A stretch of DNA of 64,000 bases. Source: Gluconobacter frateurii. GTDB taxonomy: Bacteria; Pseudomonadota; Alphaproteobacteria; Acetobacterales; Acetobacteraceae. The stretch covers positions 372,001-436,000 of the forward strand of contig NZ_BEWN01000002.1 in the NCBI RefSeq assembly GCF_002723955.1, in the 5' to 3' direction. Under the pieces are notes generated by a model. The model did no database searches, had not been told where the DNA came from, and worked only from the letters and a program-made list of their open reading frames with translations. Positions 1-64,000 of this stretch are shown here, one piece after another. Within the stretch, counting starts at the first letter, position 1, and each line of letters opens with the position of its first letter. A program made the position numbers and the translations under genes.

Positions 1-202
1 TCACAACAGGCGGAACAGCCGTCGGGCTGATTTCCAGCAGGTCAAGGCCAACCGAGAAAGCGCGCATCAGGGCATCCCGGGTCGTCATGACGCCTTGCAT
101 TTCGCCTTCTTCGTCAATCAGACGAACCTGCGGAACACGGATTTCCTCGTTGACGCGCGGCCCCTCACGGGTGGGCGCGGCCTGCATCGGCGGTCTAGCT
201 AT
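1..202 (-). CDS. infC: Translation initiation factor IF-3, N-terminal part (cut by window start)
   Basis: The first 67 codons read as the IF-3 N-terminal domain: the [15 protein letters not shown] stretch is the family hallmark, and the later [14 protein letters not shown] segment leads to the inter-domain linker. IF-3 binds the 30S subunit and checks start-codon pairing. The rest lies beyond base 1. The start is the point of interest. An ATG exists at 187, but no good ribosome site precedes it. Five codons further upstream, in frame, an ATA at 202 sits 6 nt behind an AGGAG at 209-213. IF-3 genes classically use rare AUU/AUC/AUA starts for autoregulation, so 202 is preferred. thrS lies just upstream on the same strand, as in many bacteria. 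Confidence 0.9.
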
Positions 203-213
203 GGTAAGCTCCT
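200..213 (-). promoter_or_regulatory. infC ribosome binding site with ATA start codon
   Basis: On the minus strand AGGAG (209-213) is followed by six bases and then ATA (200-202), in frame with the IF-3 reading frame. The nearest ATG (185-187) lies 15 bases further downstream. A rare start codon lets IF-3 repress its own translation in E. coli, and this arrangement fits the same scheme. The start choice is inference from spacing. Confidence 0.6.
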
Positions 214-318
214 GTCGTAATTCTCATGCGGAAATCAACCCGGACATCACGCCCCACCCTTCACGAAGAAGAGCGGGATGCGGTCTTTGCCGATCCCGTT
301 CCTTTTGCACATAGTCCC

Positions 319-355
319 GCACCCTTCCGGGTGCAAGAGGATTACGCGTAATCCT
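319..355 (-). other. Hairpin plus 18-nt perfect palindrome at the thrS-infC junction
   Basis: A perfect 6-bp hairpin (GCACCC, 4-nt loop, GGGTGC; 319-334) has a GGAA tetraloop of the GNRA type on the minus strand. Beside it is a perfect 18-nt palindrome, AGGATTACGCGTAATCCT (338-355), which contains the thrS stop codon. There is no T tract, so a simple terminator is unlikely. An mRNA processing or attenuation element between thrS and infC is possible. Confidence 0.4.
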
Positions 356-2285
356 GCGAAAAGCGCGCAATATCTGGCGGAGTTGCCTCGGCCGACAAGG
401 TTTTGACCGCCTCGTCGAGTCCCAGAATCTCCTGCTGCGCTCCGCCGAGGCGACGCATGGCGACCTTCCGCTCCTCTGCCTCGCGACGTCCGACCACCAG
501 AATGACCGGAACACGGGCCAGGCTGTGTTCGCGGATCTTGGCGTTGATCTTGTCGTTGCGGACGTCCGTTTCGACCTGAAGACCCGCTGCTTTCAGTTTT
601 GCGGCAACTTCAGTGGCGTAATCCGCCGCGTCGGACACGATGGAAGCCACGACAACCTGTGTCGGCGCCAGCCAGAGGGGGAACTTCCCAGCATACTGCT
701 CAATCAGAATGCCGATGAAACGCTCGAAGCTGCCCAGGATAGCGCGGTGCAGCATGACCGGACGGTGACGCTGGCTGTCCTCCCCAATATAGGACGCATC
801 CAGACGTTCCGGCAGAACATAGTCCACCTGAAGCGTACCGCACTGCCAGTCACGACCGATCGCATCAGTCAGGACGAACTCCAGTTTCGGGCCGTAGAAG
901 GCGCCCTCACCGGGGTTGTATTCATATTCGACGCCAGCGATTTCGCAGGCCTTCTTGAGCGAGCCTTCGGCGCGATCCCAGACCTCGTCAGAACCGGCCC
1001 GCGTCTCCGGACGGTCCGAAAACTTCACACGGAAGCTCTCGAAGCCCAGATCTGTGTAAACCTCGGCCAGCATCTTCACGAATTTTGCGGTTTCATCCGC
1101 AATCTGGTCGTCCGTACAGAAGATGTGGGCGTCATCCTGCGTGAAGCCACGAACGCGCATGATGCCATGGAGCGAGCCGGACGGCTCATAACGATGGCAC
1201 GCGCCGAACTCTGCCATACGCAGCGGCAGTTCACGGTAGGACCGCAGGCCATGACGGAAAATCTGCACATGGCACGGGCAGTTCATCGGCTTCAGGGCGA
1301 GGGTTTTGTCCTCATCCTCAACCTGCGCGATGAACATGTTCTCGCGGTACTTGTCCCAATGACCGGAGGCTTCCCAGAGCGCGCGGTCCACGAGCTGCGG
1401 TGTGCGGACTTCTTCGTAATTGTTCCGCTCTTGCGCGCGGCGCATGTAGTCCTGAAGGACTGTGTACAGACGCCAGCCCTTGTGGTGCCAGAAGATCTGG
1501 CCGACGGCTTCTTCCTGAATATGAAAGAGGTCCATCTCGCGCCCTATGCGGCGATGATCGCGCTTCTCGGCTTCTTCCAGACGCGTCAGATGAGCGTCCA
1601 GCTCCTTCTTGTCGCGCCAGGCCGTGCCGTAGATACGGGTCAGCATGGGGTTGCGATGGTCGCCGCGCCAGTAGGCACCGGCCACGCGCATGAGCTTGAA
1701 TGCCGTTCCGACGTCTGCCGTGCCGCGCAGATGCGGACCGCGGCAGAGATCGAGCCAGTCGCCCTGACGGTAGATCGAAATCTGCTCGTCTTCCGGCAGA
1801 TCGCGGATCAGCTCGGCCTTGAAGTTCTCACCCTTCTCTTCGAAGAAGCGGATGGCTTCGTCACGATCCCACACTTCACGGGTGAAAGGAGCGTTGGCAG
1901 CAACGATCTCTCGCATTCTGGCTTCGATGGCTTCGAAGTCATCTGGCGTGAATGGCTTCTCGCGGGAGAAGTCGTAATAGAAGCCGTCCTTGATGCTCGG
2001 GCCAATCGTGACCTGTGTTTCCGGCCAGAGCGACTGCACAGCTTCGGCCAGAACATGGGCGGCGTCATGGCGGATCATCTCAAGAGAGGCGTCGTCCTTC
2101 TTCGTGACGAACTTGACGGCCGCATCGTCCGTAATCTCGGTTGCGAGATCGACGAGCTTGCCGTTCACCTCCATGGCCAGGGCGGCTTTTGCCAGCCCCG
2201 GACCGATGGAGGCGGCGATAGTCGTGCCCGTCACGGTCCCGTCGAACGTGCGGACGCTTCCGTCGGGGAGTGTGATGGCGGGCAT
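342..2285 (-). CDS. thrS: Threonyl-tRNA synthetase
   Basis: This 647-residue class II synthetase charges tRNA-Thr with threonine. Order of parts: N-terminal TGS domain beginning [14 protein letters not shown], editing domain, catalytic core, and C-terminal anticodon-binding domain (PTQVVVASI onward). The zinc-binding cysteine is Cys336 in the MNCPCH motif, equivalent to E. coli Cys334, with a conserved histidine in [11 protein letters not shown]. An in-frame start 69 bases upstream would add a non-conserved tail. ATG at 2285 is chosen because GAGGAG lies 7 bases before it. Length matches the family (about 640). infC follows 140 bases downstream. Confidence 0.97.
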
Positions 2286-2308
2286 GGGATCGCTCCTCTG
2301 CGATGGCT

Positions 2309-2328
2309 CCCGGCAGCCCTCTGCCGGG
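2309..2328 (-). other. Perfect 8-bp hairpin in the thrS leader
   Basis: CCCGGCAG (2309-2316), a 4-nt loop and CTGCCGGG (2321-2328) form a perfect stem about 24 bases upstream of the thrS start and about 70 bases after the upstream glycosyltransferase stop. On the minus strand the T run precedes rather than follows the stem, so it does not look like a standard terminator. It could be a leader structure or RNA end point. Confidence 0.4.
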
Positions 2329-2396
2329 AAAAAGACACGCGTAAATGGCCCCAATCCGGCATGGGCCGCAAGCCCTGCACCGGCGGGAAGGCGGAT

Positions 2397-3482
2397 TTAT
2401 CGGTCGTTAGTCGCTGTCTGAAGGGTAAAAGGCGCCAGTCCGGCCCCATTCGGAAGGCGGCCCTCGCGCCATCCAGCGTCCATATAGTGGATCAGGGGCC
2501 AGATGCCGTAGAACGCATCTTTCACCACATCTGCGTTTTCATGGGCATAGAACAGCGGATCAAACAGAACGTATTCGTGCTGTGAGCCATCCTGGAGCCG
2601 GCGATGCGCCAAAAAATTTTGCGGCACATGTACTGGCAGCTGCGGAACGGGAGTGTCGCCTAGAAGAACAGCAGGATCTACGCCCAGCGCTTTGAAATGC
2701 TCGGCGATGACGGGTGCATAAATGTCGGGCGTGTGCAGGTAGCTCCGAAGAAAGTCTTCACGGCTTGCCTGAAAATAATACCGAAGATGATATCCCTCTT
2801 TGGGGTTTTGCGGTGTGATCTGGCCTGCCTTTGGTGTTTCACCAGGAATGGCACCCGCAATATGGGACAGCTTCTGCCGTGCAAAACGCCGGATTTCTTC
2901 ATAATCCGGACGGTTATGCAGATGAATATGTATGAAAGGCGTCCGGACGCAGCGTTCCCGATAGATGGTCTGTGGCGCGTGCAGTCCACGATCCAGGCCA
3001 ACAATCGTATGTGCACGGAACAGGGCGCGAGGGACGGACTGGGGGCGGTAATAGTCCGGTGCGTCCGGTACGTTGAGAAGAAGTCTGTCCGTAATCAGGG
3101 TCGCCTGTTCGTCTTTCAGAAGCTCGAACTGCGCCCGGATTTCAGCAGGATCAACCGACAGCCGATCCAGAAAGAAGGCCAGGAATTCATCGCAATCCAT
3201 GGGAAGGGCGAAATCGCAGGCATTCTCTGCATCCCAGCCGCGAATGATTTCTGCGAAGATTTCTCCCTTACGAAGGAAATCTTTGTGAGACCGATATTTC
3301 CGAATGACCTGAACGCCCTGCGCCTCGTAGCGCTTCTGCACATCCTTGACGTGGGGGTCGGTAGAGCCGTTGTCGACAACTGTCAGGTTGGAGAGACCGA
3401 AAATAGCCCCATGCCAGAGGATCCACGGCTCAAGAAGCGTGGCCTCGTTTTTCTGCATCGTGACGCAACGGATAACTGTCAT
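2397..3482 (-). CDS. Glycosyltransferase family 2-like protein
   Basis: The 361-residue protein opens with a nucleotide-sugar transferase pattern: VTMQKNEATLLEPWILWHG, then VVDNGSTD near residue 35, and an acidic DCDEF motif near residue 95 that resembles the metal-binding DxD. This fits the GT2-related group whose members have the NE...LLEW...H...VIDNGSTD layout (Pfam Glyco_tranf_2_4 type). The acceptor cannot be told from sequence. Its start ATG overlaps the stop of the upstream GT9 gene by 4 bases (ATGA, 3479-3482), so the two are translationally coupled and probably act on the same surface glycan, such as lipopolysaccharide core or exopolysaccharide. There is no signal peptide, so it is likely cytoplasmic. 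Confidence 0.8.
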   Translation of the reverse strand: MTVIRCVTMQKNEATLLEPWILWHGAIFGLSNLTVVDNGSTDPHVKDVQKRYEAQGVQVIRKYRSHKDFLRKGEIFAEIIRGWDAENACDFALPMDCDEFLAFFLDRLSVDPAEIRAQFELLKDEQATLITDRLLLNVPDAPDYYRPQSVPRALFRAHTIVGLDRGLHAPQTIYRERCVRTPFIHIHLHNRPDYEEIRRFARQKLSHIAGAIPGETPKAGQITPQNPKEGYHLRYYFQASREDFLRSYLHTPDIYAPVIAEHFKALGVDPAVLLGDTPVPQLPVHVPQNFLAHRRLQDGSQHEYVLFDPLFYAHENADVVKDAFYGIWPLIHYMDAGWREGRLPNGAGLAPFTLQTATNDR

Positions 3483-4387
3483 GCAGGGAGTAGAGCCTCT
3501 ATCCGCGAGGCAGGCAACAACGCGAGGTCCGGAACGTCCAGAATGGTCGTCTTCCCCGGTGTCAGCGCCAGCGGTGCAGTCAGGCGTGGGTCACTGTCCA
3601 CGGAGAACAGAGCGATGATCGGCCTGTCCATTGCGGCTGCGAGGTGCATCGGTCCGGTATCGTTTCCGATGACCTGCTCTGCCCGATCCAGCACGCCAGC
3701 CAACTCGATCAGGCTAGTTTTTCCCGTAAGGTCTATGGCCTGTGGGCAAAGGCTACGGAGCTGCTCGGCAAGAGGTGTTTCGGTCGCGCTTCCCGCAATG
3801 ATGGGGGTGATTCCGCGGCTGAACAAGGTGTGGGCCACTTCGGCAAAGCGTGTGACAGGCCAGCGTTTCTGGGGGCGATGTGGTGCCGCGCCTGGCACCA
3901 GAACGACATATCGGCCTTGAATTTTCGGCCCATGCCCTCGAAGCCAATCGGGTATAGTGCGTGGAAGAGGTGGCACACCCGCGGCACGAAGCTGGTCATC
4001 CAGGCGTGCGAGCGTGTGCATATCGTTACGGGACGGATTGGCGTGGGGGTGGCAGCAGCCACTGGAAATGCCGGACCAGTTTCTTGGTTTACCCGCCAGT
4101 CGAAAATAGGTTTTTGAGCGGCCGGACGTCTGAAGATCGAAAATACGATCGAAGCCATGCAACGTCCGTGACAGACGGAGTAGTGCGATCGGATGCTTCA
4201 GGGACGGTCGCTGGTCTGTCGTGACGTCGTCGAACCACGGCGCTGCTTTGGCAAACTCCTCAAAAGGCGGAGTGGTCAGCAGCGTGATACGGGCATCAGG
4301 AAACGCAGCCCGAATGGAAGCAAAGGCCCCGAAAGCCTGAACGAAATCGCCCAGAGCACCGAGCTTGATGACGAGAATACGACTCAT
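3479..4387 (-). CDS. Glycosyltransferase family 9 (heptosyltransferase-like)
   Basis: A 302-residue GT-B enzyme of the ADP-heptose:LPS heptosyltransferase family. Seen: N-terminal SRILVIKLGALGDFVQAFGAF (nucleotide-binding lobe start), the second-lobe VLVPGAAPHRPQKRWP, and the donor-site GNDTGPMHLAAAMDRPIIALF. ATG at 4387 is chosen over an in-frame one 36 bases upstream because it begins exactly at the conserved SRILVIKLG and has AGGGTC before it. It is coupled to the downstream glycosyltransferase by an ATGA overlap. A role in LPS core assembly is inferred; the actual sugar is not certain. Confidence 0.85.
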   Translation of the reverse strand: MSRILVIKLGALGDFVQAFGAFASIRAAFPDARITLLTTPPFEEFAKAAPWFDDVTTDQRPSLKHPIALLRLSRTLHGFDRIFDLQTSGRSKTYFRLAGKPRNWSGISSGCCHPHANPSRNDMHTLARLDDQLRAAGVPPLPRTIPDWLRGHGPKIQGRYVVLVPGAAPHRPQKRWPVTRFAEVAHTLFSRGITPIIAGSATETPLAEQLRSLCPQAIDLTGKTSLIELAGVLDRAEQVIGNDTGPMHLAAAMDRPIIALFSVDSDPRLTAPLALTPGKTTILDVPDLALLPASRIEALLPA

Positions 4388-4483
4388 GACCCTGATTTCT
4401 AGCAGGGTCTGACGGAACGCCAACTGCCAGAGCTGACGTTCCGCAAAAGAAATCCTGTCTGAGGCAGGATCATACCCCAGGAA

Positions 4484-5113
4484 TTAGACGGTTGTGTCGA
4501 GTCCTGGAGAGGCCTTGGCAGCATCTGCTTCAGGCGTACCCTTGGCGACCACGACCATGGCCGGCTTCAGCAGGCGGCCCTTGAGAAGCCATGCTGGCGT
4601 CCAGGACTGCATGACGTGGCCCGGCGTATGCTGATCGGAAGGTTGCTCGGCCATTGCCTGATGCAGATTGGCATCGAACGGCTTGCCGGTCGGATCTTCG
4701 CAGGTGATGCCGTGGCGTTCCAGAATGTTGATGAAGGACCGTTCGGTGCCTTCAATGCCTTCACGCAGCTTGGTGATGAGTGTGTCTTCACCGTCTGTCT
4801 TCGCAGGCAGGGAAGCGAGGCCACGCTGAAGATTTTCAGCAGCTTCGACCACGTCCTTCGCGAATTTCTGGATGGCGTACTGGCGTGCGTCTTCTACATC
4901 CCGTTTGGCCCGGGCGCGGATATTCTGATTCTCCGCTTCGGAGCGGACCCAGCGGTCCTTGAGCTCAGCAACTTCGGCTTCAAGAGCCTCGATGCGTGCT
5001 TCCGGCGTGGTTTCTTCCAGCGTTTCGCCGCCGGTTTCGTTCATACCGGGCGTCTCGACGCCCTGCTCAGGCGCGTCGTTCACTGTTTCCGGCGTAGTCT
5101 TCTGGTCTGGCAT
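4484..5113 (-). CDS. grpE: Nucleotide exchange factor GrpE
   Basis: The 209-residue protein is GrpE, which releases ADP from DnaK. An acidic, low-complexity N terminus (residues 1-40) leads into a long coiled coil (ARIEALEAEVAELKDRWVRSEAENQNIR) and then the C-terminal beta domain, with HQAMAEQPSDQHTPGHVMQSWTPAWLLKGRLLKPAMVVVA as its family signature in segments. A heat-shock-type promoter precedes it. dnaK, dnaJ and hrcA are not in this window, so grpE stands alone here between glycosyltransferase genes and the divergent chvI gene. Confidence 0.97.
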   Translation of the reverse strand: MPDQKTTPETVNDAPEQGVETPGMNETGGETLEETTPEARIEALEAEVAELKDRWVRSEAENQNIRARAKRDVEDARQYAIQKFAKDVVEAAENLQRGLASLPAKTDGEDTLITKLREGIEGTERSFINILERHGITCEDPTGKPFDANLHQAMAEQPSDQHTPGHVMQSWTPAWLLKGRLLKPAMVVVAKGTPEADAAKASPGLDTTV

Positions 5114-5167
5114 GTCACGACCTTATCTTGTGGGACGGGCCAACCCGTGGCCCCGTTCTCTTTCAGG

Positions 5168-5195
5168 AGATAACGCGGATTGTCTCAAAGACAAG
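5168..5195 (-). promoter_or_regulatory. RpoH (sigma-32)-type promoter of grpE
   Basis: On the minus strand CTTG (5192-5195) is followed by 17 bases and GTTATCT (5168-5174), close to the alphaproteobacterial sigma-32 consensus CTTG-N17/18-CYTATNT (6 of 7 in the -10). It lies about 55 bases upstream of the grpE start. No CIRCE element was seen. Confidence 0.6.
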
Positions 5196-5297
5196 GGTTG
5201 CAACGTGGTAGGATGTCATTGAAATGCCTATTTTCTGCCATGGTGCGCCATGCGTTATAGATAATCCTGGCATCAGATTTCAGCAGACGGACCCCAT

Positions 5298-6068
5298 ATG
5301 GAGACGCCACACACTCCCTACGCGCCACAGTCGGCCAGCAACCAGACCCCGTCTGGCGCCGCTTCGACGCCGATTATTGCGCTGGTGGATGATGACCGGA
5401 ACATTCTTGCTTCCGTCCAGATGACCCTCGAATCCGAGGGCTTCACCGTTCACACCTATACGGATGGTGAAAGTGCCCTTCAGGGAATCATCAGCCGCCC
5501 GGTCAGCCTTGCTGTACTGGATGTGAAGATGCCACGCATGGACGGTATGGAGCTTCTCCAGCGCCTCCGTGCCCGGTCTAACCTGCCTGTCATTTTCCTG
5601 ACGTCGAAAGACGAGGAACTTGATCAGCTCATGGGTCTGCGCCTTGGCGCGGATGATTACATCACCAAGCCGTTCTCCCAGCGCCTGCTCATCGAGCGCA
5701 TTCGCGCGTTGTTGCGCCGTCAGGATGCAAGCCGTGCGGAAGCCTCCGGCGTGACGGCAACGGGTTCAGCTATCGTTCGCGGGCAGTTGTCGCTTGATGA
5801 AACCCGTCACCAGTGTCTCTGGGGTGGGCAGGATATTGCCCTGACGGTGACAGAGTTCCTGCTGGTCAAGGCTCTGGCCATGCGTCCGGGAATGGTGAAG
5901 TCCCGGGACCAGCTTATTGATGCGGCTTACGGAGACAACATCTACGTCGATGACCGAACGATCGACAGTCACATCAAGCGTGTTCGCAAAAAATTCCGTC
6001 AGGTGGATGACAGCTTCAACCAGATCGAAACCCTCTATGGCATCGGGTACCGTTACCGGGATGAGTGA
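5298..6068 (+). CDS. chvI: Response regulator, ChvI-like (OmpR family)
   Basis: This 256-residue regulator has a receiver domain from about residue 25 ([15 protein letters not shown]), with phospho-acceptor Asp75 in [13 protein letters not shown] and the lysine in DYITKPF. An OmpR-type winged-helix domain follows ([12 protein letters not shown] through [15 protein letters not shown] to YGIGYRY). The DDDRNI opening and the directly following ChvG-like kinase identify the alphaproteobacterial ChvI/ExoR envelope-stress regulator, which controls surface and stress genes. The kinase starts 35 bases downstream. The leading 24 residues are poorly conserved, so a slightly later start cannot be excluded. 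Confidence 0.9.
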
Positions 6069-6102
6069 CGCAGCGTGACCTTTTGCCGGGAAGAAAAGCC
6101 GC

Positions 6103-7917
6103 GTGGGTAACGCCGATCCGTCCTCCGCTCTGGCTTATGATCTTGATTCGGACCGTCTTGAGCAGGGGCGGGACCGTCGTCATGCGGCTGCCGCGCGACG
6201 CGGGCTGCTGTCCTCCCTGCAAAGGCTGTTTGTGAGGAAAGGGCCGCCCGATCCACGGCGGAAACTTGCCTCTCCACTGCTTGGTCGAATTCTTCTTCTG
6301 AATATCCTTCCGCTGGCTCTGCTGGCGGTGACGCTTCTGTTCCTGGATCAGTTTCAGAACAGCCTGCTGGAGACGGACGTCAACGCCCTGCGCGAGCAGG
6401 CACATATCTACGCCGCCGCTGTCGGTCAGTCAGCCGTCGTTGCGGCACCCAAGGTGGCTGGGAAGCCTGCTCCGGGCGGAGAGTTCGTGCTGGACCCCTC
6501 GCAGGCTCGTCCCTTGCTGGCACGTCTGACCGAGCCAAGTCCGAACGCTCATGCCCTGCTGTTCGACCCAGACGGAAAGCTCGTGGCAGATAGCCGGACG
6601 GAGCCCCGGCATCCCCCAAAAGCCATCGTACCAGATGCTGCGACGGATGGACTGCCATGGCATCCACCACGCAATAACGCGCTGGAAAGCTTTTATGACT
6701 GGCTACTGTCCCTGCTGCCGCTGACGTCCAGCGAGGGGGTCGTGACGCTGGATACGCCAGATTCAGCGACAGATGGCCCGCATGATGCCCAGCCCTTACG
6801 GGCTCAGTCGGAGCTTCCCCCCTTCATCCGCCGCACGAAAGACCATCAGCTCGTGGTCACGGTTGTTGAGCCCGTCGTGCATGAAGGTCTGACGGTGGGC
6901 GAGATTCAACTGACGCGGCATGCACCGGAAGTGGATCGGTCGTTGTTCGCGGTCCGCTCGTCCATTCTGTCGCTGGTGCTGGCGGCGCTCGTCGTTACCA
7001 TCCTGCTCTCCTGGTACCTGTCTCTCACCATTGCGCGTCCGTTGCTGACACTGGCGCGGGCGTCCCATGAAATGCGGGAATCGGACGGTCGCAAGGATCT
7101 GGTTCCGGAGCGTCTGTTGGCCCGACGGGATGAAATTGGCGTTCTGGCACGTTCCCTGCGTGGCAGCGCGCTCGCGCTCTGGGCTCGCATGGACGATATC
7201 GAGCGGTTTGCTGCTGATGTCAGTCATGAGATCAAAAACCCGCTGTCGTCGATCCGCTCGGCGATTGAAACGCTTCCTAGAATCGCGATTCCCGAACGGC
7301 GTGATCGTCTGCTTGGGATTATTAACAGTGACGTGAAGCGCCTGGATCGACTGATTACCGATATTTCGGATGCCAGCCGCATTGACGCCGAACTGTCCCG
7401 CGTTCGGCCGGAGCCTGTCTCTGTTGTGGCACTTCTCTCCATTCTAGCGGAAATGCATCAGACGACACGCAAGGAGGATGCTCCGATCCTGCGTCTTGAT
7501 GTCCGTGACCAAGAGCCGCCACTTCGGGCTTTTGCTGTGGAAGACCGACTGGTTCAGGTTCTGCGCAATCTCATCGGCAACGCTGTTTCGTTTTCGCCGC
7601 CCCATGGCGTGATTGCTCTGCATGCCAGCGCACGGGACATTGCGGGCAACGGTCCCGGAACAGGTAGCGTGGTGGAAATCACCATCAGTGACCAAGGGCC
7701 AGGGATTCCGCCAGGAAAGCTCGAAAGCATCTTTGACCGCTTTTACTCAGAGCGGCCGCAGACCGAGCATTTCGGTCAGCATTCCGGGTTGGGTCTGGCC
7801 ATCAGTCGTCAAATCATTCACGCGTTGCGTGGAAGCCTGTTTGCCGAGAACATTCTCGACGCTTCCGGTGCAATTTCCGGGGCCTGCTTTGTCGTCCGTC
7901 TTCCCCGAGCAATCTGA
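6103..7917 (+). CDS. chvG: Sensor histidine kinase, ChvG-like
   Basis: A 604-residue membrane kinase starting at GTG 6103. Layout: about 65 cytoplasmic residues, TM1 (ILLLNILPLALLAVTLLFL), a periplasmic sensor region of about 200 residues, TM2 (SLVLAALVVTILLSWYL), HAMP, the dimerisation/phosphorylation helix with His375 in FAADVSHEIKNPLSS, then the ATPase domain with NLIGNAVSFSP and DQGPGIP and GLGLAIS motifs. Paired with the upstream ChvI-like regulator. The periplasmic domain is where ExoR binds in rhizobia; no exoR gene is present here. HprK and PTS genes follow about 1 kb downstream, as in many alphaproteobacteria. Confidence 0.9.
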   Translation: MGNADPSSALAYDLDSDRLEQGRDRRHAAAARRGLLSSLQRLFVRKGPPDPRRKLASPLLGRILLLNILPLALLAVTLLFLDQFQNSLLETDVNALREQAHIYAAAVGQSAVVAAPKVAGKPAPGGEFVLDPSQARPLLARLTEPSPNAHALLFDPDGKLVADSRTEPRHPPKAIVPDAATDGLPWHPPRNNALESFYDWLLSLLPLTSSEGVVTLDTPDSATDGPHDAQPLRAQSELPPFIRRTKDHQLVVTVVEPVVHEGLTVGEIQLTRHAPEVDRSLFAVRSSILSLVLAALVVTILLSWYLSLTIARPLLTLARASHEMRESDGRKDLVPERLLARRDEIGVLARSLRGSALALWARMDDIERFAADVSHEIKNPLSSIRSAIETLPRIAIPERRDRLLGIINSDVKRLDRLITDISDASRIDAELSRVRPEPVSVVALLSILAEMHQTTRKEDAPILRLDVRDQEPPLRAFAVEDRLVQVLRNLIGNAVSFSPPHGVIALHASARDIAGNGPGTGSVVEITISDQGPGIPPGKLESIFDRFYSERPQTEHFGQHSGLGLAISRQIIHALRGSLFAENILDASGAISGACFVVRLPRAI

Positions 7918-8071
7918 GCGGGCCAGTGAATTATCCTGCGGCATTCTGTGCCGTGTTTCAAATCCACTGACTGGAATGCTGGCCGTCTGTTTGTCTCCGG
8001 TTTCCTGAAACAGGAGTGTAGCGGCAAAAGGAATGGCCAGCGTCAGGATGCACAGAGGGGAGATGCAGTCC

Positions 8072-8455
8072 TTAACCATGGGGGGATGCAACTGGCCGGG
8101 CTGCGAGCAGAACGTGGCCGATCCGATGGTTGTTCAGTTGGTCTGCACGGACGTCGCGCAATGTACGAAGAGCATCCTGCCGTGCAGTCTGGGCGCAGGA
8201 TGAAACATCGTCTGGTGTTGCGGTATCCATGGGGTTGGTTACGGAACAGACGGATTGGGCTGCATCATCGACACGAGAGGCTGCGATCCGCCAGTCGTGC
8301 TCATTGGCAAGATTAAGCCCCGAAATATTCACTGTCTGGCTGGATGTTGTCGGAGCAAGAACCGGAAAAAACGGAGCTGCAACGCTGCGTGACGTCGGTA
8401 TGAGCGTCAGGGTCGCGAGAAGAATGCTGCAGACGGGAAGGACGGTGCGAAACAT
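8072..8455 (-). CDS. UrcA family exported protein
   Basis: A 127-residue protein with a clear signal peptide (MFRTVLPVCSILLATLTLI, cleavage likely after SVA-A near residue 26). The remainder has the UrcA-family layout: a short beta start (SQTVNISGLNLAN), then a helix with two cysteines (AAQSVCSV...VSSCAQTARQDALRTL) that may form a disulphide in the periplasm. Function of the family is unknown. A near-consensus sigma-54 promoter lies 57 bases upstream of the start. It is separated from the Rid-like gene on the same strand by 172 AT-rich bases. Confidence 0.75.
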   Translation of the reverse strand: MFRTVLPVCSILLATLTLIPTSRSVAAPFFPVLAPTTSSQTVNISGLNLANEHDWRIAASRVDDAAQSVCSVTNPMDTATPDDVSSCAQTARQDALRTLRDVRADQLNNHRIGHVLLAARPVASPHG

Positions 8456-8511
8456 GGCGGAAGCCTTTCTGCTTGAAAAGATGCGGCGATCATGTCGCCT
8501 GCAAATCGTTA

Positions 8512-8528
8512 TGCAGAAGGCGTGCCAA
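8512..8528 (-). promoter_or_regulatory. Sigma-54 promoter upstream of the UrcA-like gene
   Basis: The minus strand reads TTGGCACGCCTTCTGCA, with GG and GC separated by exactly 10 bases, against the sigma-54 consensus TGGCACG-N4-TTGCA. The -12 GC is at 8513-8514, so transcription would start near 8500, about 45 bases before the ATG at 8455. The same element with one base changed recurs at 17364. Confidence 0.7.
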
Positions 8529-8627
8529 ACCTGTTTTTCTCGATGTTTTTTCTAGCCTGAAAATGCATTTCCAAGAAAATAAATGAGAAAATGACAAATT
8601 TCACCGATATCTGGTGATATTTTCCAT

Positions 8628-8978
8628 TTATGGAGATGGGCTGGCAATGAGGCTTAGGGCGATACGCTGATTAGCCTGAGGAAATCCCTGAACGATCCGC
8701 AGAGTCAGAGCTGGTCGTGCAGCAGCAAGAGCTTCTCCGAGTGCGCTCTGGCACTGGCTGAAGCCATCGCCTTCACGAAGCATCGCAGCAACATGTCGGG
8801 TCTGGTTCAGGGTCAGTCCGTGTTTTGCCAGTTCTTCTGAAATGGCCTCCAGCGCAGCCTGACATTCTTCCGAAAGGCGCTGTGGCCGTTCGCCCAATGG
8901 TCCAAGACCGTTAAAGTCCGTGCATGTCACTTCGTCGCCGTGGACAGTGACAGTCTCGTGTCTGGAAAGTTCGCCCAT
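8628..8978 (-). CDS. Rid (YjgF/YER057c/UK114) family-like protein
   Basis: The 116-residue protein resembles the Rid fold: CQAALEAISEELAKHGLTLNQTRHVAAMLREGDGFSQCQSAL matches the segment around the second helix of RidA, and RPALTLRIVQGFPQANQRIALSLIA matches the RPA-T-V-L-ie-eaiA tail. The arginine expected in canonical RidA for imine deamination falls in the RPALTLRIV region, but the alignment is loose, so enzymatic activity is uncertain. Its start ATG (8976-8978) abuts the HprK start (8979) head to head as CATATG. No promoter between the two genes is possible without lying inside one of them. Confidence 0.55.
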   Translation of the reverse strand: MGELSRHETVTVHGDEVTCTDFNGLGPLGERPQRLSEECQAALEAISEELAKHGLTLNQTRHVAAMLREGDGFSQCQSALGEALAAARPALTLRIVQGFPQANQRIALSLIASPSP

Positions 8979-9566
8979 ATGATCCGTATTCCCGATCCGT
9001 CGTCAGAAGGTGCAAATCCCTCTCCGGACAAAGGCGCTGACGGCGATGCAGCGCAATCCGTTGCACAGGGTTCTAAACCGGACTTGGAAGGGTCGCAATC
9101 CGTGTCATCTCGGCAACGGTTTCCCGATAGCGAAAATTTTCATGCCTCCTGTGTCGCGCGGGATGGAAAAGCCATTCTGCTGTGTGGCCCTTCCGGCGCA
9201 GGGAAATCGATCCTTGCGCTGCAACTGATCGAAGCAGGTTTCTCTCTTGTGTCGGATGACCGCGTGGTGATGAAGGGTCCTTACGCTGGCCCTCCACCGG
9301 AACTGGCCGGTTTGCTTGAAGTGCGGGGTGTAGGACTACTTAAGACATCCTTTGTCACGAATGCGCGAGTGATTCTGAAGGTCTTTCTGGGGGAGGCTGG
9401 CGAACGCCTGCCAGCTTCTGAACGAGACGAGAAAACAGGCGCAGTCATTCTCTATCTGAACGGCAGTTTTCCGGGAGATTTGTCTCGTGTCGTCGCGGCC
9501 TTCAAGGCCTGTTGTGGCGAGTATCAATGGTGCGTCGGAGCGGGCGCCGATGTGGCGGGACTCTGA
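8979..9566 (+). CDS. hprK: HPr kinase/phosphorylase-like protein (short alphaproteobacterial form)
   Basis: The 195-residue protein carries the HprK catalytic core: FHASCVARDGKAILLCGPSGAGKS (Walker A), VSDDRV, and the signature LLEVRGVGLL. It would phosphorylate HPr on serine. Alphaproteobacterial HprK lacks the N-terminal domain found in Gram-positive enzymes; here there is instead a 50-residue polar, probably disordered leader, so the true start could be later. ATG 8979 follows GGAAAG at about 9 bases. A GTG at 8940 is in frame but lacks a ribosome site and would run into the divergent gene. rapZ, EIIA, HPr and EI follow. Confidence 0.88.
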   Translation: MIRIPDPSSEGANPSPDKGADGDAAQSVAQGSKPDLEGSQSVSSRQRFPDSENFHASCVARDGKAILLCGPSGAGKSILALQLIEAGFSLVSDDRVVMKGPYAGPPPELAGLLEVRGVGLLKTSFVTNARVILKVFLGEAGERLPASERDEKTGAVILYLNGSFPGDLSRVVAAFKACCGEYQWCVGAGADVAGL

Positions 9567-9615
9567 AGTGGCGAAATAGTTCCTTATGATCTGAAAAAGG
9601 GCTAGAGTAGGGCAC

Positions 9616-10584
9616 ATGACACCGGCGAATATTCCCGAGTCCGAAACTTCGGCAGGATATGGTCCTGGTTCCAGACAGATCCTGATTGTCACAGGGCTTT
9701 CCGGCGCCGGAAAATCATCCATTTTACGTGTGCTTGAAGATCTCGGCCATGAAGTCGTGGACAATCCGCCTTTGCACCTTCTCGAAGCCCTGGCCTCACG
9801 AAGCAGCTCGCGTCTGGCAATCGGAATCGATGTCCGTAGTCGTGGCTTTGAAGCATCCCGTGTACTTGAGGAAATGGACCGGCTGAAGGCTTTGCCGGGC
9901 AGCCAGGTTCAGCTTCTCTATGCCACTGCCGAGCCTGAAATTCTTCTTCGCCGGTTTACAGCGACGCGACGCCGCCATCCCCTTGTAACCAGTGGCACGA
10001 TTCTTCCCGGAATAGAGCAGGAAACCCGGCTTCTTGCGCCCCTGCGGGCTCATGCGGATTTTGTGATCGATACGTCCGACCTGCCAGCGCCAGAGCTGCG
10101 GCAACTGATCGAGACGCGATTTGGCAGCGGTGCGGAAGATGGTTTGACCGTTGCATTAATGTCCTTCGCCTACCCGTCGGGATTGCCGAGAGAGGCGGAC
10201 ATGGTGTTCGACGCCCGTTTCCTCCGAAATCCGCATTACGATCCGACGCTACAGCCCATGACGGGTCTGGATCAGGCTGTTGTGCAGCACGTCAAGCAGG
10301 ACCCGGCTTATCCGGCCTTCTTTAATCATGTGCATGGTCTTCTGGACCTCGTGCTTCCCCGCTTTGTTGAGGAAGGCAAGAAATACGCCACTATTGCTGT
10401 GGGATGCAGCGGTGGGCGTCATCGTTCCGTCACCATCATTGAGGAACTGGCGCGTCTGCTTCCAGAGACAGCGCCTGTCGGCCCGATGATGGTATTGCAT
10501 CGTGAGCTTGCGCGGAAAGGCCTCTCTTCATGGCGTTGGGCCGTTCCGCCGCACAACCTGTCTCCGCAGGACAAATCTGCATGA
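9616..10584 (+). CDS. rapZ: RapZ/YvcJ family nucleotide-binding protein
   Basis: A 322-residue P-loop protein: Walker A at residues 27-35 (GLSGAGKSS), the DLGHEVVDNPP motif following it, a central domain (RRFTATRRRHPL), and the conserved C-terminal IAVGCSGGRHRSV. In E. coli RapZ is an RNase E adaptor that governs glmS sRNAs. In alphaproteobacteria the gene is normally placed, as here, between hprK and the PTS EIIA gene, and an RNA role is not established there. Its stop overlaps the EIIA start by ATGA (10581-10584), so translation is coupled. Confidence 0.95.
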   Translation: MTPANIPESETSAGYGPGSRQILIVTGLSGAGKSSILRVLEDLGHEVVDNPPLHLLEALASRSSSRLAIGIDVRSRGFEASRVLEEMDRLKALPGSQVQLLYATAEPEILLRRFTATRRRHPLVTSGTILPGIEQETRLLAPLRAHADFVIDTSDLPAPELRQLIETRFGSGAEDGLTVALMSFAYPSGLPREADMVFDARFLRNPHYDPTLQPMTGLDQAVVQHVKQDPAYPAFFNHVHGLLDLVLPRFVEEGKKYATIAVGCSGGRHRSVTIIEELARLLPETAPVGPMMVLHRELARKGLSSWRWAVPPHNLSPQDKSA

Positions 10585-11021
10585 TCGGACTGATGCTGGT
10601 CACGCATGGCAGGCTAGGCGAAGTCCTGCTTGAAACAATGGTGCACGTGGTCGGACCTCAGGCCCAGATTGGAATTGTCGGGGTTGGGGATGATGACGAC
10701 CCGGCTCTTCTGCACCCCGAAGCAGACAGGCTGCTGCATCAGCTGGACACCGGTGATGGCGTCCTTGTTCTGACAGATATTTTCGGAAGTTCTCCGTCCA
10801 ATCTGGCGCTGTCTCTTCGGAAACCTGGACACGTCGAAATCGTTTCTGGCGTGAATGTACCCATGCTGGTCAAGCTCGCGAAAACACGTGCGGGGCTGGA
10901 TCTCGAAGGCTGCATTGAAAAGGCAACAATGGCCGGGCGCAAATATATCGCGGTTGCGTCCCAGCTTCCTGATCCCTGTCTTCACGGGGGGCCGCGCCCC
11001 TGTGTCATGCCGGTCCCCTGA
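10581..11021 (+). CDS. PTS EIIA component, mannose (EIIA-Man) type
   Basis: This 146-residue EIIA begins MIGLMLVTHGRLGEVLL, where His9 is the phospho-acceptor. DIFGSSPSNLAL and SGVNVPMLVKLAK are conserved. An upstream in-frame GTG would lie within rapZ; ATG 10581 fits the family start and the ATGA overlap. No EIIB, EIIC or EIID gene is present, so the protein is probably a regulatory phosphate acceptor rather than part of a sugar transporter. It overlaps the HPr start by one base (TGATG). Confidence 0.93.
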   Translation: MIGLMLVTHGRLGEVLLETMVHVVGPQAQIGIVGVGDDDDPALLHPEADRLLHQLDTGDGVLVLTDIFGSSPSNLALSLRKPGHVEIVSGVNVPMLVKLAKTRAGLDLEGCIEKATMAGRKYIAVASQLPDPCLHGGPRPCVMPVP

Positions 11022-11305
11022 TGAGCGAAACAGCCCTTGCCCCCCGTACCCTGACCATCGTGAATCGGCTGGGTCTCCATGCTCGTGCCGCAGCCAAGCT
11101 GGTCACGACAGCAGAGCGCTTTGACGCAGAAACGACGGTGGAACGCGGCGGCAACGTCGTGTCGGCCCTCTCGATCATGGGGCTCATGATGCTGGGGGCT
11201 GGAGAAGGGGAGACGGTGACCCTGCATTCGCACGGCCCACAGGCTGCTGAGGCGCTCGACGCTGTGGAAGCTTTGATTTCGGATGGATTTGGTGAGCGTG
11301 ACTGA
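11021..11305 (+). CDS. ptsH: Phosphocarrier protein HPr
   Basis: The 94-residue protein has the HPr active site NRLGLHARAA with phospho-His20, and the serine site region VSALSIMGLMMLGA, where Ser51 is the expected HprK target. EI would phosphorylate His20 and HprK would modify Ser51. It starts in the TGATG overlap with EIIA and overlaps the following EI frame by 23 bases. Confidence 0.97.
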   Translation: MSETALAPRTLTIVNRLGLHARAAAKLVTTAERFDAETTVERGGNVVSALSIMGLMMLGAGEGETVTLHSHGPQAAEALDAVEALISDGFGERD

Positions 11306-13169
11306 GCAGCCTTCCCGTTCCAGTCGGCCCAGAGCGTCCCGTTCACGCAAAGCGTCATCAAGTTCCATTACCCTGCACGGTAAAGCCATCACTCAGTCCA
11401 TCGGGTTGGGTCCGGCTGGCCGGGTGGAAGAACTGCCTCTTCCAGACATTACCGAGCGATACAGTCAGATTGGGCCAGAGGCCGAGCTTGTCCGGCTGGA
11501 TGCCGCCATTACCCGGGCGCTTCGTCAGATCGAGAAAATGCGGGATCGTCTGGTTGGTCTGCCGGAGGAGGGGCGCGAAGAAATCGCAACACTCCTTACG
11601 GTCTATGAGCGCATGCTTGGCCCATCCCGGCTGACGCGTCAGGTTCGTGCGCGGATCAACGAAGATGGATTATGTGCCGAAGCAGCCGTGTCAGACGTCA
11701 GTGAGGCATTGGCTCTTCAGGTTCTTCGCACCGCGGAAGCCATGGCGGGTGAGCATGGTGTGCAGGAACAGGACGCCAATTTTAGGCTTGCCGGAGAGTT
11801 TGAGGAAATCGGCCGGCGGTTGATCCGTAACCTTACAGGCGTGTCTTACAGGGCATTCTCCAGCCTGCCCCCAGGCTCTGTGCTTGTCGCCGAGCAGTTG
11901 CGCCCGGCTGACGTTGCCATGATTGATCCGGCGCGGATTGCGGCTGTGGTAACCGAGGGCGGCGGCGGCGCAGATCACACCGCCATTCTGTTACGCGCGC
12001 TCGATATTCCCGCGATTCTGGCTGTGCCCAATCTGATGGCACAGGTGAATGAGGGCGATATGCTCGTCGTAGATGGGCATCTTGGCACGATTACGCTCTC
12101 CCCGAACGAGACCGAACTGCGTCTCGCCCGTGAGGCTGCCCAGAAGGAAGCCAAGGAGAAGCGGGCCTTTGGCCGCCTGAAAAAGCTCCCGGCCCAGTTG
12201 CTGGGTGGCGAGCCTATCGAACTTCTGGCCAATCTGGAGCTCCCCGCCGAACTCCCAATGCTGCTGCGTAATGGGGCCAAGGGGATTGGCCTGCTGCGAA
12301 GTGAGTTCCTGTTCGGGGAGCGGGACGATCTGCCGGACGAGGACGGCCAGACTGCCACGTACCGGTCCATTATCGAAGGCATGGACGGACGGCAGGTCAC
12401 GATCCGTGTTCTGGATTGGGGTGGCGAAAAAGGCCGTGCGTGTATGCGCCGCCTCGGTCTGGCGGAACAAGTGGCGGATGGAGATAACCCCGCGCTTGGC
12501 CTGCGGGGTATTCGTCTTCTTCTGCGCGTTCCGGATGTTCTGGAGACCCAGTTTGCTGCGATTCTGAGAGCGGCCGCGCCGGAAGAGGGCAATACGGCGA
12601 TCGGCCCTGTCCGTGTTCTACTGCCGATGGTCACATCCCCGGATGAAGTGATCGAAGCGCGGGAAATTTACGAAAAGGTGGCGCGGCGCCTCAAGCGCAA
12701 ACAGGTGCCTCTGCCTGATGTTCTTCCGCCGCTCGGGATCATGGTGGAAACACCGGCCGCGGCTCTGACAGCAAACACCATGGCGCAGCATGCTGACTTC
12801 ATGGCCCTCGGAACCAATGATCTGACGATGTACACGCTGGCCGTAGATCGGGCAGATTCGATGGTGGCCGATCGATACAGCCCTCTTCATCCGGCGGTTC
12901 TGCAACTCATCGAGGCCACGGCGGAGTCGGCTCTCCGGGCTCATCGGCCTATCTCCGTTTGCGGCGAAATGGCGTCCGACCCCAGGGTTGTCGCGCTTCT
13001 GATCGGGTTTGGTCTTCGGTCGTTCTCTATGAATTCGGCGTCCCTGCCACGTGTGAAACGCCTGATCCGAGCCCTTAAGATGGAAGATTGCGATCATCTC
13101 CGCCGACAGGTGATGATGGAGACGAACCCTGCCGCCATTCAGTCCCTGATCCGGGATTTTGCGATCTGA
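11283..13169 (+). CDS. ptsI: Phosphoenolpyruvate-protein phosphotransferase (PTS enzyme I)
   Basis: The 628-residue enzyme transfers phosphate from PEP to HPr. Seen in order: an HPr-binding helical domain (about 45-175), the phospho-histidine loop TEGGGGADHTAIL with His232, the PEP-binding TIM barrel with RSEFLFGERDDLPDE, LPMVTSPDEV, GIMVETPAA, GTNDLTMYTLAVDR, and the catalytic cysteine in ISVCGEMASDP. There is no GAF domain, so this is ordinary EI rather than the nitrogen-specific EI-Ntr. The start is uncertain: ATG 11283 lacks a good ribosome site, and GTG 11292 or 11298 is possible. The first 28 residues are basic and serine rich. Confidence 0.95.
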   Translation: MDLVSVTEQPSRSSRPRASRSRKASSSSITLHGKAITQSIGLGPAGRVEELPLPDITERYSQIGPEAELVRLDAAITRALRQIEKMRDRLVGLPEEGREEIATLLTVYERMLGPSRLTRQVRARINEDGLCAEAAVSDVSEALALQVLRTAEAMAGEHGVQEQDANFRLAGEFEEIGRRLIRNLTGVSYRAFSSLPPGSVLVAEQLRPADVAMIDPARIAAVVTEGGGGADHTAILLRALDIPAILAVPNLMAQVNEGDMLVVDGHLGTITLSPNETELRLAREAAQKEAKEKRAFGRLKKLPAQLLGGEPIELLANLELPAELPMLLRNGAKGIGLLRSEFLFGERDDLPDEDGQTATYRSIIEGMDGRQVTIRVLDWGGEKGRACMRRLGLAEQVADGDNPALGLRGIRLLLRVPDVLETQFAAILRAAAPEEGNTAIGPVRVLLPMVTSPDEVIEAREIYEKVARRLKRKQVPLPDVLPPLGIMVETPAAALTANTMAQHADFMALGTNDLTMYTLAVDRADSMVADRYSPLHPAVLQLIEATAESALRAHRPISVCGEMASDPRVVALLIGFGLRSFSMNSASLPRVKRLIRALKMEDCDHLRRQVMMETNPAAIQSLIRDFAI

Positions 13170-13230
13170 GACACGGTTTCGGCGGGTCTCTATCGAAAAA
13201 AATGCGGTCCGATGCCATATAAGGGGGATC

Positions 13231-13770
13231 ATGCCGGATTCGTCTTATGAGACCTCCCCCGTGGAGGACCTGTCTTTTTCTCCAGCCATTACGGCCCGTC
13301 TTGAGCGGGCTGGTGACTGGTGCCGCCACCGTGGGCAACGCCTGACGGAGACGCGGCGTCAGGTTCTGGGGTTGATCCTCTCCTCTGACAAACCCTCCGG
13401 TGCCTATGACCTGCTGGCCCGTTTACGGCCAGCCCATCCAAATGCAGCACCGCCCACGGTCTATCGGGCGATAGATTTTCTTCTGGAGCAGGGCCTGATT
13501 CATCGTCTGGAGCGGCTCAGCGCTTTCGTCGCCTGCTCCCACGCGACAGACTGCCATCATGGCTGCGATCATGGAGAGTGGGGCGTTCATCGCGCGCAGT
13601 TCCTGATTTGCAAGTCATGCGGACGGGCCTGGGAACTGGAGCAGGAAACTGTCGTTCCCGCCCTCATGATTGCCGCGAAAGAGGCTGGCTTCCGGGCCGA
13701 AGCTGCTACAGTCGAAATTGAAGGGGTTTGCGCAGGGTGCCAGAAAGCTGCTCATAGCGGCGGTCACTGA
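13231..13770 (+). CDS. zur: Fur family metalloregulator, probably zinc-responsive (Zur)
   Basis: A 179-residue Fur-family repressor: winged helix (GQRLTETRRQVLGLILSS, then PPTVYRAIDFLLEQGLIHRLE), a metal-binding stretch with CSHATDCHHGCDHG, and two CxxC pairs (CKSC and CAGC) that hold structural zinc. The cysteine-rich layout and the missing HHDH iron-type motif favour Zur. ATG 13231 is used because AAGGGGGATC precedes it and the family N terminus follows; an earlier in-frame start would overlap the EI tail. No zinc transporter is nearby, so the specificity remains inference. Confidence 0.8.
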   Translation: MPDSSYETSPVEDLSFSPAITARLERAGDWCRHRGQRLTETRRQVLGLILSSDKPSGAYDLLARLRPAHPNAAPPTVYRAIDFLLEQGLIHRLERLSAFVACSHATDCHHGCDHGEWGVHRAQFLICKSCGRAWELEQETVVPALMIAAKEAGFRAEAATVEIEGVCAGCQKAAHSGGH

Positions 13771-13775
13771 TAGCA

Positions 13776-14243
13776 ATGGGCGCGCGACGTTCTCCACCGC
13801 CCGCCCTTCCATTCGATGATCTTCCGCAGCAGCGTGCACTTAAAGCTTCCTCCACTCGCGGAGGCCGCACTCTTTCTCCCGAAAATTCCCAACCCGATCT
13901 GCTCGACTGGCAGCCCCCGCAAACACACCTGTCTGCCGAAGAAAGTGATGCTCAGATTCTGGAAGCAATAGGATTCCGCCCGCCTTCCGGAGAAGCATTT
14001 CTCTATGCAGTTCTGGACCTTTCTTACGCCCGGACCATCCTTGAGCGCGGTCTACCTCTTGAAGATCGACTGGTCTTCCTGGAAGCCAAGGCGACGGTAA
14101 ATGCGCTTTCCGAGCTACCTCCCGAGCAGGAAACCGGCATTCTTCGGGTGCGTCGCAGGTTGATCCAGTCTTGGCTTGAGACACATCGCGACGGCGACAA
14201 GTCATGCTATGTGCTGGTCGCAAAACAGCCTTCAGAAGGCTGA
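13776..14243 (+). CDS. Hypothetical protein, function unknown
   Basis: I do not recognise this 155-residue protein. It starts 5 bases after the zur stop and ends 18 bases before the asparaginase start, so it probably sits in the same transcript. The first 50 residues are polar and proline rich (likely disordered). The remainder looks like a compact helical domain (ESDAQILEAIGFRP, AFLYAVLDLSYARTILERG, EDRLVFLEAKATVNAL, RRRLIQSWLETH). No signal peptide, membrane segment or cysteine-based motif is visible; it is probably cytoplasmic. Confidence 0.65.
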   Translation: MGARRSPPPALPFDDLPQQRALKASSTRGGRTLSPENSQPDLLDWQPPQTHLSAEESDAQILEAIGFRPPSGEAFLYAVLDLSYARTILERGLPLEDRLVFLEAKATVNALSELPPEQETGILRVRRRLIQSWLETHRDGDKSCYVLVAKQPSEG

Positions 14244-14261
14244 CAGCAAAGGTTGAAATGA

Positions 14262-15287
14262 ATGACAGCACAGACAGGATCAGGTCTGCTCGCGGAGGTC
14301 ACGCGCGGCAGTCAGGTTGAATCGCGACATCTGGGCCGCGCCGTCGTTGTGGATGCGGACGGTGCCGTCGTTTGGTCCTGCGGCGACGTGGAAACCCCGG
14401 TTTTTCCTCGCTCTACGGTTAAATCCCTTCTGGCCATTGAACTCGTGGAAAGTGGTGCTGCGGATCGGCTGGGCCTGACGGCGGACGCTCTGGCCTTGGC
14501 CTGCGCTTCCCATGGTGGAGAAGAACCCCATGCGAAAGTTGCAGCTGTCATGCTGGCTGCCGCGGGACGTGATGTAGGGGCGTTGGAGTGCGGAACGCAC
14601 TGGCCAACCTATGAGCCAGCGGCTCGGGCGCTCGCCGCCGCCCATCAAGCAGCATGCCCGCTTCACAATAACTGCTCTGGCAAACATGCGGGACTGATCT
14701 GTCTCGCCTGTGACCAGGGCGTGGACCCGACGGGCTATATCAACCCGTCCCATGAGATCCAGCGCCGCGTCACGGATGTTCTGGCAGCCGTGACAGGCAC
14801 GCCTCATACGGACGCCAACCGCGGTACGGATGGATGTTCCATGCCGACTTACGCGGTTCCCCTCAGGGCCCTTGCTCATGGGTTCGCGCGTTTTGGAAGC
14901 GGGGTTGGTCTCTCCGCAGGTCGGGCTGCTGCAACAAAGCGCCTCCGCGAAGCTGTGGCCACCAACCCGTTCATGGTCGCGGGGACCGGGCGATATGACA
15001 CAACGGTCATGAACAATTTCGAAACTCGTGCGTTCGTAAAAATGGGCGCCGAAGGCGTTATGATCGCGGCACTGCCGGAGCAGGGCTTAGGTTTCGCTAT
15101 CAAGGCGGATGATGGCGCCAATCGCGCTGCTGAAGTCGCGATGTCTGCTCTGTTGCGCCATTTTGGTGGCGAGGCACTCTGCCGGACGCCTCAGGATCAT
15201 GCGGTCCTGACAGATACGGCAACCCAGACGCTTCGAAACTGGCAGGGTGTAACAGTGGGTGAAATTCGGGCCGCCCTCACGATCTGA
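14262..15287 (+). CDS. L-asparaginase II family protein
   Basis: The 341-residue protein matches the thermolabile (Rhizobium etli type) asparaginase family, which is unrelated to E. coli AnsA/AnsB. Seen: PVFPRSTVKSLLAIELVESGAADRLGL near the N terminus (the SxxK-like catalytic pair), ALACASHGGEEPHAKVA, HNNCSGKHAGLICLA, GTDGCSMPTYAVPL, and the C-terminal GFAIKADDGANRA. It would hydrolyse asparagine to aspartate and ammonia in the cytoplasm. A strong terminator follows at 15317. Confidence 0.9.
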   Translation: MTAQTGSGLLAEVTRGSQVESRHLGRAVVVDADGAVVWSCGDVETPVFPRSTVKSLLAIELVESGAADRLGLTADALALACASHGGEEPHAKVAAVMLAAAGRDVGALECGTHWPTYEPAARALAAAHQAACPLHNNCSGKHAGLICLACDQGVDPTGYINPSHEIQRRVTDVLAAVTGTPHTDANRGTDGCSMPTYAVPLRALAHGFARFGSGVGLSAGRAAATKRLREAVATNPFMVAGTGRYDTTVMNNFETRAFVKMGAEGVMIAALPEQGLGFAIKADDGANRAAEVAMSALLRHFGGEALCRTPQDHAVLTDTATQTLRNWQGVTVGEIRAALTI

Positions 15288-15316
15288 CCACGATTGTGTT
15301 ATAAAAATTACAGCTC

Positions 15317-15350
15317 TGACATCCATTGGACAGATGGATGTCATTTTTTT
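15317..15350 (+). terminator. Rho-independent terminator after the asparaginase gene
   Basis: TGACATCCAT (15317-15326), a 7-nt loop, ATGGATGTCA (15334-15343) and seven T. It ends the zur-to-asparaginase transcript. Confidence 0.9.
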
Positions 15351-15370
15351 GGAAAGGATAGTGCAACAGC

Positions 15371-16795
15371 ATGACAGATCAGGGCAGGACCGTAGAACCC
15401 CCTCAGACAGATGACAGTGCGGCGTCCGTTTTCGATGCAACACGATTTAAGATTATTGCCATCGGTGTGATCGCGGCCCTCGCGGGATTGATGTCCGGTC
15501 TGGATATCGGTGTTGTGGCTGGTGCGCTGGACCTGATCGGCAAGGAATACCATGCCTCGACGCTGGCCCTGGAGTGGGTCGTTAGTTCGATGATGGCTGG
15601 CGCGGCTGCCGGTGCGCTCGGTGCCGGTTGGTTGTCCCATCATCTGGGACGTAAGCGCTCCCTGATCCTTGGTGCTGCTGTGTTTGTCGTCGGCACGCTG
15701 GGATGTGCGATGGGATGGTCTATTCCATCCATCATTTTCTTCCGCGTCATCATGGGGATCGCGGTCGGTATTTCAGCGTTTACAGCACCACTCTACCTGT
15801 CCGAAATTGCCAGCGAAGAGTCTCGCGGCGCGATGGTGTCGACCTATCAGCTCATGGTGACGGTCGGTATTTTTGTGGCTTTCCTGTCGGATACCTATTT
15901 TTCCTACAGTGAAAACTGGCGTTGGATGTTTGGCGTCGCTGGTATTCCTGCGGTGCTCTTCCTGATAGGCGTCCTGTTTCTGCCATACAGCCCGCGTTGG
16001 CTGATCATGCAGGGTCGTCACAAGGAAGCGCGTGAAATTCTTGTGGATCTTCGCAACGATCCGCTGGAAGCCGCCAAAGAAATTCGCGCGATCCGCGAGC
16101 AGCTTGAAACCAAGCAAGAAGGCTTCAAACTTTTCCGCACGAACAGCAATTTCCGCCGCTCTGTCGCCCTGGGCATCATGCTTCAAGCCATGCAGCAGCT
16201 CGCGGGCATCAATATCGTCATGTACTACGCGCCAAATATTCTGGCGGCCGCCCATTTCGATGCGCACGCGCAGATGTGGTGCACGGCTATCATTGGTCTC
16301 GTGAACATGCTCGCGACATTCGTGGCTGTGGGTCTTGTGGATCGCTGGGGGCGCAAGCCCATCCTCTATGCCGGCTTCACGGTCATGGCGGTCGGAATGG
16401 GTGTTCTTGCCATTCTGCTTCAGGGCGGCATGACAACGCAGTCTTCGCAGATTGCAGCAGTCTTCCTGCTTATGATCTTCTGTGCAGGCTTTGCGATGTC
16501 TGCCGGGCCGCTAATGTGGGTCCTGTGTGCGGAAATTCAGCCGCTCGGTGGCCGGGACTTTGGTATCGCCATGTCCACCTTCACTAACTGGATGACCAAC
16601 CTTCTGGTGGGCGTGAGCTTCCTGTCTCTCATGAAGGCGATTGGGACCGGTGGGACGTTCTGGCTTTTTGCGGGGTTGAATGCACTGTTCCTGCTTTTGA
16701 CGATCCTGTTCGTGCCGGAGACAAAGGGCATGTCTCTGAACGTGATCGAAAAACGGCTGATGCAGGGCGTGAAGCTGCGCAAGCTCGGCCGCTAA
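15371..16795 (+). CDS. MFS sugar/proton symporter (GalP/XylE type)
   Basis: A 474-residue, 12-helix major facilitator of the sugar porter family. Seen: the LSGLDIGVVAGAL start of TM1, the GRKRS loop after TM2, YLSEIASEESRGA, FLPYSPRWLI before the central loop, AGINIVMYYAPNI in TM7, DRWGRKP between TM8 and TM9, and the C-terminal PETKG. These are the classical sugar porter signatures; galactose or glucose uptake with protons is likely, but the substrate cannot be fixed from sequence. Transcribed alone between two strong terminators. A sugar-importing MFS fits the absence of PTS permease components here. Confidence 0.92.
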   Translation: MTDQGRTVEPPQTDDSAASVFDATRFKIIAIGVIAALAGLMSGLDIGVVAGALDLIGKEYHASTLALEWVVSSMMAGAAAGALGAGWLSHHLGRKRSLILGAAVFVVGTLGCAMGWSIPSIIFFRVIMGIAVGISAFTAPLYLSEIASEESRGAMVSTYQLMVTVGIFVAFLSDTYFSYSENWRWMFGVAGIPAVLFLIGVLFLPYSPRWLIMQGRHKEAREILVDLRNDPLEAAKEIRAIREQLETKQEGFKLFRTNSNFRRSVALGIMLQAMQQLAGINIVMYYAPNILAAAHFDAHAQMWCTAIIGLVNMLATFVAVGLVDRWGRKPILYAGFTVMAVGMGVLAILLQGGMTTQSSQIAAVFLLMIFCAGFAMSAGPLMWVLCAEIQPLGGRDFGIAMSTFTNWMTNLLVGVSFLSLMKAIGTGGTFWLFAGLNALFLLLTILFVPETKGMSLNVIEKRLMQGVKLRKLGR

Positions 16796-16824
16796 ACCAT
16801 CTGAATGAATTTTGTCTGACAGAG

Positions 16825-16855
16825 CGCCCGGCCCATCTGGCCGGGCGTTTCTGTT
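16825..16855 (+). terminator. Rho-independent terminator after the sugar symporter
   Basis: CGCCCGGCC (16825-16833), loop CATCT, GGCCGGGCG (16839-16847), then a T-rich run with two interruptions. Confidence 0.8.
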
Positions 16856-16882
16856 ATACACTGTCAGCTTAAGGAGGCTGTC

Positions 16883-17293
16883 ATGACCAATTTTTCTCTT
16901 TCTTCCGAAGAGCCAGGCCGCGGCGGCGTTTTTCTGGTTTACGGTCTGTATATTGCCCGGTTCTTTACGGGAATATCACTGCTTGCAGGCGTTATTCTGG
17001 CCTATATTCTCAAAGGATCGAGCGCGGGCATTGCACGAGCACATCTGAGCTGGCTTATCCGTCTGTTCTGGTATGATGTGGCGTTCATCATCGGATGTGC
17101 AGCCCTGTTCGGGGCCTGTTTCATTACAGAGCCTCCGGGTAGTTCGGGTCCGGGACAACTCCTGTTCCTGATCCCCATTGGGATTTTTGCTCTCTGGAAC
17201 ATCGCGCTTCTGGTGTCCCTGCTCTATGGCGTGCGGTCTCTAACCCAAGGTAAAGGCCCGTTGCCAGATCGTTTCCGCTCATTTGGCGAATAA
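16883..17293 (+). CDS. Small membrane protein, DUF4870-like (paralogue 1)
   Basis: The 136-residue protein has three to four membrane helices (VYGLYIARFFTGISLLAGVI, an RLFWYDVAFIIGCAALFG helix, and LLFLIPIGIFALWNIALLVS). The pattern YxLYxxxFFTG...HLSWxIRLFW resembles DUF4870 proteins of unknown function. AAGGAGG lies about 6 bases before the start. It is a diverged duplicate of the next gene (VYGLYIARFFTGI against IYALYLAGFFTGI; WLIRLFW against WQIRLFW). No promoter was recognised. Confidence 0.75.
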   Translation: MTNFSLSSEEPGRGGVFLVYGLYIARFFTGISLLAGVILAYILKGSSAGIARAHLSWLIRLFWYDVAFIIGCAALFGACFITEPPGSSGPGQLLFLIPIGIFALWNIALLVSLLYGVRSLTQGKGPLPDRFRSFGE

Positions 17294-17362
17294 ACTGGCG
17301 AACTACGCCATTTGATGCCTGTTATGTGTTCCGGATGCCAAAGAAATGCCGGAGAACTACAA

Positions 17363-17380
17363 CTGGCACGCTTTCTGCAT
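17363..17380 (+). promoter_or_regulatory. Sigma-54 promoter upstream of paralogue 2
   Basis: The site reads CTGGCACGCTTTCTGCAT. GG (17365-17366) and GC (17377-17378) are exactly 10 bases apart, and the core differs by one base from the element at 8512-8528. Predicted transcription start is near 17390, about 30 bases before the ATG at 17422. Confidence 0.72.
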
Positions 17381-17421
17381 GAACTCTTCTGTCGAGGTTC
17401 TTCCTCCAGAGGAGTTCAGTC

Positions 17422-17832
17422 ATGTACACCACAACAATGCCCGGCTATGGCCGCGTCCATCAGGATACCGGACGAGATTACGTTCTGCTGATTTACGCGC
17501 TGTATCTGGCCGGCTTTTTTACCGGCATCACCGCGTTTATCGGGGTGACTCTTGCCCATATGAGCAGACGGTCCGCTACGGGTCTGAAACGTGCCCAGCT
17601 GGATTGGCAGATCAGGCTATTCTGGTTTGGCTTTCTTGCGCTTGCGGCGATCGGGATGATTCACCTTATGGTGGCCGGCTTGGGTGCAATAACGGGTGGG
17701 TTGGGCATGGTCTTCATGGTGATTCCATGGGGCCTGACTCTGGCGTGGGGGATCCTGACGGCCTGGGCGATCGTTCGAGGCATACATGCCGCGCTCATGA
17801 ACCGTTCCGTCATCTCTTCCACACCGTTCTGA
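17422..17832 (+). CDS. Small membrane protein, DUF4870-like (paralogue 2)
   Basis: A 136-residue relative of the preceding gene, also with about four membrane helices (LLIYALYLAGFFTGITAFIG, FWFGFLALAAIGMIHLMV, MVFMVIPWGLTLAWGILTAW). It has its own sigma-54-type promoter, so it can be switched separately from paralogue 1. GAGGAG lies about 8 bases before the start. Its stop overlaps an in-frame ATG of the next gene (TGATG at 17830), which suggests a two-gene operon with the exported repeat protein. Confidence 0.78.
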   Translation: MYTTTMPGYGRVHQDTGRDYVLLIYALYLAGFFTGITAFIGVTLAHMSRRSATGLKRAQLDWQIRLFWFGFLALAAIGMIHLMVAGLGAITGGLGMVFMVIPWGLTLAWGILTAWAIVRGIHAALMNRSVISSTPF

Positions 17833-17852
17833 TGCCAGAGAAAGTTTTTCAG

Positions 17853-18593
17853 ATGTCTTCTTTCCGCATGATGCTTCCCGCTCTTCTGGTCGCCACCTGC
17901 CTGTCTTCTTCAGGGGCGTTGGCGGCACCGCTCAATCAGAACGTCACGTCTGATGACCTGTCTTACACCACGCTGCCAGAAGGGGGTGTCATCTCCAGCA
18001 TGAGTGGTGACGTGCAGATCCAGACCTCCAATGGCCCTCTCTCCATTCGCGGAGTGAGTGGCGATATCAAGATATCAAAAAACGAGGGGCCAACCTCTCT
18101 GACCACAGTGAGCGGTGACGCCCAGATTGATCAGGGTCTGGGGGCCGTACAGATCAAGACTGTCAGCGGAGACATTTCCGTCGCCCATGCGGCAGGGGGA
18201 GCCGCGCTTATGACCGTGAGCGGCGACACGCAGTTGGGCGGGGCCGCAGGAGATGTAACGATCAAAAGTACCAGCGGTGATCAGGACGTCACGCTGGTTT
18301 CCGCTGGAAACGCACGCAAGATCATTCTTGAAACCGTCTCAGGCGATGTAACGCTTCATCTTCCGCATGATTTTGGCGGCACATTTGATATTGCACTTCG
18401 TCAGACCCGTCAGCAAAGCGCTGTTCCGCTGGAGCAGTCTCTGGGGCTGACGGTACAGTTTGGTCCTTGGGAAAGGCAGGGTCTTTCTATGAGTGAAACC
18501 CGAAAAATCACCGCTACCGGGACCGTCGGAAATGGGCAGGATCACGTTACGATCCGGGGTCTCTCAGGCAAAATACGGATTGTTCAGGACTGA
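17853..18593 (+). CDS. Exported DUF4097-type beta-repeat protein
   Basis: The 246-residue protein has a signal peptide (MSSFRMMLPALLVATCLSSS, cleavage after ALA near residue 25) followed by about seven repeats of roughly 20 residues that each carry an SGD turn, usually VSGD (GVSGDIKI, TVSGDAQI, TVSGDISV, TVSGDTQL, TSGDQDV, TVSGDVTL). This is the right-handed beta-roll seen in DUF4097 'putative adhesin' proteins. ATG 17853 follows AGAAAG; an ATG at 17832 in a TGATG overlap with the previous gene is an alternative and would add seven residues. It probably lies in the periplasm or on the cell surface. Role unknown. Confidence 0.78.
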   Translation: MSSFRMMLPALLVATCLSSSGALAAPLNQNVTSDDLSYTTLPEGGVISSMSGDVQIQTSNGPLSIRGVSGDIKISKNEGPTSLTTVSGDAQIDQGLGAVQIKTVSGDISVAHAAGGAALMTVSGDTQLGGAAGDVTIKSTSGDQDVTLVSAGNARKIILETVSGDVTLHLPHDFGGTFDIALRQTRQQSAVPLEQSLGLTVQFGPWERQGLSMSETRKITATGTVGNGQDHVTIRGLSGKIRIVQD

Positions 18594-19315
18594 TCTTTCC
18601 AACCCAGACGTTTCAGCGCCTCCGCCATGGCCGGAGGCGGTGGAGCAACGGCTTCCAGAGTATCTTCAGGTAAGGGTATATGCAGGCTGCGTGCCAGCAA
18701 GTGCAAGCCGCTGGCATCGCTTTTGCCATAAAGGCGGTCACCGACGATCGGCGTGCCAAGAGACGCGCAGTGAAGACGGGCCTGATGCGTCCGACCTGTG
18801 AGCAGTTCGAGCTCAAGCCAGCTCCGCCCGTTCGCGCGACCCAGGACGCGCCAGCGTGTTACGGCAGCGTCTCCTTTTGGGTCCACGATCATGCGCCATC
18901 CTGATGGATTGGATTGGCGCAGAAGGGGGGCGGAAATTTCGCCTTCGTTTTCCGGAGGTGTGCCTTCAACGATGGTCCAGTAAAGTTTCCGGACCTGTCG
19001 GTTCTGAAACGCGGCCTGTGCTTCGAGGAGTGCGGTTTTGCGTCGTGCGATCAGTAAGCAGCCAGACGTATCCGCATCCAGTCGATGGGCCAGCCATGGG
19101 CCGCCGCGCGGATGCGTGACCAAGCGCGTCTCAACGGAATCCTGCGTTGAAGGGCCGGGATGAACAGCCAGTCCCGCAGGTTTGTTCAAAACAAGAAAGC
19201 GCGGTGTTTCCAGCAGGACAGGAAGATCCTGCCCCAGATAGAAAAGGCCTCTTGGGGCAGGGGAGGGGGACTGTTCCGGTTTGGCAGGGCGCTGGCGCCG
19301 TCGATCATTCCTCAT
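18584..19315 (-). CDS. RluA family pseudouridine synthase
   Basis: The 243-residue enzyme has the RluA core: [21 protein letters not shown], the catalytic-aspartate motif [13 protein letters not shown], and [27 protein letters not shown]. It isomerises uridine to pseudouridine in rRNA or tRNA; the exact target site is not readable. There is no S4 domain. ATG 19315 is preferred to longer options that run into ftsK; it overlaps the ftsK stop by 11 bases, so the two are likely co-translated. It converges with the beta-repeat protein gene, overlapping it by 10 bases. Confidence 0.9.
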
Positions 19316-22034
19316 GGGAAGCTGGACGACGAGCCAGAATTTCGCGTTTGCCCACATGGTTGGCCGGGCCGATGATGCCTTCCTTTTCCATCTGGTCAAT
19401 CAGCTTGGCAGCGCGGTTATACCCAATCGACAGATGGCGCTGGATGAAGCTGGTCGAGGCGCGGCCTTCGGTCATGACGATATCCACAGCCTGTTCAAAC
19501 AGGCTGCCTTCTCCGTCGCCACCGCTTCCGCCGCCACCCAGGCTTCCGCCGGACGAGCCGCCTTCTTCATCTTCGCCGGACACCACATCGTCATTGTAGA
19601 TCGGGTCGCCCTTGGAGCGCAGATCTGCCACGACTTCTTCGACTTCCTCATCTGCCACGAACGGACCGTGGACACGCGTAATGCGACCGCCACCCTGCAT
19701 GAACAGCATGTCACCTTGGCCCAGAAGCTGCTCGGCGCCCTGTTCCTGAAGAATGGTGCGACTGTCGAACTTGCTGATGACCTGGAAGGAAATACGGGTC
19801 GGGAAGTTTGCCTTAATGGTACCGGTGATGACGTCAACGGACGGGCGCTGCGTCGCCATGATGACGTGAATACCAGCAGCACGGGCTTTCTGAGCCAGAC
19901 GCTGCACAGCCGTCTCGATTTCTTTGCCAGCAACCATCATCAGGTCGGCCATTTCGTCGATAACCACGACGATATACGGCAGGTTTTCCAGCGGGACCTG
20001 CTGCTCATCGAAGACGGGTTTGCCCGTCTCAGGGTCAAAGCCGGTCTGCACGCGACGCGTGACCATCTCGCCGGAGGCGCGAAGCTGGCTGACGCGTTCA
20101 TTGTAGCCGTTGATGTTACGGACCTGAAGCTGCGCCATCAGACGATAGCGGCGGTCCATTTCCTGCACCGTCCATTTGAGGGCGCTGACAGCCTTGGTCG
20201 GTTCCGTCACAACCGGCGTCAGAAGATGCGGAATGCCGTCGTAGATCGACAGTTCCAGAATCTTCGGATCAATCATGATCAGGCGGCACTCTTCCGGGCT
20301 GAGGCGGTAGAGCAACGACAGGATCATCGCATTCACGCCGACCGACTTACCCGAACCGGTCGTACCAGCCACCAGAAGATGCGGCATCTTGGCCAGATCC
20401 GTATAGACCGGAACGCCTGCAATATCCTTGCCCAGCGCGATCTGGAGGCGGCCCGTTCCGTTCGTCCATTCCGGCGTCAGCAGGAGTTCGGAGAAGTAAA
20501 CGGTTTCGCGCTTGGCGTTCGGGACTTCGATACCAATGACATTTCGTCCCGGCACCGTCGCAATACGAACGCTCAGCACGGACAGGGAGCGCGCTACGTC
20601 ATCGGCAAGACCGATTACGCGGGACGAGCGGATGCCAGGAGCGGGCTCCAGTTCGTACAGCGTGACGACAGGGCCTGCGTGGATGTCTCCAATTGTGCCC
20701 TGAACACCGTAGTCAGCCAGCACGCTTTCCAGCAGGCGCGCATTGGATTGCAGCGTTTCCTGTGAAGGACCTGTCGTTGCATGGGCCGGTGGTGGGTTTA
20801 GCAGAGACAGGGGAGGCAGTACCCAACCTGTCGCAGCAGGAGTGCGGGCTGGCATGGGGCGTGCAACAGGGTGTGGCTGTGCAGGGCGCTCTGGGCGACG
20901 CATGCCGAACAGGCTGCGGCGCTGTTCAGGCTCAGGTTCGGGCGGTTCAATGCTGCTTTGTGGAACATCATCGTCCGCATCGTCTTCAACATGCGAGCGC
21001 TGGATCGTCTGGACATTTCGCTGACGGGCAATCTGCGCCAGTCGTTCTGCATAGGGGTTGGACGGCGCCTCTTCTTCTTCCGCCAACTGGGGAGCAGGCG
21101 TGGGCGGTTCCTTGCGCAGTGCCGTAGGGTGCTCGTATGGGTCTTCCGTCGTTTCCATGGGAGGCTGCATCCAGCCCGTATTCTGCGGCACGAACGGAGA
21201 TGGACGCGTCCGTGGGTCGCTCTTGCCAAAGCTTCGACGCAGGAAGGAAAGCGGGGCGGCATCAGGAGCCGGAACGCCTCCCACAGTGCCGGGCTGGAAT
21301 TCGTACTGGCGCGGATCGGGCGCAGGGCGGTTCGATGCCTGCGGACCATTCATCCGACGGGCCAGAACAACAGGCTGGCGCGCCAGAAGAGCAGCACCCT
21401 GCCCCATGGCGCGCCATTCACGCCACTGAAGACCCATGGCCAGCGGCATGAGGATGCCCATGAGCAGCAGAACCAGAAACACTGCCAGTGCGCTACCTGC
21501 TGATCCGGCTTCGGCATGGGCCGCATCCAGCAGGCGATGGGCAAATGAAACGCCCATTTCGCCTCCAAGGCCAGCAGCCGTAGGCCATGCGACTTCAAGT
21601 CCCGGAATGAGCAACTGAAGTGTGCCAATAAAGGTCGCGCCCGCTGGCAGTAGAAGGAGCGCTGCGGCAATGCGGAGGATCGGCGCGCTCATGCCGTGGT
21701 GGCGGACCATGCGCCACGCCCAGGCCAGCAGAACCACAATCGGCAGACCGCTTCCCAGACCAAGCCACTGCACCAGACCATCGGAAATGGTTGCGCCCGT
21801 ACGGCCAAGGAGGTTTGTCGGTTCCGTACCCGTTGAGGTGTTGAAAGACGGATCGTGTGGATTGAAACTCCACAGCGCGATCCCAATAGCCACAGCGGCG
21901 ATCAGGAACCCAAGACCCAGCAACTCCAGCAGACGCGCGTTCAGCGCGCTCCGGAGTTTGGGTGTCATGTGACGGTCGTGTGCCTCACGGACAATGTTGC
22001 GCACTGTGCTGGTCGATCGGCTGAACACGGCCAA
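19305..22034 (-). CDS. ftsK: DNA translocase FtsK
   Basis: A 909-residue cell-division translocase. Four N-terminal membrane helices (residues about 35-190) anchor it at the septum. A proline- and glutamate-rich linker (about 250-410) follows. The RecA-like motor has Walker A GTTGSGKS with Lys563 and Walker [15 protein letters not shown]. The C-terminal gamma winged helix (about 845-905; [22 protein letters not shown]) reads KOPS-like signs. The start appears to be TTG at 22034; GTG two codons later is an alternative and ATG only appears at codon 23. A consensus -10 with an operator-like repeat lies just upstream. Confidence 0.95.
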
Positions 22035-22069
22035 GTCTCGTCACCCCGTCGGTTTTTTGGATTACGGCT

Positions 22070-22091
22070 TTCAGATTACGTCTGAATTATA
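22070..22091 (-). promoter_or_regulatory. ftsK promoter -10 box with overlapping inverted repeat
   Basis: The minus strand has a perfect TATAAT (22086-22091). Directly beyond it is TTCAGA-N5-TCTGAA (22070-22086), a perfect inverted repeat that covers the expected transcription start. No clear -35 was found. The repeat does not match the alphaproteobacterial LexA box (GTTC-N7-GTTC), so the binding protein is unknown. Confidence 0.5.
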
Positions 22092-22121
22092 CCTGACAGG
22101 CCACTGAATACAGTAGGAAAA

Positions 22122-22721
22122 TTAAGGAACAGTGGATGAATGTCGCCAGATCGTCACCTTCGCCGCGCCGAATTTCCGGATTGAAAGCGGTTCGGCCGGA
22201 AGTGTGGGGGAAAAGTGTTCGGAAGGTGGCACAAACGGGGCAAAATCCTCGGTCGCGCCGGTCTCGGCAACGATCAGCGCCCCTTCTGCAATCCATCCGT
22301 TTCTGGCGAGCGCACGCAGACCCGATTCGACCAACGTCTTTCCGTATGGCGGGTCTAGGAAGATCAATGTGTGAGGCTCGGCGGCTTTCGGTGGATGCGT
22401 AACGCTGCAACTCAGCACGCGTGAGCGGTCACGGGCCCGGCAGATATCCAGATTGGTACGCAGGGCATTCAGCGCGTTGCGGTCCCGCTCGATGAAGGCC
22501 GCACGCTGTGCTCCACGGGACAGAGCTTCCAAGCCTAGCGCACCGGTTCCGGCATACCCATCCAGCACGATGGCCTGTTCCAGCTCTTCCTGACCATACC
22601 ATGGAGCATGGGCCAGCATGTCGAAAATGGCCTGACGCGTCCGGTCCGACGTTGGGCGCGTGCGCTCACCGGTTGGGGCCATGAGCGCACGGCCTTTGTT
22701 CTCTCCGCCAACAATCCGCAT
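22122..22721 (-). CDS. rsmD: 16S rRNA (guanine-966 N2)-methyltransferase RsmD
   Basis: The 199-residue SAM-dependent methyltransferase has MRIVGGENKGRAL at its start, RPTSDRTRQAIFDML, the SAM-binding VLDGYAGTGALGLEALSRGA, and the catalytic LIFLDPPYG. It modifies G966 of 16S rRNA during 30S assembly. It starts 3 bases after the rluB stop and belongs to the same minus-strand run. Confidence 0.96.
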   Translation of the reverse strand: MRIVGGENKGRALMAPTGERTRPTSDRTRQAIFDMLAHAPWYGQEELEQAIVLDGYAGTGALGLEALSRGAQRAAFIERDRNALNALRTNLDICRARDRSRVLSCSVTHPPKAAEPHTLIFLDPPYGKTLVESGLRALARNGWIAEGALIVAETGATEDFAPFVPPSEHFSPTLPAEPLSIRKFGAAKVTIWRHSSTVP

Positions 22722-22724
22722 GGA

Positions 22725-23522
22725 TCAGCGGGTCCGCTTACGCGTAGGAGCAGGCAGGTCGGGGATCTGCTCACGCAACGTCTTGCCGTTCACTTCCTCA
22801 AGCTCACGCGCTTTCAGGGAACCAAGCTGGAACGGCCCGTAAGACAGACGGATCAGACGGCTCACATGCAGGTTCAGGCCCTGCATCACACGACGGATCT
22901 CACGGTTCTTGCCTTCACGCAGAGAGACCGTCAGCCAAGAGTTATCGCCCTTCTTGGAATCCAGTTCCGCTTCGATAGAGCCGTATTTCACGCCTTCATA
23001 TTCGAAGCCGTTGACCAGTGAGGCCAGGCGCTTCTCATCCACCACACCGAACACGCGAACACGATAGCGCCGCACCCACGCATTGCCCGGTAGCTCCAGG
23101 CGGCGTGCCAGTTCGCCGTCATTGGTCAGCAGTAGAAGCCCTTCGGAGTTGATATCCAGCCGGCCAACGCTGATGACGCGCGGCATCCCTTCGGGAAGGG
23201 AATCAAAAACCGTCTTGCGTTCCTGCGGATCACGATGCGTGGTCAGGAGGCCGTCCGGCTTGTGATATCGCCACAGACGGGTGCGCTCGGGGTTGTCCAC
23301 GGGCTTACCGTCCACCAGCACGATATCGCCCGGTTGAACGAAGGTTGCCGGATGCGTGACGGGCTTGCCGTCAAGTTTGATGCGGCTGTCCTCGATCATG
23401 CGTTCCACATCCCGGCGACTTGCCACGCCAGCACGTGCCAGGAACTTGGCAATGCGTTCGCCTCTTGGTGCGTCGGATGTTTCGTTGGCGGTGTCAGGGG
23501 TCGGGTTGAGTTCTTCGGTCAT
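22725..23522 (-). CDS. rluB: 23S rRNA pseudouridine synthase, RluB/RsuA family
   Basis: A 265-residue enzyme with an N-terminal S4 RNA-binding domain (IAKFLARAGVASRRDVERMIEDSRI), the YHKPDGLLTTHRDP loop, and the catalytic-aspartate motif VGRLDINSEGLLLLTNDGEL. The C-terminal REGKNREIRRVM is typical. It probably modifies U2605 of 23S rRNA, though family members are hard to separate. ATG 23522 lies in an ATGA overlap with the preceding amidotransferase gene. Confidence 0.9.
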   Translation of the reverse strand: MTEELNPTPDTANETSDAPRGERIAKFLARAGVASRRDVERMIEDSRIKLDGKPVTHPATFVQPGDIVLVDGKPVDNPERTRLWRYHKPDGLLTTHRDPQERKTVFDSLPEGMPRVISVGRLDINSEGLLLLTNDGELARRLELPGNAWVRRYRVRVFGVVDEKRLASLVNGFEYEGVKYGSIEAELDSKKGDNSWLTVSLREGKNREIRRVMQGLNLHVSRLIRLSYGPFQLGSLKARELEEVNGKTLREQIPDLPAPTRKRTR

Positions 23523-24247
23523 CGTGCTGCTGCCTCCACCAGCGCCGCATACAGGCGACGGTCGCCGGGGTCGAGGGTGAATTCGGGATGCCACTGGACA
23601 CCAATGGCGAATTTCGGGCCGTCTAGTTCGATTGCTTCGATCACACCATCCGGTGCGAGAGCCGAAATCCGTGCCTCACCGGCGCTGCGGACGGCCTGAT
23701 GATGGGAGGAGTTTACCATCATTGTCGGGGTGCAGACAATTTCTGCCAGATGAGTATCTGGCACGATAGACACCGCATGCCCCGGTTCGTGCCGTGGATT
23801 GGGCTGTTCGTGTTCCAGTTCCGGCGGAAGATGCTGGATCAGCGTGCCACCGGCATTCACGGCCATAAGCTGCATGCCGCCACAGATCCCGAGAATGGGA
23901 ATATCTCGTTTTAATGCGGCACGCAGGAGCGCCAGTTCCGCTGAGGTCCGTGCGGGACGTGGGCTCGTCAGGGGATGAGGATCTTCATTATAAAGCACGG
24001 GATCGACGTCAAAGGCCCCACCCGTAATGATCAACGCATCCAGCCGCGCCACCATGGCTTCGGCATCAGCCGTGTAGCCCAGACAGACCGGTAATCCGCC
24101 AGCTTCACTAAGGGCCGTCAGGTAGTTTTCCCGCAGCGCGTGAAAGGGATAACGCGAGAATTTCCCATCGCCACCGGGCTCATGATCCAGCGTCAGGCCG
24201 ATGAGCGGGGCGGAATTCCGGAAACGGGATGGACGGGGCAGGGTCAT
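23519..24247 (-). CDS. Class I glutamine amidotransferase, peptidase C26 (PuuD-like)
   Basis: The 242-residue protein resembles gamma-glutamyl-GABA hydrolase. Seen: LIGLTLDHEPGG, the active-site LGICGGMQLMAVNAGG cysteine loop, PTMMVNSSHHQAV, and the catalytic GVQWHPEF. It would cleave a gamma-glutamyl amide; the natural substrate is not known from context, as no putrescine pathway genes are near. Start choice among 24247, 24256 and 24259 is uncertain because none has a strong ribosome site. The divergent tadA gene begins only 18 bases away. Confidence 0.88.
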   Translation of the reverse strand: MTLPRPSRFRNSAPLIGLTLDHEPGGDGKFSRYPFHALRENYLTALSEAGGLPVCLGYTADAEAMVARLDALIITGGAFDVDPVLYNEDPHPLTSPRPARTSAELALLRAALKRDIPILGICGGMQLMAVNAGGTLIQHLPPELEHEQPNPRHEPGHAVSIVPDTHLAEIVCTPTMMVNSSHHQAVRSAGEARISALAPDGVIEAIELDGPKFAIGVQWHPEFTLDPGDRRLYAALVEAAAR

Positions 24248-24265
24248 GCACCGCATCATCGCATC

Positions 24266-24730
24266 ATGATTCAGGCCGATACAAGCCGCGCCATGCAGAC
24301 GGCGCTTGATGCAGCGGACGAGGCTGCCCGTCATGGGGAAGTGCCCGTGGGAGCGGTCGTGCTTGACGCGGAGGGAAAAATTCTCGCCGTGGCCCGTAAT
24401 CGTGTGGAAGAACTCCATGACGGGTCAGCGCATGCTGAACTCCTGGCCATGCGCGAAGCCGCACAGAAACTTGGTTCACCGAGGCTGACAGGCTGCACAC
24501 TGGTTGTCACGCTGGAGCCATGCCCGATGTGTGCAGGGGCGATCGTGCATTTCCGCTGCGAACGCGTGGTGTTCGGGGCTTACGATCCGAAGGGAGGCGG
24601 CGTGGATCACGGCCCGCGTCTCTTTGAACGCCCGAATTGTCTGCATCGCCCGGAAGTCATTGGGGGCGTGCGGGAACGGGAGGCATCCGGGCAGCTCAAA
24701 GCCTTTTTCCAGCGCCTGCGAAGAGGGTGA
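24266..24730 (+). CDS. tadA: tRNA-specific adenosine deaminase
   Basis: A 154-residue zinc deaminase that converts adenosine 34 of tRNA-Arg(ACG) to inosine. The zinc site is SAHAELLAMREA (His and catalytic Glu) and LEPCPMCAGAI (two Cys). VPVGAVVLDAEGKILAVARNRVEE and YDPKGGGVDHGPRLF are family features. ATG 24266 is chosen; 24293 is possible. No room exists for a separate promoter of the usual length between it and the divergent C26 gene. Confidence 0.95.
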   Translation: MIQADTSRAMQTALDAADEAARHGEVPVGAVVLDAEGKILAVARNRVEELHDGSAHAELLAMREAAQKLGSPRLTGCTLVVTLEPCPMCAGAIVHFRCERVVFGAYDPKGGGVDHGPRLFERPNCLHRPEVIGGVREREASGQLKAFFQRLRRG

Positions 24731-24843
24731 CAAACAAAGACTTACGGATGTTTCACCTTCCGGTCAGCTTGGTGAACGGGAACGCAGTCCATAGTCTGGA
24801 CTTATAACGACCGAACCGTTCCTCTGTAACAATCGGGACTGAC

Positions 24844-26364
24844 ATGACCACACGTTTCCGCGCCTCCCTTGCTGCCCTCGCTACAACGACCTTCCTGGTG
24901 GCTGCTCCCGCCGCCATGGCGGACAATGGGGCCATCAAGCCGCAGACCAACGTTCAGGCGCTGCCGAATTTCGTCACGCTCGTGAAGCAGGTGAAGCCTG
25001 CCGTTGTTTCCATTACGGCCCATATCAAGGCTGACGTTGCCGAGCAGGAAGAAAACGGCCCGGGCGGCGACGGTGGCGGCATGCAGGGCTCGCCCTTTCC
25101 GTTCCCCTTCCCGTTCCAGATGATGCCTCAGCAACAGCAGCCCAACCGCACGGTGGAAGCCCGTGGATCTGGCTTCATCATCTCGGCTGATGGGTATGTC
25201 GTCACCAACAACCATGTTGTGAATGGTGCCACCAAGGTTACGGTCACGCTGGACGATGGCACCACGCTTCAGGCCAAGATCATTGGTCGTGACCCGAAGA
25301 CGGACGTCGCACTGCTCCGTGTAAAGCCGACCGGCAAGCTGCCGTTCATTGATCTTGGCGATTCTGATGAAGTCCAGCCGGGTGAGTGGGTCATTGCAGT
25401 GGGTAACCCCTATGGCCTGGGCGGAACCGTCACGGCGGGTATCGTCTCTGCTCTGGGGCGTGACCTGCATTCCGGTGCGTATAACGACTTCATTCAGGTG
25501 GATGCGCCGATCAATCACGGTAATTCCGGCGGCCCGCTGTTCACGCAGGATGGCAAGGTTGTTGGTATCAACTCCATGATTATCTCGCCAAATGGTGGCG
25601 GCTCGATCGGTATTGGTTTCGCTATTCCGTCCAACACTGTGAAGTCTGTCGTCGAGCAGCTTGAGAAGACCGGTCACGTCACGCGGGGTTATTTCGGCAT
25701 CGAAGGGCAGGACATTTCCCCGACGATGGCGCAGGCCCTCAACCTAAAGTCCCCGGAACCGGGTGCTCCGCCGCACGGAACGCTGGTTGCGTCCGTGTCC
25801 AAGGGGAGCCCGGCAGAGAAGGCTGGCATCAAGAGCGGGGATGTGATCCTCACGCTGAATGGTCATCCCGTGAAGAACGGTCACGATCTGGCGGTGAAGG
25901 TCGTTGCGATCGCGCCGGGCACAGATGCCACGGTGAACCTGCTGCGTGATGGCAAGCCGATGGACGTGAAGTTCACGGTGGGCAATCTCGCCAATCAGGA
26001 TCATGGCGGTGATGGTGCGGATAGCAGCCAGTCTGCCGGTGCCGGCAAGCTGGGTGTGTCTCTTGCATCCCTGACGCCGCGTGCCCGTCAGGAACTGGGC
26101 CTTGATGACAGTGTTCAGGGCGCAGTTGTCGCGGATGTTGCCCAGGGCTCGCCCGCTGACCAGTCCGGCATTCGTCCGGGTGACATCATCGTAGGTGTTG
26201 GAAACCACATCACGCCATCGCCCAAGGCCGTTGTGGCGCAGGTGAAGGAAGCTCTGGGCCGCAAGCAGCCGCCGCTTCTGCGGATACTGCGTGATGGTCA
26301 GCAGCTCTTCGTCGCAGTCTCGCCAGATGGCTCCGATGACAGCGGTTCGGACGACACACCGTAA
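24844..26364 (+). CDS. DegP/MucD-type periplasmic serine protease
   Basis: The 506-residue protein has a signal peptide (cleavage likely after AMA near residue 26), a trypsin-like domain with the triad His124 (TNNHVV), Asp154 (DVALLRV) and Ser228 (GNSGGPLF), and two PDZ domains (about 285-380 and 400-490). It degrades or refolds damaged envelope proteins. A glycine-, methionine- and proline-phenylalanine-rich loop (about 75-100) precedes the protease core. The name DegP, DegQ or MucD cannot be separated from sequence. A terminator follows. Confidence 0.94.
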   Translation: MTTRFRASLAALATTTFLVAAPAAMADNGAIKPQTNVQALPNFVTLVKQVKPAVVSITAHIKADVAEQEENGPGGDGGGMQGSPFPFPFPFQMMPQQQQPNRTVEARGSGFIISADGYVVTNNHVVNGATKVTVTLDDGTTLQAKIIGRDPKTDVALLRVKPTGKLPFIDLGDSDEVQPGEWVIAVGNPYGLGGTVTAGIVSALGRDLHSGAYNDFIQVDAPINHGNSGGPLFTQDGKVVGINSMIISPNGGGSIGIGFAIPSNTVKSVVEQLEKTGHVTRGYFGIEGQDISPTMAQALNLKSPEPGAPPHGTLVASVSKGSPAEKAGIKSGDVILTLNGHPVKNGHDLAVKVVAIAPGTDATVNLLRDGKPMDVKFTVGNLANQDHGGDGADSSQSAGAGKLGVSLASLTPRARQELGLDDSVQGAVVADVAQGSPADQSGIRPGDIIVGVGNHITPSPKAVVAQVKEALGRKQPPLLRILRDGQQLFVAVSPDGSDDSGSDDTP

Positions 26365-26390
26365 GATCTACGACTTGATCTGACAGCGCC

Positions 26391-26424
26391 AAGGCGGGGA
26401 GATGAAGGTCTTTCCGCCTTTTTC
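26391..26424 (+). terminator. Rho-independent terminator after the DegP-like gene
   Basis: AAGGCGG (26391-26397), a 16-nt loop, CCGCCTT (26414-26420) and further T. Confidence 0.75.
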
Positions 26425-26557
26425 ATGCCCGTTTTACGGAGTGAAGTAAGAGTTCTGTAACTGGACAGACCTGTCCGGATAAGTTTTTGTGATCTGCTGA
26501 AGCGTTCGTGCGTTACGGTCGCTTAAAACGCGGATCTGTCTAAGGATTTTTGGATCA

Positions 26558-28204
26558 ATGGCCAATATCAGCCCACTCGCCGGGAAAACGCTCGATCAGT
26601 CACAACTGACGGACATACCGGCTCTGGTAGCCGCCTATTACGATCGCAAGCCGGACGTCTCCGTCCCGACGCAGCGTGTGTCGTTCGGGACTTCAGGCCA
26701 TCGTGGCTCATCGTTTCATACGAGCTTCAATGAAGGACATATCCTCGCCATCTGCGAAGCCATCTGCCGTTATCGCAAGGCGGAAGGGATTGATGGTCCG
26801 CTCTTTATCGGTATTGACTCGCACGCCCTGTCGGCACCTGCACAGCGTTCCGCAATTGAAGTCTTTGCCGCGCACGGCATCGACGTCCGCATTGACCAGA
26901 ATGACGGCTACACGCCAACGCCTGTCATTTCCCACGCCATTCTGACCTACAACAAAGGTCGCACGACGGGTCTGGCCGATGGTGTAGTTGTCACGCCGTC
27001 CCATAACCCGCCGACGGATGGTGGCTTCAAGTACAATCCGACAAATGGTGGTCCGGCAGATACAGCCGTGACGAAAGCCATTCAGGACATGGCGAATGAG
27101 TTGCTGGCGGATGGCCTGAAGGACGTAAAGCGCCTGCCTTACGATGAAGCCAAGAACGCCCCGTCCATCAAGCGCTATGATTACGTCACGCCGTATGTGG
27201 CCGATCTGGAAAACGTCATCGACATGGCGGCCATCCGTGATGCGGGTGTGAAGATCGGTATTGATCCGCTGGGTGGCGCTGCTGTTGGTTACTGGAAGCC
27301 CATCGTTGAGAAGTACGGCCTGAACGCCACGATTGTCAGCGATGTCGTGGACCCGCAGTTTGCGTTCATGACGGCAGACTGGGACGGGCAGATCCGTATG
27401 GACTGCTCCTCGCCCTACGCCATGGCGCGTCTCATCAAGATGGGCGAGGATTTCGACGTCGCGTTCGCCAATGACACGGACGCAGACCGTCACGGCATCG
27501 TTGCCATGCCGGATGGCCTGATGAACCCGAATCATTATCTGGCCGTGGCGGTTTCGTACCTGTTCCAGAACCGCCCCGAATGGAAGCCTGACCTTGGCGT
27601 CGGCAAGACGCTGGTCAGCAGCGGTCTGATTGATCGCGTTGTCGCGGATATGGGCCGCAAACTGGTCGAAGTGCCGGTCGGCCTCAAATGGTTCGTGCCG
27701 GGCCTGATGGATGGCTCGCTGGGCTTTGGTGGCGAGGAAAGTGCAGGCGCGACCTTCCTGCGTCGTGATGGTTCTGTCTGGACGACCGACAAGGACGGCC
27801 TCATTCTCGGCCTTCTTGCTGCGGAAATTACTGCCAAGACTGGCAAGAACCCGAGCCAACATTACCATGAGATTATCGCCCGTCTGGGTACGCCGTATTA
27901 TGCGCGGATCGACGCGGCGGCGAACCCGGAGCAGAAGGCCAAGCTCAGCAAGCTGGCACCTGAGCAGTTCCCGCTAGAAGAGCTTGCTGGCGATAAGATC
28001 ATTGCCAAGCTGACGAAGGCACCCGGCAATGGCGCGGCGATTGGCGGCCTGAAGGTTGTGACGGAAAACGGCTGGTTCGCAGCCCGTCCGTCCGGCACAG
28101 AAGACGTTTACAAGATTTATGCCGAAAGCTTCAAAAGCCCAGAGCACCTGAAGGCTATTCAGGATGAGGCGCAGGCCGCGATTTCCAAGGTTTTCGCATC
28201 GTAA
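26558..28204 (+). CDS. pgm: Phosphoglucomutase (alpha-D-glucose phosphate specific)
   Basis: A 548-residue phosphohexomutase that interconverts glucose 1- and 6-phosphate. Seen: [12 protein letters not shown] near residue 40, the phosphoserine loop [13 protein letters not shown] with Ser148, the metal-binding [12 protein letters not shown], the sugar-binding [13 protein letters not shown], and the phosphate-binding RPSGTED near the C terminus. Length equals E. coli Pgm. It feeds UDP-glucose and polysaccharide synthesis. AAGGAT precedes the start. Monocistronic, ended by a 13-bp-stem terminator. Confidence 0.97.
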
Positions 28205-28235
28205 CGCTGAAGCATTTCTGCTGAAAAGCAGGCAG

Positions 28236-28272
28236 GCCCGTCATTCATCGAATATGAATGACGGGCTTTTTT
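28236..28272 (+). terminator. Rho-independent terminator after pgm
   Basis: A perfect 13-bp stem (28236-28248 with 28254-28266), a 5-nt loop and six T. The convergent hflX gene ends 9 bases later. Confidence 0.93.
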
Positions 28273-28280
28273 ATGGCGTT

Positions 28281-29642
28281 TTAACCGGCGAGACTGCGCT
28301 TCAAGCGTGCAATAGCGCCGGGAAGACCACGAACCGTCAGAACCCGGCCGGTCTCGTCATGATCTTCTGACAGGACACGCGCGCTCTCATAGATCTCGCC
28401 GATCATGCCCTGTTTTGCGTAGGGCAGCACCAGAACGTCTTCCACCATGTCGGCTTCGAAGAACGCTATCAGCGTTTCCCGCAGGGCACTGACATCTTCC
28501 GGGCGATGCGCGGACAGCGGAATGGCATCCGGGTGTTTTTCCAGAAGCTCGGCCCGTCTGGCATCATCAACGCGATCCATTTTGTTCAGAACAAGCCGGG
28601 ACGGAACAACATCCGCGCCAATTTCGTGCAGAACGCTGCGGCTGACCTCAAGCTGTGCTTCGTATGTCGGGTCCGACGCATCCACGACGAAAAGTAGCAG
28701 GGACGCTTCCAGCGCTTCGGACAGCGTAGAGCGGAAGGAGGCAACCAGATCATGCGGAAGCTGCTTGATGAAGCCCACCGTATCCGACACCAGAATACGG
28801 GGCCGTGTTTCCGGCTGGAGCGTGCGAACAGTCGTGTCGAGGGTCGCAAACAGCTTGTCCTGCACGAGAACCTGGCTGCCTGTCAGAGCCCGCATCAGTG
28901 AGGACTTGCCAGCATTGGTGTAGCCAACCAGCGCCACGCGAAGCTGGTCTTTTCTGGCAGAACGCCGATGATCGCTGTCCCGCTGCACGGCCTCAAGCTG
29001 GGTTTTGAGTTCGGCCAGCCGGTCCCGGATCTTGCGGCGGTCTAGGGAGAGGTTGCTCTCACCTGCGCCCGGCCCCTGCTGTCTGCCTCCGCCATTCGAC
29101 GATTCCCGCAGGCGGGGCGCGACATAACGAAGGCGCGCCATTTCGACCTGAAGCTTTGCTTCCCGTGTGTTGGCATGACGATGGAAAATCTCAACGATAA
29201 CGCCCGTCCGATCCAGCACCTGCGCGCCGGTCGCCCGCTCCAGATTGCGGATCTGGCTGGGAGTCAGTTCATGATCGACGATGACGAACTCAGGGCGACG
29301 GAGATCGTCCGTTTCTTCCTCAGCGTCTTCATGAGAACTTGCCGCACCTTCAAACCGTTTCCGCGCTTTCGTCATGGGTGTTTTGACGATAGGCGTGATG
29401 ATGCCCCGGCCACCCGTGATGTCGGCCAGTTCTTCCAGCTTTCCAGCCCCTAGAAGGGATGCCGCGCCAGTGCCTTCTCGCTTCTGCGAGACAGAGCCGA
29501 CGACCTCGTAGCCGAGCGTTTTGACCAGCCGCCCCAGTTCCTCAAGGCTTGCCTCATGGGCGATGTCATCGACGTCTGGAGTCTGGATGCCGACAAGGAC
29601 GGCGAGCGGGGTAGGGGATGCGGTTTCCATCGGGCAGCTCAT
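28281..29642 (-). CDS. hflX: Ribosome-associated GTPase HflX
   Basis: The 453-residue GTPase has the HflX N-terminal domain (LLGAGKLEELADI, EFVIVDHELTPSQIRNLER, VLDRTGVIVEIFHRHANTREAKLQVEMARLRY in segments), then the G domain: G1 GYTNAGKSSL, G2 FATLDTT, G3 DTVGFI, G4 NKMD, G5 SAH. HflX splits stalled 70S ribosomes. An acidic insert near residue 105 (EDAEEETDD) lies in the N-terminal domain. hfq, often next to hflX, is not here. Confidence 0.96.
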   Translation of the reverse strand: MSCPMETASPTPLAVLVGIQTPDVDDIAHEASLEELGRLVKTLGYEVVGSVSQKREGTGAASLLGAGKLEELADITGGRGIITPIVKTPMTKARKRFEGAASSHEDAEEETDDLRRPEFVIVDHELTPSQIRNLERATGAQVLDRTGVIVEIFHRHANTREAKLQVEMARLRYVAPRLRESSNGGGRQQGPGAGESNLSLDRRKIRDRLAELKTQLEAVQRDSDHRRSARKDQLRVALVGYTNAGKSSLMRALTGSQVLVQDKLFATLDTTVRTLQPETRPRILVSDTVGFIKQLPHDLVASFRSTLSEALEASLLLFVVDASDPTYEAQLEVSRSVLHEIGADVVPSRLVLNKMDRVDDARRAELLEKHPDAIPLSAHRPEDVSALRETLIAFFEADMVEDVLVLPYAKQGMIGEIYESARVLSEDHDETGRVLTVRGLPGAIARLKRSLAG

Positions 29643-29853
29643 AGCATGAATTGCGGCAGTTACGCGCTAATCCTGCATGGCTGCGCGGGATGCTGCGAAA
29701 GCTGCTTTCGGGACTCCGAATTTGCGTCATAAAGGGGCGGCAGAAAGAGAAAGTGGCTGCATTTTCCTGAGGAAGCGTGTTGTCTGGCCGTAGTCCCTGC
29801 GGCATGAGGGGGCACAATCAGAAACTCCCCTTCGCTGTCAGCAGGTCTTCCAG

Positions 29854-30879
29854 ATGTCAGAACACACTCCTATCGGGCTCGAAAACAATACCCGAGCCGT
29901 CAAGGCGCTCACCCATTCCGGCAATTTCCATGCCGATGAAACGCTGGGCTACGCCATCCTGCATTATGCTCTGGCACCAGAAGGCGATCTGCGTGGACGT
30001 GTTCTCAGGGAGCCGGGCACGGACCGTCTGACCTTTGTGCGGACCCGTTCGCCAGACCGTATTGCAGAGGCGGATATTGTCTTTGACGTGGGCGGCGTTT
30101 TTGACCCGACCAAGGGCCGCTACGATCACCACATGAAAGACAAGCCCCTGCGTGAAGACGGAACACCGTATAGCGCTGCTGGTCTGCTGTGGAAGGACTA
30201 CGGGCTCGCTGCTGTCCGCAATATCGTCAAAACCCCGGTGGATGAGGCAACCCTGACTGCCATCTGGCAGTCCCTCGACAAGTCCCTGATCATCCCGGTG
30301 GATCAGGACGACAATGGCGTTGCCAAGATGGGCAAGCTGTCTCTGGCCGATATTGTGTCAGCCTGTAGCCCGCCTTGGGATACGGCCGAGCTGTATGGTG
30401 CGGAAGAAGCCAAAAAGCAGGAATCGCTGGGCTTTGCGAACGCTGCAACGGCTGTTGCGGCGCATCTGGTCAACATGGTGGACCGCGTTCGCGCCAGCCT
30501 GAAGGCTGCCAATCGTGTCGTGGAAGCTTACGAAGCTGCGGAAGACAAGCGCATTCTGCTTATGGAAACGGGAATGCCGACGGAAAAGGTTATTTTCGAG
30601 CGTGATCTTCCGGTCGTGTACGTCGTGTCACCAGCCGGTCCGGAACAGTGGAATGTGAAGGCCATTCCGCCTGTGCGCGGCGACTTTGGGCAGCGTGTTT
30701 CCCTGCCGGAAGCTTGGGGTGGTCTCGAGAAGAAAGCGCTGGCCGAGATTTCCGGCGTGCCCGACGCAGTTTTCGCTCACCCGGCCCGTTTCATCTGCGG
30801 GGCGGGGAGCCGTGAAGGGGCCTTGAAGATGGCGCGTCTGGCGTTGGAGATTGATGCATCTCTCAAGGCTGGCAATTGA
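29854..30879 (+). CDS. MYG1 family (UPF0160) protein
   Basis: A 341-residue member of the MYG1 family. Conserved: THSGNFHADETLGYAIL, ADIVFDVGGVFDPTKGRYDHH (metal-binding Asp-His-His), SAAGLLWKDYG, PVDQDDNG, and the C-terminal FAHPARFICG. Eukaryotic MYG1 is a 3'-5' RNA exonuclease of the DHH superfamily. The bacterial role is not established. It converges with the threonine aldolase gene across a long hairpin. Confidence 0.88.
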   Translation: MSEHTPIGLENNTRAVKALTHSGNFHADETLGYAILHYALAPEGDLRGRVLREPGTDRLTFVRTRSPDRIAEADIVFDVGGVFDPTKGRYDHHMKDKPLREDGTPYSAAGLLWKDYGLAAVRNIVKTPVDEATLTAIWQSLDKSLIIPVDQDDNGVAKMGKLSLADIVSACSPPWDTAELYGAEEAKKQESLGFANAATAVAAHLVNMVDRVRASLKAANRVVEAYEAAEDKRILLMETGMPTEKVIFERDLPVVYVVSPAGPEQWNVKAIPPVRGDFGQRVSLPEAWGGLEKKALAEISGVPDAVFAHPARFICGAGSREGALKMARLALEIDASLKAGN

Positions 30880-30883
30880 TTGA

Positions 30884-30918
30884 AATGGTTGATCCGGGGT
30901 TTGACCGGATCAACCATT
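30884..30918. terminator. 14-bp hairpin between convergent MYG1 and threonine aldolase genes
   Basis: AATGGTTGATCCGG (30884-30897), a 7-nt loop and CCGGATCAACCATT (30905-30918) form a perfect stem between the two stop codons. No T tract follows on either strand, so termination efficiency is uncertain; it may stabilise both 3' ends. Confidence 0.6.
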
Positions 30919-30922
30919 CTGC

Positions 30923-31987
30923 TCAGGCAGCGATTTCGGCCAGAAGCGCGTCTACATCTTCCGGGCGTGTGTAATAGCTGGTCACCAGACGGATCAGCGT
31001 GCCGGGAACGCCTTCCGGTGTTGGCCAGCGATAAAAACCGTATCCTGCTTCTTCCAGATCCTTCAGAAGAAGGTCTGGTAGAATGACGAAAACCTCGTTG
31101 CTCTGTCGTTCATAGGGCATCTGGGCCGCGGCATGACGGCGAAGCCCGTCTACGAGCCGTTGTGCCATATCGTTGGCATGCGTCGCGTTCTTCAGCCAGA
31201 CATCGTTTTGCAGAAGCGCCAGAAGCTGGGCGCTTAGGAAGCGATGCTTGGACCACAGGTTTCCGCTGCGCTTGATGCGCCTCAGGAAATCCTTCACCAG
31301 CGGTCGTGTGCGTTCATTCAGGAAGAACACCACGGCTTCGGCCGCCATGGCGCCTGCTTTGGTGCCCCCGAAACTGAGAACGTCCACGCCCGCTTTCCAT
31401 GTTCCTTCCGCCGGGCTGCACCCCAGATGGGCGAGGGCATTGCCCAGGCGGGCGCCATCCAGATGCACGGCGAGATCATGGTCATGCGCGATGCGGGATA
31501 GCTCGGTCAGAGTGCCTGTGCTGTAAACGGTGCCCCATTCATTGGCCTGCGTCAGGGACAAGGCCTGAATGACGGGGCTCAGAATGCCGCTTTCTGCATT
31601 GCTTCTCAGAACGGGAGGGACCGTCACAGGGTCAACCTTTCCGTCCGCGGAGGGAATGCAGATCAGTTTGGCCCCGTGCATGTAGAATTCGGGAGCTCCG
31701 CCTTCGTCCATGTTGATATGTGCGCTCTCATCACACAGGACGGCGCCATAAGGCGAAACGAGTGCTGACAGTGCCACACTGTTTGCGGCTGTTCCCGTGG
31801 CGATCGGGAAAACAGCGACCTCGGTTTCGAAAACCTCCCCGAACCGTTCGTTCAGGGAGCGGGTCAGATCGTCTTCTCCATAGGACCCGACACTGCCTTC
31901 ATTGGCGGCCAGCAGGGCGGCCATGACTTCAGGGCAGATCGGTGTGACATTGTCACTGGCGAAGTTCTTGCGTATTTCCTCGGACAC
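30923..31987 (-). CDS. ltaE: Low-specificity L-threonine aldolase
   Basis: The PLP enzyme cleaves threonine and allo-threonine to glycine and acetaldehyde. Seen: NFASDNVTPICPEVMAALLAAN, GTAANSVALSAL, CDESAHINMDEGGAP, HLDGARLGNAL, and the PLP-lysine motif SFGGTKAGAM. GTG 31987 gives 354 residues, close to the usual 345, with AAGGAT about 6 bases before it. An ATG at 32071 would add 28 basic residues and overlap the folD start. Glycine formed here links to the folate genes next door. Confidence 0.9.
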   Translation of the reverse strand: MSEEIRKNFASDNVTPICPEVMAALLAANEGSVGSYGEDDLTRSLNERFGEVFETEVAVFPIATGTAANSVALSALVSPYGAVLCDESAHINMDEGGAPEFYMHGAKLICIPSADGKVDPVTVPPVLRSNAESGILSPVIQALSLTQANEWGTVYSTGTLTELSRIAHDHDLAVHLDGARLGNALAHLGCSPAEGTWKAGVDVLSFGGTKAGAMAAEAVVFFLNERTRPLVKDFLRRIKRSGNLWSKHRFLSAQLLALLQNDVWLKNATHANDMAQRLVDGLRRHAAAQMPYERQSNEVFVILPDLLLKDLEEAGYGFYRWPTPEGVPGTLIRLVTSYYTRPEDVDALLAEIAA

Positions 31988-32069
31988 GAAACCATCCTTT
32001 TTCCTGCGCACAACGCGGGCTGGCGTGAAGCGTAACTGAAACCGCAGCCTGTTGTCATCCGGAGAGCCC

Positions 32070-32978
32070 ATGAGCACGTTTCCCCCTGAACTGGCCGGCA
32101 AACTCATTGATGGCAAAGGCATTGCCCGGTCCCTGACAGATCGTGTCGGCCGAGAAGTGTCCAGCTTCATCGAGCAGGGAAACACCCTGCCGGGCCTTGC
32201 TGTCGTTCTGGTCGGAAACGATCCGGCTTCCGAAGTCTATGTGAAGAACAAGGCCATTCAGACGCACCGCGCCGGAATGCGATCCTTCATGCATATGCTT
32301 CCGCAGAGCACATCGCAGGGTGAGTTACTGGAACTGGTTGCGCAGTTGAATGCCAACCCGCAAATCCATGGCATCCTCGTGCAGCTTCCGTTGCCGCCGC
32401 AGATCGATCCGGTCGTGGTGACGAATGCCATTGCTCCTCACAAGGATGTGGACGGTCTTGGGGAAGTTAACGCGGGTCGTCTGTCGCTGGGGATCGAAGG
32501 CATCGTACCCTGCACGCCACTTGGCTGCCTGATGCTGCTTCAGTCCGTGCACAAGGACATGACGGGCAAGAATGCAGTTGTCATCGGGGCGTCCAGCCTG
32601 GTGGGCAAGCCCATGGCGCAGCTTCTCCTGAAAGAGAACTGCACGGTCTCGATCGCCCATATTCATACGCGCAATACGCGTGAACTGGCCCGTGAAGCAG
32701 ATATTCTCGTCGTTGCGACAGGCAAGCATGGTCTTGTTCGCGGAGACTGGATTAAACGGGGTGCAACCGTGATCGACGTCGGCATCACGCGTATTCCGAC
32801 CCCTGAGGGCAAGACCCGTCTTGTGGGAGACGTCGCATTTGAAGAGGCGCTTCCCGTCGCTGGTCATATTACGCCTGTTCCGGGCGGTGTCGGCCCGATG
32901 ACCATTGCTTGTTTGCTGCACAACACACTTCAGGCGGCCCGCGCCACGCAGGGTCTGGGGAAGGACGATCTTTTCTGA
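32070..32978 (+). CDS. folD: Methylenetetrahydrofolate dehydrogenase/cyclohydrolase
   Basis: The 302-residue bifunctional enzyme converts 5,10-methylene-THF to 10-formyl-THF. Seen: catalytic lysine in YVKNKAIQ, QLPLPPQID, KDVDGL, PCTPLGCLMLL, the Rossmann VVIGASSLVGKPMAQLLL, and the C-terminal PGGVGPMTIACLL. GGAGAG lies 4 bases before ATG 32070. Its stop overlaps the start of the MTHFR-like gene by one base (TGATG). Confidence 0.97.
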   Translation: MSTFPPELAGKLIDGKGIARSLTDRVGREVSSFIEQGNTLPGLAVVLVGNDPASEVYVKNKAIQTHRAGMRSFMHMLPQSTSQGELLELVAQLNANPQIHGILVQLPLPPQIDPVVVTNAIAPHKDVDGLGEVNAGRLSLGIEGIVPCTPLGCLMLLQSVHKDMTGKNAVVIGASSLVGKPMAQLLLKENCTVSIAHIHTRNTRELAREADILVVATGKHGLVRGDWIKRGATVIDVGITRIPTPEGKTRLVGDVAFEEALPVAGHITPVPGGVGPMTIACLLHNTLQAARATQGLGKDDLF

Positions 32979-33727
32979 TGCGCGTTTCCGTTGAACTTGT
33001 TCCACGCTCGGAAGAGGCGTTGTTTGAAGATGTTTCGGTGGTCCGCAAGGTGCTGCCATCAGTTGATCTGCTGAATATTCCAGACCTGCTCCGGTTTGAT
33101 CTGCGCAGTGATGAGGCTGCGGCGCGCGTTAATCGGGCGTCTGGCCTGACTGTCATCCCGCATATCCGCGCGATCGACATTGCGCCCAATGCGCCGCTGC
33201 CGGGTGCTGACCGTCCGGAACTGAACTCTGTTCTTGTTGTCGCGGGTGATCCGCTACCTGCCGGAAGCAATCGGGTGGCTTATCCGAACACGTCTGCACA
33301 GATTATCGAACGGTATCGCCGTGAAGCGCCGCATCTGGATGTCTATGCGGTCTTCGATCCTTATCGCCGTGCGCCCTGGCAGGAACTCGATGACGTTGCG
33401 CGCAAGAAAGACGCCGGCGCCTGCGGGTTCTTCACGCAGCCCCTCTTCGATCTGCATATGCTTCAGTTGTCCATGGACTGGCTGCGCGATGACACGGTGT
33501 TCTGGGGGATTTCACCCGTTCTGGGCGAACGGTCCCGCCGATATTGGGAGCGCGTTAACCATGTGGTGTTCCCGAAAGACTATGATGACACGCTGGACGG
33601 TAATATTCGTCTCGCCCGCCAGATGCTGACGCTGGTGCGCGAAAAGAATGACAATACCTACCTGATGCCCCTGAAAGTTGATCTTGCGTCCTATCTGGGT
33701 GGACTGAGTGATATTATAACGGGGTAA
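32978..33727 (+). CDS. Methylenetetrahydrofolate reductase-like protein (short form)
   Basis: The 249-residue protein resembles the MTHFR barrel: VSVELVPRSE start (with the catalytic-type glutamate), an IPHIRAIDI strand, LNSVLVVAGDP, and KKDAGACGFFTQPLFD. It is about 45 residues shorter than E. coli MetF and diverged, so it may be a distant relative acting on methylene-THF rather than the main methionine-pathway enzyme. The strict coupling to folD (TGATG) supports a one-carbon role. FAD binding cannot be judged. Confidence 0.75.
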   Translation: MRVSVELVPRSEEALFEDVSVVRKVLPSVDLLNIPDLLRFDLRSDEAAARVNRASGLTVIPHIRAIDIAPNAPLPGADRPELNSVLVVAGDPLPAGSNRVAYPNTSAQIIERYRREAPHLDVYAVFDPYRRAPWQELDDVARKKDAGACGFFTQPLFDLHMLQLSMDWLRDDTVFWGISPVLGERSRRYWERVNHVVFPKDYDDTLDGNIRLARQMLTLVREKNDNTYLMPLKVDLASYLGGLSDIITG

Positions 33728-33757
33728 GAACTAACGAGAGCGGAGATCATAGCCCGG

Positions 33758-35719
33758 ATGCACGCACGCCTTTTCCTCTTGCCGCTTTTGGGAGGCGTGC
33801 TGGTTCCAGCCGCTCTTTCCGCTAAAACCCTCTCTGATCCAGCGCCTGTCTTTGCTCCGCTGACCCTGCCGGACGCTCCGAATGTCTATCGGTCGGGTTC
33901 GGGTCTGCCGGGTCCGCAATACTGGCAGAACCGCACGGACTATACGATTCGATCCCGGATCGATACGCAGGCCCATGTCCTGCATGGTTCGGAAACCATC
34001 ACCTATACAAACAACAGCCCCGAAGCTCTGGACGTTCTGTGGGTTCAGCTTGACCAGAACATTTACCGCCAGGACTCCCGCGGTTCGTTCCTGGGAAGGT
34101 TTTCGTCTGGAAGCCATACGTCCGGAATGGAAATCGAGCATGTTTCCATCGTGCAGGGTGGACGCGAAGTCGACGTTACGCCGCTGGTTTCCGACACCCG
34201 GATGCAGTTGCGCCTACCCCGGACACTGGACTCTCACGGCGTCGCGTTCGTCAAGGTCGACTGGCACTACACCATTCCTGGCGAATGGGGTGGCCGTACG
34301 GCTGTCACACCGTCCCGCGAAGGCGAAATCTACGAAATCGCCCAGTGGTATCCGCGCCTGAGCGTTTATGATGATCGCGCAGGATGGAACACGCTGCCGT
34401 ATCTGGGGCAGGAATTCTATCTGGAATATGGCAGCTTCGATTACTCGGTCACGGTGCCGTGGAACTTTACGCTGGTCGGATCGGGCGCTCTGCTGAACCC
34501 TGAGCAGACGCTGACACCTACCGAACGCTCTCGTCTGGCTCAGGCTGCCCAGAGCGACAGCCGCGTCATGATCCGCACGATTGATGACGTTACGGACCCG
34601 AAGAGCCATCTGAAGCAGTCTGGCGAGGTGACCTGGCATTACGTCATGCGCAACAGCCGTGACGTGGCGTTCACGGCTTCTCCAGCATTTTTGTGGGACG
34701 CAGCCCGCATCAACCTTGCGCCGGTGGTGCCATGGACGAATTATCGTGCAGTGCCGCGTCTGGCGATGTCCGTCTACCCGCGTGAAGGCATTGGTCCGCA
34801 TGGCTGGGATCGTTCGACGGAGTATGTGAAACACGCCATCGAGTACTTCTCATCCCAGTGGTATGAATATCCTTGGCCGAACGCCATTAACCTCGGCGGT
34901 CATGGCGCAGGCATGGAATATCCGGGCATCGTGTTTGATGGCATGAGCGACCGTGATCCGCAGCTCTTCTGGATCACGACGCACGAGCTGGGTCATGACT
35001 GGTTTCCAATGATCGTCGGGTCTGACGAGCGCCGGAATCCGTTCATGGATGAGGGGTTTAACACCTTCATTGACGCCTATGCCTCCGACCATTTCCATAA
35101 TGGCGAGTTTGCACCCAAGCGTGATCCGGAGTTCGCTCCGAAAACCGGCAATCCGGCTCAGGATATTGTTCCTGTTCTAACGGATCCGGGGGCGCCCAAC
35201 CTGATGACGGGTGCTGACGAAATTTCCGAGAAATACCGCCACAGCGTGACGTATTTCAAAGGCGCATATGGTCTGAAGCTGCTGCGCGAGCAGATTTTGG
35301 GGCCAGTGCGTTTCGATGCGGCCTTTCGCCGGTATATTGCCGTCTGGGCTTACCATCATCCGTCACCGTCCGATTTCTTCCGTCTGATGAGCAGTGAAGC
35401 CGGTGAAGATCTCTCCTGGTTCTGGCGTGGATGGTATTTCACCAATGCCGCCCCGGATTACGCTGTGGGATCGGTTGAGCAGCCTGGAAATGATCCTGTA
35501 TCCGTTCAGGTTTTGAACTACGGGACCTTGCCCCTTCCGGTGGTTCTCCGTGTTGAATATCAGGACGGAACAGTGCTGGACCGTCGTATTCCGACAGAAG
35601 CATGGCGCCAGACCAGTGATTTGAAGGTCACGTTTGAGCCGCATGGCGCGGTGAAGGCTGTAACGCTCGATCCGGATCATGTCATTCCAGATATCGACCG
35701 GACCGATAACCGGAAGTGA
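33758..35719 (+). CDS. M1 family metallopeptidase
   Basis: A 653-residue secreted or periplasmic peptidase. Signal peptide at residues 1-23 (LFLLPLLGGVLVPAALSA). The N-terminal beta domain (about 50-260) is followed by the gluzincin core with zinc motif HELGH at 409-413 and third ligand Glu432 in FMDEGFNTF. The exopeptidase GAMEN motif appears as GAGMEYPGI, as in bacterial M1 homologues of unknown specificity. Fits a broad aminopeptidase-like family. Terminated by the bidirectional hairpin at 35765. Confidence 0.9.
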   Translation: MHARLFLLPLLGGVLVPAALSAKTLSDPAPVFAPLTLPDAPNVYRSGSGLPGPQYWQNRTDYTIRSRIDTQAHVLHGSETITYTNNSPEALDVLWVQLDQNIYRQDSRGSFLGRFSSGSHTSGMEIEHVSIVQGGREVDVTPLVSDTRMQLRLPRTLDSHGVAFVKVDWHYTIPGEWGGRTAVTPSREGEIYEIAQWYPRLSVYDDRAGWNTLPYLGQEFYLEYGSFDYSVTVPWNFTLVGSGALLNPEQTLTPTERSRLAQAAQSDSRVMIRTIDDVTDPKSHLKQSGEVTWHYVMRNSRDVAFTASPAFLWDAARINLAPVVPWTNYRAVPRLAMSVYPREGIGPHGWDRSTEYVKHAIEYFSSQWYEYPWPNAINLGGHGAGMEYPGIVFDGMSDRDPQLFWITTHELGHDWFPMIVGSDERRNPFMDEGFNTFIDAYASDHFHNGEFAPKRDPEFAPKTGNPAQDIVPVLTDPGAPNLMTGADEISEKYRHSVTYFKGAYGLKLLREQILGPVRFDAAFRRYIAVWAYHHPSPSDFFRLMSSEAGEDLSWFWRGWYFTNAAPDYAVGSVEQPGNDPVSVQVLNYGTLPLPVVLRVEYQDGTVLDRRIPTEAWRQTSDLKVTFEPHGAVKAVTLDPDHVIPDIDRTDNRK

Positions 35720-35764
35720 AGTCTGATTATCCCTGATGCGGTAGTCGCGTCAGGGACACGATAA

Positions 35765-35804
35765 AGAAAACCCCCTCGCCTGATGGCGGAGGGGGTTTTC
35801 TTTG
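35765..35804. terminator. Bidirectional rho-independent terminator
   Basis: CCCCCTCGCC (35771-35780), a 4-nt loop and GGCGGAGGGGG (35785-35795) pair with one bulge. AAGAAAA flanks the left and TTTTCTTT the right, so it serves both the M1 peptidase gene and the convergent flaF gene. Confidence 0.9.
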
Positions 35805-35822
35805 CAAAAGCGACTGACGTGT

Positions 35823-36239
35823 TCAGCCAACCATTTGTACGGCCATACGGGCTTCGCCCGGCGTGGTAGAAGAAGCGTAAGGAGCGGCTGTTATCGGCGC
35901 GGATGCCGACAAACCCTCAATCATGTCTTCGTTGATATCGATCAGGGCCTTAAGGGATGTATCCGAATTCAGGGCCACATTAGCGTAGCGCATCGACCAG
36001 GTACCAACGGTTGTCAGATCGTTGCGCAAAATCTCATCCAGCGGGCAATCAACGCGCTGTACGCCTTGCAGCAAAATTCCCCAGAGCTTGAGGTTCGCAG
36101 ACAGGGCTGATTGACGATCAGAGTGTGTCTTCGCTTTTGAAAGCAGATCGTTGACGTGTCTGAACGCCATGGCTTCCACTTCCCGGGGAGGAAGATAGGT
36201 GCCGGACTGGCTTTGGTATTGTGACATGCCGTAGGTCAC
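35823..36239 (-). CDS. flaF: Flagellar biosynthesis regulator FlaF
   Basis: The 138-residue cytoplasmic protein fits FlaF: YLPPREVEAMAFRHVNDLL, then SDRQSALSANLKLWGILLQGV, ILRNDLTTVGTWSMRYANVAL, and LKALIDINEDMIEGL. In Caulobacter FlaF promotes flagellin secretion and translation, together with FlbT. GTG 36239 has GGAG 9 bases before it; ATG 36227 lacks one. It follows flagellin by 126 bases, across a hairpin. flbT, its usual partner, is not next to it. Confidence 0.85.
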   Translation of the reverse strand: MTYGMSQYQSQSGTYLPPREVEAMAFRHVNDLLSKAKTHSDRQSALSANLKLWGILLQGVQRVDCPLDEILRNDLTTVGTWSMRYANVALNSDTSLKALIDINEDMIEGLSASAPITAAPYASSTTPGEARMAVQMVG

Positions 36240-36334
36240 GAAAAGAGGCTCCTTTTCAAAAGGACGGTTTCAGAAGGCTTCCGGTACGTGGAAAATTGAA
36301 CGAGTTCGGAAAACGTCTGAAGCTGTCCGGAGAA

Positions 36335-36357
36335 GGGCACCGGAAAAACCGGTGCCC
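36335..36357 (-). other. 9-bp hairpin between flagellin and flaF
   Basis: GGGCACCGG (36335-36343) and CCGGTGCCC (36349-36357) form a perfect stem with a five-base loop, 9 bases after the flagellin stop. On the minus strand the loop is T5 and only TTCT follows. It could be a weak terminator or an mRNA stabiliser that sets flagellin above flaF. Confidence 0.55.
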
Positions 36358-36365
36358 CACCATCA

Positions 36366-37838
36366 TTAGCCGCGGAAGAGCGACATGATGTTGGAAGATT
36401 GCGAGTTCGCAATCGACAGCGACTGGATGGCCAGCTGCTGCTTCGTCTGCAGGGAGGTCAGCTTTGCGCTTTCCGCTGCAAGATCGGCGTCCGTCAGAGC
36501 GCCAACGCCGGTCGTCAGGGCGTCAGACAGGGTGCTGTTGGACGTCTGAAGCTGCGTAACGGTGTTGGAGGCCACACCGATGCTGGAAGAAATGCGGCTC
36601 ATCTTGTTGATGGCGCCGGTCACAGCCAGCTGAACAACGTTTGTACCGGAGGTGGTGGAGACGGTACCGTCTGCAACAGTGGCGCCTGTCAGCTTAACAG
36701 ATGAAGTTGTTGCATCTGCGGCGTCAAGGTTACCACCAGCAATCGTCAGCGTACCGTCGTTTGCCATCTGGGCACCGTAACCGGCGTTGCCAAGGGCTGT
36801 GACAAGCGTGGAGAGCTGATCGTTCTTCGTGGTGGTGGAAGACGCGCCGGAGACATCAACATCTACAATCTGCGTTAGCGCCTTGGCATTGCCGTTGGCA
36901 TCCAGATCACCGACCTTGGCGACGTTGTAGGTCATGTTGCCGCTGGCGTCTGCCTTGGCAGTGATGGTGTCACCGTTGGTCAGCGAATAGGTCGTGGTAC
37001 CATCCGAGGCTGTCTTGGACGTTGCACCGTCAATGGTCAGGGCACCACCAGCGCCAACCGTCACAGAAGTGCCGCTATCCGTCAGGCCTGCGGCGATGGC
37101 ATTACCAACAGATGTTGCGGCACCATTCGTGGTATCGCCCGGCTTGGAGTCCAGCACGAAAGACGTTGTGATGGCAGGGTTTGAAGCCGTTGCATTTGAG
37201 CTGTCGGCGGAAGACAGGTTCTTCAGCGTCAGCGTTGTTGCCGTATCGCCGGTTCCTGTGAGATCCGTAATCCCACTCGTCGAGATCGTGACGCCTTTCA
37301 TGTCTGTGCTCAGGCCCTGCAGACCCAGACCTGTGGACGTGGCATCGGCACCATTCATGGTGAACAGGTTGCCGTTAATGTCCTGCGCAGCAGAAATCGA
37401 CGTGTACTTCACGCTGTTGCTCGTGGAGCCGGACAGCAGGTTCACGCCCTGGAAGGTCGAGTTGGATGTAGCAACGTCGATCTGGGACAGGTAGCTGCTC
37501 AGCTGGGAGTTCAGCGTGTCCTGGTCTTCGCCGTTATTGGCAGCGTTCGTGACCGTTTCGGACATGCTGCTCAGAACGGTGGAGATGGAGCTTGCCTGAG
37601 AAGAAGCCGTGCTGAGCACCTGACCAGCGAACTGAAGACCCGTGGAGACACCGGACAGGGCCGAGATCTGGGAATTCATCGTCTGGGAAATGGCGTAAAT
37701 GGCCGGGCTGTCAGAGGCGGAGCTGACGCTCTTGCCTGTGGAGACGGCGTTCTGCGTCTTGCTCAGCTGGTCCGTCGTCTGGTTCAGGACCTGAAGAGCC
37801 GACATGGCGGCTGTATTTGTATTGATTGACATGGACAT
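36366..37838 (-). CDS. Flagellin
   Basis: The 490-residue filament protein has the conserved N-terminal D0/D1 helices (MSINTNTAAMSALQVLNQ, then TGKSVSSASDSPAIYAISQ) and C-terminal coil (QTKQQLAIQSLSIANSQSSNIMSLFRG). The serine-, threonine- and glycine-rich middle (about 150-400) is the variable outer domain, rather long for the group. There are no cysteines in it. GGAGA lies 9 bases before ATG 37838. Secretion through the flagellar export apparatus is expected; no other flagellar structural genes are present. Confidence 0.95.
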   Translation of the reverse strand: MSMSINTNTAAMSALQVLNQTTDQLSKTQNAVSTGKSVSSASDSPAIYAISQTMNSQISALSGVSTGLQFAGQVLSTASSQASSISTVLSSMSETVTNAANNGEDQDTLNSQLSSYLSQIDVATSNSTFQGVNLLSGSTSNSVKYTSISAAQDINGNLFTMNGADATSTGLGLQGLSTDMKGVTISTSGITDLTGTGDTATTLTLKNLSSADSSNATASNPAITTSFVLDSKPGDTTNGAATSVGNAIAAGLTDSGTSVTVGAGGALTIDGATSKTASDGTTTYSLTNGDTITAKADASGNMTYNVAKVGDLDANGNAKALTQIVDVDVSGASSTTTKNDQLSTLVTALGNAGYGAQMANDGTLTIAGGNLDAADATTSSVKLTGATVADGTVSTTSGTNVVQLAVTGAINKMSRISSSIGVASNTVTQLQTSNSTLSDALTTGVGALTDADLAAESAKLTSLQTKQQLAIQSLSIANSQSSNIMSLFRG

Positions 37839-37910
37839 CGAGACATTCTCCGTCGGTGCAGTTTTGCCCCTTCAAGATAGGCCTCGAATGGTTAAGGGAA
37901 CCTGAATCTG

Positions 37911-37938
37911 TATCGTTAAAAAACGGTGACGGGGTTTA
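37911..37938 (-). promoter_or_regulatory. Possible flagellar sigma-28-type promoter of flagellin
   Basis: The minus strand has TAAA (37935-37938) and CGATA (37911-37915) about 19 bases apart, resembling the FliA consensus TAAA-N15-GCCGATAA with imperfect spacing. It lies about 75 bases upstream of the flagellin start. Weak evidence. Confidence 0.3.
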
Positions 37939-38015
37939 ACGGAAAAATGGCAAACAACCGGTAAATTCCATGCAGTTCTTGCAATTTATCCATAAGAACG
38001 AAATAAGAACAAGGC

Positions 38016-39248
38016 ATGAAGAAATCTCTGTCTGAACGTCTCGCGATTCTGTCCGATGCAGCGAAGTACGATGCGTCCTGCGCATCAAGCGGCTCAACGC
38101 GCCGGGACTCTGCGAAAACCGGTGGTCTGGGGTCCACAACGGGAAACGGGATCTGTCATGCTTACACACCGGACGGTCGCTGCATTTCGCTTCTCAAGAT
38201 CCTGCTGACCAATTTCTGCGTGTACGACTGCGCCTATTGCATCAACCGTTCCTCTTCGAATGTGGAGCGTGCGCGCTTCACCCCAGACGAAGTGATCTGG
38301 CTGACGCTGGAATTCTATCGGCGTAACTGTATTGAAGGTTTGTTCCTCTCCTCAGGAATTATCCAGTCCTCCGATCACACGATGGAACAGCTTGTTCAGG
38401 TGGCGCGTGATCTGCGGCTGAAGCATGGTTTCCGGGGATATATTCATCTCAAGACCATCCCGGATGCATCCCCCAAACTTCTGGAGGAAGCGGGTCTGTA
38501 CGCGGATCGCCTGTCCATCAATGTCGAAATGCCGACAGAAACGGGCCTCAAGGATTATGCGCCTGAAAAGGATGCAGGTGGCATCCGTCGTGCCATGGGG
38601 GACATGCGCCTCAAGATCGATGCCGCAAAGGAAAAAACGCACACCGGCCGCCGTGCGACACGATTTTCACCGGGCGGTCAGAGCACCCAGATGATTATCG
38701 GCGCCGATGCCGCTACCGATCGGGACGTGTTGGCCAGCAGTTCGGGGCTTTATGGGTCTTACGGATTGCGCCGGGTGTATTATTCGGCGTTCAGTCCCAT
38801 CCCGGATGCGTCCGCCATCCTCCCGGTTCGCAGTCCGCCGCTGCAGCGCGAGCATCGGCTTTATCAGGCTGACTGGTTGTTCCGGTTTTATGGGTTTGAG
38901 TTTGGGGAACTGACGGCGTCACGGCCCGGTGGGATGCTGGATTTGGAGATTGACCCCAAACTTGCATGGGCGCTGGATAATCGTGCGCAGTTTCCCGTGG
39001 ATCTGAACCGGGCGTCCAAGGAAATGCTGCTCCGGGTTCCGGGTCTGGGTGTGAAAACCGTTCAGGCTCTTCTGATGGCGCGGAAGCACAGGGCGATCCG
39101 CCTGGAAGATCTGGGGCGACTGAATGTGTCTATTAAAAAGGTGCGCCCATTTGTGAAGGGGGTGGGATGGAGCCCGGCGCGGCTGACAGATCGGCACGAT
39201 TTGCGGACTTTGTTCCTGCCTGCGCCACAACAGATGAGCCTTCTTTGA
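38016..39248 (+). CDS. Putative DNA modification/repair radical SAM protein
   Basis: The 410-residue protein has a radical SAM cluster motif CVYDCAYC (CX3CX2C) near residue 70, after LLTNF. It then carries FLSSGIIQS and SINVEMPTETGLKDYAPEKD motifs, and a C-terminal helix-hairpin-helix module (DLNRASKEMLLRVPGLGVKTVQALLMAR) that suggests nucleic acid binding. This matches the family described as a putative DNA modification/repair radical SAM protein (TIGR03916). Its stop overlaps the next start by TGATG, and family members are typically found with this partner. Substrate unknown. Confidence 0.88.
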   Translation: MKKSLSERLAILSDAAKYDASCASSGSTRRDSAKTGGLGSTTGNGICHAYTPDGRCISLLKILLTNFCVYDCAYCINRSSSNVERARFTPDEVIWLTLEFYRRNCIEGLFLSSGIIQSSDHTMEQLVQVARDLRLKHGFRGYIHLKTIPDASPKLLEEAGLYADRLSINVEMPTETGLKDYAPEKDAGGIRRAMGDMRLKIDAAKEKTHTGRRATRFSPGGQSTQMIIGADAATDRDVLASSSGLYGSYGLRRVYYSAFSPIPDASAILPVRSPPLQREHRLYQADWLFRFYGFEFGELTASRPGGMLDLEIDPKLAWALDNRAQFPVDLNRASKEMLLRVPGLGVKTVQALLMARKHRAIRLEDLGRLNVSIKKVRPFVKGVGWSPARLTDRHDLRTLFLPAPQQMSLL

Positions 39249-40690
39249 TGTCTGTTGTTATCACTGTGGCAGATACCAGCGCATTCGAGCCCTGGCGCCA
39301 GACTGCGCGCGCCGCCCTGCAGCGTGATGTTCCTCCCGAACAGATTGTCTGGCGTCTGCAAGGAAAGGACGCAGATCTTTTCTCCCGGGCAGAAACGACG
39401 TCTTTTGCTGGGGAGATCAGGCGGGACGTCAGATTGAAAGCCGCCAATCTGCCTGTTCTGAAAGATGTTCTGTGTCATTCCAGCCCGGAGCGGTTTGCCT
39501 TGGCGTATCGCCTGCTCTGGCGTCTGCAGGATGATCCGGATCTTCTGTCCATCCCCACAGATCCGGATGTTGGTCAGGCACGGCGCATGGTGCAGCAGGT
39601 TCGCCGGGCAGCACACAAAATGACCGCCTTCGTGCGCTTCCGGGAGCAGGACGCAGCAGAAAATGGCCGGCGCCGCTTCCTGTCATGGTTTGAGCCGGAT
39701 CATCATGTCCTGGAGAAAGTCTCGTCCTTTTTTGCCAAGCGTTTCGCTGACATGGATTGGCTTATCCTGACGCCGCGAGGCTCCATAAGTTGGGATGGCG
39801 CCACGCTGAACTGCTCATTCACGCCGTGTGAAAAGCAGGCCCTTGAGGATGATGTCGAACGTCTGTGGCAGACTTATTATGCTTCGACCTTCAATCCGGC
39901 CCGGGTTCGCACAAAAGCCATGCGCAATGAGATGCCGCGCCGCTACTGGAAGAACCTGCCGGAAGCCGCCCTGATTCCTCAGCTTGTCGCAGAAGCTGAA
40001 AAACGCGTTGCGGAAATGGCCGCGAGGGAAGCGTTACCCGCGCCGAAATTCCATCAGGCCATTCAGGCCAGGCAGCGAGCCATCACCGTTCAGGAGCATG
40101 CTCCTGATGGAATGACGGAGCTCGCACAGGATATTCGCGCCTGCCGGGCCTGTTCTTTGCAGTGTCACGCGACACAGGCGATTGTGGGAGAAGGGCCGGA
40201 AACGGCAAAGGTGATGATCGTCGGGGAGCAGCCGGGAGATCAGGAAGATCTGGCGGGTCGTCCATTTGTGGGGCCTGCCGGACAGCTTTTAATGGGATGT
40301 TTGGAAGAAGTCGGCGTCGCCCGCGAGGCTCTTTACCTGACGAACGCCGTCAAGCATTTCCGTTTTACAACCAATGGCCGACGACGCATTCACCAAACGC
40401 CCGGTGTCGAGCATATTTCGGCCTGTCAGCCATGGCTGAAACGGGAAATTGCCTTGGTGAAGCCGAGACTGATTGTCTCATTGGGGGCAACGGCTCTACG
40501 GGCGATAAGTGGTCCGTCAGAGCGGTTGAAAGACGTCCGTGGCACGTTGCGTGCCCGTGAGGGTGAGGGCTGGGCGCATCTCAGCCTGGCTCATCCGTCT
40601 TGGATTCTCCGTCTCGGGCCAACGGACCAGGCGGAGCGGGAACGTCAGGCCCTGATTGCCGGGCTGAGGCAGATCAAGGGTGTTCTCTGA
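39248..40690 (+). CDS. DUF4130-UdgX fusion (SAM-linked DNA metabolism protein with uracil-DNA glycosylase domain)
   Basis: The 480-residue protein joins two parts. Residues about 1-245 form the DUF4130/TIGR03915-type domain (ERFALAYRLLWRL, VRRAAHKMTAFVRFRE, SWFEPDHHVLEKV, YWKNLPEA). Residues about 275-475 form a uracil-DNA glycosylase of the UdgX type: ACRACSLQCHATQ with iron-sulphur-like cysteines, IVGEQPGDQEDLAGRPFVGPAGQLL, and the R-loop RRRIHQTP with His382. In UdgX the equivalent histidine forms a covalent bond to the deoxyribose after uracil removal. Start ATG 39248 is coupled to the radical SAM gene. Confidence 0.88.
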   Translation: MSVVITVADTSAFEPWRQTARAALQRDVPPEQIVWRLQGKDADLFSRAETTSFAGEIRRDVRLKAANLPVLKDVLCHSSPERFALAYRLLWRLQDDPDLLSIPTDPDVGQARRMVQQVRRAAHKMTAFVRFREQDAAENGRRRFLSWFEPDHHVLEKVSSFFAKRFADMDWLILTPRGSISWDGATLNCSFTPCEKQALEDDVERLWQTYYASTFNPARVRTKAMRNEMPRRYWKNLPEAALIPQLVAEAEKRVAEMAAREALPAPKFHQAIQARQRAITVQEHAPDGMTELAQDIRACRACSLQCHATQAIVGEGPETAKVMIVGEQPGDQEDLAGRPFVGPAGQLLMGCLEEVGVAREALYLTNAVKHFRFTTNGRRRIHQTPGVEHISACQPWLKREIALVKPRLIVSLGATALRAISGPSERLKDVRGTLRAREGEGWAHLSLAHPSWILRLGPTDQAERERQALIAGLRQIKGVL

Positions 40691-40847
40691 AAGAGACGCA
40701 TTGTCAGAGGATTGCGCGGGCCCTTCGTTTGGAGAGTGGAAAATTTCTTTTTGTGAGGCTGGGACGAAAAAGAAAAAAGCATCCTCTCTGGAAAGGAAAC
40801 GCATCAGTTTTTTCCGGCTTGAAGGCTGAGAGACGATATGTCATGGA

Positions 40848-40866
40848 TGACCGAACCGATCGGTCA
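40848..40866. promoter_or_regulatory. TetR-type operator upstream of emrA
   Basis: TGACCGA-ACCGA-TCGGTCA is a perfect 7-N5-7 inverted repeat 71 bases before the emrA start. The same arms occur at 44315-44333 next to the tetR gene of this cluster, so it is probably the regulator's binding site. Confidence 0.75.
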
Positions 40867-40937
40867 ATAAGCCTCCTTCAGGCTCATTCTTCCAGCCGGT
40901 CACTTCGGACAGACCCGTTTAAAGCGAGAGAGACGAT

Positions 40938-42035
40938 ATGGCGCAAGGCGACCAGGCGCAGGCCGACCAGCAGTCCGGAGCGTCCGGAAAACCGCAGAAA
41001 AAGCGTAACCCACTTGTCAGGATCATTCTGATTCTGGTGGTTGTTCTGGTTCTGGTTGGAATTGGTCTGTACCTTTTCCTGACCCGCAACAACATCGAGA
41101 CGGATGACGCTTATACGGCAGGCCGCAAGGTTGCCATCGCGCCGCATGTGAATGGCTATGTCACCCAGCTTCTGGTGAACGACAATCAGTATGTTCATCG
41201 TGGCGATCTGCTTCTGACCATCGATGACCGTGACTATGCCGCATCCCTGCACAAGGCTCAGGCAGCAATCCAGCAGGCCGAAGCCAACATGCAGGCCTAC
41301 CAGCTTCTGGTTGAAGTAGCTCACAAGAACTTCCCGGGTCAGCTTGTGACGGCACAGGGTAATCTTTCAGCAGCGCAGGCCCAGTTGACGAAAGCCGAGG
41401 CGGACTACAAGCGCCAGCGCAGTGTTGCCCGTGCGGCGACGTCCCAGCAGGACATCGACTACGCCCGTGCAGCTCTTGAAGAAGCGCGCGCCCGCGTGGT
41501 TCAGGCTCAGGGTCAGTTGACTCAGGCAGAGCCGGTCAAGGCCAATGTCGCCAATGCTGATGCCCGCGTTTCACAGGAGCAGGCCAATCTTAAATCTGCC
41601 CAGGCGTCTCTGGAGCAGGCTGAACTCAACATGGAATGGACGCAGGTCCGCGCCCCGAACGATGGCTGGGTTTCCCAGCGTAGTGTCGAGCGCGGCAATT
41701 TCGTCCAGACCGGGCAGCAGATGTTCTCGATTGTTGAGCCGGAAGTCTGGGTTGTGGCCAACTACAAGGAAACGCAGCTGACACACATGCGTCCGGGCCA
41801 GAAGGTGGATATCGAAGTCGATGCCTACCCCGCACTCAAGCTGCAGGGCCATGTGGATTCCATCCAGCTCGGCTCAGGTGAATCCTTCAGCACGTTCCCG
41901 CCGGAAAACGCGACGGGTAACTTCGTGAAGACGGTACAGCGTATTCCGGTGAAGATCCTGATCGACAGCGGTCTTGATCCGCATCTTCCGCTGGCTCTTG
42001 GTATGTCTGTTGTTCCCACGGTCTATGTGAAATGA
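40938..42035 (+). CDS. EmrA-like membrane fusion protein (HlyD family)
   Basis: The 365-residue periplasmic adaptor has one N-terminal membrane helix (residues about 26-47, VRIILILVVVLVLVGIGLYLFL), a biotinyl-lipoyl half (NNIETDDAYTAGRKVAIAPHVNGYV and DNQYVHRGDLLLTID), a long alpha-helical hairpin rich in alanine and glutamine (about 95-210), and the second half (VRAPNDGWVSQRSVERGNFVQTGQ). NIETDDAY is typical of EmrA. It links the EmrB-like pump to the outer-membrane factor. Its stop overlaps emrB by ATGA. Confidence 0.93.
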   Translation: MAQGDQAQADQQSGASGKPQKKRNPLVRIILILVVVLVLVGIGLYLFLTRNNIETDDAYTAGRKVAIAPHVNGYVTQLLVNDNQYVHRGDLLLTIDDRDYAASLHKAQAAIQQAEANMQAYQLLVEVAHKNFPGQLVTAQGNLSAAQAQLTKAEADYKRQRSVARAATSQQDIDYARAALEEARARVVQAQGQLTQAEPVKANVANADARVSQEQANLKSAQASLEQAELNMEWTQVRAPNDGWVSQRSVERGNFVQTGQQMFSIVEPEVWVVANYKETQLTHMRPGQKVDIEVDAYPALKLQGHVDSIQLGSGESFSTFPPENATGNFVKTVQRIPVKILIDSGLDPHLPLALGMSVVPTVYVK

Positions 42036-43606
42036 GCGATACTGCCGGGCATCAGGACTGGAAACCCAGTCATAATCCGTGGCTTGTGGCCATTACGGTC
42101 ACGCTGGCGGCCTTCATGGAGGTGCTGGACACCACCATCGTCAACGTGGCGCTGCCACACATCGCGGGATCGCTCGGCAGTTCCTATGACGATGCCACGT
42201 GGGCGTTGACGTCCTATCTCGTGGCAAACGGTATCGTTCTGACGATTTCCGGCTGGCTCTCGCGGCTGTTCGGGCGGAAACGATACTTCCTCATCTGCAT
42301 CACCATGTTCACAGTGTCGTCCTTCCTGTGTGGGCTGGCGACATCCCTACCCATGCTGGTGGTCTTCCGATTGATGCAGGGCTTCTTTGGTGGCGGTCTG
42401 CAACCCAGCCAGCAGTCCATCATTCTGGATACCTTCCCGCCTGAAAAACGAGGCGCGGCGTTCGGGATGACGGCTATCGCAACCATCGTCGGCCCTGTTC
42501 TCGGCCCGATGCTGGGTGGCTACCTGACGGACAATTTCTCCTGGCGCTGGATTTTCTTCGTCAACGTGCCGTTCGGTATTCTGACAGTCATGGCCGTTAC
42601 GGCCTTCGTGGAAGATCCGCCGTGGGAGAAACAGAAGCGTGAAAAGATTGATGTAATCGGCATCAGCCTTATTACGCTAGGGCTGGGTTGTCTTGAAGTC
42701 ATGGTCGATCGTGGCGAGGATGATGACTGGTTTGGCTCGAACTTCATCATCACCATGGCTGTTCTGGGTGTGATCGGCGTTCTCGGTGCGATTGTCTGGC
42801 TCTGCTATGCCAAGGACCCGCTGGTGAAGCTGACGGTCCTGAAAGACCGGAACTTCGCCACGGGCATGTTCCTGATCTCGATGGTCGGTGCAACACTGTA
42901 TGCTTCTGCTATTATTGTTCCGCAATTTGCGCAGCAGGTGCTTGGTTATACGGCCACCACGTCTGGTCTGCTGCTTGCCCCAGGTGGGGTCGCGGTGATT
43001 TGCCTGATACCAATTGTTGGTCGCCTTATGAAGGTTATTCAACTGAGGTATCTGATTGCTTTCGGGTTTTTCTGTATGGGCATGGCTATGTTCCAGGCTG
43101 CCCATCTGTACGCGGCAATCGATTTCAAACACCTGATGTTTTATCGAATCAGCCAGACTGCTTCGCTGGCTTTCCTTTTCGTGCCGATTTCAACGATTGC
43201 CTACTCGACCCTCCCGCGCGAGCTGAACTCGGACGCCTCCGCCCTGTTCAGCATGGCGCGAAACTACGTGGGATCCATGGCCATCTCGCTGGCAACAGCG
43301 GCGATTATCGAGACCCGGCAACGACACCAGAACTACGTGACCGACAACATGACGCCAGGGCGGCAGGAGTTCACGAACTACATCAACCATGCCCAGACCG
43401 TAGGTGAAGCGCATGGGCTGACACCTGCCGCCGCGCACACATTTGCCATTCATCGCCTGTTCCTGGACTTCACGTCCCAGATCTCGATGCTGGCCTACAA
43501 CGAGGTGTTCCGCTGGATTGGCATCATTGCGATGTTCGTCGTTCCGCTCTGCTTCCTGCTGTCACCCAACAGCACGAAGAAGACGAAACCGGCGGGAGGT
43601 CACTGA
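42032..43606 (+). CDS. EmrB-like DHA2 family drug/proton antiporter
   Basis: A 524-residue major facilitator with about 14 membrane helices. Motif D1 (MEVLDTTIVNVALPHIAG) in TM1, motif A (GWLSRLFGRKR) after TM2, and motif C (GPVLGPMLGGYL) in TM5 mark a DHA2 exporter. The partner EmrA is coupled by ATGA. Its end overlaps the convergent tetR gene by 7 bases. It expels hydrophobic toxic compounds; the range is not readable from sequence. Confidence 0.93.
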   Translation: MSDTAGHQDWKPSHNPWLVAITVTLAAFMEVLDTTIVNVALPHIAGSLGSSYDDATWALTSYLVANGIVLTISGWLSRLFGRKRYFLICITMFTVSSFLCGLATSLPMLVVFRLMQGFFGGGLQPSQQSIILDTFPPEKRGAAFGMTAIATIVGPVLGPMLGGYLTDNFSWRWIFFVNVPFGILTVMAVTAFVEDPPWEKQKREKIDVIGISLITLGLGCLEVMVDRGEDDDWFGSNFIITMAVLGVIGVLGAIVWLCYAKDPLVKLTVLKDRNFATGMFLISMVGATLYASAIIVPQFAQQVLGYTATTSGLLLAPGGVAVICLIPIVGRLMKVIQLRYLIAFGFFCMGMAMFQAAHLYAAIDFKHLMFYRISQTASLAFLFVPISTIAYSTLPRELNSDASALFSMARNYVGSMAISLATAAIIETRQRHQNYVTDNMTPGRQEFTNYINHAQTVGEAHGLTPAAAHTFAIHRLFLDFTSQISMLAYNEVFRWIGIIAMFVVPLCFLLSPNSTKKTKPAGGH

Positions 43607-44268
43607 TGATCCGGACCGTATATTTTCATGAACGAGTTAGCAGTCACGCCGGCAAGTCGGCTGATGGCCTCCGGGCTGTCATCGACAGGCAGCATGAGCC
43701 GGCGGCGATGAACGATGCGGGCCTGGCACAGGATCATGAGCTGTTCGGCCGCAAAATCCGGATCTTCGATCACGAGCTCACCGGCATCGCTGCGGCGACG
43801 AAGCCAGTCGGAGAGATTGTGCAGGGTTCTCCCAAAGCCATAGCGCCAGAACGCATCAGCAAGGTTCGGGAACTTTCCCGCTTCGCCGACAATGATGCGG
43901 TACAGGTCCATGGATGTGGGATTGAGCATCATTTTGATGGCAGTTTCCGCAAGACGCCGCAGAGCCGTGTGAACGTTCTGCCCCTCTTCGCGGGAAATGG
44001 CCTCAATGGGGGCAAGCTTGGTCTTGCTGCGCTCTTCGAAAAAAGCGGAGAACAGGGACGCCTTGCCATCGAAGTGATTGTAAAGCGTGCCCTTCGAGAC
44101 ACCGGCTTCCCGCGCAATCTGGGACATGGACGCGCCTTCGTACCCGCTCGCCAGAAAAACCTTTTCCGCACCTTGCAGGATCTGCTCGCGCTTGGCGCGC
44201 AGCTGACACAGAGAGGCACTGCTTTCGTCGGGCGTGCTCTGAGTGTGGGTGTCAGGCGTGCTGGTCAT
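43600..44268 (-). CDS. TetR family repressor of the efflux cluster
   Basis: The 222-residue regulator has a TetR helix-turn-helix near residues 25-75 (REQILQGAEKVFLASGYEGASMSQIAREAGVSKGTLYNHF) and a C-terminal ligand domain. A 25-residue polar tail precedes it. The gene is divergent from the outer-membrane-factor gene, with a TGACCGA-N5-TCGGTCA operator between them and another before emrA. ATG 44268 is chosen because an earlier in-frame ATG would put the operator inside the gene. Ligand unknown. Confidence 0.9.
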   Translation of the reverse strand: MTSTPDTHTQSTPDESSASLCQLRAKREQILQGAEKVFLASGYEGASMSQIAREAGVSKGTLYNHFDGKASLFSAFFEERSKTKLAPIEAISREEGQNVHTALRRLAETAIKMMLNPTSMDLYRIIVGEAGKFPNLADAFWRYGFGRTLHNLSDWLRRRSDAGELVIEDPDFAAEQLMILCQARIVHRRRLMLPVDDSPEAISRLAGVTANSFMKIYGPDHQ

Positions 44269-44314
44269 GAGGGGACAGGGTCCTTTTATGGTTTTTCTAC
44301 CGTCTCCATTATGC

Positions 44315-44333
44315 TGACCGAACTGGTCGGTCA
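44315..44333. promoter_or_regulatory. TetR-type operator between tetR and the outer-membrane factor gene
   Basis: TGACCGA-ACTGG-TCGGTCA, arms identical to those at 40848. It lies 47 bases from the tetR start and 33 bases from the GTG of the outer-membrane gene, so it can control both. Confidence 0.78.
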
Positions 44334-44366
44334 CCGCAAGATCATTTCCGTTTCAGGAGTTTCTTT

Positions 44367-45941
44367 GTGAGCGCAGCCTTTCTGTCCCGCGCGCTGCTGT
44401 CAGGCTGCGCCCTTGTTGCTCTTTCCGGCTGCCTGCGGGTCGGGCCGGAGTATCATGAACCCCATCCCTGGTCGGCCGCGCATTATGCCGACCATATGGC
44501 GGGTGCTCCTGACAGTGTGACAAGCGAAGCCGAAGCCGCCAGCAAGTGGTGGACGGTCTTTAATGATCCGGAACTGGCATCGCTGGAAGACCGGCTGGTT
44601 CAGCAGAACCTGTCGTTCCGCCTGGCTACCGCCAATCTGGCACAAAGCCGTGCCCAGCTTCTGATGGCTGGCGCCGAGCGTTTTCCTGGCCTGAGTGCGT
44701 CGGGCTCCTATACCCGCAGCCAGTACAGCACGAAGGAGATGCAGGAAGTTATCAGTCGGGTAGGGGGGAGTATCTCCAAATCTGATAACGGTCTTCTGGG
44801 CGGCCAGGGCACCAGCCTTATCGACGGTGCGGCCAGCGGTGCAACCGTTCCGCTGCTCAACCAGTGGAAGACGTCCATTGATGCCAGCTACGAAATCGAT
44901 CTCTGGGGCCGCGTTGCGCATCAGTATGATGCTGCAAAAGCCGACCTGCAGGCGACGGATGAAGAACGACGTTCCGTTCTGATTGCCCAGCAGGCGGATA
45001 TGGCACACGGCTATATGACCCTGCGTGGAGATCAGAAACGTCTGAAGGTTCTTCAGGCGAATCTTGGAACGCTGAAGCAGATCGTGGATATTTCCCAGAG
45101 CCGCTATCACAGCGGTCTGGTGACGGAAGTGGATGTGGATTCCGCTCAGGCTCGTCAGCATGACACCGAAGCGCAGGCCGCACAGCTTCAGCAGGGCATT
45201 GCGCAGGAAGAGAACGCGTTGGCGTTGCTGCTGGGCGCGCCTCCGGGTAGCCTGAATGCAGAGCTGGAGAAGGATGCCGGTGTTCCGGTTGTGCCGCCGG
45301 TTGTGCCCGTTGGGCTTCCGTCCGAACTGGCCCATCGCCGTCCTGACATCCGTGAGGCCGAGGCCAAGCTGCGCGCGGCTGTTGCACAAGTCGGCGAGGC
45401 GACAGCGGACTTCTATCCGAAGATCACCATTAATGCTGATTTCGGTTTCCAGACCCTGTCATTCCGTGATCTTGGATTCTGGAATGCCCGCGCATGGAAT
45501 GTTGGCCCTTCCATTTCCCTGCCTATTTTTCAGGGTGGTCGTCTGCGTGGTCAGCTTGAGCTGAAGAAATATGCCCAGAAAGCTGCGGCGATTTCCTATC
45601 AGCAGACGGTCATTCAGGCCTGGCATGACGTGGATAACGCGTTGATCGCCTATCGTGACGAGCAGCTTCGTCATCAGGGTCTGGAGCGTGCGGTGAATGA
45701 TAACCGCAAGGCGCTCCAGTTGGCCCAGAGTCAGTATCGCAGCGGCCTGACTAACTATCTGAACGTGCTGAATGCACAGGGCCAGCTACAGTCCGCCGAG
45801 ATGAGCCTTGCGGACAGCGATGCAACCGTCGCGACCAATCTGGCCCGTCTTTACAACGCTCTTGGCGGCGGCTGGGAAGAGATTGTCCCGGCACAGGACG
45901 TCACCAAAACGAAGCTTGCTTCTGCAACACCGGGTCCCTGA
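44367..45941 (+). CDS. NodT family outer-membrane efflux lipoprotein
   Basis: The 524-residue TolC-like channel has a lipoprotein signal with lipobox LSGC (Cys22), the LRVGPEYHEP sequence common after it, and two repeats of long helices (WKTSIDASYEIDLWGRV and LAHRRPDIREAEAKLRAAVAQVGEATADFYPKI in segments). GTG 44367 has AGGAG 7 bases upstream. It completes a tripartite pump with the EmrA- and EmrB-like proteins. Hairpins overlap its stop codon. Confidence 0.93.
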   Translation: MSAAFLSRALLSGCALVALSGCLRVGPEYHEPHPWSAAHYADHMAGAPDSVTSEAEAASKWWTVFNDPELASLEDRLVQQNLSFRLATANLAQSRAQLLMAGAERFPGLSASGSYTRSQYSTKEMQEVISRVGGSISKSDNGLLGGQGTSLIDGAASGATVPLLNQWKTSIDASYEIDLWGRVAHQYDAAKADLQATDEERRSVLIAQQADMAHGYMTLRGDQKRLKVLQANLGTLKQIVDISQSRYHSGLVTEVDVDSAQARQHDTEAQAAQLQQGIAQEENALALLLGAPPGSLNAELEKDAGVPVVPPVVPVGLPSELAHRRPDIREAEAKLRAAVAQVGEATADFYPKITINADFGFQTLSFRDLGFWNARAWNVGPSISLPIFQGGRLRGQLELKKYAQKAAAISYQQTVIQAWHDVDNALIAYRDEQLRHQGLERAVNDNRKALQLAQSQYRSGLTNYLNVLNAQGQLQSAEMSLADSDATVATNLARLYNALGGGWEEIVPAQDVTKTKLASATPGP

Positions 45942-45978
45942 GACCCGGCGCCTCAAGCCGGAGCTGTTTCAGCTCCGG
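45931..45978. other. Two adjacent hairpins at the convergent stop codons
   Basis: CGGGTC/GACCCG (45931-45947) spans the outer-membrane gene stop; CCGGAGCTG/CAGCTCCGG (45958-45978, 3-nt loop) spans the aldolase stop. Neither has a T tract. They probably protect or end both transcripts in the 27-base gap. Confidence 0.55.
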
Positions 45979-47042
45979 GCGATGGACTTGCCTTTGGAAC
46001 CGAGGATTTCAAAAGCCTCACCCATACGCTCCACGATGGACTTCTCGCCTGCGCGAAGCCATTTGCGAGGATCGTAGAGAGACTTCATGGGCTTGTCGGT
46101 AGCCGGGTCGATCTGGTGCTGGAAGGCAACCGGATGCGCGCTGACATAAGAGCCGACACCATGGGCAAAGGCGAACTGGATGTCCGTGTCCAGATTCATC
46201 TTGAAGGTGCCGTAAGCCACGGCATCCCGGATTTCTTCCAGACTTGAGCCGGACCCGCCGTGGAAGACTAGCGGCAGCGGCTTCGGACCGCTTCCGCTGG
46301 CTTTCTGCACGGCATCCTGTGAATTCTTCAGGATTTCCGGGCGAAGTTTGACGTTACCGGGCTTGTAAACGCCATGAACGTTGCCGAAAGACGCGGCGAT
46401 GGAGACCATGCCAATAGGCGAGAGCAGTTCCCAGGCTCTCAGCACGTCTTCCGGCTGGGTATAGAGATGCGCATTGTCCGCACCTTCTTCCAGATCATGG
46501 CCGACGCCATCTTCCTCGCCACCTGTGACGCCCAGTTCGATTTCCAGACCCATGCCGAGAGGCGCAAGGCGCTTCAGCAGTTTTTCGGAAAGGGCAAGAT
46601 TGTCGTCGAGAGTCTCAGCAGAGAGGTCGAGCATGTGGGATGAGAACAGCGGCCGCCCGGTAGCCTTGAATTCTGCTTCGCTGAGGGAGATCAGATCTTC
46701 AAGCCAGGGAATCAGCTTACGATCGGCATGATCGGTATGAAGAATGACGGCGACGCCGTATTCCTTGGCCAGCAGATGAACATGATGGGCCATGGAAGCC
46801 GCGCCGAGAACACGGGCGCGGTGTGCGTCCGGCAGCCCTTCACCCGCAAAGAAGCGGGCGCCACCGTTCGAAACCTGGATAATGACGTCTGAGCCGTTGG
46901 CTGCGGCGGCTTCCAGAACGGCATTGACGCTGTTGGTGCCAACGACATTAATTGCGGGAAGGGCATATCCGCCGTCCCTGCATGCTTGAAGAAGAGTTTT
47001 GTAGTCGGCGCCCGTTACGACGCCGGGAGAAACGCTTGTCAT
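45969..47042 (-). CDS. fbaA: Class II fructose-bisphosphate aldolase
   Basis: The 357-residue zinc aldolase matches the E. coli FbaA type in length. Seen: YALPAINVVGTNSVNAVLEAA, VILHTDHAD (zinc-binding His), ELGVTGGEEDGV, FGNVHGVYKPGNV, and PLVFHGGSGSS with KMNLDTDIQFAF. It cleaves fructose 1,6-bisphosphate in glycolysis and gluconeogenesis. GGAG lies about 6 bases before the ATG. Divergent from the response-regulator gene. Confidence 0.96.
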   Translation of the reverse strand: MTSVSPGVVTGADYKTLLQACRDGGYALPAINVVGTNSVNAVLEAAAANGSDVIIQVSNGGARFFAGEGLPDAHRARVLGAASMAHHVHLLAKEYGVAVILHTDHADRKLIPWLEDLISLSEAEFKATGRPLFSSHMLDLSAETLDDNLALSEKLLKRLAPLGMGLEIELGVTGGEEDGVGHDLEEGADNAHLYTQPEDVLRAWELLSPIGMVSIAASFGNVHGVYKPGNVKLRPEILKNSQDAVQKASGSGPKPLPLVFHGGSGSSLEEIRDAVAYGTFKMNLDTDIQFAFAHGVGSYVSAHPVAFQHQIDPATDKPMKSLYDPRKWLRAGEKSIVERMGEAFEILGSKGKSIARS

Positions 47043-47204
47043 GAGAGACTCCGGTCGAGTGGCAGGAACCCTGGTAGGCCGCTCCTGCGTTTCATGTATT
47101 GTAAGCTAGAAAAGTCTTTCCGTCATGAGCGCTCAAGATAAGGGAACAGTTCCAGCCCAGATTTGTTGCTTGTAGTGTTTGCCCCGCTGCGATTATGGAA
47201 AAGT

Positions 47205-47972
47205 ATGGTGCCAAATCTTTCAGATCCCGATCTTCCCGCCCGTATCCTTGTTGTCGAAGATGACGCAGGCATGCGTACCCTCATTCTGCGTGCATTGCAG
47301 GGCGGCGGCTTCCGCGCCCGTGGTGTAGCCAGTGGAGATGAGATGTGGGCCGCCCTTGAGGTGGCTCCGGTCGATCTCATCATCCTTGACATCATGCTGC
47401 CTGGAACAAACGGCATCGAGCTGTGCCGTGCGCTTCGCGGTGGCCAGGGGGCAAGCCACCCTGACGAAACCCCACCTTCCCAGGTGCCCATCATCATGGT
47501 CTCTGCCCGTGGTGAAGAGCGTGACCGTGTCATGGGTCTCGAAACCGGTGCGGACGACTATGTGCCCAAGCCTTTCGGTCAGCGCGAACTGCTGGCGCGT
47601 GTGCGTGCGGTCCTGCGTCGTGGCAGCCCGGGCACGGCAGCGCCAGAGAAGGTTCGCCGCGAAAAACTACAGTTCGCGGGCTGGACGCTGGACCTTCGCC
47701 GTCGCGAACTGACGGACCCAAGCGGTGCGACAGTCGATATTTCCGGTGCTGAACACGATCTTTTGACCAGCTTCCTCGACAACCCGCAGCGCGTCATTGC
47801 GCGTGATCGTCTGCTGGAACTGTCCCGCACCCGTCTGGGGGATGTTTCTGATCGCAGCATCGACGTGCTCGTCAGCCGCCTTCGTCGCAAGCTGGGCTCT
47901 GACGCTGATCAGCTGATTCGCACGGTGCGCGGGTTGGGCTATATTTTCGTGGCCGAGGTTGAACGGGTCTGA
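47205..47972 (+). CDS. OmpR family response regulator
   Basis: A 255-residue regulator: receiver from about residue 10 (RILVVEDDAGMRTLI), phospho-Asp in LIILDIMLPGTNG near residue 60, lysine in DYVPKPF, and a winged-helix DNA-binding domain (ISGAEHDLLTSFL, SDRSIDVLVSRLRRKLG, IRTVRGLGYIF). A 15-residue polar insertion (GGQGASHPDETPPSQ) lies between the third helix and fourth strand of the receiver. ATG 47205 gives the shorter product; an earlier ATG at 47163 adds an unlikely hydrophobic leader. Coupled to the kinase by a CTGA overlap. Confidence 0.92.
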   Translation: MVPNLSDPDLPARILVVEDDAGMRTLILRALQGGGFRARGVASGDEMWAALEVAPVDLIILDIMLPGTNGIELCRALRGGQGASHPDETPPSQVPIIMVSARGEERDRVMGLETGADDYVPKPFGQRELLARVRAVLRRGSPGTAAPEKVRREKLQFAGWTLDLRRRELTDPSGATVDISGAEHDLLTSFLDNPQRVIARDRLLELSRTRLGDVSDRSIDVLVSRLRRKLGSDADQLIRTVRGLGYIFVAEVERV

Positions 47973-49345
47973 ACATTCAGAATCGGATCCTGCTGTGGCC
48001 GCTTGGTCTGGTCGGTCGTGTCTGCGTCGTCCTGACCGTAGCGGTCACGCTGGTCTTCCTCGCCAATGCCGTTTTTTATGGCGAGGCTGAAACCTACATT
48101 GTTGATGATGTGCGGATTGCACAACTCGGAGAGGCTCTCAGCACCGATCTGCGCGTGCTGGCTGCTGCACCCGTCACGCAACGCTCCTTTCTTGCAGTCA
48201 TGCTTTCGGGGAGCGAGCTGAGCGTTGCCTGGCAGCCTGCAACATCCATGCCCCGTCTACCGGGTCATCGCCCGCAGGTTTTGCTGGATCTGACGCAACG
48301 TCTGATCAAGGATGACCCTATCCTCGCGCAGGCCCAGCTTGATCTTTATACTCTGGGAAGTGGATCTCCCGATGTTCTGGGAGCAGAGCGTCTCCCTGAT
48401 GGAAGCTATATCCATTTCCGCGTACCGGGATTGCTGGGGCGGCACCATTTTACGCGCGGTCTGGCTTCGGCAGCGATTGCGGCCTGTGCTGTGGCGATCG
48501 CGGCAACCATGCTCATTCGTGGTCTGAGTATGCCGCTGCGGGCTCTGGCATCCGTGGCAGACAAGATTGGTTCCAATGAAACCTGGGTGCCCCTTGCTGA
48601 GCGCGGTCCCCGGGAAGTTCGCGGTGTTGCGCGCGCCATCAATGCCATGCAGCGTCGTATTCAAAGCCTCATCAATGATCGAACGCAGGCTCTGGCCGCA
48701 GTGTCTCACGATCTGCGGACTCCCCTCACGCGACTGCGGCTGCGGTGCGGCTTCCTGAATGATGGAGAGGCACAGGCCGCCATCGAATCGGACCTCGATG
48801 AGATGGAGGGGATGGTAAATGGCATTCTCGCCTATCTCGCTGGCGCTGATGATCCGGAAAAACCAAAGACCATCAATATTGTCGCCACACTGACGACCCT
48901 CGTGGATGACCATGCCGACCATGGCAAGGATGCCCGCTATGAAGGCCCGGACCGTGCGCTGGTCCGTGTCCGGCCGCTGGCTATCAAGCGCGTCTTGTCC
49001 AACCTGATCGAGAATGCCCTGAATTACGGAGGCAATGTTCTGGCTACCCTCAAGGTGCGGGACGATGGCTCCATAGAAATTGCCATTCAGGATAGTGGCC
49101 CCGGCATTCCTGAAAGCGAATACGAGCGTGTTCTGACGCCGTTTTATCGTCTCGAGGGTTCACGCTCCCGCCAGACGGGCGGGATCGGGCTGGGATTGGC
49201 CATCGTAACCCGCGAGATTGCCCGGGAAGGCGGCTATCTGCGTCTCGGGCGGGGTGATGCCGAGAAAGGTTACGGGGGGCTCTGTGCGACGATTGTCCTG
49301 CCGCCTGCGCGCAAGCCGAACATCGGAGCACGTCCGCAGGTTTGA
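47969..49345 (+). CDS. EnvZ-like sensor histidine kinase (probable CTG start)
   Basis: Read from CTG 47969 this is a 458-residue EnvZ-type kinase: TM1 (RILLWPLGLVGRVCVVLTVAV), a periplasmic domain, TM2 (ASAAIAACAVAIAATMLI), HAMP, phospho-His247 in ALAAVSHDLRTPLTRLRL, and an ATPase domain with LIENALNYGG, DSGPGIP and GIGLGLAIVTREIA. No ATG, GTG or TTG exists in frame between the stop at about 47960 and GTG 48110, and a start at 48110 would remove TM1. CTG overlaps the regulator stop as CTGA, with CGAGG about 10 bases before it. ATT 47975 is a second option. Confidence 0.85.
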   Translation: MNIQNRILLWPLGLVGRVCVVLTVAVTLVFLANAVFYGEAETYIVDDVRIAQLGEALSTDLRVLAAAPVTQRSFLAVMLSGSELSVAWQPATSMPRLPGHRPQVLLDLTQRLIKDDPILAQAQLDLYTLGSGSPDVLGAERLPDGSYIHFRVPGLLGRHHFTRGLASAAIAACAVAIAATMLIRGLSMPLRALASVADKIGSNETWVPLAERGPREVRGVARAINAMQRRIQSLINDRTQALAAVSHDLRTPLTRLRLRCGFLNDGEAQAAIESDLDEMEGMVNGILAYLAGADDPEKPKTINIVATLTTLVDDHADHGKDARYEGPDRALVRVRPLAIKRVLSNLIENALNYGGNVLATLKVRDDGSIEIAIQDSGPGIPESEYERVLTPFYRLEGSRSRQTGGIGLGLAIVTREIAREGGYLRLGRGDAEKGYGGLCATIVLPPARKPNIGARPQV

Positions 49346-49441
49346 GAGGCAGGAAGTGGGACTACATTAGTCCAGACCCTTGCGCCCACGGCTGAAGTGG
49401 CACATGTCAGGGACGGACTGGACACTGAGGACATGACGACG

Positions 49442-50005
49442 ATGTTCATTGAAACCGAAGATACCCCGAATCCCGCAACGCTGAAGTTCCTCCCGGGGCG
49501 ACCCGTGACAGGTGACTCGCGTACGGTCGATTTCGGAGAGGCCTCAGCTGCTGAAGGTCGTTCTGAACTGGCTGAAACGCTTTTTGCCCTGCCGGACGTC
49601 AAGCGCGTCTTTCTGGGGAGTGATTTCGTATCCATCACCAAGGCGCCGGACGTCAGCTGGGGGGACATGAAGCCAGTCGTGCTCAGCACGCTCACGACGT
49701 TCTTCGAGAGTGGGAAAGCCGTGCTGGCTGGTGGTGACGAAGCCCTGAAATATGACGTTGCGCCGGAAGATGCCGACGTTGTGGTTCGGATCCGTGACCT
49801 TCTGGACACGCGGGTCCGTCCGGCTGTGGCCGGTGACGGTGGCGATATCGCATTCCGTGGTTACAAGGACGGCATTGTTTATCTCACAATGCAGGGGGCC
49901 TGTTCCGGCTGCCCGTCTTCCCGCGCGACGCTGAAGCATGGTGTTGAGAACATGCTCCGTCATTACGTGCCGGAAGTGCAGTCCGTTGAGCAGGTCGAGG
50001 ACTGA
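49442..50005 (+). CDS. NifU family iron-sulphur scaffold (Nfu type)
   Basis: The 187-residue protein starts with the Nfu N-terminal domain (MFIETEDTPNPATLKFLPG, and FALPDVKRVFLGSDFVSITK), followed by the NifU C-terminal domain with the cluster-binding CxxC (GACSGCPSS). It delivers Fe-S clusters to target proteins. ATG 49442 matches the family start and has GAGG 11 bases upstream; an ATG 9 bases earlier is too close to it. The nitroreductase gene starts 3 bases after its stop. Confidence 0.94.
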   Translation: MFIETEDTPNPATLKFLPGRPVTGDSRTVDFGEASAAEGRSELAETLFALPDVKRVFLGSDFVSITKAPDVSWGDMKPVVLSTLTTFFESGKAVLAGGDEALKYDVAPEDADVVVRIRDLLDTRVRPAVAGDGGDIAFRGYKDGIVYLTMQGACSGCPSSRATLKHGVENMLRHYVPEVQSVEQVED

Positions 50006-50008
50006 TCC

Positions 50009-50647
50009 ATGGATGACCAGACGTCTCTCCCCGTAACGGACCATCTGGTTTCTGGCCCTGTGCCGGGAGCCGAGGCCCTGTTTACACAGGCCCGAACACC
50101 ACGGGCATTTTCCCCGCGGGCTGTTGGGGAAGACGTCTTGCGGCATCTGTATGATCTGGTGAAGCTGGGGCCGACGTCCGGCAACTGCTCGCCCGGGCGC
50201 TTCGTGTTCCTCACCACGCAGGACGCCAAGGAGCGCCTGCGTCCTGCGCTGTCACCGGGGAACGTGGCGCGGGCAATGGACGCACCCGTTCTGGCCGTTG
50301 TCTGCCATGATCCGTTGTTCTTCGAAGCCCTCCCACGCCTTGGGAGCGATGAAGGCCTGCGGGACTGGTTCGCGGCGGATGTCGGCCTGTCCGAAGAAAC
50401 AGCGTTCCGGAATGGCACGCTGGAGGGCGGCTATCTCATTCTCGCTGCCCGGATGCTGGGTCTTGCGGCGATGCCAATGTCGGGATTTGATTCCTTCATG
50501 GTGGAAGACGCTTTGCTGACCGCCTCAGGCTGGCGGGCAAACTTCCTGATTGGCCTTGGGTACCCAGCGGAAAACGAGCCGCATCCAGACCATGCTGAAC
50601 CCCGTGCCCCGCGTCTGGACTTTGGTGAGGCGTGTCTGTGCCTGTGA
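50009..50647 (+). CDS. Nitroreductase family protein, RutE-like
   Basis: The 212-residue FMN-dependent protein resembles the RutE branch (malonic semialdehyde reductase): ARTPRAFSPRAVGEDVLRHLYDLVKLGPTSGNCSPGRFVFL in segments, ARAMDAPVLAVVCHD, GYLILAARMLGLAAMPMSGFD, and the C-terminal LIGLGYPAENEPH. No other rut genes are present, so the substrate is open. It overlaps the tsaB start by 16 bases. Confidence 0.85.
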   Translation: MDDQTSLPVTDHLVSGPVPGAEALFTQARTPRAFSPRAVGEDVLRHLYDLVKLGPTSGNCSPGRFVFLTTQDAKERLRPALSPGNVARAMDAPVLAVVCHDPLFFEALPRLGSDEGLRDWFAADVGLSEETAFRNGTLEGGYLILAARMLGLAAMPMSGFDSFMVEDALLTASGWRANFLIGLGYPAENEPHPDHAEPRAPRLDFGEACLCL

Positions 50648-51264
50648 GGACTGTGGTTTTCAACGGCGCGGGCGCAGGGACGGGAACAACCAATCTTATT
50701 GCTCTTGTTGAAGACGGACGGGTCGTTGCGGAAAAGCTTTTGACTGGGCGAGGGGCATCCGAACATTTTGCTCCCGCTTTGCGATCCCTTCTTGAAGAAG
50801 GGCAGTGGGCAGCGGCGCCGGATGCGGTCGTAGCCGTGATCGGGCCCGGTTCTTTTACGGGTCTGCGGGCTTCCCTGTCCCTTGCGGCTGGATTGGCTGC
50901 TGGTTGGAACTGCCCAACCATTGGCGTCACTCTGGGGGCTGCCATCAGGGCTACGCTCGGTCGGTCGGATGTCACCTGTGTCAGTCTTGCACGGCGAGGC
51001 CGGTTCTTTGTTGATCCTCCGAGTGGACCAGTCTTTGCCATCTCTGCTGATGATCTGGATGCCACCTCGTTTTCCGCCATCGCGGGAGATGGTGTTCAGG
51101 AGCGATCCTCCTGGTTGTGCCCTACGATAGACTGCGTTGCCCCGGATGCGTTGGGAATTGTTCGTGCAGCAGAGGGGCAATCTGCGAGCCCCCTAAGTCC
51201 GCTTTACGTTGACCCGCCCGAAGCCAAGCCGCCTGCGGCCGGACTGCGCCCGCTCCCACAATGA
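50632..51264 (+). CDS. tsaB: tRNA threonylcarbamoyladenosine biosynthesis protein TsaB
   Basis: A 210-residue TsaB homologue with the ASKHA-type GPGSFTGLRASLSLAAGLAAG signature near residue 65. It pairs with TsaD and TsaE to make t6A37 in tRNAs that read ANN codons. The start is GTG 50632 or 50638 inside the previous gene. The usual N-terminal LaiDTS motif is altered (VVFNGAGAGTGTTNL). It is coupled to rimI by ATGA, the common tsaB-rimI order. Confidence 0.9.
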   Translation: MSVPVRTVVFNGAGAGTGTTNLIALVEDGRVVAEKLLTGRGASEHFAPALRSLLEEGQWAAAPDAVVAVIGPGSFTGLRASLSLAAGLAAGWNCPTIGVTLGAAIRATLGRSDVTCVSLARRGRFFVDPPSGPVFAISADDLDATSFSAIAGDGVQERSSWLCPTIDCVAPDALGIVRAAEGQSASPLSPLYVDPPEAKPPAAGLRPLPQ

Positions 51265-51701
51265 CGAATTCAAAACCTGGACAGACCTTTCAGAGGCTGG
51301 GTGTGGAGGGCGCGCCTTTGCTGGCGGCACTGCATGCGGAGGCGTTTCAGGGCGGTGAGATCTGGGACGAGGCTTCTTTCGCCTCTCTGCTCACTGTCCC
51401 GGGAGCAGAGGCGCTTGTGGTCTCCGTTGACGAGCAGCCTGCTGGGTTCATTCTGACCAGAACCATTCTGGATGAAACGGAAATCCTTACGCTCGCCGTT
51501 CGCCCCCGCTTCCAGCGACTGGGGCTTGGGCGTCGGCTGGTGGAGGCCGTTCTTCCAAAAGGGAAAATATTTCTGGAAGTATCTGTAAGTAACAACGCTG
51601 CGAGAAGTCTCTACTATGCCTGTGGTTTTGTTCAGGCTGGTCTGCGGCGTGGTTATTATCAGGATGGAAGTGATGCGATCGTTATGATCTCTAGGATTTG
51701 A
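51261..51701 (+). CDS. rimI: Ribosomal protein S18-alanine N-acetyltransferase RimI
   Basis: The 146-residue GNAT enzyme has ILTLAVRPRFQRLGLGRRLV (acetyl-CoA-binding Q/RxxGxG loop) and EVSVSNNAARSLYYACGFVQAGLRRGYY. It acetylates the S18 N terminus. It sits directly after tsaB with an ATGA overlap. Its last 11 bases overlap the convergent TusA-like gene. Confidence 0.92.
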   Translation: MTNSKPGQTFQRLGVEGAPLLAALHAEAFQGGEIWDEASFASLLTVPGAEALVVSVDEQPAGFILTRTILDETEILTLAVRPRFQRLGLGRRLVEAVLPKGKIFLEVSVSNNAARSLYYACGFVQAGLRRGYYQDGSDAIVMISRI

Positions 51702-51933
51702 TAATGAGAAGATAGTAAAAATCATCGTCTTCATTGACGTGATTTTCTTCGACTATCTCATGTCCAAGTGCTCGAACGGCGGAAGACACATTCCGTTTTG
51801 GCTCTTCACCTTTGACTAAAACCCTGAGTTTTTGCCCCGAAGTCATGGCATCAAGACGGGCACGGACGTAAACAGTCGTCATTGGGCAACGCTTGTCTCT
51901 TACATCAAGAAGAAATATTTCATATTTTGTCAT
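51691..51933 (-). CDS. TusA/SirA-like sulphur carrier family protein
   Basis: An 80-residue protein with the TusA fold pattern: FLLDVRDKRCPMTTVYVRARLDAM, where Cys16-Pro17 is the active CP motif, then LRVLVKGEEPKRNVSSAVRALGHEIVEEN. It would pass a persulphide sulphur, for example to tRNA thiolation enzymes, or act in another sulphur path. The C terminus (DDDFYYLLIIKS) fits the last beta strand. Convergent with rimI and divergent from mucR, with 86 bases between starts. Confidence 0.83.
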   Translation of the reverse strand: MTKYEIFLLDVRDKRCPMTTVYVRARLDAMTSGQKLRVLVKGEEPKRNVSSAVRALGHEIVEENHVNEDDDFYYLLIIKS

Positions 51934-52019
51934 TTCTGGTCCGCACCTTGTTTTTGCTTGATACTAGTCAAAAGTCACTGATAGAGAACTGTCCGTTTCC
52001 GGATGAAGGACTTTATACT

Positions 52020-52430
52020 ATGTCGCAAGAGACTGCAGACCTAGATCTGCGCCACCTGACTGCGCAGATCGTTACCGCTTATGTATCCAGCCATGACATC
52101 GGAGCCGATGCGCTTCCGGCGCTCATTCGCTCGGTGCATGAATCCCTTGCGAATGTTGACGTGCAGGAAGAAGCACCGGTTGAGAAGCCGGTACCGGCCG
52201 TGCCGCCTCGCAAGTCGGTATTCCCCGACTACATCATCTGCCTTGAAGACGGAAAGAAGCTGAAGCTGCTTCGTCGTCACCTCAAGACAGCATACAACAT
52301 GACGCCGCAGGAATACCGCGAGCGCTGGGGCCTGCCGCCGGAATATCCGATGGTTGCTCCGAACTACGCAAGCCACCGTTCCTCACTGGCTCGCAAGATT
52401 GGTCTTGGCCGCCGTCGCGACGACGACTGA
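52020..52430 (+). CDS. MucR/Ros family transcriptional regulator
   Basis: The 136-residue regulator has the MucR zinc-finger core at about residues 65-120: VFPDYIICLEDGKKLKLLRRHLKTAYNMTPQEYRERWGLPPEYPMVAPNYA in segments, ending LARKIGLG. In Ros the zinc is bound by two Cys and two His. Here the second position is Asp (CLED), a Cys-Asp-His-His set known in some family members. ATG 52020 follows AAGGA. MucR proteins are global silencers of surface and motility genes. A strong terminator follows. Confidence 0.93.
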   Translation: MSQETADLDLRHLTAQIVTAYVSSHDIGADALPALIRSVHESLANVDVQEEAPVEKPVPAVPPRKSVFPDYIICLEDGKKLKLLRRHLKTAYNMTPQEYRERWGLPPEYPMVAPNYASHRSSLARKIGLGRRRDDD

Positions 52431-52439
52431 CCATGTTTC

Positions 52440-52480
52440 CCGGCTTCCTGACCCTCATCCGCAGGAAGCCGGTATTTTTA
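52440..52480 (+). terminator. Rho-independent terminator after mucR
   Basis: CCGGCTTCCTG (52440-52450), an 11-nt loop, CAGGAAGCCGG (52462-52472) and a T-rich tail. Confidence 0.9.
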
Positions 52481-52530
52481 TTTGCATCTCTGATTGGACA
52501 AATGGTCCGTTTTTCGGCTAGGCCGCTGTT

Positions 52531-53064
52531 ATGGTCGTAGATACGAAAGTCGCGGACAGACGCACCCGCACGCAAGGTCGGAAGCCAGCCGGTTCCGCCG
52601 TTGTGGATGATTCGCCCATTGCCCGCCTCTGTGTGGAGAATGGCCTGAAGATGACAGGACAGCGCAGGGTGATTGCCCATGTTCTGTCTGAAGCCGACGA
52701 TCACCCCGACGTCGAAGAGCTGTATCGCCGCGCATCGGCCATAGACAGCCGTATTTCCGTGGCCACGGTGTATCGAACCGTTCGTCTGCTGGAAGAAAAA
52801 GGTATCCTTGAACGCCGTGATTTCGGCGGTGGACGTGCCCGTTATGAAGCCAGCGACAGTGGCCATCATTATCATCTGATTGACGTGGATAGTGGCCGGG
52901 TCATCGAATTCGAAGATGACGAGCCCGTCCGTCTTCTGACGCAAATCGCACAGCGTCTTGGATTCGATCTCGTGTCTCATCGTATTGAACTGTTCGGGCA
53001 TCGACTGGAAAAAGAGACCCCGAAGCGGCCGCTTCCCAAGAACAGGAACAAGAGCGACACATGA
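52531..53064 (+). CDS. Fur family transcriptional regulator
   Basis: A 177-residue Fur-like repressor: winged helix (LKMTGQRRVIAHVLSEADDHPDVEELYRRASAID and ISVATVYRTVRLLEEKGILER), then a sensing domain HHYHLIDVDSGRVIEFEDDE. The two CxxC zinc pairs of E. coli Fur are absent; the first pair position reads IDVD. This matches alphaproteobacterial Fur/Mur proteins. Its stop overlaps olsB by ATGA (53061-53064), so the regulator and a lipid enzyme are co-translated. Metal specificity is not readable. Confidence 0.88.
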   Translation: MVVDTKVADRRTRTQGRKPAGSAVVDDSPIARLCVENGLKMTGQRRVIAHVLSEADDHPDVEELYRRASAIDSRISVATVYRTVRLLEEKGILERRDFGGGRARYEASDSGHHYHLIDVDSGRVIEFEDDEPVRLLTQIAQRLGFDLVSHRIELFGHRLEKETPKRPLPKNRNKSDT

Positions 53065-53972
53065 GCATCAACCCGGCCGAGGACAAAAACTCAGCGCCAG
53101 CCCATTCGCTCGTCAGCAGTGAAGAAACGCTGAAGCAGATGGAGACTCTCTCCACGCTGGCCCTGAACCGCGATGGCGGCTTTCAGGAGCTTCGGGGAGG
53201 TTCCCTGGGTGTACGGATTGCGGAGACCGAGGCTGAGCGTGATGCCGCACAGGCTCTGCGCTACAAGGTGTTCTTCGAAGAGCTTGGTGCTCACCCTGAC
53301 GAACGCACGTTCCGCACAAAGCGTGATGTGGACGAGTTTGACGAAGTTGCGGATCATCTTCTCGTCATCGATCACAGCATTGGATCGGGTGCAGAAGGGG
53401 TTGTGGGCACCTATCGTCTGCTCCGCTCGGATGCTGCCGAGAAGATTGGCCGTTTCTATACGTCGTCCGAATACGACATCTCGACTCTGACGGAATTTCC
53501 GGGACGTTTGCTGGAAGTCGGACGCTCCTGCGTCGCGCGCGAGCATCGTGGTCGTTCGGCCATGCAGCTTCTGTGGCGCGGCATTGCCTCCTATATTTTC
53601 CTGCACCGTATTGACGTCCTGTTTGGTTGCGGAAGTCTGCCGGGTACGAACCCGGACGCAGTGGCCGACCAGTTGACCTATATGCATCACAACCATCTGG
53701 CTCCGCCGGCGCTCCGTATCCGCGCTCTGCCGGATCGCTATGTGGAAATGCTGCGCGTTGATCCCCATACGCTGGATCACCGCGCATGCCTGAACAAGCT
53801 GCCGCCGCTCATCAAGGGGTATCTCCGTCTGGGCGGATATGTGGGTGACGGTGCAGTGGTGGACGAGCAGTTCAACACGACTGATGTTGCCGTTCTGGTG
53901 AAAAGCGAGCTTCTGGCGGACAAGTATTACCGTCACTATGAGCGCCGCCTCCGGGACGCTCTCGACTCCTGA
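53061..53972 (+). CDS. olsB: OlsB-type L-ornithine N-alpha-acyltransferase
   Basis: The 303-residue protein has the GNAT-like hemolysin/acyltransferase fold: VRIAETEAERDAAQALRYKVFFEELG, FDEVADHLLVID, GTYRLLR, LLEVGRSCVAREHRGRSAMQLLWRGIASY, and FGCGSLPGT. It transfers a 3-hydroxyacyl group from ACP to ornithine to give lyso-ornithine lipid. The partner OlsA is not here. Coupled to the upstream fur gene. A terminator follows. Confidence 0.88.
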   Translation: MSINPAEDKNSAPAHSLVSSEETLKQMETLSTLALNRDGGFQELRGGSLGVRIAETEAERDAAQALRYKVFFEELGAHPDERTFRTKRDVDEFDEVADHLLVIDHSIGSGAEGVVGTYRLLRSDAAEKIGRFYTSSEYDISTLTEFPGRLLEVGRSCVAREHRGRSAMQLLWRGIASYIFLHRIDVLFGCGSLPGTNPDAVADQLTYMHHNHLAPPALRIRALPDRYVEMLRVDPHTLDHRACLNKLPPLIKGYLRLGGYVGDGAVVDEQFNTTDVAVLVKSELLADKYYRHYERRLRDALDS

Positions 53973-53983
53973 CATCCCTGCTG

Positions 53984-54016
53984 ACGGTCCGGGCCCTTAT
54001 GGTCCGGCCGTTTTTC
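53984..54016 (+). terminator. Rho-independent terminator after olsB
   Basis: An imperfect GC-rich stem (ACGGTCCGGGCC with GGTCCGGCCGT) around a TTAT-type loop is followed by five T at 54011-54015. Confidence 0.75.
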
Positions 54017-54039
54017 CATTTTGATGGATGGTCGTCTTC

Positions 54040-55557
54040 ATGACTTCGACGCTCCCTGTTCATGGCTGGCGACTTGCTGGTCTGATGGTGCTTGCAGGGG
54101 CGTTCGCGGCCCTGTCCCTGCCGCCTGTCTGCGCGCTTTTTACGCTGCCTCTCGGGCTTCTGGTTCTATACCGGGCGGCTGAGGACGCTGCGTCATGGAA
54201 AGGCGCTGCCCTGTATGGCTTTCTGTTCGGGATGGGCTTTCACACGGCGGGTCTTTACTGGCTGACAAATGCCATTCTGACGCGTGTGCATGAATTCTGG
54301 TGGATCGTTCCGTTCGCGTCCCCCGGTGTCTCGCTGATCATTGCGCCACTGATCGCTGTTCCGGCTGTTTTGTGTCGTCTGGTTCCGGCGGGCTGGCGGC
54401 GTGTTCTGATGTTTGGTGGAAGCTGGACTGTCGTCGATATGGGGCGGGTCCTGATCTTCTCCGGCTTTCCCTGGAACCCGCTGGGGAGCGATCTGGAGCT
54501 TCCGGGGCGGATTGGTGACGCGCTGATCCAGCCGGCTTCAGTTCTGGGTGTGGATGGGCTGACGCTGGCGCTGGTTCTGGCCTCTCTGGCGATCTTCCGT
54601 GGCCGCAGAGCGGCTCTTCTGGTTCTGGCGTGTGCTGTTCTCTGGATGGGGGCAGGGTTCTGGCGCCTGTCTGCTCTTCAGCCGCTTCCGGTGATCAACC
54701 CGCGTGCCGTGCTGGTGCAGGGCAATGTCCCGGAAACGGAAATCATCGACCACAAACAGAGCGTCGAGAATTTCCGTCGGTATGTCCGGATGACGGCACA
54801 GGGCGTTCAGCAGGCTCGACTGATGGGAGACGACAGGTCGAGTGTTGTGATCTGGCCGGAATCAGGCTTTCCGGGTCTGCTGGATGAAGATGACCTTGCC
54901 CGGCAGATCATCGCGCATGCGGCCGGCGGTGCGCCGGCGATGATTGGCTCCGACCGGGAAGAGAACAATCACTGGTACAACAGTCTTGAAGTCGTGGACC
55001 AGGACGGGAAGATCGCTGCGATCTATGACAAGAGCCGTCTTGTGCCGTTTGGCGAATACCAGCCCTGGATTTTACCATTCAATGTTTTGCCCGGTGTGCT
55101 GACCCCGGGCCCGGGGCTGAAAACCTGGACCATGCCAGACATTGGCAAAGTGGGGCCGATGGTCTGCTACGAGATCATCTTTTCAGGGTCTGTGGTGGCA
55201 CCTCATGATCGGCCGGACTGGCTTGTCACCATCTCCAACGATGCCTGGTACGGAAACAGCGCGGGTCCTCGCCAGCATCTGGCGACGGGGCGTATGCGCG
55301 CCGTTGAAGAGGGGCTTCCAGTTGTTTTTGCAAACAATACAGGCATTTCGGCGTTCTATGACGGAGCCGGTCATGAAACGGCCAGACTGGGCTGGGGAAA
55401 GACAGATGTGCTGGTGAGCAACATTCCATCCCCGCTACCGCCCACCGTCTTTTCCCGGTACGGGCGGGCAACTCCGTTGGGTCTGTCGATCTTCTGCATT
55501 CTGCTTGCATTCTGGCCGCGTCGGCAACCTGCGAGAGCATCGGTTGCAATGCGTTAA
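54040..55557 (+). CDS. lnt: Apolipoprotein N-acyltransferase
   Basis: The 505-residue inner-membrane enzyme adds the third acyl chain to lipoproteins. Six to seven N-terminal helices precede a nitrilase-like periplasmic domain with the triad Glu274 (VIWPESGFPG), Lys331 (YDKSRLVPFGEY) and Cys376 (MVCYEIIFSG), plus WLVTISNDAWYGNSAGPRQH. A last helix ends the protein. ATG 54040 follows GGATGG; ATG 54028 is possible. It serves the outer-membrane lipoproteins encoded in this window. Confidence 0.95.
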   Translation: MTSTLPVHGWRLAGLMVLAGAFAALSLPPVCALFTLPLGLLVLYRAAEDAASWKGAALYGFLFGMGFHTAGLYWLTNAILTRVHEFWWIVPFASPGVSLIIAPLIAVPAVLCRLVPAGWRRVLMFGGSWTVVDMGRVLIFSGFPWNPLGSDLELPGRIGDALIQPASVLGVDGLTLALVLASLAIFRGRRAALLVLACAVLWMGAGFWRLSALQPLPVINPRAVLVQGNVPETEIIDHKQSVENFRRYVRMTAQGVQQARLMGDDRSSVVIWPESGFPGLLDEDDLARQIIAHAAGGAPAMIGSDREENNHWYNSLEVVDQDGKIAAIYDKSRLVPFGEYQPWILPFNVLPGVLTPGPGLKTWTMPDIGKVGPMVCYEIIFSGSVVAPHDRPDWLVTISNDAWYGNSAGPRQHLATGRMRAVEEGLPVVFANNTGISAFYDGAGHETARLGWGKTDVLVSNIPSPLPPTVFSRYGRATPLGLSIFCILLAFWPRRQPARASVAMR

Positions 55558-55625
55558 AAAGGTTAATATTGACAATCTAGGGTTGTTATATTTACTTTCT
55601 CTTTCTTGATTGGGAAGGGAACCAC

Positions 55626-56156
55626 ATGACAATCGGTCACGGTAAGGGCGAGCCCAAGAGTGCGGCCGCTGCTGGGCCAGTAGACGTGCATGTGGGAAAC
55701 CGTATCCGTCTGCGGCGGACCCTTCTTGGACTGTCGCAGGAGAAGCTTGGTGAGGCGCTTGGCCTGACCTTCCAGCAGGTTCAGAAGTACGAGCGTGGCG
55801 CCAACCGTGTGGGGGCCAGCCGCCTGTACGATCTGGCGCGTGTTCTGGATGTGCCAATCGGCTTTTTCTTTGATGACATGCAGGACGGGATACAAAAGCC
55901 GTCTGCTCCGCCGGCGCCAGCCTTTGCAACCGGATTTGCGGAAACACAGGCGACTTTTGGCGGCCCTCCGCCAAAGGCCGCCGCTCCCGTACCGCCGCGT
56001 CTTTTCGATCTCCCGGTCGACGAAGCGGCGCTTTTCAGCCGTCGGGAGACGGTTGATCTTGTAAGATCCTACTATCGCATCCCGGACCAGTCCGTCCGCA
56101 AGCGGATGCTAGATCTTATCCGGACGCTTGGCGCGCCCGACGACAAGGCTGCCTGA
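55626..56156 (+). CDS. XRE family transcriptional regulator
   Basis: The 176-residue protein has a Cro/CI-type helix-turn-helix at about residues 22-80 (HVGNRIRLRRTLLGLSQEKLGEALGLTFQQVQKYERGANRVGASRLYDLARVLDVPI in segments), a proline- and alanine-rich linker (about 92-125), and a C-terminal helix (ETVDLVRSYYRIPDQSVRKRMLDLIRTL). This form is common in alphaproteobacteria; some members control stress or cell-cycle genes. An upstream TTGACA at about 55569 may be its -35. It ends one base before the convergent phosphatase gene. Confidence 0.88.
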   Translation: MTIGHGKGEPKSAAAAGPVDVHVGNRIRLRRTLLGLSQEKLGEALGLTFQQVQKYERGANRVGASRLYDLARVLDVPIGFFFDDMQDGIQKPSAPPAPAFATGFAETQATFGGPPPKAAAPVPPRLFDLPVDEAALFSRRETVDLVRSYYRIPDQSVRKRMLDLIRTLGAPDDKAA

Positions 56157-56157
56157 G

Positions 56158-56820
56158 TTACTCCCTGCGCAGAATACTGTCGTTCAGGAAGGATGAGATC
56201 TTTCCGGCTTTGAAGTCTGCGCGCAAACGATCTTCATCGTATTCTGTGCGCACCCAGTCCATGAACGGCAAGCGGCCTTCAGCCTCGGCGCGGTAGCGCA
56301 GGAAGAATGCGTCCAGAATGCCGGTTCTGGAGCGGTTGAAATGACCAAAGCGCCAGTGAAGCTGCTTCAGGGCATCCGTTGCCGTTCCGTCTTCAAACAT
56401 GGTCACCAGCCCTGACGCCAGGCCCGCACGGTCTGCGCCGGACTTGCAGTGCATCAACATCGGGAACTGAAGCGTCTGATACATGTCGTAGAAGCGCAGG
56501 ATACGGTCCTTGTGTGGAGCGCCACGGCTTTCAAAGGCCATGTCCAGATGTGTCAGGCCAACCTGCTGGCTGGCCCTGCGTGACAGGGCATCAGAGCCGC
56601 ATTTGCGGTGCCCCCGCAGATTGACCAGCGTCTTCAGATGCAGACGCCGGCTGAGGCTCCGCAGACGCGCGGGCGTAGGATGATTGCAGCGCCACACCTT
56701 TCCCGGGACGACCTCTGAAAGGTTTGTCCAGCCAAGGCGGAAAATGGAATGGTCCACGAACAGACTGTCCCACCAGGCGCGTCTCAGATCGGCGGCAGAG
56801 GTAATGCGGCCTTCAAACAT
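56158..56820 (-). CDS. Tyrosine phosphatase/dual-specificity phosphatase-like protein
   Basis: The 220-residue protein has the protein-tyrosine-phosphatase loop HCKSGADRAG (CX5R) with Cys125, and upstream VPGKVWRCNHPTPARLRSL and LKTLVNLRGHRK, as in the bacterial DSP family. The general-acid aspartate region is less clear. ATG 56820 is chosen: GAGG lies about 9 bases before it and conserved sequence follows. No signal peptide, so its targets would be cytoplasmic. It may act on phosphorylated proteins or lipids. Confidence 0.83.
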   Translation of the reverse strand: MFEGRITSAADLRRAWWDSLFVDHSIFRLGWTNLSEVVPGKVWRCNHPTPARLRSLSRRLHLKTLVNLRGHRKCGSDALSRRASQQVGLTHLDMAFESRGAPHKDRILRFYDMYQTLQFPMLMHCKSGADRAGLASGLVTMFEDGTATDALKQLHWRFGHFNRSRTGILDAFFLRYRAEAEGRLPFMDWVRTEYDEDRLRADFKAGKISSFLNDSILRRE

Positions 56821-56926
56821 CAAAGGGGATCCTCGACTGTGGGTGCCTGATGAAAGGCGTATGGCTGCGGTGTGTCCCATCCCGGACGGGGATGCGTCAA
56901 CCGCGGAAAAGTGCTAATATCGTGGC

Positions 56927-57295
56927 ATGCGCTGGCTTTCTCTTTTCCTTACGTTGTCCTGCCTTTCATTGGGGGGATGTGGTGTCGGTTCCATGTTCGA
57001 TGGCCCGGCTGCAGACATGACCGCTTTGCCGCCTCCTGGTGCCGGTCCGGATCGGGGAGATCATCACAGGCGTCGTCCGCACCCGAGTGGCATGTCCTAT
57101 GCCGACGATGCGCCTGTCATGCCCATGCCGCCGGGAGGCATGAGTGAGGATAGTCGCCCGCGTGACACAACTGGCCCATCTTCTGAAGGTGTAAGCTTCG
57201 GCACAGGTGGCGCCGGAGGCAACACGGCGGATATTACGCCCCGACCTTCCGTCCCGGACACGGAAGTGTCCTATGGTCAGAACAGCGGCAATTAG
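56927..57295 (+). CDS. Small proline/glycine-rich lipoprotein
   Basis: The 122-residue protein has a lipoprotein signal (MRWLSLFLTLSCLSLGGC; lipobox LGGC, Cys18). The mature part is low-complexity, rich in Gly, Pro, Asp and Met, with no recognised domain. Gly/Val at +2/+3 after the Cys suggests sorting to the outer membrane. It starts 106 bases from the divergent phosphatase start. Confidence 0.7.
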   Translation: MRWLSLFLTLSCLSLGGCGVGSMFDGPAADMTALPPPGAGPDRGDHHRRRPHPSGMSYADDAPVMPMPPGGMSEDSRPRDTTGPSSEGVSFGTGGAGGNTADITPRPSVPDTEVSYGQNSGN

Positions 57296-57413
57296 CCTTC
57301 CATCTTAACTCTGTCGTTGCCTGACGGTGTGGTCTTCATGATTGCGTAACCTTTGATGTGCTAGGGCGAGGGCCGTCCTTCCTCCGGACCGAGTGACGCC
57401 TTGGAGATCAAAG

Positions 57414-58925
57414 ATGACCGATCAGGTCGCTACAGATATTAAAGAACGTCTCGCTTTTCTGGGCATTGGTGCTGCGGAAAAAGCCCTGATCAGCCGTATT
57501 GGTCATCAGGTGCGGCAGACGCTGAGGCCCGCGTTGGATCGGTTTTATCGCCGGATTGATGAGACGCCCGCGCTGTCCCGGCTTTTCTCTAATCCAAGCC
57601 ACCAGAAGTCCGCTCGTACCCAGCAGGAAAAGCACTGGAGCCGCATTCTCGATGGCGACTTCGGTCCTGACTACGTTCAGAGTACGAAGGCTATTGGGAA
57701 TACCCATGCCCGGATTGGTCTGGAGCCTCAGTGGTACATTGGAAGTTATGGGCTACTGCTGGAAGGGATTGTTTCAGAGTTTCTTCAGGAAGCTTGGCCG
57801 AAGCCGCAGAAGGGGCTTTTTGGACGCCTTTTTCGAAAGTCTGACCCTGCGCTGCCTGTTGAAGAGGTCACACGCAGAACAGGTCTTCTCATCAAGGCAG
57901 CGCTTCTGGATATGGAGCTGGGCCTTCAGACCTATACGCTGAACCTGGACGGACAAGAGCGGTCAAGGGCTGAGAAAGAGCGGACGGAAAGCCTGACAAC
58001 GCTCTCTGAAGCTCTTGCGGACGCCCTTGAGCGTATGGCTGGGGGCGATCTGGTGCAGGAAATTGATCCGGCACTGGAAACCGAGACAACGCGGATGAGT
58101 GGTGCCTTTCAGAGCGCCTGTAGTGGTTTGAGCCATATTGTCCATGCTGTGCGGTCGACGTCTGGCATGGTGGAACATCGTGCGAGAACGCTGAATGGTT
58201 CTTCGGAAGATGTCGCCTGCCGGATCGCAGAGCAGGTGCAGGCACTGGGGACAGTGTCGCGCAACATTACGGAGCTGACGGCGTCCGTGAAGGAAGTGGC
58301 CGAAGAGGCCCGGCAGGCGGACGAAACGGTAGAGGCCTGTTGTCAGGAAACCGGGCAGGGCACGGACATCGTCAATCGCACGGTCGAAGCCATGGCCAAA
58401 ATCTCCGAGTCTTCGGCTCAGATCGTGCAGATCATCAGCGTCATTGATGAAATTGCCTTCCAGACAAATCTGCTCGCTTTGAACGCTGGCGTGGAAGCTG
58501 CGAGAGCGGGCGATGCTGGTCGGGGTTTTGCAGTCGTCGCGCAGGAAATTCGTGCGCTGGCACAGAGATCGACCACGGCAGCGCGCGAGATCAAGGAATT
58601 GATCAGCAGTAGCATGGAGGACGTCGAGCGGGGTGTACAGATGGTCGACGAGACAGGCTCGGCACTCGAGAACATCAGCACATCCGTGAACCGGCTGGGA
58701 GAGGCGGTCGGAGAGATTGCGTCTGGTGCAGAAGAACAGGCTCAGCGGATCATGGATATCAACGCCAGCACGACCCAACTCGAAGCTGTTACGAAAACCA
58801 ATGCGGCCATCGTGCAGGAAATGAGCGGCTCCAGCCAGGAACTGGTTGGAGATGCTGCAGAGCTGATGAAAATCGTCACGAACTTCAAGGTCCGCGAGGA
58901 TCAGCCTGCGCTCTCACAAGCCTGA
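57414..58925 (+). CDS. Globin-coupled methyl-accepting chemotaxis transducer (HemAT-like)
   Basis: A 503-residue soluble receptor. Residues about 10-165 are a sensor globin (protoglobin type) with proximal His98 in GNTHARIGLEPQWYIGSYG. The rest is a chemotaxis signalling domain with the hairpin tip FQTNLLALNAGVEAARAGDAGRGFAVVAQEIRALAQRS in segments. No membrane helix is present. It should bind haem and oxygen and steer aerotaxis. The glutamine/glutamate pairs for methylation lie on both sides of the tip. GGAG lies 7 bases before ATG 57414. No che genes are nearby. Confidence 0.92.
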   Translation: MTDQVATDIKERLAFLGIGAAEKALISRIGHQVRQTLRPALDRFYRRIDETPALSRLFSNPSHQKSARTQQEKHWSRILDGDFGPDYVQSTKAIGNTHARIGLEPQWYIGSYGLLLEGIVSEFLQEAWPKPQKGLFGRLFRKSDPALPVEEVTRRTGLLIKAALLDMELGLQTYTLNLDGQERSRAEKERTESLTTLSEALADALERMAGGDLVQEIDPALETETTRMSGAFQSACSGLSHIVHAVRSTSGMVEHRARTLNGSSEDVACRIAEQVQALGTVSRNITELTASVKEVAEEARQADETVEACCQETGQGTDIVNRTVEAMAKISESSAQIVQIISVIDEIAFQTNLLALNAGVEAARAGDAGRGFAVVAQEIRALAQRSTTAAREIKELISSSMEDVERGVQMVDETGSALENISTSVNRLGEAVGEIASGAEEQAQRIMDINASTTQLEAVTKTNAAIVQEMSGSSQELVGDAAELMKIVTNFKVREDQPALSQA

Positions 58926-58939
58926 GCCGCTTTGGCGCG

Positions 58940-59125
58940 TCAGTCCGAGAGGTGGCGCGCTTCTTCCGGGAGCATGATGGGGATGCCATCCCGAATCGGG
59001 AAGGCCAGCTTTGCGCGCGGGCTGATAAGCTCCTGTGTGTCCCGGTCATAGGTCAGAGGGCCTTTGGTTACCGGGCAGACCAAAAGGGACAGGAGGCGGG
59101 GGTCAAGTTCAGCGTTCATGATCAT
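58940..59125 (-). CDS. Trm112 family protein
   Basis: A 61-residue protein of the Trm112 family: [47 protein letters not shown] in segments. The eukaryotic homologue activates methyltransferases; the bacterial role is unclear. A single Cys remains of the zinc set. ATG 59125 overlaps the LON-domain gene stop by ATGA. Confidence 0.88.
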
Positions 59126-59802
59126 TCCATGCCCTTTGCCAGAAGATCCAGCAAGACCCCGGCGCGATCGTCCAGTGTGCCGGCTTCCAGAAGGGCCTGT
59201 TTCTGTGTGGGGCTGAAAGGCACCAGCATGGGAAGGACAACAAGAAGCATCTCGTCATCCATCTCGTCGATCAGGGACCAGTCTGTCTGGAGTTCATGGG
59301 CTGTCAGATACTCTTTCAGCCGGCTGAGCAGTCTGGACCGGTTGAGGGGTGAGGGGTCATTTTCCACCAGATCCGAGAAGAATGGCGATGCATCGATAGC
59401 CCCTTCGCGCCAGCCGCGACGTGTCAGGCCTTCCATGAGAAGTCGGAAACGGGTCACGCCCAGCAAAGTCACGGAGAACGTTCCGTCCGGATGCTCCGTG
59501 AAACTGGTGATGCGCCCGAGCGTGCCGATGTCGTGCAGGACGGGAAGAGGATCATCCTCGTCTTCCTCTTGCGGCTGGATCATTCCGATCAGCCGACGCT
59601 CGGCCAGTGCATCTTCCAGAAGGGCGACGTAGCGCGGCTCAAAAACATTGAGAGGGAGTTGTCCTCCCGGCAGCAGCATCGCCCCTGATACCGGGAAAAG
59701 CCCGACACGAGGGGGAAGATCCGCCAGCGTCAGCTCCGTCAGGGCCGGAACCCTGCGGGGAATATCGCTGAGATCCACGAATGTATCAGGCGTCCGGGTC
59801 AT
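59122..59802 (-). CDS. LON peptidase substrate-binding domain protein
   Basis: The 226-residue protein consists of the Lon N-terminal (LAN/PUA-like) domain only: [34 protein letters not shown] and [29 protein letters not shown], followed by a helical tail. There is no ATPase or protease part. Function unknown; it may recognise unfolded substrates. ATG 59802 lies 4 bases after the thioredoxin gene stop. Confidence 0.88.
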
Positions 59803-59806
59803 AGGC

Positions 59807-60751
59807 TCACGCGAACAGGAGGGAGGACAGTTTGCGACGGGCGGTAAGGGTAATGGGATCAGTATGGCCCCAGGCTTCAAAGAAGCGCAGGAGTTCAGCT
59901 TTTGCAGCGCCTTCGTTCCAGTCCCGATCCTTGCGAATGATCCCGAGCAGAACGTCAGCGGCTTCAGTACGTTGACCGGAAGCGTTCAGGGCGGCCGCCA
60001 GTTTCAGGGCGACGTCAAAGTTCGAAGGGTCAGCTTCGGCCTGCTGACGCAGACTGTCCAGTTCGGACGCAGCTTGGGCCCCTTCTTTTTTGAGTGCCAG
60101 AGCGGCACGGGCCCCGGTAATTTCCGGGTGAGCGTTCAGCTTTGCCGGAATCTGGCCAGATGCTTCTTCTGCGCCTTCGATTTCATCGAGTGCCAGAAGC
60201 GCGCGCAGCATTCCGCCCCACGCTTCTGGATTTTCAGGTTCAACATCCAGAAGCTGTGCATAAAGTTCCAGGGCTTCTGCAGGCTGGTTCTCAGCGAGTG
60301 CTTTCTTGGCTTCAGCAAGAAGATCGGCTGATGGCATCGCGCCCCCTGCCGCTTTCAGGAGAGCTTCGACAAAGCGGCGAATTTCACCCTCTGACTGCAC
60401 GCCCTGGAAAAGGTCCAGCACCTGTCCTTTCCAGAATGCGACAACCAGTGGAATCGACTGAAGGGGCAGACCCATCTGGGCGAGCTGGGCTGCGAGGGAC
60501 TTGTTGGCTTCGACATCCACTTTGACAAGGCGAACCCGCCCGCCTGTCGCGCGGATGACCTTTTCAAGAACGGGTGTGAGCTGCTTGCAGGGGCCGCACC
60601 ATGGAGCCCAGAAATCCACCAGAACGGGTGTCTGCTGACTGGCTTCGACAACTTCCGCCATGAAAGTCGTCTGGTCGGCGTCGACGATATGGGCTGTGGC
60701 TCCCTGTGACGGAGACTGGCCGATCAGATGTTCGTCAAAAGTGCTGCTCAT
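59807..60751 (-). CDS. Thioredoxin-TPR co-chaperone, CnoX/YbbN-like
   Basis: The 314-residue protein combines an N-terminal thioredoxin domain with redox pair Cys52/Cys55 (WAPWCGPCKQLTP) and a C-terminal tetratricopeptide-like region (LAEAKKALAENQPAEALELYAQLLDVEPENPEAW, LLGIIRKDRDWNEGAAKAELLRFFEAWG in segments). E. coli CnoX keeps SxxC; here the full CGPC is present, so it should be redox active. It heads a three-gene minus-strand unit with the LON-domain and Trm112 proteins. Confidence 0.9.
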   Translation of the reverse strand: MSSTFDEHLIGQSPSQGATAHIVDADQTTFMAEVVEASQQTPVLVDFWAPWCGPCKQLTPVLEKVIRATGGRVRLVKVDVEANKSLAAQLAQMGLPLQSIPLVVAFWKGQVLDLFQGVQSEGEIRRFVEALLKAAGGAMPSADLLAEAKKALAENQPAEALELYAQLLDVEPENPEAWGGMLRALLALDEIEGAEEASGQIPAKLNAHPEITGARAALALKKEGAQAASELDSLRQQAEADPSNFDVALKLAAALNASGQRTEAADVLLGIIRKDRDWNEGAAKAELLRFFEAWGHTDPITLTARRKLSSLLFA

Positions 60752-60921
60752 GAAAGGGAGGCCATCCTGCTGGAGAAATCTGTTTCCCCGAAAGATCGGG
60801 GTTGATGCGGATCAGTGCAAGAGGACTTTGGCTGGGGCAGGGGGAATGGCTCTGGAAAAGACGGACGATCATCATCAAAGTGAGAGAAATGGGAAATTCG
60901 TTTGTCAGGCTTATTTTCCCT

Positions 60922-60950
60922 CTTGCGCGGTTTCTGAAGTTCGGTAATAA
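60922..60950 (+). promoter_or_regulatory. Promoter of tRNA-Gly copy 1
   Basis: CTTGCG (60922-60927), 17 bases, TAATAA (60945-60950). Transcription would start about 60957, nine bases before the mature tRNA. The second copy has the same CTTGCG at the same spacing. Confidence 0.65.
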
Positions 60951-60965
60951 CACCGCCCACGGAAC

Positions 60966-61040
60966 GCGGGTGTAGCTCAGGGGTAGAGCACAACCTTGCC
61001 AAGGTTGGGGTCGTGGGTTCGAATCCCATCACCCGCTCCA
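60966..61040 (+). tRNA. tRNA-Gly (GCC), copy 1
   Basis: A 75-nt cloverleaf with encoded CCA: acceptor GCGGGTG/CACCCGC, D-arm GCTCAGGGGTAGAGC, anticodon stem-loop with GCC in CTTGCCAAG, and T-arm GGGTTCGAATCCC. Discriminator T. Identical to copy 2. Confidence 0.97.
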
Positions 61041-61045
61041 GTTTG

Positions 61046-61072
61046 AAAAAGACGCCTTCGGGCGTCTTTTTT
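61046..61072 (+). terminator. Terminator after tRNA-Gly copy 1
   Basis: AAAAAGACGCC, TTCG tetraloop, GGCGTCTTTTT and a further T. Confidence 0.95.
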
Positions 61073-61130
61073 CGTTTCCGGCACCGGAGATTTGACCCAT
61101 CAGGAAAATGCTTTTCAGAGCGTCTTTCCT

Positions 61131-61159
61131 CTTGCGGACTCTGCCGGTTTCCGTCATAA
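61131..61159 (+). promoter_or_regulatory. Promoter of tRNA-Gly copy 2
   Basis: CTTGCG (61131-61136), 17 bases, TCATAA (61154-61159), placed like the first copy's promoter relative to its tRNA. Confidence 0.55.
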
Positions 61160-61174
61160 GCCCCAACACGGAGT

Positions 61175-61249
61175 GCGGGTGTAGCTCAGGGGTAGAGCAC
61201 AACCTTGCCAAGGTTGGGGTCGTGGGTTCGAATCCCATCACCCGCTCCA
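61175..61249 (+). tRNA. tRNA-Gly (GCC), copy 2
   Basis: 75 nt, identical to copy 1 with CCA encoded and anticodon GCC. The identity continues through the terminator, while the spacer upstream differs, so this is a tandem duplication of a tRNA-terminator cassette about 209 bases long. Confidence 0.97.
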
Positions 61250-61254
61250 GTTTG

Positions 61255-61281
61255 AAAAAGACGCCTTCGGGCGTCTTTTTT
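61255..61281 (+). terminator. Terminator after tRNA-Gly copy 2
   Basis: The same AAAAAGACGCC-TTCG-GGCGTCTTTTT hairpin and T run as copy 1. Confidence 0.95.
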
Positions 61282-61401
61282 CGTTTCCGGACCACTCGAT
61301 GGTCAGGATGTGGCGTTCTGTTACGATAAAAATCGCATGGTTGCAGGAAATACCCCGATGATCAGGGTCTTCTTTGGCCCTGAACCAAGCGATTCATTCC
61401 T

Positions 61402-62769
61402 GTGAAAAATTCTGACCCTGCCTGTCCGGTCATTGCCATCATCGGTGCCGGTGCCAGCGGTACGCTTCTTGCGTGGCGTCTTTGGAAAATCGGAGTAGAG
61501 GCAAAGGTCGTCGTTATTGGGGATGCTCCGGAACCTGCGCTTGGTCTGGCGTATGGTACGCGCTGCTCTTCCCATTTTCTGAATGTCTGCGCCTCGGGAA
61601 TGAGTGCATTGGCGGAGGATCCCCACCATTTCCTGCGCTGGGCGCAATTGCATCATGATCCGGACGTTCAGGCTGGAAGCTTCGTGCCGAGAATGGTGTA
61701 TGGGCAGTACCTGTCCAGTCTATGGAAAGAAACTGCAGCAGATTATGTGCACGGGCATGTTCTGACTTGCGACAGAACGCCTTCTGGATGGCGGCTTGTT
61801 CTGGCGGATGGGCAAATTCTGCAAGCATCCTATGTTGTGCTCGCCACAGGAAATTTTGCGCCCGCCAGCCTGTCGGATCCACGGCGCCAGGTACCGGGGT
61901 ACTATCCGTCTGCGTGGCAGAACGACCTTTATGCCCGTATTCAGCCAGATGATGATGTGGCCCTGATTGGTACCGGCCTCACAGCGGTAGACGTTCTGAT
62001 GCGTCTGCGGGAACAGGGACACAGAGGGCGCATCACGGCCATCTCCCGGCATGGATGGTATCCGACGTCTCACGCAGCAGGTTTGTCGGGTGACTCTCAG
62101 GTTGTCTTTGCTGAGACGGCTCCGACAGCGCGTGCCTATCTTGCCGCGTTCCGTCAGTGCTTGCGGAGCGGCATTCCCTGGCGAAGCGTGGTGAATGCGC
62201 TCAGGTCTCAGACGAATGCCTTATGGGATCGCCTTTCCTGGGAAGAGAAGCGTCGTTTCTCACGCCATCTCCAGCGACGCTGGGATATTGTGCGGCATCG
62301 CATGGCTCCCGCTCTCCGGGAACAGATTGATGCAGACATTCAGTTGGGCACCCTGAGGACGCTCAAGGGGCGTGTGGAGCAGGTGTCGGGAGTGGCGGAT
62401 CGTGTGCGGCTCAGTATTCGGGGCAGGAACGGGCTGTCGTCCCTGACAGTTGCTCACGCTGTGAACTGTACCGGCCCAAGCCGCGATTACAGGGCTGTGG
62501 GATCGGCCCTTTTAACAGGCCTGCTGGAACAGGGCGTTGTGCAGCAGACACCTTTAGGGGGACTGGTCTGCAATTCTGCGGGTGCGTTGCAGGATGAGAC
62601 TGGGAGCTGGAGCACAACGCTTTATGCGCTTGGTCCCATGCGGTGGGGTGCCCTGTTCGAGACAACAGCCATTCCGGAAATTCGTCAGCAGGCTGCGGAA
62701 CTGGCGCATTTTCTTGTTGAACAGGTGGCTGGTCTGGATGTGCGGTTCGAGCCCGTTAACGGGAACTGA
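61402..62769 (+). CDS. FAD/NAD(P)-binding oxidoreductase
   Basis: The 455-residue protein starts with a Rossmann FAD-binding motif IAIIGAGASGTLLAWRL, then GLAYGTRCSSHFLNVCASGMSAL (typical of the NAD_binding_9 group), a second nucleotide motif VALIGTGLTAVDVLMRL near residue 190, and VNCTGPSRDY. It resembles uncharacterised flavoproteins paired with siderophore or sulphur genes elsewhere, but no such partner is visible here. GTG 61402 is the start. Substrate unknown. The convergent OprB terminator follows. Confidence 0.85.
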   Translation: MKNSDPACPVIAIIGAGASGTLLAWRLWKIGVEAKVVVIGDAPEPALGLAYGTRCSSHFLNVCASGMSALAEDPHHFLRWAQLHHDPDVQAGSFVPRMVYGQYLSSLWKETAADYVHGHVLTCDRTPSGWRLVLADGQILQASYVVLATGNFAPASLSDPRRQVPGYYPSAWQNDLYARIQPDDDVALIGTGLTAVDVLMRLREQGHRGRITAISRHGWYPTSHAAGLSGDSQVVFAETAPTARAYLAAFRQCLRSGIPWRSVVNALRSQTNALWDRLSWEEKRRFSRHLQRRWDIVRHRMAPALREQIDADIQLGTLRTLKGRVEQVSGVADRVRLSIRGRNGLSSLTVAHAVNCTGPSRDYRAVGSALLTGLLEQGVVQQTPLGGLVCNSAGALQDETGSWSTTLYALGPMRWGALFETTAIPEIRQQAAELAHFLVEQVAGLDVRFEPVNGN

Positions 62770-62770
62770 A

Positions 62771-62807
62771 TAAAAAAAACGGCCAGTCAGGAGAACCTGC
62801 TGGCCGC
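62771..62807 (-). terminator. Rho-independent terminator of the OprB gene
   Basis: On the minus strand GCGGCCAG-CAGG, a TTCT loop, CCTG-A-CTGGCCG and eight T form a strong terminator between convergent genes. Confidence 0.9.
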
Positions 62808-62830
62808 TTTCCGGGACGTATATGTCCGGC

Positions 62831-64000
62831 TTAGAAGAACTGGATATGGCTCTTGAAGCCAAGCATTGCAGCATTGTGCAGAGCTGCCTGACCGCCGGGG
62901 CGGAAATAGTACTGGAAGTCAGGTGCGAAGGTCACACCGCGCATCACATGAATACGGTAGTTCGCTTCAAGCACTTCGCCGTAGCTCTGAATGCCGTAGG
63001 AGCCGTTCATCAGGGCCATGCCACGGGCAAGCTGGAGGCGCTGGGTGTCTGACACGCTGTTAGGAACACGGACATAGGTGAAGTTCACACCGATGCCGTC
63101 CAGAGGGCGTGCCTTCCAGAAGCCACTGTCCACGAAGCCGATTTCATACTGCTGCGCGCGCGTCTGGGTGCGCGGGCTGTTGGCGTAGAAGCCGCCCAGC
63201 ACGACGAGGCCAGCATCCGGATTGCCGGGTGTGTGATGGCGGAAGAGCATCTGGTCAGCCAGAAACCAGGCAGCCCAGGAGTAATTGACTGTTCGCTGGG
63301 CCAAGCCGGTTACGACATACGGATTTCCGTTAATGTCATAGTAGTTGTCCTTGTGGGGCGCGTTGTCGATGGCGTAGCCGACCTTGTAGTGGCCCGGCAG
63401 ATGGTCCTTGCCGAACAGCGGCTCCCAGCCAGCCTCCACCGGCACGGCTTCGCCATTGATGTCAGATCCATTGAACTTGAAGCCTGTCCGGTACTGGACG
63501 TTCCCGTAGATACCGGCCTGCGCGAAATACACACCCGTCTGGATATAGGTGCTTTTCGTCGGGCGAACGCGGATACGCGTTGCCCACACGGCATCCGGGT
63601 AGGATGAGTGGGTCGTGTTGTCGGACGATGCCTTCGGGTTACCGCAGAAGGCATTGTTCTGGAAGTTGCAGTACAGTGGGTTGGCGGAGAAGTCGTTCAG
63701 GAACGGGATACGCCCGGCGGCGATGTCAAAATGACCGTTTCCGAGCGTTTCTTCGCCGTAAGCATAAACAAGGTGAACCACCACGTTGCCGCCGGCGCCG
63801 TAGATTTCGGAGCTGGGGTTGAGGTTGTCACCAAACATGCGGCTGGCAGGAATACCGTAACGGCCGACAACGACGGCATGGGTTGAGAACCCGCGGATAC
63901 CAGCGAGCTTTTCCCAGTCGATATCGTTCTCAAGGCTGTACTGGCCAGCATTGCTGCTGCCCTGGCGCAGTCCATAACCAGGTGTTGGTTTGGTAATTGC
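62831..64000 (-). CDS. OprB-family carbohydrate porin, C-terminal part (start outside window)
   Basis: At least 390 residues of an OprB-type outer-membrane beta-barrel, open at the window end. Seen: alternating beta-strand pattern, RIPFLNDFSANPLYCNFQNNAFCGNP and AVWATRIRVRPTKSTYIQTGVYFAQ in segments, and the typical ending PDFQYYFRPGG...IQFF with a terminal phenylalanine for barrel assembly. The reading frame continues upstream past the ATG at 63838 (DWEKLAGIRGFSTHAVVVGRYG precedes it in segments). It lets sugars diffuse into the periplasm. Confidence 0.9.
   Translation of the reverse strand, partial: AITKPTPGYGLRQGSSNAGQYSLENDIDWEKLAGIRGFSTHAVVVGRYGIPASRMFGDNLNPSSEIYGAGGNVVVHLVYAYGEETLGNGHFDIAAGRIPFLNDFSANPLYCNFQNNAFCGNPKASSDNTTHSSYPDAVWATRIRVRPTKSTYIQTGVYFAQAGIYGNVQYRTGFKFNGSDINGEAVPVEAGWEPLFGKDHLPGHYKVGYAIDNAPHKDNYYDINGNPYVVTGLAQRTVNYSWAAWFLADQMLFRHHTPGNPDAGLVVLGGFYANSPRTQTRAQQYEIGFVDSGFWKARPLDGIGVNFTYVRVPNSVSDTQRLQLARGMALMNGSYGIQSYGEVLEANYRIHVMRGVTFAPDFQYYFRPGGQAALHNAAMLGFKSHIQFF

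Follow-up and report, generated by a model that had tools for sequence, protein, structure and literature searches.

A radical SAM gene joined to a DUF4130-UdgX fusion in Gluconobacter frateurii, with an upstream LexA box and a candidate clamp-binding tail

What task could a radical SAM enzyme share with a uracil-DNA glycosylase of the cross-linking type? This question is raised by a two-gene locus in the 64,000-nucleotide stretch of Gluconobacter frateurii DNA analysed here (the window). The gene set to which the locus belongs is found in several phyla, and no reaction is assigned to it in the family names or in the literature examined, some of it available only in part.

Gene pair and domain architecture

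On the forward strand, the radical SAM gene (38016-39248, 410 aa) matches TIGR03916 (rSAM_link_UDG) at 552.5 bits against a cut-off of 343.5, together with the Pfam Radical_SAM family. The following gene (39248-40690, 480 aa; model pLDDT 90.2) carries a DUF4130/TIGR03915 domain (residues 12-240, 39281-39967; 209.5 bits, cut-off 112.25) and a UdgX domain (TIGR03914, residues 242-475, 39971-40672; 283.4 bits, cut-off 189.95). Both reading frames lie where the preliminary description had placed them, and the fusion and the TGATG junction (39246-39250) that it had read are borne out; the stop codon of the first gene and the ATG start of the second at 39248 both fall inside TGATG, an overlap that makes translational coupling probable. 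The match scores of the pair and the fold superposition of its UdgX part are too large for chance. The pair is a member of the catalogued TIGR03916/TIGR03915/TIGR03914 set (NCBIfam rSAM_link_UDG, SAM_7_link_chp and UDG_fam_dom), each of its three domains scoring over the curated cut-off, and the pairing itself is already named in NCBIfam and remarked in the available part of PMC3765255. The NCBIfam names of the set mention neither a clamp tail nor a reaction.

The glycosylase part contains GEQPG (residue 326), RRRIH (378; 40379-40393) and HPS (449), corresponding to motif A with Gln, the R-loop (K/R)RRIH with His, and HPS as defined for UdgX in PMC10359453. The putative cross-linking histidine, previously placed at His382, indeed stands in RRRIH (40391-40393), aligns with H109 of M. 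smegmatis UdgX (PMC10359453), and is His in 115 of the 117 rows of the fusion alignment, which comprises 116 loci plus the window, whose copy is also present as locus L001. The model of this part superposes on crystal UdgX 6l6s_A with Z 30.7 and 1.6 Å rmsd over 200 residues at 43% identity, and the family 4 UDG cut-offs were missed (TIGR00758, 120.2 vs 125.3; NF040953, 125.2 vs 250). By analogy with UdgX, the fusion protein probably locks covalently onto uracil-containing DNA. The two share the R-loop His, GEQPG and HPS, whereas M. smegmatis UdgX was crystallised as a lone UDG domain and the window's domain shares its polypeptide with DUF4130 and has a radical SAM gene coupled to it. SRAP/HMCES (YedK) likewise caps abasic sites covalently. 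It shares this cap with UdgX, and its SOS context is described in the available part of PMC3765255; however, it is unrelated to the present proteins by any match here, and UdgX itself generates the abasic site from uracil. The gene set may supply a physiological setting for UdgX, which in the papers listed for it features mostly in structural work or as a laboratory tool. For DUF4130, a profile search of the PDB returned no match up to E 10, and fold searches with the whole fusion protein gave match lists filled by the UDG part.

The radical SAM motif CX3CX2C (C68, C72 and C75; 38217-38240) is present in all 146 rows of the radical SAM alignment, in which the window's own copy is counted twice. 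Extra invariant cysteines, C22, C47 and C56, and the residue H48 lie upstream (38079-38183); C47, H48 and C56 occur in 146/146 rows and C22 in 145/146, the remaining row having a gap. These three cysteines are possible ligands of an auxiliary Fe-S cluster, which stays a candidate because the model is poorly predicted over residues 20-46, a stretch that holds or adjoins two of these cysteines. The preliminary description had also proposed a helix-hairpin-helix tail. The radical SAM assignment stands, and the helix-hairpin-helix DNA-binding region (38982-39155) is weakly supported by a sub-threshold Pfam HHH_3 score (21.8 bits; cut-off 27) and by PDB matches to ComEA/RuvA chains with E 0.009-0.08.

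The core of the radical SAM model lies nearest to LipA, HydE and BioB (Z 14.7-16.6), and the fold lists name LipA, HydE, BioB and MiaB; no photoproduct lyase stands among the listed NCBIfam matches or the listed nearest folds, which leave room for an unlisted family. In an unlikely reading, the protein is a spore-photoproduct-lyase-like enzyme reversing UV photoproducts, with UdgX as an accessory. Spore photoproduct lyase (SplB) is a radical SAM enzyme tied to DNA repair and SOS in the available part of PMC8565304, a figure legend in the accessible part of PMC3765255 groups DUF4130 with 'SplB-like radical SAM photolyases', and a radical SAM domain, a DNA-binding region and an SOS box are all present at the locus. 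Unlike SplB, however, the present protein has no SPL family among its listed matches, and it has a helix-hairpin-helix tail, extra cysteines and a DUF4130 partner. This reading sits poorly with the presence of the pair in Bacteroides, Parabacteroides and Pusillibacter, which are gut anaerobes of dark habitats. Repair of UV damage only was rejected as a role, since gut anaerobes carry the gene pair.

LexA boxes and gene neighbourhood

A LexA box (GAACGAAATAAGAAC; 37996-38010, forward strand) of the alphaproteobacterial GTTCN7GTTC type precedes the operon, the motif type being taken from the available part of PMC8565304. Within the window alone, LexA-type sites are not significant (3 found vs 2.13 expected). 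Across relatives, 118 of 130 alphaproteobacterial loci have GAACN7GAAC upstream, vs 0 of 10 loci from other Proteobacteria, and controls yielded 0 of 390 windows within the gene, 4 of 453 farther upstream, and 0-5 of 130 with other spacings. Outside the Alphaproteobacteria, LexA boxes are of other types, such as the E. coli-type CTGTN8ACAG. The latter precedes 7 of the 10 non-alphaproteobacterial loci vs 0 of 130 alphaproteobacterial ones, the exact box is missing from 12 of 130 and 3 of 10 loci, respectively, and an operon from Clostridia (L144) is preceded by two GAACN4GTTC boxes. In the genome from which the window derives, a GAACN7GAAC-type box stands directly before the lexA match, and the motif occurs 142 times vs 52 for a reversed control pattern. 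The motif alone is insufficient because 10 of 14 inspected genomic sites, picked by eye and mostly with A/T-rich spacers, fall inside longer frames; it is the conservation that counts. Judging from these sites, the operon is probably switched on by DNA damage.

COG4277 is presumably the same radical SAM family as the TIGR03916 protein of the window. In Bacteroidetes, COG1573-COG4277 forms a two-gene UDG-type operon resembling the present one, which the available part of PMC8565304 places under LexA (SOS) control and calls a putative base excision repair system, with neither radical chemistry nor a clamp tail discussed in that part; in Clostridium, CAC3343-CAC3344 is under SOS control according to the accessible portion of PMC3828012. 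SOS control in several lineages is already published, and the box found here fits the lineage's own type.

Ten of 80 loci have an imuB-like gene no more than 5 kb away (nine upstream on the same strand, one on the opposite strand). In 4 of 80 loci, all from Sphingomonadales, dnaE2 comes directly after the pair, the gene at L105 encoding an error-prone polymerase (NF004225, 1385.5 bits). The ImuA-ImuB-DnaE2 mutasome, whose ImuB associates with the clamp, resembles the pair in its SOS control and in this occasional adjacency, but the window's two proteins are not polymerases and their operon is not beside imuB or dnaE2, a DnaE2-like match lying on a different contig (C3:396668-399742). Loci with imuB-like or dnaE2 neighbours are a minority, which counts against the explanation favoured below.

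The preliminary description had left the choice between repair and DNA marking. Repair is supported by context, because the LexA boxes switch type with the lineage and a few genomes have imuB-like or dnaE2 genes next to the pair. That the locus is a DNA-marking or anti-phage system seems highly improbable: the NCBIfam name does include 'modification/repair' and the radical SAM gene is also plasmid-borne (158 of 72,556 plasmid records), but no family match to PADLOC defence models was obtained for the locus up to E 0.1, no restriction or methylase genes were recognised among the 14 neighbour clusters listed, and LexA-box control and a conserved clamp tail also speak against it. With no PADLOC model matched, DNA marking or defence was rejected as a candidate role. 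Relatives were found on two viral contigs, one full-length and one cut off, the same two in both scans. Ten records of a phage collection matched, two of them 240-kb Acinetobacter contigs, and the one of these two that was inspected has bacterial neighbour genes.

Constant core and optional UdgX domain

TIGR03916 radical SAM proteins and DUF4130 (TIGR03915) score above cut-off in an identical set of 41 of 100 genomes. UdgX, in contrast, is absent from 22 of 123 tree rows of radical SAM/DUF4130 pairs and from all four Bacteroidota/Bacillota loci with an annotated partner gene, and its presence changes 14 times along the tree, at least nine of these changes being forced by starred branches. What stays constant is rather the pair of radical SAM and DUF4130, with UdgX optional. 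Thus, of the unit proposed earlier, radical chemistry combined with a suicide UdgX, the radical SAM component holds and UdgX does not stand as a constant partner.

Twelve of 21 unlinked UdgX proteins, with no radical SAM gene beside them, were fetched, and nine of the twelve come from genomes without any TIGR03916 match. Their DUF4130 residues R120, K124, F128, N216 and M229 are retained in 0/12, and E149 and E239 in 1/12, whereas the active-site residues E327, Q328, N366, H382 and H449 are intact in 12/12. As read from these sequences, DUF4130 is largely decayed in the twelve proteins, and the UdgX active site is kept.

This distribution bears on two further explanations. In a two-step hand-over, radical SAM/DUF4130 would act on a lesion such as an oxidised or alkylated pyrimidine and leave uracil or its equivalent for UdgX to remove. 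The fusion of DUF4130 to UdgX fits such a route, as does the retention of UdgX active-site residues in 17 of the 117 fusion rows, where Fe-S ligands have been lost, but the tree rows and the Bacteroidota/Bacillota loci without UdgX make it improbable. Release of UdgX from its covalent DNA adduct by the radical SAM enzyme has gene proximity in its favour and nothing else, and is most improbable given the twelve fetched UdgX proteins whose loci lack the radical SAM gene, nine in TIGR03916-free genomes, and the many radical SAM/DUF4130 pairs without UdgX. A resolver of UdgX adducts was rejected as a role on the same two grounds.

Candidate clamp-binding tail and proposed role

The last five residues of the radical SAM protein, QMSLL (406-410; 39231-39245), form a candidate beta-sliding-clamp-binding peptide. 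A QLxLF-type peptide at a flexible protein end is a motif of beta-clamp clients, and residues 405-410 have pLDDT <50, i.e., a flexible end. Of 147 radical SAM proteins, which as relatives are not independent, 125 carry the pattern Q[LMF]x[LM][FLIW] within their final 12 residues, vs 2 of 1,998 mechanically called background frames; when the set is reduced to representatives at 80% identity, 55 of 71 carry it. By a looser reading, QL-type peptides lie in or near the tail at 11 of 11 distant loci. Among the exceptions, the peptide falls short of the very end at L145 and L149, and at L150 the open frame continues for about 40 residues. From this conservation, the QMSLL tail looks to dock the radical SAM protein on the replication clamp (DnaN), although so short a peptide could be conserved for some other reason. 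A literature search, judged by paper titles and with subscription papers mostly outside its scope, found no mention of a clamp motif in the TIGR03916 family.

We consider it reasonably likely that the pair forms a complex which is induced in the SOS response, processes DNA lesions at the replication clamp and has an optional covalent uracil-excising domain. LexA, whose boxes are observed, would repress the operon until DNA damage occurs; the radical SAM protein would then be tethered to DnaN by its C-terminal QMSLL and held on DNA by the helix-hairpin-helix region. Together with its constant partner DUF4130, it may direct a SAM-derived radical at a damaged or non-standard nucleotide, perhaps at stalled forks, in gaps or behind a translesion polymerase. 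Where present, the UdgX domain would excise uracil and cap the abasic site covalently through His382, as expected from its family. The most likely chemistry, in which a base lesion that blocks replication is directly reversed or converted, is a guess, and a doubtful one. Equally tentative is the fuller picture of a clamp-riding, SOS-induced radical SAM machine that acts at blocked forks and reverses base lesions directly by a new kind of reaction. In this picture DUF4130 would serve as lesion reader or co-catalyst, and UdgX, where present, would covalently cap the abasic sites arising at these forks. If this picture is true, a radical SAM enzyme would be docked to the replisome, and the cross-linking glycosylase UdgX would gain a physiological role. 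With the clamp tail, the LexA boxes and a constant core set apart from an optional UdgX, the function of this catalogued gene set becomes cheap to test. Both the clamp tail and the LexA box are additions to the preliminary description, from which they were absent.

Two genes with a conserved core

The two reading frames proposed in the preliminary description were recovered in the window sequence at 38016-39248 and 39248-40690. The first encodes a 410-aa radical SAM protein (TIGR03916) and the second a 480-aa fusion of DUF4130 (TIGR03915) followed by UdgX (TIGR03914), all scoring above the curated cut-offs, and TGATG is common to the end of the first gene and the start of the second. The names of these NCBIfam families already link the three, and PMC3765255 predicts that DUF4130 is an enzyme related to mutagenesis, associating it with UDGs and 'SplB-like' radical SAM proteins. 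A helix-hairpin-helix tail, also proposed for the radical SAM protein, is supported by weak PDB matches, but its score is below the Pfam cut-off. The UdgX part superposes on crystal UdgX (Z 30.7), its score does not place it in the family 4 UDGs, and H382 is its cross-linking histidine according to the motifs given in PMC10359453. Within the window, the operon adjoins a divergent flagellin gene and efflux genes, identified by reading, which say nothing about function.

TIGR03916 and TIGR03915 exceed their cut-offs in the same 41 of 100 family genomes (sets compared via hand-copied handles), and a weaker TIGR03915 match, in each case adjoining an over-cut-off UdgX match, brings nine more genomes to a total of 50. 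In the phylum sample, TIGR03916 is over cut-off in 31 of 200 genomes. The DUF4130 partner was found with the window query in 143 of 147 loci and with a Clostridia query in locus L149; none was found with the window query in L113, where the contig end was reached, in the remaining 0.8 kb of L141, or with the queries used in L145, the most distant locus (36-37% identity). Some loci have further frames between the two genes, namely a hemerythrin-type-like frame in L044 (2805-3282 of the turned locus) and L132 (6481-6958), and two small toxin-antitoxin-like frames on the opposite strand in L026 (2809-3573).

The radical SAM model (pLDDT 76.4; residues 20-46 poor) is closest to LipA, HydE and BioB among the chains compared (Z 14.7-16.6). 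Three additional cysteines, C22, C47 and C56, are constant in the alignment and could plausibly bind a putative auxiliary cluster.

LexA boxes and the C-terminal tail

A LexA box (GAACGAAATAAGAAC, 37996-38010) ends five bases 5' of the radical SAM start codon. By itself this box means little, as the pattern occurs three times in the window against 2.13 expected. Across 130 alphaproteobacterial loci, among them the copy in the window and some near-identical ones, and after removal of the lexA locus L031 and nine loci from outside the Alphaproteobacteria, GAACN7GAAC lies within -150 to +15 in 118, compared with 0/390 control windows inside the gene and 4/453 further upstream; the box halves at other spacings occur in 0-5 of the 130. 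The E. coli-type CTGTN8ACAG is found in 7/10 non-alpha proteobacterial loci and 0/130 alphaproteobacterial ones, and GAACN7GAAC in 0/10 of the former. Such a lineage-dependent shift of operator type within Proteobacteria would be hard to get without LexA control of the operon. The Clostridia locus L144 has two GAACN4GTTC boxes; upstream of the remaining loci from Bacteroidota, Bacillota and Fusobacteriota, exact matches to the box types tried were limited to two distant GGAN5TCC sites (L149 at -209, L152 at -223). Elsewhere in the window's genome, boxes lie 81 bases upstream of the lexA match and some 2.2 kb upstream of the dnaE2 match, the latter box adjoining a gene that reads like imuA. GTTCN7GTTC boxes also lie 107 bases from the start of a cytosine DNA methyltransferase-like frame (G000:C2:29100-32100; spacer all T) and 33 bases from that of a RarA ATPase-like frame (G000:C1:354300-357300).

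The window's radical SAM protein ends in APQQMSLL. Q[LMF]x[LM][FLIW] occurs in the final 12 residues of 125/147 proteins (without L142, cut off by its contig) versus 2/1,998 background frames, called mechanically at 150 codons or more, and a looser pattern fits 143/147. With one representative per 80% identity (L141, L142, L145 and L149 left out), the strict tail is present in 55/71 and Q..[LMF] in the final 14 residues of 71/71. A QL-type peptide (QLSLF, QLSIF, QLSFF, QLKLF, QLSLW, QLSLGF, QLLLDF, QLILPF or QLILEF) was read by eye in all 11 distant loci (L143-L145, L148-L155), five of which also belong to the 147, with further residues after it in L145, L149 and L150. This pentapeptide matches the bacterial beta-clamp motif, and QMSLL itself is also found in E. 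coli MutS. Residues 405-410 of the model have pLDDT below 50, as would fit a tail peptide.

An optional UdgX with a life of its own

UdgX is fused to DUF4130 in 116 loci, 13 of them truncated where the locus stops, while 22 loci whose second gene is complete lack it. A quickly built 123-row tree, which contains one long branch, requires 14 changes in the presence of UdgX, at least nine of them on starred branches. By our own count, 21 of 56 over-cut-off UdgX matches lie away from over-cut-off TIGR03915 matches. Among the 12 of these 21 that were fetched, three come from genomes also holding the pair, including the window's own, and no LexA box was found in the 300 bases preceding any of the 12 genes.

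The UdgX catalytic residues are kept in 12/12 of these unlinked proteins, which suggests an existence of UdgX independent of the pair. In DUF4130 the decay is selective and affects many positions that do not vary among linked proteins: R120, K124, F128, N216 and M229 persist in 0/12, E149 and E239 in 1/12 and R130 in 2/12, while R82 (12/12), W16 (11/12), R17 (10/12) and W171 (9/12) remain; the L186 frame in this sample may be over-long. Linked controls keep the lost residues in 16-17/17, so much of DUF4130 appears to be constrained when a radical SAM gene adjoins. The DUF4130 part of the model is well predicted except around residues 200-240, which are mostly missing from unlinked proteins; both features would be accounted for if this segment folds onto the radical SAM protein.

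The window's genome encodes a second UdgX protein (G000:C4:100075-100668; 423-aa frame) with a decayed DUF4130 part and neither an adjacent radical SAM gene nor a nearby LexA box. In several of the 12 sampled loci, similar proteins precede a similar large frame of about 720-750 aa. Among fusions, 17/117 rows lack cysteines that are Fe-S cluster ligands and keep E327, Q328, N366, H382 and H449. Examples are L009, L014, L052 and L075; in these 17 proteins the histidine that forms the cross-link stays together with the Glu that partners it, and in L075, L077, L085 and L092 the His at 370 is lost as well. UdgX is degenerate in L128.

Proposed role and genomic setting

The domains, boxes, tail, pairing and selective decay observed here are best read as an SOS lesion processor tethered to the clamp. 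The operon would be induced through SOS, the radical SAM protein would dock on the clamp, radical chemistry may act on DNA, and UdgX, where present, could provide covalent capping. A UV-only role is argued against by the presence of the pair in gut anaerobes. Earlier work touches on this regulation: PMC8565304 places a COG1573-COG4277 operon of Bacteroidetes under SOS control and cites Verrucomicrobia and Caulobacter papers, and PMC3828012 infers LexA control of CAC3343-CAC3344. In PMC13130816 an Acinetobacter gene of the same name is reported to be upregulated at 8% humidity, and PMC9611098 has the gene as one table row.

An imuB-like gene, identified by eye, lies within 5 kb in 10 of 80 named loci (nine upstream on the same strand), and dnaE2 directly follows the DUF4130-UdgX gene in four, all Sphingomonadales. 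In these (L105, L121, L131, L140), the imuB-like gene is upstream; among the dnaE2 genes, that of L105 was confirmed by family (1385.5 bits), whereas the imuB-like gene of L105 gave a weak polymerase IV match only and the imuB-like genes of L131 and L140 had no match in the family check. The radical SAM gene is also carried by two 240-kb 'Acinetobacter phage' contigs of a phage collection (CAKLQF020000004.1 and CAKLQH020000003.1); the one opened (L148) is probably chromosomal rather than phage, since glyS and glyQ are among the neighbours.
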